NCBI GenBank assembly: GCA_903824505.1
Contig: CAIJXG010000056.1
Location: 1 to 33,528 of the forward strand
Direction of reading: 5' to 3'
Source of the DNA: an uncultured Pseudomonadota bacterium
Lineage (GTDB): Bacteria > Pseudomonadota > Alphaproteobacteria > UBA9219
DNA length: 33,528 bases
This document shows positions 1-33,528 of this stretch, one piece after another. Under the pieces are notes generated by a model. That model worked only from the letters and a program-made list of their open reading frames with translations. It was not told where the DNA came from and made no database searches. A program made the position numbers and the translations under genes. The number at the start of each line of letters is the position of its first letter. Within the stretch, counting starts at the first letter, position 1.

Positions 1-133
1 CGACCTCAACGCTATCGCCGCCAAGCTCAACTCACGCCCCAGAAAGAAACTAAAATTCCTGACCCCTGAGGAGGTTTACTTCGCTTCAGCCCCATGCCAA
101 AACCTTGAAACTAAAGTTGCACTTCAAATTTGA
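1..133 (+). pseudogene. IS30-family transposase, C-terminal end (partial, runs off window start)
   Basis: Reading frame 2 is open from the window edge to a TGA at 131-133 and gives 43 residues. They include LNAIAAKLNSRPRKKL, then FLTPEEVYF, and end KVALQI. This matches the end of IS30-type DDE transposases, where the last helix reads roughly LN-RPRK-LGF-TP-E. Only the C-terminus is inside the window, so I cannot say whether the full transposase is intact; the DDE residues lie outside. In IS30 elements the stop codon lies near or inside the right inverted repeat, so the element probably ends close to 133-140. The frame overlaps the 3' end of the minus-strand gene at 111-959. Family assignment rests on pattern recognition alone. 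Confidence 0.75.
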
Positions 134-959
134 ATCCACCCAGTATCTCAATGGTTGCTCCGATTTGTTTAAGCGCTTCGAAATCGCCTTTGATGCGCCG
201 AGGTGGAACAAAAGAATTGTCTGGGGTGTCCAGAACTAAATCGCCATCAGGGCAGGGGTAGTAGGCTGGCATCTTTCCTGTCGGCACAATCATAGGGGAG
301 ATACTATGTGTACATTTTGTGTGTGTTGCTACGGCAGAGGTAAGCGTAAAGAAAGGCTCTTCTCGTTGTCCTCCTAGGGGTACGACTGTGGCTTGTGGGA
401 AGGCTGAAAGATTTAGAAGTGGATAGGTGTCCGCGAATCCAGAGTTCAGCAAAACATTGGCGGCGGCATAACGCATAAAGACTTTGCCACCTTTATGTCG
501 TTCACCATAGGCTCGGATTAGAGCGAAAGCTGCGTCTACATTGTTTAGCTCTGCGGGTTCCTTATTGCTTGGGCGTGGCAGCATATCTTGCAGGATATTT
601 TCAACCATCGTAAGCGGCTTCTGCTCAATTCGGCAGTTTGCTCCCGTTTTGAAATCTACAGATGGAGCAATGTCCGGATAAAAATGACCGACGAAGTCAT
701 GGAGATAACGGGTTGTCTGGTCAGCACAATGTTGTGCCTTTATCGGGTTCAGGCTGTTGGTCTCGATGATGAAATCCGTTGCCTGATAGACGACGTAACG
801 TGCTGGTATGCCCTCATCAAGCAGATTGCGCAGCAGCGATAGCCCTGGCAACAAAAGCGCAGGTAGGCGAAGCGGAGTTCCTTGATCTGATAGCCCAAGG
901 CCCGTGGTGAGAATGATGGTGCCGCTTGTGGACGGCAGAGCAGGAAGAGAAAAAGACAC
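111..959 (-). CDS. Hypothetical protein, 282 aa, 3' end fused to IS30 end
   Basis: I do not recognise this protein. It starts at a GTG (959) with a weak AGGG about six bases upstream, and it has no clear signal peptide or membrane segment. Visible segments are an N-terminal LTTGLGLSDQGTPLRLPALL, a central FMRYAAANVLLNSGFADTYP, and PLGGQREEPFF. The composition looks soluble and cytoplasmic. The last residues (about FKFEVQL) and the TAG stop are encoded inside the IS30-like end described at 1-133. The natural C-terminus has therefore probably been cut off by the insertion, although the gene keeps a long open frame. No operon partner is visible: the next minus-strand element upstream is a broken oxidoreductase. 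A function should not be assigned from this sequence. Confidence 0.55.
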   Translation of the reverse strand: MSFSLPALPSTSGTIILTTGLGLSDQGTPLRLPALLLPGLSLLRNLLDEGIPARYVVYQATDFIIETNSLNPIKAQHCADQTTRYLHDFVGHFYPDIAPSVDFKTGANCRIEQKPLTMVENILQDMLPRPSNKEPAELNNVDAAFALIRAYGERHKGGKVFMRYAAANVLLNSGFADTYPLLNLSAFPQATVVPLGGQREEPFFTLTSAVATHTKCTHSISPMIVPTGKMPAYYPCPDGDLVLDTPDNSFVPPRRIKGDFEALKQIGATIEILGGFKFEVQL

Positions 960-1046
960 AATGATCCCTATTTTGGCTCCGTTGTTTCAGGAGCCTGAAG
1001 ATTGAATTGGTAAAACGATGAGAAAACGAGGCGCGATTAAGGGCGG

Positions 1047-1262
1047 TCAGACTCGCCAGAGCAGGAACGGTGCGCGGGTTGATTGCTGTCCTGCAAGCCT
1101 CGATTTATCCAACACAACGGCTTTTACCCCGCGCTTGGAAAGGTAATAGGCGGCGGCTCTCATGATGCCAGCCCCGATAATAACAACATCAGCTTCCGAT
1201 GGGAGAGCGCGATAGGAGACGCATGCCGTTGCGGTAAACTCATCAGGGCGTTTCTTTTCCAT
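1047..1262 (-). pseudogene. FAD-dependent oxidoreductase (DAO-like), N-terminal remnant
   Basis: A 71-residue frame starts at an ATG (1262) behind GGAGAGAAAG. It contains ADVVIIGAGIMRAAAYYLS followed by KRGVKAVVLDKSRLAGQQSTR, the Rossmann FAD-binding start of glycine/D-amino-acid oxidase (DAO) family proteins. The family pattern is GxGxxG; here the third glycine is replaced by arginine (GAGIMR). After AGQQSTR, where relatives continue with a conserved NWGxVRQQ-like stretch, this frame gives unrelated residues and stops within ten codons. About 350 residues of the catalytic domain are missing. It is best read as a decayed gene fragment near an insertion sequence scar. An earlier in-frame start (1316) exists but lacks the good ribosome binding site. 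Confidence 0.65.
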
Positions 1263-1567
1263 CTTTCTCTCCATTTGTTTTGATTTACGATTCCGATCTT
1301 TCTGCGCACACGACAATCCGTTGCCTCACGCGGAGGTCATGCGGACTCGCGGTTCCTTTGCAGGAAGAGCGGGACACTTCAATTATTTTGGGGGGAGGCG
1401 TCTCAAAAGGGACGCGCGCAAAAACGAGGCGGCTTTACCGCCAGCAGGACTTCCAAGACAGAAGGAAAGATGCGTTATCGTTTCTCATCCGTCCTTTGTA
1501 TCATGATCAAATTGTTTTTGTCAAATTTTTTTTTGCAATTTTTTTGCAACAATCCAGCAATCGGGGC
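1263..1567. other. Intergenic stretch without a recognisable gene
   Basis: I see no coding frame with family resemblance here. The last part (about 1505-1556) is strongly T-rich on the plus strand, with two runs of T separated by short GCAA words. It leads directly into the palindromic repeat starting at 1568. It may be remnant DNA upstream of the broken oxidoreductase gene. Confidence 0.4.
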
Positions 1568-1746
1568 GATTCAGTAAAATGACAGAACGTGACTCAAAAA
1601 CAGTCCTCATCCTGTTGAAAAACTGTATCCATTGCGCGCGATAGTGAACCCATGAGTCAAAAGTTCCAACGCATTACAGAGCCATGCCCTGTGCGTGACT
1701 CTTCTGCCGCGCCGCAAATCCCCGCAAAAGCGGGGCATGGGATGAC
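1568..1746 (+). repeat. Palindromic repeat, copy A (degenerate)
   Basis: The copy begins with the leader GATTCAGTAAAATGACAG, shared with copies D and E. An AGCGATAG-type arm (here degenerate) follows, ending at GAGTC (1654-1658), then a 38-nt spacer, then GACTC (1697-1701). The GCCGCGC-type arm comes next, with a terminal hairpin CCCCGC-AAAA-GCGGGG at about 1720-1735. The first terminal hairpin is decayed. The copy lies between the broken oxidoreductase gene and the rpoC terminator. Confidence 0.75.
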
Positions 1747-1837
1747 GCGGAAAGGTTGTTTTTAAAAGACAAAATGGTGCGCGGCTACAGAAGTATATAT
1801 CTCCCCTGCGCTTTGAGCGCGTGCAGGGTGTCTGCAG

Positions 1838-1876
1838 CAAAAAACACCCCCCGTTTCTAGAAGAAACGGGGGGGTA
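1838..1876 (-). terminator. Rho-independent terminator after rpoC
   Basis: Reading the minus strand just after the rpoC stop, a C-rich arm (CCCCCCGTTTCT) pairs perfectly with AGAAACGGGGGG across a very short loop. A run of six T follows. It lies three bases from the rpoC stop codon and is a textbook intrinsic terminator, so the rpoC transcript ends here and no downstream gene is cotranscribed. Confidence 0.92.
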
Positions 1877-1878
1877 TC

Positions 1879-6066
<4,188 letters not shown>

Positions 6067-6084
6067 TCATCCCATTCTCTCCGC

Positions 6085-6232
6085 CCGTCATTCCGGCGAA
6101 AGCCGGAATCCATCGCGAGCGATAGCGAGCATATGAGTCAATAGCCTCGACGCGTTATAAACGGTCGGCATTGTAGACTCTTATGCCGCGCAGACGCGCG
6201 GCGATGGATTCCGGCTTTCGCCGGAATGACGG
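6085..6232 (+). repeat. Palindromic repeat, copy B (perfect 32-bp terminal inverted repeats)
   Basis: The 148-bp copy lies between rpoC and the GIY-YIG gene. Its ends, 6085-6116 and 6201-6232, are perfect 32-bp inverted repeats, each holding the hairpin ATTCCGGC-GAAA-GCCGGAAT. Inside are the GCGAGCGATAGCGAGC arm ending in GAGTC (6135-6139), a 36-nt spacer, GACTC (6176-6180) and the TTATGCCGCGC arm. It is the best preserved copy in the window. Unlike copies A, D and E it lacks the GATTCAG leader. Confidence 0.9.
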
Positions 6233-6265
6233 GGGGAGAGTTCTTTTCTTAAAACTCGCCGCTCA

Positions 6266-6565
6266 TCATCCCTGAACCACATCGTTATATAAATCTCTCC
6301 ATTCAGGATTCATCCGCTCAATTAACTCAAGCTTCCAATCCCGTTTCCATTCTTTAACCGGCTTCTCCCTTACAATCGCGTCCTCAATCCGTTCGTGTAT
6401 CTCATAATACACCAAGGTCCGCACAACACTATATTTCTTTGCAAATTTACTTCCCTTTCCCGTCCTATGTTCCTCCAACCTACGAAGAAGATCGTTCGTC
6501 ACCCCCGTATAAAGCGTCCGGTATTTTCCACTCGCGAGGATATAAACAAAGCCTTCGCGTTTCAT
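6266..6565 (-). CDS. Small GIY-YIG family nuclease (YhbQ/UPF0213-like)
   Basis: The 99-residue protein is a nearly bare GIY-YIG domain. The first strand reads FVYILAS, where relatives have the GIY-like YxLxS. YTGVTNDLLRRLEEH supplies the second strand (the YIG part) with the catalytic arginine region. GKGSKFAKKY and LVYYE, then REKPVKEWKRDWKLELIE and NPEWRDLY, are typical of the small single-domain YhbQ-like group. Such proteins cut or bind DNA, but the cellular substrate of this subgroup is not settled. The gene lies inside what is normally the rpoBC operon, on the same strand. Repeats B and C flank it in opposite orientation at 33 and 16 bases. It could be cotranscribed from the rpoB promoter. 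The start at 6565 is an ATG. Confidence 0.9.
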   Translation of the reverse strand: MKREGFVYILASGKYRTLYTGVTNDLLRRLEEHRTGKGSKFAKKYSVVRTLVYYEIHERIEDAIVREKPVKEWKRDWKLELIERMNPEWRDLYNDVVQG

Positions 6566-6581
6566 AACTGACCTCCCCGCT

Positions 6582-6730
6582 CGTCATTCCGGCGAAAGCG
6601 GGAACCCATCGCCGCGTGTCCGCGCGGTACAAAAGTCCAGCCCCCTCGTCTCCAGCCAAACCTTAAGTCCAGAAGGACTCATCTGCTCGCGGTCGCTCGC
6701 GACGACTTCCCCCCGCGTGGGGGCGTGAGA
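6582..6730 (-). repeat. Palindromic repeat, copy C (degenerate, inverted relative to copy B)
   Basis: It starts with CGTCATTCCGGCGAAAGC and the CATCGCCGCG arm, then AAGTC (6633-6637, in place of GAGTC), a 38-nt spacer, and GACTC (6676-6680). The CTGCTCGCGGTCGCTCGCGA arm follows, with a terminal hairpin CCCCC-GCGT-GGGGG. Arm order is the reverse of copy B, so B and C form inverted flanks around the GIY-YIG gene. Base changes are numerous but the arm-spacer-arm geometry is kept. Confidence 0.75.
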
Positions 6731-6772
6731 ATAGAGGTAGGGGTGCTCAAATTCCGACCGCCTCCTTCTCCC

Positions 6773-9700
6773 TCACCCCACGTCCGGCAATGCCGGCACA
6801 GCCTCGTTATCCTGTTCCGGTGCGGCGAGCTTTTTCTGATCCATCTCGACATTCAGACCCAAAGAACGGAGTTCCTTGACCAGAACATTGAAGGATTCCG
6901 GCACACCGGATTCGAAATTATCCTCCCCGCGGACGATGGATTCATAGACCTTGGTACGGCCTGAGACATCGTCCGATTTGATGGTGAGCATTTCCTGCAG
7001 CGTATAGGCCGCTCCATAGGCCTCCAGCGCCCAGACTTCCATTTCTCCGAAACGTTGACCGCCGAACTGCGCCTTACCGCCCAGAGGCTGCTGGGTCACC
7101 AGCGAATAAGGCCCGATCGAGCGCGCATGGATCTTGTCGTCGACCAAATGATGGAGCTTGAGCATATAGATATACCCAACCGTCACTTTGCGGTCGAAGA
7201 TCTCACCTGTGCGACCATCGATCAGGGTCGATTGTCCCGACGTGTCCAGCCCCGCGAGCTTCAGCATGGCCTCGATATCTGATCCCCGAGCCCCATCAAA
7301 GACAGGTGTCGCGAAAGGAACACCCGGGCGGAGATTCCGCGCCAGCTCCAGTGTTTCATCGTCCGAGAGCATGGAAACGTCGCGCTTGTAGACCTCATCG
7401 CCGTAGGATTCTTTTAGCTTCGTGCGCAGGTCTGTCAGCGTGGCCTTTTTGCCCTGACGAATTTGCGACTCATAGGCTTCATAAACCGCGCCGATTTGGT
7501 GCCCAAGATTGGCCGAAGCCCATCCCAAATGGGTTTCCAGAATCTGCCCGATATTCATGCGCGAAGGCACGCCCAAAGGGTTCAGGACGATATCAACGGG
7601 TGTGCCGTCTTCCAGATATGGCATGTCCTCGATAGGAACAATACGCGAGACAACACCCTTGTTTCCATGACGACCCGCCATTTTGTCCCCGGGCTGAAGC
7701 TTGCGCTTCACGGCCACGAAGACCTTGACCATTTTCATCACGCCCGGGGGCAATTCGTCGCCGCGTTGCAGCTTCGAAACCTTGTCCTCAAACCGCTTTT
7801 TCAAGGCATTGATCTGTTCGTCATAGACTTTGCCGATGGCTTCGATCTCTTCCATCGCTTTGTCGTTTTTGACGCTGATTTGACGCCATTGACCGTGGGT
7901 GTAGCCTTCCAGAATTTCATCTGTGATCGGCTTGCCGGTCGGAAAACTCTTGGGGCCGGATTCGGCCTTGTTTCCGACCAACAAGATTTTCAACCGTGCG
8001 GAGAAGCTCCGTTCCAGAATCGCGCGTTCATCGTCGCGATCCTTGGCGAGCCGTTCGATTTCCGCCCGTTCAATGGCGATGGAGCGTTCGTCTTTATCCA
8101 CGCCGCGCCGCGAGAAAGCCCTGACTTCGACGATTGTGCCGGAAACGCCCGGGGGCAGACGCAGCGAGGTATCGCGCACATCCGCCGCCTTTTCACCGAA
8201 AATCGCGCGGAGAAGTTTTTCTTCCGGCGTCATGGGGCTTTCGCCCTTTGGCGTCACTTTGCCGATCAGAATATCGCCCGGATTAACCTCCGCGCCAATA
8301 TAGACAATGCCCGCTTCGTCGAGGTTCTTGAGCGCTTCGTCGCCGACATTCGGGATGTCGCGCGTGATTTCCTCTTGGCCGAGCTTAGTGTCGCGGGCCA
8401 TCACTTCAAAGGATTCGATATGGATCGAGGTGAAGACGTCGTCCTTGACGATACGCTCGGAGATCAGGATCGAATCTTCAAAGTTATACCCGTTCCACGG
8501 CATAAAGGCGCAGAGCACATTGCGGCCCAAAGCCAATTCGCCCAACTCGGTCGAGGGGCCGTCCGCGATGATGTCGCCCTTTTGCACGCGGTCGCCGACC
8601 CTCACAAGCGGGCGTTGCGTAATGCAGGTGCTTTGGTTCGAGCGTTGGAACTTCAAAAGATTATAGATGTCGACAGACGGCGCGGAAGAATCGGTCTCCT
8701 GATCCGCGCGGATAACGATGCGCGTCGCGTCCATCTGATCGATCACACCCGCGCGGCGAGCGACAAGCGCCACGCCGGAATCGCGGGCCACTGTGCTTTC
8801 CATCCCTGTGCCCACCAAGGGCGCATCGTTGCGCAACAATGGCACGGCCTGACGTTGCATGTTCGAGCCCATCAAGGCGCGGTTCGCATCGTCATTTTCA
8901 AGGAAAGGAATCAGCGCGGCGGCAACCGAAACGATTTGTTTCGGCGACACGTCTATAAAGTCCACGGCATCGCCGGAGACGGTAATATTTTCGCCTGCCT
9001 TGCGCACAATCACATGGTCTTGCGTAAAGTTTCCGGCCTTATCCAGCGCAGCATTCGCCTGAGCGATGGCGAATTGCCCTTCTTCCATCGCCGACAGATA
9101 GACGACTTCGGCTGTCACGCGGCCATTCTTGACGCGGCGATAGGGGCTTTCGATAAAGCCGTACGGGTTTACCCGCGCATAGGTCGCGAGCGAGCTGATC
9201 AGACCGATATTCGGGCCTTCCGGCGTTTCAATCGGACAGATACGGCCATAATGGGTCGGATGCACGTCGCGGACTTCAAAGCCTGCGCGTTCGCGCGTTA
9301 GACCGCCCGGCCCAAGGGCCGAAACGCGGCGTTTATGCGTGATTTCCGCGAGCGGATTCGTCTGATCCATAAATTGCGAAAGCTGCGAGGAGCCGAAGAA
9401 TTCGCGCACCGCGGCGGCGGCCGGTTTCGCGTTGATAAGATCGTGCGGCATGACGGTATCGATCTCAATCGAGCTCATCCGCTCGCGAATCGCGCGTTCC
9501 ATCCGCACCAAACCGATGCGATATTGGTTTTCCATCAATTCGCCGACCGAGCGCACGCGGCGGTTGCCCAGATGGTCGATATCGTCGATTTCGCCACGGC
9601 CATCCTTAAGATCGCACATGATCGACACGATCTTCAGAATGTCTTCTTTGCGGAGGACACGCACCTGATCGTCCGTCTTGAAGCCCAAGCGCGAATTCAT

Positions 9701-11044
9701 TTTCACGCGGCCAACAGGGGACAGATCATAACGATCCATCTGGAAGAACAGCGCGTTGAACAGGGCTTCGGCGGATTCAAGGGTGGGCGGCTCACCCGGA
9801 CGCATGACGCGATAGATATCGATCAAGGCTTCTTCGCGAGTCTCGTTCTTATCCGCGGCCAGCGTGTTGCGAATATAGGGGCCGACATTCACATGATCGA
9901 TTGCAAGCGTGACAATTTCCTTGATGCCCGCTTTTTCTAAAGACTCCAGCGAATCAGCGGCGATTTCATCACCCGCTTCGAATAGAACTTCGCCTGTCGC
10001 TTCATCTACAATGTCTTGAGCCAGATAATGGCCAATCAAAGATTCTGGTTGAACCAGAATTTCCTTTACACCCTGCTCGATCAACTTAGCAATTGCGCGG
10101 ACCGTCACCTTGGTTCCCAATTCAATCAGAACCTTCCCCGTCTTGGCGTCCACCAGATCTGCCAGAAGTTTCTGACCCTTGAAGGCTTCGCCGTCAAAGG
10201 CTGTCGCCCAGCCATTCTTGACGTGCTTATAGCCAATCGTGCCATAGAAGGAGCCGAGGATCTCTTCCTTCGTCATCCCCTGCACTTCCATCGGCTGCAG
10301 AGTCTTCCCTTCTTTTGTACGCTTGGCGCGGAGCTTTTCCGTTTCCGCGCTGTCCAGCGCGTACAAAAGCGAGGTCACGGGAAGCTTGCGGCGACGGTCG
10401 ATGCGCACATAAACAAGGTCTTTAGCGTCGAATTCGAAATCAAGCCATGACCCGCGATAAGGGATCACACGCGCAGCGAACAGATACTTGCCGGAAGAGT
10501 GAGTCTTGCCGCGATCATGATCAAAGAAAACGCCCGGGCTGCGATGCATCTGGCTGACGATCACGCGCTCGGTACCGTTCACGATAAAGGTGCCGTTTGC
10601 CGTCATCAAGGGCATGTCGCCCATATAAACATCTTGCTCTTTAATATCGCGGATGGATTTCAGACCCGTATTTTCCTCGACATCAAACGAGGTCAGGCGC
10701 AGCGTGACCTTCAGGGGCGCGGCAAAAGTGGCGCCGCGCTGTTGGCATTCCTCAACATCATATTTGGGTTGTTCCAGCTCATAGGACAAAAAGTCCAGAA
10801 CGGCACGGCCCGAGAAATCCGACAACGGAAAGGCGGACATCAAGACATCTTGCAGCCCCTTGCGCTCGCGCTTCGCAACGGGGATATCCATCTGAAGAAA
10901 CTCGTCCCACGAGCGACGCTGAATCTCGATGAGATTCGGCATTTCAGCGATTTCATCGATGGTTCCAAAGCTCTTGCGGATTTTCTTGCGGCCTGTGAAA
11001 GTCTTGCTTGGGTTAATGCTGATCGCTGCGCCGATGGTCGCCAT
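6773..11044 (-). CDS. rpoB: DNA-directed RNA polymerase subunit beta
   Basis: This is the beta subunit of RNA polymerase, which forms much of the catalytic cleft and the rifampicin pocket. I use the ATG at 11044 ([10 protein letters not shown]), preceded by GAGGGG, giving 1423 residues; a TTG four codons upstream is less likely. Alphaproteobacterial RpoB is usually near 1380. The rifampicin region reads [19 protein letters not shown], then [15 protein letters not shown], with serine and histidine at the usual resistance positions, so no classical resistance change is seen. [12 protein letters not shown] near the C-terminus carries conserved active-site lysines. The family-typical insertion between the beta lobes, with [10 protein letters not shown] and [13 protein letters not shown] repeats, is present. 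Upstream is fmt, not rplJ-rplL, and downstream is a GIY-YIG gene instead of rpoC. Confidence 0.99.
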
Positions 11045-11062
11045 GCTGCCCCTCAAAGCTGG

Positions 11063-11079
11063 GTCCCGCCGCGCGGGAC
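11063..11079 (-). promoter_or_regulatory. GC-rich hairpin in the rpoB leader
   Basis: GTCCCGC and GCGGGAC form a perfect 7-bp stem with a three-base loop. It ends about 18 bases upstream of the rpoB start, directly next to the GAGGGG ribosome binding site, and is not followed by a T run in the minus direction. A role in translation control is inference; it could also be a simple 5' stability hairpin. Confidence 0.45.
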
Positions 11080-11177
11080 TTTATGTGTGCGCCAAAGGAA
11101 AAGCAAAATCGCCCCACCGAAAACGGAAGACTTCCTCCCGTCCGTTGAGCGACATTCCCTTGGCAAATTGTGGGCGC

Positions 11178-11206
11178 ACTATGGCGAGGTAGGGAACAGA
11201 TTGCAA
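11178..11206 (-). promoter_or_regulatory. Candidate rpoB promoter
   Basis: On the minus strand, TTGCAA (11206-11201) and CATAGT (11183-11178) are separated by 17 bases, each with four of six matches to the sigma-70 consensus. It would give a leader of about 125 nt that includes the GC-rich hairpin. It lies between fmt and rpoB, so rpoB can be transcribed independently of fmt. Confidence 0.4.
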
Positions 11207-11252
11207 GGGGAAAATAGCAAGAAAAATAGAAAGGGCGCGATCTTGCGGATTT

Positions 11253-12191
11253 TCAGGGCAGTTCTGTTAGAAGGGCCCCCACGGGCAACCTCAATCCGCG
11301 CAACAAAGACGCCCCATCGGTCGCTGCTTTCCCTGCGCGTTGTAGGCGAGTCAGACGCAGGGCGTCTTGGCCGCAGGCGACGGTAAAATCTTCGTCCAGC
11401 AGAGTGCCCGCTGCGCCCGAAAGAGGAAGAATCTGGGCCTCGATAATTTTAATACTTTCGCCCTTGAGGGTAAAGCTGCAGCTCGGCCACGGAGTCAGGG
11501 CTCGAATTTGGCGCTCGATCTCGGTAGCAGGCCGAGTCCAATCCACAATTCCATCTTCACGCGTTAATTTGGCGGCGTAGGTCACGCCTTTTTCAGGCTG
11601 GGCCTCAGGCTTTAACCTCCCGTGCGCCAGATCCTCCAAGGTTTGCCCAATCAACCGCGCCCCAAGAACAGCCAAAGAATCATGCAAAGTTTGGGCCGTT
11701 GTATGGGGCGTGATTGGAACGGACTCTTTCAAAAGCATGGGGCCGGTATCTAACCCCGCCTCCATCTGCATAATTGTGATGCCCGTTTCAGTATCGCCCG
11801 CCAAGATTGCGCGTTGAATGGGGGCAGCGCCGCGCCAACGGGGCAGCAACGAGCCGTGAATGTTCAGACACCCATGCCTCGGCGCGGCCAAAATCGCTGG
11901 AGGCAAAATCAGCCCATACGCGGCCACAACCGCGACATCAAGCTGCAGCGCGGCGAATTTTTCGGCTTCGATCGGATCGCGGAGGCTTTTGGGCGTGTGG
12001 ACGGGAAGCCCATAGGCTTCAGCCGCGAGATGCACGGGCGTTTTCTGCAGCTGATGCCCCCGCCCTGCTGGCTTGGGGGGCTGACAATAAACAGCGGCAA
12101 GACTGTGCCCCCCTTCTTGCAGCGCCCGCAAAGCGGCCACCGCAAAAACCGGCGTTCCCATAAAGGCAAGACGAAGGGGAGATTGGGACAA
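11253..12191 (-). CDS. fmt: Methionyl-tRNA formyltransferase
   Basis: The enzyme transfers a formyl group from 10-formyltetrahydrofolate to Met-tRNAfMet so that translation can start. The N-terminal Rossmann-like domain begins [19 protein letters not shown]. The formyl-transfer signature reads [18 protein letters not shown], and the C-terminal tRNA-binding domain follows from about residue 210. I choose the TTG at 12191, which follows GAGG at five bases and gives 312 residues, the normal length. Longer frames reaching 12344 add a segment unlike the family and would overlap the promoter and start of the divergent gene at 12330. Its usual partner def lies about 900 bases upstream on the same strand, separated by that gene and repeat D. 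Confidence 0.95.
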
Positions 12192-12296
12192 GGGGACCTC
12201 GGAACAAAAGAAGTAACGAAAAGGGGCATTTTTGTCACTTGGTGCTTTAAGGGCTTTGTTCTTCAGGACTTTTACCTTTTCTTCATTGTAATCAAG

Positions 12297-12302
12297 TATA
12301 AT
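12297..12302 (+). promoter_or_regulatory. Candidate -10 box for the orphan gene at 12330
   Basis: A perfect TATAAT lies 27 bases upstream of the ATG at 12330, in a short AT-rich stretch. No good -35 box is found at 16-18 bases; TTTACC is 20 bases away. AGAGGAAAG just before the start codon is a good ribosome binding site. Confidence 0.45.
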
Positions 12303-12329
12303 CGGGGTACAGCGCAGAGGAAAGTTGAG

Positions 12330-12767
12330 ATGACTAAACCACATGAACGAAAAGGAGCGGTGGGCAAAAAAAGGTATTTAGACCTTAAATTGGGTCAAGC
12401 CCCCCTTCTCGCTGAAAGAGAGCTGGGGGGAGGTTTAAGAAATTCCATCGAAAATAAGAGGCCCGTCGAAGACACCTTGCCTGATATAGGAGGGTATAAG
12501 GAACCAAATGCTCAAGAAATTCTTCAAGCCATTCAAAACTTTCAAGAAAATAAAGACACGGTTGGCGTCAATGGAGAAAAGCCAGCAGTGCCTCTCATCA
12601 CATTTAAAGAAATTGCAACCCTTGCAGTAGCTGTAATTAGAGGTGACATCAGAGAAGGCGAGCCGAAACAAGAAAACAACAACAAGATGTCAGCTCCTCA
12701 AAAAAATCAAGAAATATATATGCCAACTCCGGTAATAAATGTGCAGATTTTAAACCATGATTTCTAG
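12330..12767 (+). CDS. Hypothetical protein, 145 aa, AT-rich orphan
   Basis: I do not recognise this protein. The ATG at 12330 follows AGAGGAAAG at good spacing and a TATAAT box, so it looks like a real gene and not a shadow frame; the same frame stays open far upstream only because it runs antisense to fmt. The product is hydrophilic and rich in lysine, glutamate, asparagine and glutamine, with no signal peptide or membrane segment. Its ends, [17 protein letters not shown] and [14 protein letters not shown], give no family match to me. The DNA is much more AT-rich than its neighbours, with AAA, GAA and AAT codons common, which suggests acquisition by transfer. It lies between def and fmt, next to repeat D, on the opposite strand to both. 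Confidence 0.6.
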
Positions 12768-12848
12768 GGGTATTTCTTGAAAGGTCAAAGCAGTACCACT
12801 TTCTGACAGGCCTATTCAGAGAACGAAGCTAATCGCATGAAAAATCTT

Positions 12849-13056
12849 GTCATACCGGCGAAAGCCGGTATCCATCGCCGCGCGCATGCCCCGTGCTCCG
12901 ACACGGGGTCTGCGCGGCGTAAGAGTCATTCATAAAGCATGGTTTTGTAATGCGTTGAAATTGTTGACTCATGTGCTCGCTATCGCTCGCGATGCATACC
13001 GTTTTTTAACGGTATGACGGCTATTTTTGTGTCGTGTTTTGTCGTTTTACTGAATC
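12849..13056 (-). repeat. Palindromic repeat, copy D, with leader
   Basis: Read on the minus strand it starts with the leader GATTCAGTAAAACGAC (13056-13041), then the ATCGCGAGCGATAGCGAGC arm ending in GAGTC (13 nt from the family consensus position on this strand; plus-strand GACTC at 12966-12970). A 38-nt spacer and the TTACGCCGCGC arm (plus-strand GAGTC 12923-12927) follow. Both terminal hairpins use the stem TACCG/CGGTA. The GCCGCGC arm carries an extra nested hairpin, CCCCGTG-CTCCGA-CACGGGG (12889-12908), absent from the other copies. It lies between the orphan gene and def. Confidence 0.88.
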
Positions 13057-13098
13057 GCCCTGCCTTTCTGATTTCCAAAAACCCCAAGCGTGAAACCC

Positions 13099-13623
13099 CT
13101 ACAACAAATGGCCCTCTTCTTGTTTTAATCCCTTGTCGATTTTGCGCAAAATGATATCCCGTTTGAGTTTTGAGATATGGTCGATGAAAAGCCCCCCATT
13201 CAAATGGTCGATTTCATGCTGGATACATTGGCTTAGGAGATCTTCGGCCTCCAGCTCGCGCGGCTTGTTGGCTTTATCCAGATAGCGGACGCGGATTCGG
13301 CGGGGACGAGTCACTTTGGCATAATGGCCCGGGAGCGATAGGCAGCCTTCTTCGTAAGTATAGGTCTCATCCGGGTCGCGCCACATAACTTCCGGATTTG
13401 CCATAAAAAGCCCTGTTTTTCCGTCTCTATCCTCCGACAAATCCGCCACAATGACTCGCCGCAACACGCCAACCTGCGTGGCGGCAAGGCCGATCCCTTT
13501 GCCCTTATACATCGTCTCGAGCATATCCTCCATCAGCCGCACGACTTTGGAATCCACAGACGCAACGGGCAAGGCGGTGCGCCGCAGCACCTCGGCGGGA
13601 AAGGTTTGAATGGGAAGGAGCAT
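13099..13623 (-). CDS. def: Peptide deformylase
   Basis: This metalloenzyme removes the formyl group from the N-terminal methionine of new proteins, undoing the Fmt modification. At 174 residues it has the normal bacterial length. All three family motifs are present: GIGLAATQVG, EEGCLSLPG (metal-binding cysteine) and QHEIDHLNG (two metal-binding histidines and the catalytic glutamate). The ATG at 13623 lies three bases after the yebC stop, so the two are probably cotranscribed and translationally coupled. The usual def-fmt pair is interrupted downstream by repeat D and the orphan gene at 12330. Confidence 0.97.
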   Translation of the reverse strand: MLLPIQTFPAEVLRRTALPVASVDSKVVRLMEDMLETMYKGKGIGLAATQVGVLRRVIVADLSEDRDGKTGLFMANPEVMWRDPDETYTYEEGCLSLPGHYAKVTRPRRIRVRYLDKANKPRELEAEDLLSQCIQHEIDHLNGGLFIDHISKLKRDIILRKIDKGLKQEEGHLL

Positions 13624-13626
13624 GGG

Positions 13627-14370
13627 TCAGGACTCCCCTTCTTCATCGTCGATTTCGAAATTGCCAAAGACGGTCTGAACATCGTCATTGTCTTCCAGCG
13701 CATCGACTAATTTCATTAAAGTTTGTGCCGCCTCTCCCGTAACGGGAGTCAGCGTGTTGGGATGCCATGTCAGTTTCGCGCTTTCCGAGTCGCCGAATTT
13801 TGCCTCGAGCACGTCCCGTACCGCGCCGAAGCTCTCAACGCTGGCGGTGACGATATGTCCAAAATCCCCGCTGTCGACGTTATCGCCTCCGGCATCGATC
13901 ACGGCTTCCAGCATGGAATCGGCGCTCGCCGCCGTCTTTGGAAAACCGATTTCGGCCACGCGGGTGAACATAAAGGCAACCGAGCCGCTTTCGCCCATTG
14001 ATCCGCCTTGCTTCGAGAAAATCGTTCGCAATTCGGCGGCGGTGCGATTGCGGTTGTCAGATAAAGCCTCGACGATCAAGGCGCATCCGCCCGGCCCATA
14101 GCCTTCATAGCGAATTTCTTCATAATTCGCGCTGTCAAGCGCGCCGGGCAAGGCGGCCTTAATCGCGCGGTCGATTCGATCGCGGGGCAGATTGTTCTTC
14201 CGCGCTTCGGCAATCGCCGCCCGCAAGCGGGGATTAAAGGCAGGATCGGGCATGCCTTGCTTGGCGGAAACCGTGATTTCCCGCGCGAGTTTGCTGAAAA
14301 TCTTCGCGCGTTTTACCTCAGACTTTGCCTTTTGATGCATAACGTTTTTGGCGTGGGAATGACCGGCCAT
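13627..14370 (-). CDS. YebC/TACO1 family protein
   Basis: YebC-family proteins bind the ribosome or DNA; members have been described as transcription regulators and as factors that help translation through difficult stretches such as polyproline. The start MAGHSHAKNVMHQKAKSEV (ATG at 14370, GAGG eight bases upstream) is the conserved family N-terminus, so I reject the longer frame from 14436. The 247 residues match the family. Other signatures include NNLPRDRIDRAIKAA, YEGYGPGGCALIVEALSDN and MGESGSVAFMF. The protein ends in an acidic tail. In many bacteria the neighbour is ruvC; here def follows three bases after the stop and is likely in the same operon. Confidence 0.95.
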   Translation of the reverse strand: MAGHSHAKNVMHQKAKSEVKRAKIFSKLAREITVSAKQGMPDPAFNPRLRAAIAEARKNNLPRDRIDRAIKAALPGALDSANYEEIRYEGYGPGGCALIVEALSDNRNRTAAELRTIFSKQGGSMGESGSVAFMFTRVAEIGFPKTAASADSMLEAVIDAGGDNVDSGDFGHIVTASVESFGAVRDVLEAKFGDSESAKLTWHPNTLTPVTGEAAQTLMKLVDALEDNDDVQTVFGNFEIDDEEGES

Positions 14371-14469
14371 TGGAAGAGCCTCTTGAAAAAGGAAAAAGAT
14401 TAGGCCCAATCTCTGCAGAGGATAGGGGGGATTCAAGACCCCCTTCTTTACTCACTGGGTGTAGGGGTA

Positions 14470-14498
14470 ACTACAGCACAAAGCTTTTTGCCGTTCAA
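14470..14498 (-). promoter_or_regulatory. Candidate promoter of yebC-def
   Basis: On the minus strand, TTGAAC (14498-14493) and TGTAGT (14475-14470) are separated by exactly 17 bases. The leader would be about 95 nt. It lies back to back with the control region of the divergent efflux genes, and its -35 box is next to the tandem 13-bp repeat. Confidence 0.45.
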
Positions 14499-14500
14499 GA

Positions 14501-14526
14501 GCCGCACGAGTATGCCGCACGAGTAT
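14501..14526 (+). repeat. Tandem 13-bp direct repeat in the divergent control region
   Basis: GCCGCACGAGTAT occurs twice in immediate succession (14501-14513 and 14514-14526), between the yebC promoter and the efflux genes. The 13-bp period exceeds one helical turn. It may be a protein-binding pair or a simple duplication; no regulator gene is adjacent. Confidence 0.6.
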
Positions 14527-14564
14527 AGGCGGTTTTCACTGCATTGCCCTGTCTGGGTGGCATT

Positions 14565-14594
14565 TTGATTGCGATCAAGCATTTTGGCTGATAT
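14565..14594 (+). promoter_or_regulatory. Candidate promoter and operator of the efflux genes
   Basis: TTGATT (14565-14570) and TGATAT (14589-14594) are 18 bases apart and could be -35 and -10 boxes. The -35 box is part of a small palindrome, TTGAT-TGCG-ATCAA (14565-14578), a plausible operator for a dimeric repressor. Matches to the consensus are modest, and this is inferred from the sequence alone. Confidence 0.35.
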
Positions 14595-14627
14595 CAAAAG
14601 GATCCTCTCTTCTTCGCTTCATCCCCC

Positions 14628-16076
14628 ATGCGCGTTTTTTCTTTTCTGTCTGTGGCCTGCGCCCTCGCGCTGCTGAGCGCCTGCGCCGTGGGGCCTGACT
14701 TTACGCCCCCCGCGCCGCCGGAGGCGGGGTCCTATGATTCTGAATCCCTTTCTGCGGTCACGGCAGATGGTGCGCAGGAAGTGAAAGAAGGGAAGCAAAT
14801 TGAGTCCAAATGGTGGGCCGCGTTTCATTCGGCAAGCCTCAACGCGCTTGTGGATCGGGCGCTTCAACGCAATCCGGATCTAGAGACGATGCAGGCGCGG
14901 TTACGCGGGGCTGAGGCGGCGCGGGCGGCCGAGGAAGCTGCCCTGTTTCCGACTGTTTCGGGCGGATTCTCGTCTCAGCGGCAGAAAACATCGGGCGCGT
15001 CGAACGGGGGCTTGTTTCGGGGATTTACCTATACGCTTCATGACGCCTCGGTCGGCGTGTCGTGGGGGCTTGATCTTTTCGGCGGGACTCGCCGCGCGGT
15101 CGAAGGGCTGGACGCTCAAGTCAACCAGACTCGTTTCGAGGAGCAAACCGCCCGTCTGGCCTTGATCGCGAATGTTGTCACGACGGCGGTTCAAGAGGCC
15201 GCCCTGCAAGAGCGACTCAAAGAAACCGAATCCCTGATTGCGGATCAGACTCAGATTTTGAAGATTGTAACGGCTCGTTTTGATGCGGGTTCTGTGCCTA
15301 AAGGCGCTGTAACGTCTCAACAAAGTGCTGTGGCTGCGGCCGTGGCTACCTTGCCGCCTTTGAAAAAACAAGAAAGCGCGACGCGCCATGCTTTGGCCGC
15401 TTTGACAGGCGATATGCCGAATGCGCGGATGGGCGCGACGCTTCGTTTGGACGACCTTACGCTGCCCTCCACACTGCCCTTGACGCTTCCCTCTCAGCTT
15501 GTCGGGCAAAGGCCGGATATCCGCGCCGCGCAAGAGGATCTCCATGCGGCCAGCGCCGCGATCGGGGTGGCTGTCGCGCAGCGGTTGCCTCAAATCACGT
15601 TGTCGGCGGATGTCGGGTCGATGGCCAACCGCTTGGCCAATCTTTTTGGTCCGGGCGGCGGATTTTGGAATTTGGGCGCGAATGCCAGTGAGGTTTTGTT
15701 CGATTCAGGCGCTCTGGCTAATAAAGAAGAAGAGGCGCGCGCGGCCTATGATGCCAGCGCGGCGCAATATAAAAAGACGGTTCTGGCGGCTTTTCAGAAT
15801 GTCGCGGATTCCTTACATGCGCTGCATGCCGATGCGGAAAGTCTGAATGCTGCGCAAGAGGCAGAACAGGCGGCGGCTGAAACGTTGACCCTCACGGAAG
15901 TGCAACAAAAAGCGGGGGCGATTTCCGAGGATAGCGTTCTGGCCGCACGTGCTGCGCACAGCCAAGTGGCGCAAGATCTGACACAGGCAAAAGCCCAACG
16001 ACTCGCCGATACAGCAGCTTTGTTTGCGGCTCTGGGCGGCGGTTTAAACGCGGATGACGGGAAGGACTCGCAGTGA
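14628..16076 (+). CDS. Outer-membrane efflux lipoprotein (NodT/OprM family)
   Basis: This is the outer-membrane channel of a tripartite efflux system. The N-terminus is a lipoprotein signal with lipobox LLSAC, followed directly by AVGPDFTPPAPPEAGSY, the standard start of NodT-type channels. At 482 residues it has the family length, and two outer-membrane efflux repeats are visible (WWAAFHSASLNALVDRALQRNPDL near the start, LVGQRPDIRAAQEDLHAA in the second half). Long alanine- and glutamine-rich helices would form the periplasmic tunnel. The ribosome binding site is weak. Its stop overlaps the start of the adaptor gene by four bases (GTGA), so the two form an operon. No inner-membrane pump gene follows, so the pump partner must be elsewhere. 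Confidence 0.93.
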   Translation: MRVFSFLSVACALALLSACAVGPDFTPPAPPEAGSYDSESLSAVTADGAQEVKEGKQIESKWWAAFHSASLNALVDRALQRNPDLETMQARLRGAEAARAAEEAALFPTVSGGFSSQRQKTSGASNGGLFRGFTYTLHDASVGVSWGLDLFGGTRRAVEGLDAQVNQTRFEEQTARLALIANVVTTAVQEAALQERLKETESLIADQTQILKIVTARFDAGSVPKGAVTSQQSAVAAAVATLPPLKKQESATRHALAALTGDMPNARMGATLRLDDLTLPSTLPLTLPSQLVGQRPDIRAAQEDLHAASAAIGVAVAQRLPQITLSADVGSMANRLANLFGPGGGFWNLGANASEVLFDSGALANKEEEARAAYDASAAQYKKTVLAAFQNVADSLHALHADAESLNAAQEAEQAAAETLTLTEVQQKAGAISEDSVLAARAAHSQVAQDLTQAKAQRLADTAALFAALGGGLNADDGKDSQ

Positions 16077-17185
16077 TTAAACGCATGCTCTTGATGCTTT
16101 TGGCTGTCACGCTGCTTATCGGCGGGCTTTTGGGGTTTAAAGTCGTCGGCGCGATCAAGACAAAAGAATTTTTGTCCGCGATGCCCGAGCCGCTTCAAAC
16201 CGTCTCGACCCAACCCGTCGCGATGCAGGATTGGACTCAGACTCTTGAGGCTGTCGGCAGTTTCCGCGCGGTGAATGGCACGGACGTTTCGACGGAAATT
16301 CCCGGGATTGTGGATGCGCTGTCTTTTGAATCGGGCGCAGAGGTCCAAAAAGGCGATGTCCTGATCCATTTGCGGGACGCGGATGATGTCGCGCGCTTGC
16401 AGGCTTTGGAGGCTTCCGAAAAGCTTGCGGTTCTGACCCTCGCGCGGGATGACAAACAGCGTCCCGCCCATGCGGTCAGTCAGGCGGTTTTGGATACTGA
16501 TCGTGCCACGCTTGATTCCGCGACGGCTTCGGTTGCCGCGCAAAAAGCGATGCTCGAGAAAAAGACCATCCGTGCGCCCTTTACGGGACGGTTGGGCGTC
16601 CGGCAAGTGGATATCGGGCAATATGTGACGGCAGGAGCGCCGCTCGTCACGCTTCAGCAACTCGACCCGCTTTATGTGGATTTCACGATTCCCGAACAGG
16701 ATCTTGCTCATTTGTCTCAGGGGCAAAAAGTCACAGCGCGCACGGACGTCTTTCCGGCTGAAAACCTCGACGGGGTGATTGCCGCCCTAACGCCGCGTGT
16801 CGAGGAGTCAACCCGCACCGTCCAAATCCGCGCAACTTTTGCCAATCCCGCTCATACGCTTTTGCCGGGCATGTTTGCTCGCGTAACGGTCGCGCTGGGT
16901 GGGCCGCAACAACGTATGACTCTGCCCGGCACGGCGCTGACTTATAATCCCTATGGCACGACCCTCTTCAAGGTTGAGCCGAAAGACGGCAAGCCCTTTG
17001 CCAAGCAAGTCTTTGTCACAACAGGCCCCACGCGCGGCGATCAGGTCACGATTCTCTCGGGGGTTCAGGCGGGGGATGAGATCGTCACCTCGGGCCAGAT
17101 GAAACTCCACACAGGGACGCCCCTGATGATCGACAACACGCTTGCCCCCAAAAACGATGCCGATCCGCATGTCGAGGATCGGTAG
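16073..17185 (+). CDS. RND efflux periplasmic adaptor (membrane fusion protein)
   Basis: The protein bridges an inner-membrane RND pump to the outer-membrane channel. It starts at a GTG (16073) overlapping the previous stop, with AAGGA upstream. An N-terminal membrane anchor, MLLMLLAVTLLIGGLLGFKVVG, is visible. Domains follow in family order: a lipoyl/barrel-sandwich half (VSTEIPGIVDALSFESGAEV, QKGDVLIHL), a short helical hairpin, the second half (IRAPFTGRLGVRQVDIGQYV), a beta-barrel (LYVDFTIPEQDLAHL) and a membrane-proximal domain. At 370 residues it is like MdtA- or MexH-type adaptors. It forms an operon with the NodT-like gene, but the expected RND transporter is missing and the next gene is rpsA. 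Confidence 0.93.
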   Translation: MIKRMLLMLLAVTLLIGGLLGFKVVGAIKTKEFLSAMPEPLQTVSTQPVAMQDWTQTLEAVGSFRAVNGTDVSTEIPGIVDALSFESGAEVQKGDVLIHLRDADDVARLQALEASEKLAVLTLARDDKQRPAHAVSQAVLDTDRATLDSATASVAAQKAMLEKKTIRAPFTGRLGVRQVDIGQYVTAGAPLVTLQQLDPLYVDFTIPEQDLAHLSQGQKVTARTDVFPAENLDGVIAALTPRVEESTRTVQIRATFANPAHTLLPGMFARVTVALGGPQQRMTLPGTALTYNPYGTTLFKVEPKDGKPFAKQVFVTTGPTRGDQVTILSGVQAGDEIVTSGQMKLHTGTPLMIDNTLAPKNDADPHVEDR

Positions 17186-17196
17186 AAAGATAAAAA

Positions 17197-17442
17197 AGCC
17201 TATCTCATTTTTCTTGCTTCTATGTGCAAGAGGGCCTATAGGCTGTGGCGTTCTTTGATGTCAAAGAACACGCTGGCATAAGGTCAGCGACGGAAGGATT
17301 CAAAAGGATCACGCGGCCAAGGCTTTCAGCCCGTTCCTGACATTGGCTCTTTCCGGTTTTTATCAAAACAACCGCTCCGGCGGTTTCAAAGCGAAAGCCT
17401 GCGGGACTCATGTGCCCGCTGTTCCCAAGAAAGAGACAATCA
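17197..17442 (+). promoter_or_regulatory. Hairpin-rich leader upstream of rpsA
   Basis: The 257-base gap between the adaptor and rpsA holds several perfect stems in series. A nested pair is formed by AGCCTAT/ATAGGCT (17197-17203, 17238-17244) around CTTGC/GCAAG. GTTCTTTG-ATGT-CAAAGAAC spans 17250-17269. CGCTG/CAGCG lies at 17271-17289 and AACCGC-TCCG-GCGGTT at 17370-17385. AAAGAGA precedes the start codon. S1 controls its own synthesis in E. coli through its leader, so a structured control region is plausible here, but I know of no family match. The first hairpin could instead end the efflux transcript. Confidence 0.45.
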
Positions 17443-19191
17443 ATGGCACAAAGTGCAACTCAAAAACGCGCCGAGAGTGCGCAAGCTCCTGTTTCCTCTG
17501 GCGAAAGCTTCGCCGAAATGTTGGAAAGCTCCCTTGGCGCCAAGGGCGGTTTTGAAGGCAAGGTTGTTAAGGGTCTTATTGTCGATATTGATGAAAAGAA
17601 CGCTTTTGCCGTGATTGATGTCGGCGGCAAATCCGAAGGGATCGTTTCCCTGCGCGAGTTTGACACGAACGGCGAGCCTGCCCATCTTAAGGTCGGGGAC
17701 ATCGTTGAAGTGTTCCTCGAACGGATGGAAGGCCGTGATGGTCAAGCCTCTTTGTCCCGCGAAAAAGCCAAACGCGAGGAAAGCTGGATCCTTTTGCAGC
17801 AATCTTTCGAACAGCAAAAGCATGTGGTCGGCATCATTTTCGGCCGCGTCAAGGGCGGCTTTACGGTCGATCTGAACGGCGCGACCGCGTTTTTGCCCGG
17901 CTCGCAAGTGGATATCCGCCCTGTGCGCGATGTCACGCCCTTGATGGGCACGCCGCAACCCTTCTTGCTTTTGAAAATGGATCGTTTGCGCGGCAATATT
18001 GTCGTTTCGCGTCGCGCCGTGCTGGAAGAAAGCCGCGCCGAAGCGCGGACCGAGCTGGTCTCGAGCCTCAAAGAAGGCCAGATTCTGCAAGGCGTTGTCA
18101 AAAACATCACCGATTACGGCGCGTTTGTGGATTTGGGGGGCGTGGACGGTTTGTTGCATGTCACGGATATCGCATGGCGGCGCGTCAACCACCCGTCCGA
18201 AGTTCTGCAAATTGGTCAACAGGTCAATGTGCAGGTCATCCGCTTCAACGCCGAAACCCAGCGCATCAGTCTGGGCATGAAGCAGTTGGAAACCGACCCG
18301 TGGGAGGGAGTGGCCGCCAAATATCCTGCGGGTCTGAAGATGAAAGGCCGCGTCACGAATATCACCGATTACGGCGCGTTCGTGGAGCTGGAGCCGGGCA
18401 TCGAAGGCCTTGTGCATGTCTCTGAAATGTCTTGGACCAAGAAGAACGTCCATCCGGGCAAGATCGTGTCGCAGAGCCAAGAAGTCGATGTCATGGTTCT
18501 GGACATTGATATGCAAAAGCGCCGCATCAGCCTCGGCATCAAGCAATGCGCCGAGAATCCTTGGACTCAATTCCGCGCGTCGCATTCCATCGGCAGCACG
18601 CTTTCGGGCGAAATCCGGAACATCACCGAGTTTGGCCTGTTTGTCGGCCTGTCGGGTGAGATCGACGGCATGGTTCACATGTCGGATCTGTCTTGGGATC
18701 TTTCGGGCGAAGAGGCGATCAAAGCCTACCAAAAGGGCCAGATGGTTGATGTCAAGGTCTTGGACATCGACAGCGAAAAGGAACGGATTAGCCTCGGCAT
18801 CAAACAGCTGGGCAGCGATCCGCATGAAGGCATCTCGGTCAACTTCAAGAAGGGCGACACGGTCACCTGCACCGTCAGCGCGGTTCAGGAGAACGGCATC
18901 GAGGTGACGCTAGGTGAGGAAGCGAATGCGTTTACAGGCTTCATCAAGCGCGGCGATTTGGCGCGGGATCGGTCTGAGCAGCGTTCGGATCGTTTTGCGG
19001 TCGGCGAAAAAGTCGATGCCAAGATTACGAGCGTCGAGAAGGCCAATCGTAAACTCGGCCTGTCGATCAAAGCCCGCGAGACTGAAGAAGAGAAGAAGGC
19101 GATGGACGAATATGGATCCTCGGATTCAGGCGCGTCTCTTGGCGATATTCTCGGCGCCGCCATCAAGAAGGCGCAGAAGAAGGAAGACTAA
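17443..19191 (+). CDS. rpsA: 30S ribosomal protein S1
   Basis: S1 binds mRNA on the small subunit and promotes initiation on structured or leaderless-like messages. I choose the ATG at 17443 (MAQSATQKRAE), behind AAAGAGA; this gives 582 residues, slightly above the usual alphaproteobacterial 560-570. Six S1 (OB-fold) domains run in tandem. The first two are the ribosome-docking type (GKVVKGLIVDIDEKNAFAVI, then GIIFGRVKGGFTVDLNGA). The next four carry the RNA-binding pattern, for example ITDYGAFVDLGGVDGLLHVT, ITDYGAFVELEPGIEGLVHV and ITEFGLFVGLSGEIDGMVHM. The usual neighbours cmk and ihfB are absent; efflux genes lie upstream on the same strand. A terminator follows at about 50 bases. Confidence 0.98.
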   Translation: MAQSATQKRAESAQAPVSSGESFAEMLESSLGAKGGFEGKVVKGLIVDIDEKNAFAVIDVGGKSEGIVSLREFDTNGEPAHLKVGDIVEVFLERMEGRDGQASLSREKAKREESWILLQQSFEQQKHVVGIIFGRVKGGFTVDLNGATAFLPGSQVDIRPVRDVTPLMGTPQPFLLLKMDRLRGNIVVSRRAVLEESRAEARTELVSSLKEGQILQGVVKNITDYGAFVDLGGVDGLLHVTDIAWRRVNHPSEVLQIGQQVNVQVIRFNAETQRISLGMKQLETDPWEGVAAKYPAGLKMKGRVTNITDYGAFVELEPGIEGLVHVSEMSWTKKNVHPGKIVSQSQEVDVMVLDIDMQKRRISLGIKQCAENPWTQFRASHSIGSTLSGEIRNITEFGLFVGLSGEIDGMVHMSDLSWDLSGEEAIKAYQKGQMVDVKVLDIDSEKERISLGIKQLGSDPHEGISVNFKKGDTVTCTVSAVQENGIEVTLGEEANAFTGFIKRGDLARDRSEQRSDRFAVGEKVDAKITSVEKANRKLGLSIKARETEEEKKAMDEYGSSDSGASLGDILGAAIKKAQKKED

Positions 19192-19243
19192 CCTTCTTTA
19201 GGGCTTATAAGAACCGATCGATGTAGGATTGTGATCGATTAAA

Positions 19244-19280
19244 GAGGGTGCGGGTTTCGACAGGAATCCGCGCCCTTCTT
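19244..19280 (+). terminator. Intrinsic terminator after rpsA
   Basis: AGAGGGTGCGGGTTTC and GGAATCCGCGCCCTTCT form a long stem with a few G-U pairs and a GACA loop, ending in a short T-rich tail (CTTCTTTAT). It lies about 50 bases after the rpsA stop and would release the rpsA transcript. Confidence 0.75.
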
Positions 19281-19359
19281 TATCAGCCAAAAGATCAGGA
19301 ACAGGGTCTTATACCGCACCACGTCCTAAGTTAGCCTTTTGTGTCCCGAGCGGTTACAA

Positions 19360-19430
19360 CAGGATTGCCGCGCGCCGGATATGAAAAGATGAAGCAAAAC
19401 AACGACTCGGCCCGGCCAGTGGCAATCCTG
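19360..19430. repeat. Long-loop inverted repeat upstream of the small secreted protein
   Basis: CAGGATTGCC (19360-19369) and GGCAATCCTG (19421-19430) are perfect 10-bp inverted copies, with a further GCCGG/CCGGC pair inside. The loop is about 50 bases. It fills part of the gap between the rpsA terminator and the gene at 19490, where no other gene is visible. It could be a folded 5' leader, a small RNA or a degraded insertion scar. Confidence 0.4.
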
Positions 19431-19489
19431 TCGCAGAGCGAGTTTTGTCGAGCAAAAAGTTTAACCTGTAACGTCTCGCAGTATAACGC

Positions 19490-19777
19490 ATGCGCTTCTT
19501 TGTTCTCTGTGTGTTTGTTGCTCTTTGGGCTTCTGTCCTTCCAGCCTTTGCAGGTCAGGCGGAGGTCAAAGACATCGCGCGACAAAACAACTGCCCGCCG
19601 AAAAAAATCGACGTGCAGCACAATGCCTTGGGCGAGAATGGCCGCACGCTTTACCGCGTCACCTGTATTCTGCCCAAAGTCACTGAAAAAGAAGACGCCC
19701 CGCTCGACGCGCTTGTCATCGCCTGTACAGGCTCTTTGTGCGAGCTTGTGCGTCCGGCCGAAGGGGAAAAGAAATAG
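19490..19777 (+). CDS. Small secreted cysteine-containing hypothetical protein, 95 aa
   Basis: I do not recognise a family. The N-terminus MRFFVLCVFVALWASVLPAFAG is a clear Sec signal peptide with an AFA cleavage site. The mature part of about 74 residues has three further cysteines (NNCPPKK, RVTCILPK and IACTGSLCEL counting two close together), so disulfide bonds in the periplasm are likely. It is otherwise hydrophilic with a charged C-terminal tail. The ATG at 19490 lacks a strong ribosome binding site. It is convergent with ssrA: its stop codon lies inside the ssrA terminator hairpin region. The role is unknown. Confidence 0.65.
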   Translation: MRFFVLCVFVALWASVLPAFAGQAEVKDIARQNNCPPKKIDVQHNALGENGRTLYRVTCILPKVTEKEDAPLDALVIACTGSLCELVRPAEGEKK

Positions 19778-19803
19778 GGGGTTTCTGTTGCCCGGCACCC
19801 CCC
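19767..19803 (-). terminator. Intrinsic terminator of ssrA
   Basis: Reading the minus strand, GGGGGT (19802-19797) and ACCCCC (19782-19777) pair across a 14-base loop and are followed by TATTTCTTTT. This marks the 3' end of the tmRNA transcript. It overlaps the last codons of the convergent small gene. Confidence 0.7.
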
Positions 19804-20085
19804 GAGCCGCGCATTGTGCGAACTACCATCCTTCCGCGAAGCGGAGATCAGGCAGCCATAGCAACAGCGCTCATGTCAACATTGTCGTTGGCATTTATGT
19901 TTTTGACCCGATAACGGCGGAATCATGCCGGGAAAAGACCTTATCTTTACTACGCGCGTCGATCCTGTTTCGCCCCCGCCTCAAAGCCCGACATTGATCC
20001 GGCTCTGGGGTGGAGGCGCCGGGTACCGCCCCCGGGTCCGCAGCGTCTATTCCACAAGGCGTTTATCGCCATAGTCGGAAAACCG
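19804..20085 (-). ncRNA. ssrA: Two-piece (permuted) tmRNA
   Basis: tmRNA rescues stalled ribosomes and tags the broken protein for degradation. On the minus strand the acceptor piece comes first (about 20085-20009). Its T-arm stem is CCGGG/CCCGG around loop GGCGGTA, and its 3' end reads CGCCTCC-A-CC. After an intervening loop (20008-19978) the coding piece starts at 19977 with GGGGGCG, which pairs over seven bases with CGCCTCC to form the tRNA-like acceptor stem. The tag frame at 19892-19848 reads ANDNVDMSAVAMAA then TGA, matching the ANDN...AA pattern of alphaproteobacterial tags. The genomic bases after the discriminator are CCC, so the final A of CCA must be added by an enzyme. Ends are approximate. 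Confidence 0.93.
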
Positions 20086-20098
20086 ACTCTTCCCTTAT

Positions 20099-20127
20099 AG
20101 CATAAAGAGCCTTGGGATGCACGTGAA
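20099..20127 (-). promoter_or_regulatory. Candidate ssrA promoter
   Basis: On the minus strand, TTCACG (20127-20122) and TATGCT (20104-20099) are 17 bases apart with four of six consensus matches each. Transcription would begin just upstream of the hairpin GTCGG-TTTT-CCGAC (20087-20074) and the acceptor piece. It lies directly after the msbA stop, so ssrA need not depend on msbA transcription. Confidence 0.5.
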
Positions 20128-20134
20128 TTACGCG

Positions 20135-21913
20135 CTATACGCTCTCTGCCCCCGCTTGCAGCCCATAAAGCCGCGCATAGACTCCCCTTTGTCCTAGAAG
20201 CGCAACGTGAGTTCCTTGCTCGACGACGCGGCCATGCTCTAAGACAACGATCAGATCGGCATCGACAATAGTGGAGAGGCGATGGGCGACAACCAAGGTC
20301 GTGCGTCCCTGTTGCAAAGTCTTCAGCGCCTCTTGCACTGCGCGTTCCGAGGTGTTGTCTAAGGCAGAAGTCGCCTCATCCAACAGCAAAATCGGCGCGT
20401 TACGCAGCATAGCGCGGGCAATGGCGATGCGCTGTCTCTGCCCCCCCGACAATTTGACGCCCTGTTCCCCCACTTGCGTATTATAGCCGTAGGGCAGGGC
20501 GCGGATAAAGGCGTCGGCCGAGGCCGCCTGTGCTGCTTGTTCAACTTCTGAATCCGAGGCGTCGGGTTTTCCATAGGCGATATTCGCCCGAATGGTGTCA
20601 TCAAACAGAGCCGTTTCTTGCGAGACCAACGCGATCCGTCGCCGCAGGCTTTCCAGCGTGACATCCCGCACATCAACGCCGCCAACCCTCACGCACCCAT
20701 CATGGACATCGTAAAAACGCGGAATCAGGTTAATGAGGGTTGATTTACCCGACCCCGAGGCGCCCACCAGCGCGACGGTTTTTCCCTGCGGCACATGCAG
20801 CGTCACGCCATTCAGCGCCCATGCTCCATCCGCATAGGCAAAGCGCACATTCTCAACGGAAAGACTGGCCATAGCCCCGTCCAGAATTTTTGCCTCAGCC
20901 CTGTCCGTGATCGAGGGCGCAATATCCAGAATCGCGAACACGCGATCCGCCGCCGCAAATCCCCCCTGAATCTGGGCATTGACCCGCCCCATGCGCTTCA
21001 TTGGATCATAAGCCAGCACGAAAGACGCGATAAAAGCCACCAAATCGCCCGGGGTGCTTTGGCCTTTCTCGACCTGCAGATAGCCGTACATAATCAAGGC
21101 GGTAATCGCGATACTGCTGAGAATTTCCATGACGGGCCCCGTCAGCGCGGCGACCTTCACGCCTTTGAGCGAGAATTTAAAAATCTCCTCAGTCAGACCG
21201 CGCACACGGTTAACTTCGCGCGATTCGTTCCCATAAGCCTTCACATGGCGAATTCCTTGGAAAATCTGGCTTAAAAGAGCCGACAAATCGCCCGTCGCGT
21301 TTTGAGTCCGCGCTGCCAAAGTGCGAATTTTCTTACCGATCCGCGCGACATAAAAAGCCGATAGAGGAAAGACCGCGAAAACAATCAACGAGAGCCGCCA
21401 ATCCTGATAAAACATAACGCCGATCAGCGCGGCCAGCTCCAGCCCGCCGCGAAAAGAATTCAGCAAACATTCATTGGTCGCCTGCCGCATCACGCCGACA
21501 TCGTTGATGACTCGCGACACCAAAGTTCCCGACGGATTGGCATGAAAGAAGGCCAAATCCGCCCGCAGCAAATGCGCGCTCATTTCCTGCTGAACCGAGG
21601 CGACAATCCGCTGCCCCACCCTGTTCATCAACAGCGTATGGATATAAACCATCGCGCTGCGGAGCCAGAAACTGCCGATAATCAAGGCGCAAATGCCGGC
21701 CATAGTGACCAGCCCGCGCCGCTGAATCATCCCATCCACCACCAGCTGCAGCGTATGCGTGAAAACGCCCCGCATGCTGGCAGCAACGGCCATGCACAGC
21801 ATCGCCGCCCCGAAAGGCACGCGGTGGGGGCGCAAATAAGTGGTGACAAGCCGCTTCAGTAAAGCGCCGGAAGAGCTTTGTTGAGACGCGCGCGAGGAGA
21901 GATTAAGGGACAC
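20135..21913 (-). CDS. msbA: Lipid A export ABC transporter, permease/ATPase (MsbA-like)
   Basis: This half-transporter fuses a six-helix ABC exporter domain to an ATPase. MsbA flips lipid A-core across the inner membrane. I choose the GTG at 21913 (VSLNLSSRASQQ), giving 592 residues, close to the 582 of E. coli MsbA; the frame extends to 22159 but would overlap the divergent dnaB start. The membrane domain covers about residues 20-320. In the ATPase, GASGSGKST is the Walker A motif, LSGGQRQRIAIARA the signature and ILLLDEATSALD the Walker B, followed by the switch histidine in VVAHRLSTI. The usual partner lpxK is not adjacent. The substrate could also be another lipid or a drug; the family call is firmer than the substrate. 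Confidence 0.85.
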   Translation of the reverse strand: MSLNLSSRASQQSSSGALLKRLVTTYLRPHRVPFGAAMLCMAVAASMRGVFTHTLQLVVDGMIQRRGLVTMAGICALIIGSFWLRSAMVYIHTLLMNRVGQRIVASVQQEMSAHLLRADLAFFHANPSGTLVSRVINDVGVMRQATNECLLNSFRGGLELAALIGVMFYQDWRLSLIVFAVFPLSAFYVARIGKKIRTLAARTQNATGDLSALLSQIFQGIRHVKAYGNESREVNRVRGLTEEIFKFSLKGVKVAALTGPVMEILSSIAITALIMYGYLQVEKGQSTPGDLVAFIASFVLAYDPMKRMGRVNAQIQGGFAAADRVFAILDIAPSITDRAEAKILDGAMASLSVENVRFAYADGAWALNGVTLHVPQGKTVALVGASGSGKSTLINLIPRFYDVHDGCVRVGGVDVRDVTLESLRRRIALVSQETALFDDTIRANIAYGKPDASDSEVEQAAQAASADAFIRALPYGYNTQVGEQGVKLSGGQRQRIAIARAMLRNAPILLLDEATSALDNTSERAVQEALKTLQQGRTTLVVAHRLSTIVDADLIVVLEHGRVVEQGTHVALLGQRGVYARLYGLQAGAESV

Positions 21914-22028
21914 AGAGAATCCGAAAGGGTGAAAGACCAGAGAGAGATAGCGAAAAGCGCATGAAATGGCTAGCAGGGGAACGCTCGGGGGTTTACAGCA
22001 CCCAAGGGGAGCTTCTAAACTCGTGCCC

Positions 22029-23540
22029 ATGTCTGAACTGATCTCTTTACCCGCTTTGCGCGTCCCATCTTCCGGCGAGGTTCCTACCGCGCCGCGTGTT
22101 TTGCCCCATAATACAGAGGCCGAGCAAGCCTTGCTGGGCGCCCTTTTGGTCAATAACACCGTCTATGAAAAAGTCGGCGAAATTCTGGATCCCGATCATT
22201 TTTATGACCCTGTGCATGGGCGGATCTATGGCGCGATTGCCACGCTGATCAATCGGGGGCAAATCGCGGATCCCAAGACTCTCCGGGGGCTTTTTGACAA
22301 TGATCCGGCTCTGACGGCTTTGGGGGGCGCGAATTATCTGGTGGATCTCGCGGCGAGCGTTGTCACGATTTTCAACGTCGCGGATTATGCCCATCTGCTT
22401 CATGATCTGTTTTTGTGCCGCCAGTTGATTACGCTCGGCACCGATGTCGTGAATGATGCGTTTCAGCAGGATCTAGAACGCACAGCGGTCAACCAAATTG
22501 AAAACACCGAAGCGAAACTCTTCGAACTCGCCCGTTCGGGCCAAACGGATCGCGGATTCGTGAAGCTGGAAAAAGCTCTGGCCGTTTCCATCAAAATGGC
22601 TGAGGAAGCCCATAAACGCGACAGCCACATCACCGGCGTCACCACAGGTCTGCGCGATATGGATCTGAAAATGGGCGGATTACAGAGGTCGGATCTGGTG
22701 ATTCTCGCGGGGCGTCCCTCGATGGGAAAAAGCGCACTTGCTACCAATATAGGCTTTAACGCTGCCCATGCCTATTTCAAGACTGAGGGGCGGGAAGGAT
22801 CGGGCGTGGCTCTTTTCTCGCTAGAAATGTCGGCCGAACAGCTGGCAACTCGTTTGCTGGGAGACTTCTCCAGCGTGCCTTCCGACAAAATCCGGCGCGG
22901 CGAGATTAAGACTGAAGATTTTACGAAATTTGTCGAAGCCTCGCAGACCTTATCCCGAGTCCCCCTCTATATCGACGATACGGCGGCTTTGTCCGTTTCG
23001 GCCTTACGGACGCGGGCGCGGCGGCTGAAACGCATGGTGCCGCATTTAGGGATGATTATCATCGACTATCTGCAGCTTCTTCATGGATCGAGCAATAGCC
23101 GGAACGCCGATAGTCGCGTACAGGAAGTCTCTGAAATCACGCGCGGTTTGAAGGCGCTGGCCAAAGAGTTGGATATACCCATTCTTGCTTTGTCGCAGCT
23201 TTCACGCGCGGTTGAAGCGCGGGAGGATAAAAAGCCCCAACTTTCCGATTTGCGCGAATCCGGCTCGATCGAACAAGACGCGGATGTCGTGATGTTCATC
23301 TATCGTGAAGAGTATTACCACGCCCGCAGTGAGCCGACTCGCCGCGCCGAAGAAGATGAAGGCAAATACAACGACCGCCACAGCCGATGGATGCAACGCG
23401 GTGAAGAAGTGCGGAACATCGCGGAAGTCATCGTCGCCAAACAACGTCACGGGCCCATCGGCACCGTCGCGCTGCATTTCGACGGGCAGTTCACGCGCTT
23501 TTCGGATCTGGAGCGGCGGTTTGAGGTCGAAGCCTCGTAA
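22029..23540 (+). CDS. dnaB: Replicative DNA helicase
   Basis: DnaB unwinds DNA at the replication fork as a hexamer. The N-terminal primase-interaction domain begins LPHNTEAEQALLGALLVNN. The RecA-like motor has Walker A GRPSMGKS at residues 228-235, FSLEMSAEQLATRLL after it, MIIIDYLQLL as Walker B and LSQLSRAVEAREDKKPQLSD, then LRESGSIEQDAD. I use the ATG at 22029, giving 503 residues. A GTG two codons earlier (22023) lies at better distance (11 bases) from AGGGGAG and may be the true start. No intein is present. It is divergent from msbA and convergent with clpA. The frequent neighbours rplI, alr and radA are not seen. Confidence 0.98.
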   Translation: MSELISLPALRVPSSGEVPTAPRVLPHNTEAEQALLGALLVNNTVYEKVGEILDPDHFYDPVHGRIYGAIATLINRGQIADPKTLRGLFDNDPALTALGGANYLVDLAASVVTIFNVADYAHLLHDLFLCRQLITLGTDVVNDAFQQDLERTAVNQIENTEAKLFELARSGQTDRGFVKLEKALAVSIKMAEEAHKRDSHITGVTTGLRDMDLKMGGLQRSDLVILAGRPSMGKSALATNIGFNAAHAYFKTEGREGSGVALFSLEMSAEQLATRLLGDFSSVPSDKIRRGEIKTEDFTKFVEASQTLSRVPLYIDDTAALSVSALRTRARRLKRMVPHLGMIIIDYLQLLHGSSNSRNADSRVQEVSEITRGLKALAKELDIPILALSQLSRAVEAREDKKPQLSDLRESGSIEQDADVVMFIYREEYYHARSEPTRRAEEDEGKYNDRHSRWMQRGEEVRNIAEVIVAKQRHGPIGTVALHFDGQFTRFSDLERRFEVEAS

Positions 23541-23595
23541 ACAGCGATTCTAAGAGTATGGGAGAAGAGATCTGCCGTGACTCCTAATCCCTTTT

Positions 23596-25914
23596 TCACG
23601 GCATCTCGGTTTCTTCGACTCGTTTGTTTGGGGTTGGGCGGGTTGACGGGGGCAGGGGGTGGATGTCGAAGGCCAGTTTATCACTTTCAGTGTCCAGATG
23701 TACCGTGACCGCCCCGCCTTTTTGCAGCGTACCGAACAGAAGCTCCTCAGCCAGTGGCTTTTTGATATGTTCTTGAATGACGCGACTCAACGGACGCGCT
23801 CCATACAGGGGATCATAGCCTTTACGCGCGAGCCATGCGCGGGCTTCCGGTTTCAGCTCAATCGTCACGCCGCGTTCGTTCAGCTGGCCCTCCAGCTGAA
23901 GGACAAATTTTTCGACCACGCGCTCGACCGTATCTGTTCCCAAGGGCGCGAAGGGGATGATTGCATCCAGACGATTACGAAATTCAGGCGTGAAGGTCTT
24001 ATTGATGGCGTCTGTATCCTCGCCCACGCGCGTTTCGCGTTTAAAGCCGATGGCAGGTTTAGCCAAATCCGCCGCGCCCGCATTGGTGGTCATAATCAAG
24101 ATCACATTGCGAAAATTGATGCTCTTGCCATTATGATCCGTCAGAGTCCCATGATCCATGACTTGCAGCAAAAGCGCAAACAGATCCGGATGCGCTTTTT
24201 CGATTTCATCAAGCAGCAACACGCAATGCGGATGCTGATCCACCGCGTCCGTCAGAAGCCCTCCCTGCTCAAACCCAACATAGCCGGGCGGCGCGCCGAT
24301 CAGACGCGACAGGCTGTGTTTTTCCATATATTCGGACATGTCGAATCGTTTCAGCTCGACGCCCAGACTTGCGGCCATTTGTCGCGCAACTTCTGTTTTG
24401 CCAACCCCTGTGGGGCCTGAGAATAAATAACAGCCAATCGGTTTTTCCATGTCGCGCAGCCCAGCGCGTGCCAGCTTAATGGCGGAAACCAAAGCGCCAA
24501 TGGCAGGGTCTTGTCCAAACACCAGCGTTTTTAAATCTCGTTCCAGATTTCGCAGAATCTCTCGATCATCCGCGCCGACGGATTTGGGAGGCACACGCGC
24601 GAGCTTCGCGACGATGCCTTCCATCTCCTCGACTCCCAAAAGGGTTTTGCGTTTTTCCGAAGGCAGCAGCATTTGCGACGCGCCCGCTTCGTCAATCACA
24701 TCAATCGCCTTGTCGGGCAATTTGCGGTCGTTGATATAGCGGGCCGACAGTTCCACCGCCGCGCGGATCGCGTCGTCGGTAAAGCGCACTTTATGGTGGG
24801 CCTCATAGACGGCTTTCAGCCCCAGAAGAATTTTAATGGAATCCTCAATAGAAGGCTCATGCACGTCTATTTTTTGAAAACGGCGCACCAAGGCGCGGTC
24901 TTTTTCGAAATGGTTGCGGTACTCTTTATAGGTTGTCGAGCCGATGCAGCGCAGAGTCCCATTCGCCAAAGCGGGCTTCAGGAGATTGGACGCATCCATC
25001 GTGCCGGAAGAGCCAGCCCCCGCGCCTACAATCGTGTGAATTTCATCAATGAACAGAACCGCATGTGGGATTGCTTTCAAGTCACGCAAGACGGCCTTCA
25101 GCCGTTCTTCAAAATCGCCGCGATAGCGCGTGCCAGCCAGAAGTAGCCCAAGATCCAAGGAAAAGATCGTCGCGTTTTGCAAAACCTCCGGCACTTCATG
25201 CTGCACAATACGACGAGCCAGCCCCTCCGCAATGGCGGTCTTGCCCACCCCGGGCTCGCCGACAAAAAGAGGATTGTTTTTTTGGCGGCGACAGAGAATT
25301 TGAATTGTCCGGTCGACTTCCTCGGCGCGGCCAATCAAGGGATCAATGCCGCCTTCTTGAGCTTTGACATTAAGATTAACGCAGAAACTTTCCAATGGAT
25401 TGGGCTTTTGGGGGATGCCTCCTTCGGCGCTTTCCTCATCCTCGTCTGTTACAACAAAAGGAATCGCGGCCTCGCCGTCTTCTTTCGTAATGCCATGAGA
25501 CAGGTAATTCACCGCATCAAAGCGGGTCATATTCTGCCCTTGCAGGAAGAAAACCGCGTGACTCTCGCGTTCGGAAAATAACGACACCAAGACATGCGCG
25601 CCCGTGACTTCTTCGCGCCCTGCCGATTGTACATGAAGGATCGCGCGTTGAACAACGCGTTGAAAGGCAGCTGTGGGTTTCGAGTCATCCCCCTCTTGTT
25701 CGCGCACAAGAGCCGCAAGATCCGTATCGAGATATTTTACCAAATCAGCTTTTAATTGGGGCAGATCAACCTGACAGGCGCGCAAAACGCTGACCGCATC
25801 GCTGTCATCGGTCAAGGCCAAAAGTAAATGTTCGAGCGTGGCGTATTCGTGCCGCCGCTGATTCGCCAGCGCCAGAGCGCGGTGCAGAGTTTTCTCGAGC
25901 GTACGCGACAGCAT
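23596..25914 (-). CDS. clpA: ATP-dependent Clp protease ATP-binding subunit ClpA
   Basis: ClpA unfolds proteins and feeds them to ClpP. The 772 residues show an N-terminal double Clp-N domain (1-145), a first AAA+ module with Walker A GEPGVGKT at 219-226, and a second with GPTGVGKT at 500-507. IGAPPGYVGFEQGG, LLLDEIEKAHPD and a C-terminal D2-small domain (YDPLYGARPLSRVIQEHIK) follow. The loop PAIGFKRE carries the IGF tripeptide used to dock ClpP. The absence of the long middle coiled coil separates it from ClpB and ClpC. The start ATG at 25914 follows AAAGGATAG. The adaptor gene clpS, often just upstream, is not here; rsmB diverges from it instead. An 8-bp inverted repeat, TGCCGTGA/TCACGGCA (23573-23603), spans its stop. 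Confidence 0.97.
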   Translation of the reverse strand: MLSRTLEKTLHRALALANQRRHEYATLEHLLLALTDDSDAVSVLRACQVDLPQLKADLVKYLDTDLAALVREQEGDDSKPTAAFQRVVQRAILHVQSAGREEVTGAHVLVSLFSERESHAVFFLQGQNMTRFDAVNYLSHGITKEDGEAAIPFVVTDEDEESAEGGIPQKPNPLESFCVNLNVKAQEGGIDPLIGRAEEVDRTIQILCRRQKNNPLFVGEPGVGKTAIAEGLARRIVQHEVPEVLQNATIFSLDLGLLLAGTRYRGDFEERLKAVLRDLKAIPHAVLFIDEIHTIVGAGAGSSGTMDASNLLKPALANGTLRCIGSTTYKEYRNHFEKDRALVRRFQKIDVHEPSIEDSIKILLGLKAVYEAHHKVRFTDDAIRAAVELSARYINDRKLPDKAIDVIDEAGASQMLLPSEKRKTLLGVEEMEGIVAKLARVPPKSVGADDREILRNLERDLKTLVFGQDPAIGALVSAIKLARAGLRDMEKPIGCYLFSGPTGVGKTEVARQMAASLGVELKRFDMSEYMEKHSLSRLIGAPPGYVGFEQGGLLTDAVDQHPHCVLLLDEIEKAHPDLFALLLQVMDHGTLTDHNGKSINFRNVILIMTTNAGAADLAKPAIGFKRETRVGEDTDAINKTFTPEFRNRLDAIIPFAPLGTDTVERVVEKFVLQLEGQLNERGVTIELKPEARAWLARKGYDPLYGARPLSRVIQEHIKKPLAEELLFGTLQKGGAVTVHLDTESDKLAFDIHPLPPSTRPTPNKRVEETEMP

Positions 25915-26019
25915 GGATCTATCCTTTGCCGCTATTTTAGCACGGGAAGGCTTCAGAAAAAATGAAAAACTATCCGCAGTCAGGACAGGGTGCTAAAACC
26001 CGCGCGAAAGAGAAAACCC

Positions 26020-27291
26020 ATGACCCCGTCCGCCCGCGTTCAATCCGTTCTTGATCTTTTGGAAGCTTTGGCCCGAGAGTCGCGTCCAGCCGATGGGCTT
26101 TTGGCGGCGTGGCTTCGTGCGCGGCGGTATATCGGCAGCAAGGACAGAGCCGCGATTTCCACCCGTTTTTATGCTGTTCTTCGGCATTTTCGGCGGCTGG
26201 ATTGGAGCCTTGCGCGTCACCAGATTCCCATGACGCCGCGCGCGCGGTTGTTGGCTTGGTTGGCCTTGGGGGAGGGGATTGCGGCAACCGATCTCGCGAC
26301 TCTTTTCAGCGGAGGAACTTACGCCCCTGCAGCCTTAACCTCCGATGAACTCAAAGCGTGGCGAAAACTGCAAGGCCACACACTGACTCATCCTTCTATG
26401 CCCGAAGATGTTCAAACCGAATGTCCGCCCGCTTTGTTTGCCCCCTTGAAGCAAAAATTTGGCGCCGCGTTTTTGAAAGAAATGCAAGCGATGCTAGAGC
26501 CTGCACCTTTGGATCTGCGGGTTAATCTGTTGAAAATGACACAGGAGGCTGCGCTGCAGGATTTGCGTGCGGCAGGATTGAAAGCAGAGATCTGCCCCTT
26601 TTCGCCTGTGGGGCTGCGGGTTTTTGGCCGTCCGTCTTTGAACACCTTGCCGATGCTGAAAGACGGAGCGATTGAAATTCAAGACGAAGGCTCGCAGCTT
26701 GTGGCCCTTGCGGTTGAGGCCAAGCCCGGGGAACGAATCGTTGATTTTTGCGCGGGCGCAGGGGGGAAGACGTTGGCGCTGGGCGCGATGATGGCCAATA
26801 AAGGCCGGATCATCGCTTGTGATATTTCTGAAAAAAGGCTGCGTTCCGGCACGGCGCGGTTTCGCCGTGCGGGGCTGCATAATATCGAGACTCGCACGCT
26901 TGTCGGCACACGGGATCCGTGGGTCAAAAAGCACAAAGAAAGCTTTGATCGCGTGTTGGCCGATGCGCCGTGCAGTGGCACAGGCACATGGCGGCGAAAT
27001 CCCGATACGCGAGGAAGCCAACTAGGGCCTTCTTTGCCAGATCTTCTGAAAACTCAGGCCGAGATTTTGGACAGCGCGGCGCGGCTGGTGAAAAAAGGCG
27101 GCCGCTTGGTCTATGCCACCTGTTCGCTGTTGCCCGAGGAAAATGAGGATCAGATTGCGGCATTTCTGGCCGCCCATCCGGATTTCTCTGTCGTCCCCTG
27201 TGGGATGAACGGAGCAGATTTTCTGTCTCTCACCCCCCATCGCCACGGCACGGATGGATTTTTTGCAGCGGCCTTGGAGCGCGGCGTTTAA
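26020..27291 (+). CDS. rsmB: RsmB/NOP-family 16S rRNA m5C methyltransferase
   Basis: The enzyme methylates a cytosine in 16S rRNA (C967 in E. coli) using S-adenosylmethionine. The 423 residues from the ATG at 26020 include an N-terminal NusB-like RNA-binding part (ARVQSVLDLLEALARES). The catalytic domain has the SAM motif VDFCAGAGGKTLALGAMM, the motif IV cysteine in DAPCSGTGTWRRNPD and the catalytic cysteine in YATCSLLPEENEDQI. A GTG at 25990 would extend it by ten residues, but the ATG fits the family start better. It is divergent from clpA and separated by 37 bases from the convergent gene at 27329. Target assignment is by family; another rRNA m5C site is possible. Confidence 0.9.
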   Translation: MTPSARVQSVLDLLEALARESRPADGLLAAWLRARRYIGSKDRAAISTRFYAVLRHFRRLDWSLARHQIPMTPRARLLAWLALGEGIAATDLATLFSGGTYAPAALTSDELKAWRKLQGHTLTHPSMPEDVQTECPPALFAPLKQKFGAAFLKEMQAMLEPAPLDLRVNLLKMTQEAALQDLRAAGLKAEICPFSPVGLRVFGRPSLNTLPMLKDGAIEIQDEGSQLVALAVEAKPGERIVDFCAGAGGKTLALGAMMANKGRIIACDISEKRLRSGTARFRRAGLHNIETRTLVGTRDPWVKKHKESFDRVLADAPCSGTGTWRRNPDTRGSQLGPSLPDLLKTQAEILDSAARLVKKGGRLVYATCSLLPEENEDQIAAFLAAHPDFSVVPCGMNGADFLSLTPHRHGTDGFFAAALERGV

Positions 27292-27328
27292 TTTCCTTGC
27301 AGAGAGGGGGTAAGCGGCGCTTCGGTCT

Positions 27329-28774
27329 TTAAACCCGCATCGACAAGGCGGTTGTGATATCGATGGAAGAACCTTGCGAAAGAGCCGTGAGATAAGACGC
27401 GATGCCTGAGGAAGGGCTGGATCCGGAAAGGCTTCCTGTCAAAAGCGCGTTGCCATAAGTCTGCGCCGAGGAGATGGTCTTGTAGAGTGCATTATATTTT
27501 GTGCCGGAATAAAGAGAGAACCCGTAATTCTGGGGCGTGCGGGGAACCCCGGACGTATAACCAACTTTGACAATATAATTACCCGGTGAAGCTTGAAGCC
27601 CCGTCTGGCTGGTCAAGGCGGCATAGGCGGCCTTTTGTGCTTGTGTGCCCTGATTGTCGGCGATCACATGCTTGCCGCTGCTATCCAGAAGCTGCACATG
27701 AACGGCCGATGGTGTAGGCGTTGATTTACTGTCGAGGTTAAGTTTCAGATTATTGCCTGATTGTAATGTAAAGCTGTATTGATCCGTATTGTCAGCGCTT
27801 GTCAGCTTACTGACGACTTGAAGCGCAGATTTATCCTGCGCAAGCCAGCCGATATTGACGGCACTCGCGGGTGTTTCGTTGATTTGGTTGAAGGCCTGAC
27901 GCGAGAAAAGCTGGGTCTTTGGATCCGCCGTAACGGATCCGGCCGCCGAATTATCCGCCGGTTGCGCCGTAACCTTCGTGTTATAAATAATGGCATAATT
28001 CACGCCTGAATAAAGCTGAAAATTATAACTTACATTTTGGCTTTGGTCCGCGCCGTTCGCGTAAGAAACTTTGACCTGATAGTTGCCCGCCGAGGCGGCT
28101 AGACCCGTGCCGGAAGTTAACGCTTGGAATTGCGCTTGCTGAAAAGAATTGCCCGCGCTGTCGGCCACAAGACCCCCATTAGCGTCATACAGCTGCACGT
28201 GGGGCTGGGGAGAAGCCGATCCCGCGCTGAAATCCATTTTGATATTATTTCCGGATGATAAAGAAAAATTGTAATATTCAGCCGGATCACTGCCTGTCAG
28301 CTGACTTGACACGTTTAAACTTGTCCCCTGAATAGGCTGGGTCGAGAGGGCAAGAGGCATATTCCCCATCAAAGGCGTGGCAACAACCGTATAGGTGCCA
28401 TCTGCTGTGACGGGATAGCTGCCGACAGCCCATTGCTGATAGGCGGCCTGCTGTGCAGCGGTGCCTGTATTATCGGCGACTAGATTTCCTGCGCTGTCAT
28501 AAAGTTGGAATTGAGTAAGGGCTGTGTCGATAGGGTTGCTGAACGTATTGGCGAGAGAAATAACATCCCCAGCCGAGGCCGAAAAAGTCGACGACACTGC
28601 GGCGCCCGCTTGTTGCCCCGCATCGCTGATAGTGACGATCGTGCCTTCTCCGGCCAAATTGCCGATATTGATCGCTTGATCCGTCGTCTCATTTTTCGGA
28701 TGAGAGGTTTTAATGGAATAATTCGCCACTCCCGGCGAGGGATTCATAGAGGCGGCAGAAAGAGCGGTGCTCAT
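27329..28774 (-). CDS. Repetitive protein with pre-peptidase C-like (PPC-like) domains, 481 aa
   Basis: The protein is built from about three repeats. Each contains a phrase like DQYSFTLQSGNNLKLNL, then VQLLDSSGKHVIADNQGTQA, then ASPGNYIVKVGY, and two end in YGFSLYSGTKYNALYK or a close variant. This resembles bacterial pre-peptidase C-terminal (PPC) beta-sandwich domains, which are common in secreted enzymes and surface proteins. There is no signal peptide and no catalytic domain, and cysteines are absent, as in many exported proteins. The C-terminal 40 residues are serine- and leucine-rich (LTGSLSGSSPSSGIASYL). The ATG at 28774 follows GGAG and a promoter. An export route such as type I secretion is inference. 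The role is unknown. Confidence 0.6.
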   Translation of the reverse strand: MSTALSAASMNPSPGVANYSIKTSHPKNETTDQAINIGNLAGEGTIVTISDAGQQAGAAVSSTFSASAGDVISLANTFSNPIDTALTQFQLYDSAGNLVADNTGTAAQQAAYQQWAVGSYPVTADGTYTVVATPLMGNMPLALSTQPIQGTSLNVSSQLTGSDPAEYYNFSLSSGNNIKMDFSAGSASPQPHVQLYDANGGLVADSAGNSFQQAQFQALTSGTGLAASAGNYQVKVSYANGADQSQNVSYNFQLYSGVNYAIIYNTKVTAQPADNSAAGSVTADPKTQLFSRQAFNQINETPASAVNIGWLAQDKSALQVVSKLTSADNTDQYSFTLQSGNNLKLNLDSKSTPTPSAVHVQLLDSSGKHVIADNQGTQAQKAAYAALTSQTGLQASPGNYIVKVGYTSGVPRTPQNYGFSLYSGTKYNALYKTISSAQTYGNALLTGSLSGSSPSSGIASYLTALSQGSSIDITTALSMRV

Positions 28775-28798
28775 GACGGGATTCTCCGAATGAGGATC

Positions 28799-28827
28799 AT
28801 TCTACCATAGGTTTAGTTAAGAACCAA
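28799..28827 (-). promoter_or_regulatory. Candidate promoter of the PPC-like gene
   Basis: On the minus strand, TTGGTT (28827-28822) and TAGAAT (28804-28799) are separated by 17 bases; the -10 box matches at five of six positions. The leader would be short, about 18-20 nt, and contain the GGAG ribosome binding site. Confidence 0.5.
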
Positions 28828-28869
28828 TGAAACAGCAATTGAAAAGGTGGGGCGTGAATAAGGCGGGAC

Positions 28870-29066
28870 GATTCAGTAAAATGACAGAATCTGCCGAAAA
28901 AAACAGCCGTCATCCCCGTGATCAACGGGGATCCATCGCCGCGCGTCTGCGCGGCATAAGAGTCCCTAAATAAGATAAATTTATCAGATGGTTAAGTTTC
29001 TGACTCAGTGTGTTCTCTATCGCTCGCGATGGATCCCCGTTGTTACGGGGACGGTATGATGGTGTG
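28870..29066 (+). repeat. Palindromic repeat, copy E, with leader and flipped body
   Basis: The leader GATTCAGTAAAATGACAG at 28870-28887 is as in copy A. Here the GCCGCGC-type arm comes first, ending at GAGTC (28960-28964), then a 37-nt spacer, GACTC (29002-29006) and the CTATCGCTCGCGATGGATC arm. This is the reverse of copies A and D relative to the leader. Both terminal hairpins use the stem CCCCG/CGGGG. It lies between the PPC-like gene and trmFO. Confidence 0.88.
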
Positions 29067-29101
29067 GCTTTTTCATATATTTTTTAGACTCTTTCGCTAA
29101 A

Positions 29102-29219
29102 TATACTCGGGCCCCTTCGGGCCCCCTCATGTTTTGTCCGCGCAAAAGGCGCATCAGCTTCGCTGCGTCCGTGTTTTGCGCGGAATTGAATGCTCGGCTT
29201 TCTAAGGAAACCGAGTATA
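29102..29219. repeat. Large nested palindrome upstream of trmFO
   Basis: The outer arms TATACTCGG (29102-29110) and CCGAGTATA (29211-29219) are perfect inverted copies. Inside lie a GGGCCC-CTTC-GGGCCC hairpin (29110-29122), an 11-bp perfect pair TCCGCGCAAAA/TTTTGCGCGGA (29137-29147, 29174-29184) with an inner CAGC-TTC-GCTG stem, and a third CTCGG/CCGAG hairpin alternative (29193-29197 with 29211-29215). It would fold as a multi-branched DNA or RNA structure ending about 40 bases before trmFO. No known RNA family comes to mind. Confidence 0.6.
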
Positions 29220-29260
29220 GACCTATCACCTTCTACCTTTCCTGAACCAGAAAGCCCCTT

Positions 29261-30625
29261 ATGTCCCATCCTCTCCCTCCTGTTCATGTTATCGGCGCGG
29301 GTCTTGCGGGCAGCGAGGCGTCGTGGCAACTTGCGCAGGCCGCAGTCCCTGTGGTCTTGCATGAAATGCGGCCCGTTAAAGGAACGGAGGCGCATCAAAC
29401 CTCATCCTGCGCCGAGCTGGTTTGCTCTAATTCTTTCCGTTCGGATGACAGCGAGACGAATGCAGTCGGACTTTTGCATGACGAAATGCGGCGCTGCGAT
29501 TCCCTGATTTTGAGCTGCGCGGATGCCCATCAGGTTCCGGCGGGCGGGGCCTTAGCTGTTGATCGTCATGGGTTTTCTGCCGCCGTTACCCATGCGCTGC
29601 ACACCCATCCGTTGATCACCATTCAGCGGGGAGAGATCCTTGCCTTGCCGGACAGAACCGAGATGGATTCCGTGATTATCGCGACAGGGCCTTTGACATC
29701 GGATGCCCTCAGCGCCTCGATCCGCTCTGTAACCGGCGAGGAATCTTTGGCCTTTTTTGACGCCATCGCCCCCATCGTGCATCGCGAAAGCATTGATATG
29801 AGCAAGGCATGGATGCAGTCGCGCTATGATAAGACGGGTCCCGGAGGCACGGGGTCGGATTACATCAATTGCGCGATGGACAAAGATCAATACGAAGCGT
29901 TTGTGCGTGAATTATCCGCCGCGCCGCGCACCGACTTTAAAGAATGGGAAAAGAACACGCCCTATTTCAACGGCTGTCTGCCTATCGAAGTCATGGCCGA
30001 ACGGGGCGCCGAGACTCTCCGTTATGGGCCGATGAAACCCGTTGGCCTTACGAATCCGCACAGCGCTCAGCGCCCTTATGCGGTCGTACAGCTGCGGCAG
30101 GATAACGCGCTGGGAACTTTGTATAATCTGGTCGGCTTTCAAACCAAGATGAAATACGCCGATCAACAGCGGGTTTTTCGTATGATTCCGGGCCTCGAAA
30201 ACGCCGAATTCGCGCGACTTGGCGGCTTGCATCGCAATACGTTTCTGAACAGCCCGCGCCTGTTGGATGGGGAGCTACGTTTGACGGCGCGGCCCCATTT
30301 GCGCTTTGCGGGACAGATTACGGGCGTGGAGGGCTATATCGAATCCGCTGCGATGGGGCTGTTGGCGGGGCGTTTCGCCGCCGCCGAACGCAAAGGCTGC
30401 ACGCTTCTTCCCCCGCCCGCGACAACTGCGATGGGGGCCTTGATCGCCCATATCACGGGGGCGGCTCTGGCCGAAACCTTCCAACCGATGAATGTCAATT
30501 TTGGTCTTTTTCCCCCCATCAGCGAGGGGCGCGGCGGGCGCGACCGGAAGCTGCTTTATACCCAACGCGCAAAGAAAGATTTCAGAGTGTGGATTAATCC
30601 CGATGATAGGGATGCCCCGCATTAA
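29261..30625 (+). CDS. trmFO: Methylenetetrahydrofolate-tRNA (uracil-5-)-methyltransferase
   Basis: TrmFO makes the T54 base of the tRNA T-loop using methylenetetrahydrofolate as carbon source and reduced FAD. The N-terminal FAD-binding motif GAGLAGSEA lies at residues 12-20. HEMRP and the strongly conserved [13 protein letters not shown] with its redox-active cysteine region follow. [27 protein letters not shown] and the late [20 protein letters not shown] are also family hallmarks. At 454 residues it has the usual length. The ATG at 29261 has only a weak AGAAAG ahead of it. Its last 32 bases overlap the end of the convergent rlmH gene, so the two mRNAs are complementary at their 3' ends. 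Confidence 0.97.
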
Positions 30626-31049
30626 TTTGTTTTGCGCGGTAGATTTGCTCCAGAAGCATCAGACGCGCCAATCGGTGCGGCCATGTCAGACGACCGAAAC
30701 TTAAAACAAAATCCGCTCGTGCGCGTAGCTCGTCCGTCAGCCCATCCGCGCCGCCGATCACAAAAACAAGCGCGGCAATCCCCTGATCTTCCCATCCCGA
30801 AAGACGGGCCGCAAAATCGCGGCTGCTAAGGTCTTTCCCCCGTTCGTCCAACGCCACAACAAAGGCTTTGGCGGAAATCGCTTTCAGCAAAAGCTGCGCC
30901 TCTGCCTTTTGGGTTTGATCGGGCGGCAGAGCCTTCGGCACGGCAAAAACATGCACAGAAACATAGGGGCCGAGGCGTTTCATATATTCCGCCGCCCAGT
31001 CGGAATCGACGCCGCGCGTTTTGCCGATGGCCAGAACCGTGATTTTCAA
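30594..31049 (-). CDS. rlmH: 23S rRNA (pseudouridine1915-N3)-methyltransferase
   Basis: RlmH is a SPOUT-class enzyme that methylates pseudouridine 1915 in helix 69 of 23S rRNA on assembled ribosomes. The 151 residues match the family. [25 protein letters not shown] and the C-terminal [15 protein letters not shown] with GHPYHRD, the most conserved tail of the family, form the SAM-binding knot. The start is a TTG at 31049, fixed by a strong AAGGAGG just upstream that overlaps the holC stop. It is the last gene of the pepA-holC-rlmH operon and overlaps convergent trmFO by 32 bases. Confidence 0.97.
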
Positions 31050-31058
31050 AAACCCTCC

Positions 31059-31511
31059 TTAAACGGGAGTCGCATCCACCCAACCCGTATCCGTCTGCTG
31101 CCAATAGTAAAGCGCATGTCCGGCTTTTTTGGCTTCTGCCCAACGGGTGCGCGCGGCGGCAAGGGCGCTTTGGTCAACACCGTCAAAAATGTCGCAAACC
31201 CGCGCATAATCCTCAAGCTTCGTGCTTGTCGCGCCATCCGTTAGGAACAGAAAATCTGCATTGTTCGGACGTTCTTCTTCCGCCGTTAACCAGATGGGTT
31301 GATCCTCGGCATGTCCGTCTTTAGCGTTGCCATGCGGCAAAAACCCGTTCGGCGCATAGGCCCACAATCCTTGAGTCAAAGCTTCGGCCCGTTCGACCGA
31401 GCTTGTTTGCACAACAGCCCGCAGCCCCCGCGCCAGAGTCTTCTCCAACAAATCCGGCAGGACTTGCTCCAGCGTTTGGCGGGTGAGATGATAGAAGCGG
31501 ATTTCAGTCAC
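31059..31511 (-). CDS. holC: DNA polymerase III chi subunit
   Basis: The chi subunit links the clamp loader to single-strand binding protein at the replication fork. The 150-residue product from the GTG at 31511 starts VTEIRFYHLTRQTLEQVLPDLL, the family N-terminus. GLRAVVQTSSVERAEALTQGLW, FLPHG, and QPIWLT with FLFLTDGA follow, matching the conserved core. A longer frame starting at 31562 would add residues read through the pepA gene and is unlikely. The GTG lies 8 bases inside the end of pepA, so translation is probably coupled. pepA-holC order is common in proteobacteria. Confidence 0.93.
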   Translation of the reverse strand: MTEIRFYHLTRQTLEQVLPDLLEKTLARGLRAVVQTSSVERAEALTQGLWAYAPNGFLPHGNAKDGHAEDQPIWLTAEEERPNNADFLFLTDGATSTKLEDYARVCDIFDGVDQSALAAARTRWAEAKKAGHALYYWQQTDTGWVDATPV

Positions 31512-33000
31512 CACTCCGCCCTTCCGCCTCCGCCACAAACTGATCCAGCAAACGCACCCCAAACGCTGTCGCCCCTTGAGGTATCACGGCGCTGTCTTTC
31601 GTCTGCCACGCCGTGCCGGCGATATCCAGATGTGCCCATGCGACTCCCTTGCCAATAAACCGTTGCAGGAATTGCGCCGCCGTGATGCTGCCCGCATCGG
31701 GGCCGCCGATATTTTTCATATCCGCGATGTCGCTTTTCAGCAATCGGTCATAGGACTCGCCCAAGGGCAAACGCCACAGTTTTTCCTCAACCGCCTTGCC
31801 TGCCTGACTCAGCCGATCCGCCAACGTATCGTCATTGCTGAAAAGCCCCGCATAATCACTTCCGAGGGCGACCTTGATCGCCCCCGTCAGAGTCGCCAAA
31901 TCCACGATCGCGCGCGGCTTGAAAAATTTCTGCGCGTACCACAAGGCATCGGCCAAAACTAAACGGCCTTCCGCATCGGTATTTTGCACTTCGATCGTCT
32001 GTCCATCGGCGGACGTCACAACATCCCCGGGCCGCTGTGCGGTGCCGGACGGCATATTTTCGACCAAGCCCACAATCCCAACGACCGATTCTTTGGCCTT
32101 GCGTCCCGCAATCGCCTTCATCGCGCCGATCACGGCCGCCGATCCTGCCATATCATATTTCATGTCCCACATGCCGGCGGGAGGTTTCAGTGAAATGCCT
32201 CCCGTATCAAACGTGACGCCCTTACCGACAAAGCACAGAGGGGCTTTCTTTCCCTTTCCCTGCCATTCCATAACAACCAAATAGGGCGGGTTAGGGCTTC
32301 CTTGCGCGACACCCAACAACGCCCCCATCCCAAATTTTTTCATCTGCTTGGCGTCCAACAAAGTGACTTTGACACCCAGTTTTTCCAATGTCTTTGCCTG
32401 CTGAGCGAGCGCGGCCGGAGTCAACACGTTGGCGGGTTCACTCACAAGATCTCGTGCCAGTTCTACGCCATCCGCAACTTTATCCAGCGGCGCATAACGG
32501 CTTGCGGCCGTTTTTCCGGCAGAACTGGCAACAATCAGATTCTTTAAGGCGGGTTTGTCTTCTGGCTTTTGTTTGGTGCGATAAAGATCAAAACGATAGC
32601 TCCGCAGCCGTGCGCCCAAAGCCGCTTGGGCGGCGGCTTCTGCCGTGTCTTCATCCAGCCCTTTATGCGTGTCAATCAGCAGATACGCGGTGACATCCTT
32701 GCCGCTTAAAGCAGCCATCCCCGTGCCGCCAATCCGCGCCCAAAGGGCTGCATCCGCCTTTTCTGGTTCCCCCATGCCGATCAGAACGATACGCGTTAGG
32801 GCAGGGGAGGGCGACAGAATCGTCAGAGTCTTTTCCTTTGCGCCCGTAAATCCCCCATTGTCCATCGCGCGGGTCAAAGCGCCGCCCAGCTTTTTATCCA
32901 GCGCGGCTCCCTGTGCGCCCAAACTCCCCTTTTCGGCGACGGTCAAAACCAACGCTCCCTGCGTAGGCAGGGGATCGGACGTGAAAGAAATCTTAAGCAT
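31504..33000 (-). CDS. pepA: Leucyl aminopeptidase (M17 family)
   Basis: This cytosolic two-metal aminopeptidase removes N-terminal residues from peptides; in E. coli PepA also binds DNA as an accessory factor for Xer recombination. I choose the ATG at 33000, with GAGG six bases upstream, giving 498 residues; a TTG at 33015 is less likely. The catalytic C-terminal domain shows GKGVTFDTGGISLKP (metal and catalytic residues), WDMKYDMAGSAAVIGAM and NTDAEGRLVLADAL, all hallmark M17 motifs. The N-terminal macro-like domain covers about residues 1-165. It is the first gene of the pepA-holC-rlmH operon. A short AAAAGG/CCTTTT hairpin (33035-33055) separates it from the pilin-like gene upstream. Confidence 0.97.
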   Translation of the reverse strand: MLKISFTSDPLPTQGALVLTVAEKGSLGAQGAALDKKLGGALTRAMDNGGFTGAKEKTLTILSPSPALTRIVLIGMGEPEKADAALWARIGGTGMAALSGKDVTAYLLIDTHKGLDEDTAEAAAQAALGARLRSYRFDLYRTKQKPEDKPALKNLIVASSAGKTAASRYAPLDKVADGVELARDLVSEPANVLTPAALAQQAKTLEKLGVKVTLLDAKQMKKFGMGALLGVAQGSPNPPYLVVMEWQGKGKKAPLCFVGKGVTFDTGGISLKPPAGMWDMKYDMAGSAAVIGAMKAIAGRKAKESVVGIVGLVENMPSGTAQRPGDVVTSADGQTIEVQNTDAEGRLVLADALWYAQKFFKPRAIVDLATLTGAIKVALGSDYAGLFSNDDTLADRLSQAGKAVEEKLWRLPLGESYDRLLKSDIADMKNIGGPDAGSITAAQFLQRFIGKGVAWAHLDIAGTAWQTKDSAVIPQGATAFGVRLLDQFVAEAEGRSGD

Positions 33001-33074
33001 GAGAGCCTCAGTCAAGAAGGGAAGCCGTTATACAAAAAGGCCATGGACACCTTTTGCCGTTTAAAAATAAGGCG

Positions 33075-33528
33075 TTATTTGGCAGGATACATCACCGCTA
33101 CGTAAGTGGATCCGTTACAATAACCGTTTGTGTTAATTATGGAGGGAGTCCAAAGCCCAGCTCCAAGAGGTGTGCCGAGCCCATTTGATGTGGTAGACGT
33201 GGATTCCCATATTGCATCAGGGGTAGCCACAGCAGTTAGAAAAGCAAAGCAAGTCGATACGGAAGGCGTCGGAAAAAGGATAGTGAAACCCCCCCATGTT
33301 TTATAAGTATAAACTCGCACATATTGGCCACTTTTTGCAGATCCCCACGGCGCTGAGGGATAGGTTGTCCCGTCTGAAGTAACGCAGGCGACTCCTTGCT
33401 GGAGCATGCTGCTGGGAAATAGACCTGCGTTAACGCCAAGACATGTGACATCCGTCCAGTCGAGAGGGTCAAGTTGATTGTTGGCATAAAGAGACCTGTA
33501 TCCGTTCAAGATGAACTGAAATTCCTCG
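33075..33528 (-). CDS. Pilin-like protein, C-terminal part (runs off window end)
   Basis: The minus-strand frame is open to the window edge, so its start and any N-terminal prepilin signal are outside. About 150 residues are visible. The segment FILNGYRSLYANNQ followed by LGVNAGLFPSSMLQQG, then a beta-rich domain with four cysteines and a C-terminal CNGSTYVAVMYPAK, resembles type IV major pilins of the PilS type found on conjugative pili. Small, glycine- and serine-rich residues suit an extracellular fold. A TTG at 33509 should not be taken as the start. The call is by resemblance only; the diagnostic N-terminal helix is missing from the window. It lies 74 bases upstream of pepA on the same strand. 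Confidence 0.5.
   Translation of the reverse strand, partial: EEFQFILNGYRSLYANNQLDPLDWTDVTCLGVNAGLFPSSMLQQGVACVTSDGTTYPSAPWGSAKSGQYVRVYTYKTWGGFTILFPTPSVSTCFAFLTAVATPDAIWESTSTTSNGLGTPLGAGLWTPSIINTNGYCNGSTYVAVMYPAK

Follow-up and report, generated by a model that had tools for sequence, protein, structure and literature searches.

The contig analyzed here, hereafter called the window (33,528 nucleotides in full), raises the question of what a small nuclease gene bracketed by palindromic repeats is doing between rpoB and rpoC, and whether the gene and the repeats form one system. The window is contig 56 of an alphaproteobacterial bin (1.9 Mb, 141 contigs). Gene calls and junction comparison placed rpoC at 1879..6045 and rpoB at 6773..11056, both on the minus strand, leaving a gap of exactly 727 bp between the rpoC start at 6045 and the rpoB end at 6773. 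The sole gene within the gap encodes a 99-aa GIY-YIG protein on the same strand as rpoBC (6266..6565; start at 6565, stop at 6266-6268), and a purine-rich GGGGAGG could be read from the sequence just 5' of its start codon.

The encoded protein matched Pfam PF01541 with 50.3 bits (cut-off 22.6) and met the criteria of the GIY-YIG superfamily, namely the GIY and YIG motifs and the catalytic Arg and Glu. It retains Y8, Y19, G21, R29, and E67, which are invariant in its subgroup, and the nearly invariant N86. The AF2 model (pLDDT 90.9) was closest to the solved folds of Slx1 (Z 7.2 over 99 residues), UPF0213, and the UvrC N-terminal domain; Z values at the Slx1 level are modest. The sequence match to 1zg2, a UPF0213/YhbQ-like protein, had an E value of 7e-11. 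A RAYT-like Y1 enzyme was considered and rejected, the gene being clearly GIY-YIG. Only one other GIY-YIG domain was present in the source genome, in a 651-aa ORF that we take to be UvrC.

The gene lies between repeat B (6086..6231) on its 3' side and repeat C (6582..6730) on its 5' side. Repeat B, which has dispersed copies in its own genome, is composed of two CGTC REPs head to head: B1 (6086..6112, plus strand), the 27-mer CGTCATTCCGGCGAAAGCCGGAATCCA with its tag pointing away from the gene, and B2 (6205..6231, minus strand), an identical 27-mer with its tag toward the gene. Both 27-mers met the criteria for CGTC REPs (CGTC or TGTC tag, AT-starting stem of 8-9 bp, short loop, CCA tail). Repeat C has a proximal REP with an imperfect stem (6582-6608) and a degenerate distal REP (~6702-6730). 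Complementarity was 98% between 6077-6116 and 6201-6240 and 81% between 6176-6253 and 6560-6637. Repeats without a gene were located at 12848..13019 (D; REPs 12848-12874 on the plus and 12993-13019 on the minus strand), at 28908..29062 (E; distal REP partly degenerate), and at 1564..1748 (A; a degenerate REPIN). The criterion of a head-to-head dimer was met by repeats B, D, and E, and by tag-out pairs in three related genomes (G028, G043, G045). About 15 further sites were found in the 1.9-Mb genome (30 matches when both strands and half-elements are included). In the window, the tags face the GIY-YIG gene, giving a REPIN-gene-REPIN layout that is the minority arrangement and was also seen in G015 and at sufB-sufC of Azospirillum lipoferum.

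These results largely bear out a preliminary description made from the sequence alone. Its claims of a gap of about 727 bases holding a 99-residue GIY-YIG gene and of copies A, D, and E lacking a nuclease gene held, as did its claim that repeats B and C bracket the gene, with the refinement that each is a whole REPIN (head-to-head CGTC-tagged palindromes plus spacer) and not a single palindrome. The gene-to-repeat distances it gave as 33 bp for B and 16 bp for C are corrected to 25 bp (from the end of B) and 7 bp (from the start of C), with the repeat boundaries taken from the complementarity comparison.

Three further observations concern the surroundings of these repeats. A 40-nt extension beginning with CGGGACGATTCAGTAAAATGACAGAA lies outside one end of A, D, and E (1564-1600, 13024-13066, and 28864-28902) and is missing from B and C, marking a longer repeat family. 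A short ORF at 1047-1316, near repeat A, is the beginning of a FAD-dependent oxidoreductase and is apparently truncated. On contig 127 of the same genome (2837-3011; L034/L035), a REPIN directly precedes the apparent start of an IS110-type transposase (MKEVTTIGLDLAKNVFQVHG); elements of the IS110 group adjoin REPs elsewhere.

The rpoB-rpoC junction was compared among relatives. Five genomes of the same genus carried no GIY-YIG gene there, with gaps between matched ends of 52-80 bp in G002, G003, and G004, 186 bp in G001, and 148 bp in G006, the last being filled by a gene-less REPIN. The only relative with a GIY-YIG gene at this junction was G015, from another genus of the same family, in which the gene lies between two REPINs. 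In the gene tree, the rpoBC copies of the source genome (G000) and G015 were not resolved as sisters, so one old insertion followed by losses could not be distinguished from two insertions. An ancestral shared rpoB-GIY-rpoC order was ruled out for the genus by the gene-free junctions; the G015 copy remains unexplained. Other small ORFs occupied the rpoB-rpoC gap in five relatives (L057, L062, L065, L072, and L073; 422-1103 bp), and this gap is regarded as an insertion-tolerant spot within an essential operon. In one of them (L072, from G025), a 23S-IVP-like four-helix-bundle ORF is flanked on its two sides by GTGAAAAGTGAAGAGTGAAAAG in opposite orientations, which is this layout with another small protein.

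Occupied and empty states were also seen at other orthologous sites. At nuoD-nuoE, the gene was present in G002 and G015 only, and the two nuo genes overlap or abut in most relatives. At sufB-sufC, it was present in A. lipoferum and missing from A. ramasamyi, A. oryzae, and B510, in which the flanks are 95-97% identical. At the fnrL site of Sphingobium plasmids, some records carried REP-gene-REP, two strains a single palindrome, and two neither. The single palindrome, found in TYG64 (L236) and TYG74 (L237) where L143 and others have REP-gene-REP, is symmetric and double-tagged (CGTCACCCCGGGTCAAGCCCGGGGTGACG in TYG64); it is possibly an excision scar or deletion product, or else a target site. 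No clean target-site duplication was found at sufBC, fnrL, or nuoDE, where divergence of the empty sites blurs the ends; the nuoDE copies gave a hint of repeated GTGA or CGGTGA that was not clean. At nuoD-nuoE of G015 (L283), the inverted repeat runs ~11 nt past the tags (CTCACCGTTTCGTCAT / ATGACGAAACGGTGAG) and echoes the nuoD stop region, which may possibly be a trace of the insertion mechanism.

Of 39 genomes, 29 contained relatives of the GIY-YIG protein, frequently with multiple copies per genome; the gene was missing from close neighbors and was sometimes broken. The genomes compared were mostly bins, some of them contaminated (9% in G015). For each locus, a flank score was obtained by comparing the 200 nt upstream of the gene with the reverse complement of the 200 nt downstream, with a threshold of 16. 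This threshold was reached by 51/67 loci of the relatives and by 44/77 loci from many phyla, the latter from named organisms and found by a profile search with a 5-row alignment, but by 0/113 control genes from the same loci; when flanks were swapped between loci, 7% reached it. Strict tagged REPs on both sides were found at 33/67 and 42/77 loci, respectively, and around 0/110 control genes. The controls were ORFs of at least 150 aa, longer than the GIY-YIG gene and thus not size-matched. Loci sampled later across the class reached the flank score in 16/27 and 5/10 cases. The strict flank test was missed by about one-quarter of the relatives' loci and 43% of the phylum-wide loci. A strict REP scan of whole contigs was noisy (79 found in G028, 63 in shuffled sequence), and only cognate REPs identified by eye were used.

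The flanks share a layout that is almost the same everywhere, GTCAT-hairpin-ATCC, gene, GGAT-hairpin-ATGAC; most commonly the gene lies inside a REP pair as tag-REP-gene-REP-tag, ~400 bp in all. Tags pointed outward at 59 genes and inward at 7. The named loci include Sphingomonas, Bradyrhizobium, Legionella, Massilia, Omnitrophota, Chloroflexota, Planctomycetota, Nitrospirota, and Patescibacteria, to which records of a plasmid collection add Neisseria gonorrhoeae, Aeromonas, Planktothrix, and Spirosoma. CGTC-1 REPs were present more often in genomes with a core gene (17/43, against 10/99 of those without; p 1e-4), and REP-rich genomes without a core gene also exist (49 matches in G001, 33 in G009). 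None of seven distant GIY-YIG members in the relatives had inverted flanks or REPs. Loci of other GIY-YIG subfamilies, meant as a negative control, had inverted flanks of a different palindrome in 3 of 20 further loci. In a set of 64 distinct REP 27-mers beside GIY genes, for which the tag and the ends were the only selection criteria, pairing at stem positions 3-8 was kept in 62-64 of the 64 while the bases varied at most of these positions; the stems covary, showing that the hairpins are under constraint. The two REPs of one element were more alike than REPs of different elements (25.7 vs 21.0 of 27 positions).

The extent of the duplicated piece was read from paralogues within single genomes. 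The match between L084 and L094 (79% identical) runs from CAGGCGTC to GACGCCTG with nothing beyond; similarity between L083 and L095 (72%) begins at GTCATTCC; that between L102 and L114 (83%) ends at ATGAC, with at least ~20 nt in common beyond the left tag; and the match between L081 and L116 is confined within the hairpins. Since the similarity of paralogues ends at the tags or close to them, what is duplicated is REP-gene-REP, and the first three pairs meet the transposon criterion of terminal inverted repeats around a duplicated unit. The remaining pairs were too diverged to reveal the ends of the segment.

Nuclease and palindrome also vary together. Across genera, nuclease similarity predicted flank similarity (rho 0.288); when flank assignments were shuffled within genomes, the null had a mean of 0.108 and sd of 0.049, and 0/2000 permutations reached the observed value. 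A clade with the KAGSR motif had REPs of the GTCATTGCGAG type at 7/7 loci, compared with 1/57 others, and newly sampled genomes of the class, searched with a KAGSR protein, showed these REPs at 5/6 KAGSR and 0/21 other loci (p 7e-5). This pairing was tested within the class only, because the phylum-wide loci hold no KAGSR members. A sister subfamily (RRPV...KGWSRAKKEAL), likewise intended as a negative control, was accompanied by another common palindrome, CATCCTGAG...GTCGAAGGATG, at 10/14 loci, as against 1/103 core-family loci; a random-placement control in these 2-kb loci was uninformative, with the motif on one side in 44% because a REP is in the locus. The sister-subfamily loci L368-L381 and L383 (e.g., L370, L379, and L381) lie next to CATCCTGAGCTTGTCGAAGGATG, a palindrome of wide occurrence, and are often flanked by it on both sides.

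Comparison, then, shows that the gene is bracketed by inverted CGTC hairpins and that duplication takes the REP pair and the gene as a unit. It likewise shows that nuclease clade and palindrome type correlate and that REPINs having these ends but no gene are dispersed through the same genomes. On this evidence we lean, without great assurance, toward regarding the GIY-YIG gene and the palindromes as parts of a single system. This would be a mobile element bounded by REPs, and its only gene would encode a small nuclease with specificity for the element's own palindromes; binding, cleavage, and movement are all inferred. In this view, the enzyme would recognize the extruded REP hairpin, either on the single-stranded lagging-strand template or as a cruciform, and would cut at the hairpin foot near the GTC tag. 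The cut would free the REP-to-REP segment or prime its copying into new sites, most of them between genes, such that anything between two tag-out REPs would be mobilized. Units containing the gene would be autonomous, and gene-less REPINs would be moved in trans, as is thought for REPs and RAYTs. The REPIN-gene-REPIN layout of the window, co-directional with rpoBC, is probably a later or partly immobilized arrangement.

The preliminary description had already read the locus as an autonomous unit with non-autonomous copies, and this is supported, REP-gene-REP being the usual arrangement and gene-less REPINs occurring elsewhere in the same genomes. It would have been refuted had the GIY-YIG subgroup been unassociated with the repeats in other genomes or had all relatives shared the rpoB-GIY-rpoC order, and neither proved to be the case. 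That the nuclease acts on the repeats was an inference there and is still one. Its comparison with RAYT-REP systems held for the layout, which is analogous, but the enzyme is unrelated.

The main rival, which is possible and not excluded, is homing or hitchhiking: a free-standing homing endonuclease would cut REPs and copy its own gene in by repair, the REPs being mere targets that spread otherwise. GIY-YIG is a known homing fold, the single symmetric palindrome at the Sphingobium fnrL site would suit a target site, some genomes have REPs without the gene, and the rpoBC junction of G006 holds a gene-less REPIN. Against it, no REP is present at the unoccupied sites of the Azospirillum sister species and most relatives, the two REPs of an element match each other best, and the Sphingobium palindrome is equally explicable as a deletion product of the element. 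Less probable is that REPIN movement depends on another enzyme or on host replication and repair, with the GIY-YIG gene captured as cargo. The persistence of REPs in genomes without a GIY-YIG gene and the IS110-type element beside a REPIN in the source genome speak for such a passenger; however, neither the occurrence of the same gene in many phyla nor the matching of clades to palindrome type within genomes would be expected of cargo, and no transposase class was tied to CGTC REPs by Di Nocera et al. (PMC3733652).

A host function, in which a structure-specific repair nuclease is kept near REPs for mRNA regulation or cruciform resolution without any mobility, is very improbable. The small Slx1-like fold is in its favor, and REPs often serve as RNA hairpins at gene ends; the patchy multicopy distribution, the pseudogenes, the presence or absence at orthologous sites, and the paralogous units bounded by tags are all against it. 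As to chance, REPs are common in these genomes and abundant between genes, and any small intergenic gene might therefore lie near them; this is all but excluded, since control genes of the same loci, albeit not matched in size, passed neither flank test (0/113 and 0/110).

Palindromes of the CGTC type, to which Neisseria dRS3 and some Rickettsia RPEs belong, rank with the most common repeats in bacteria. The CGTC REPs were defined by Di Nocera et al. (2013; PMC3733652), according to whom these repeats "apparently lack a dedicated transposase"; among the genes listed there as REP-decorated are "excinuclease ABC" proteins, which may or may not include small GIY-YIG genes. No link between GIY-YIG proteins and REPs was found in the literature searched, which is weak evidence given that preprints and most subscription papers were outside the search, and a 2025 REP survey makes no mention of GIY-YIG. 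By a modest margin, we favor the nuclease family of the window as the leading candidate to date for the missing enzyme that spreads CGTC repeats, with cleavage and movement again inferred; a small enzyme lying between CGTC REPs in many phyla makes the transposase question directly testable. If true, this would be a bacterial mobile element with GIY-YIG as its sole enzyme, apart from the HUH, DDE, and serine/tyrosine recombinases, and a function would be found for many genes that now carry no more than the name "GIY-YIG nuclease family protein" or "excinuclease ABC subunit C". There is as much to be said for as against a bolder reading, in which GIY-YIG nucleases would be a general, unrecognized class of REP-mobilizing enzymes, with clades (core NPxW, KAGSR, and RRPV/KGWSRAKKEAL) each having its own palindrome type (CGTC-1, GTCATTGCGAG, and CATCCTGAG, respectively) across phyla, and would lie behind much of the palindromic repeat content outside RAYT/GTAG.

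Among known systems, the repeats agree with the CGTC REPs and their head-to-head dimers, including Neisseria dRS3 (PMC3733652), in the CGTC or TGTC tag, the AT-starting stem of 8-9 bp, the loop of 4-5 nt, the CCA tail, the head-to-head arrangement, and the alphaproteobacterial bias; they differ in that no transposase was described there, whereas here a GIY-YIG gene lies between such REPs. UPF0213/YhbQ-like proteins and Slx1, a branched-DNA nuclease that in eukaryotes has the partner Slx4, are relatives in sequence and fold, but the seven distant GIY-YIG members in the related genomes lack flanking REPs. Free-standing GIY-YIG homing endonucleases share the fold, the small size, and presence or absence at orthologous sites; the elements described here differ from them in having palindromic ends and neither an intron host nor a conserved target gene. 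With RAYT/TnpA-REP systems and REPINs (IS200/IS605-like, HUH Y1), the elements share a single small nuclease gene within inverted REPs and dispersed non-autonomous REP pairs, although the gene here is usually inside the REP pair. The defining tests of a RAYT are failed, the fold being GIY-YIG instead of HUH Y1 and the tags CGTC instead of GTAG, and yet, by analogy and with movement inferred, the element would resemble RAYT-REP in its working.
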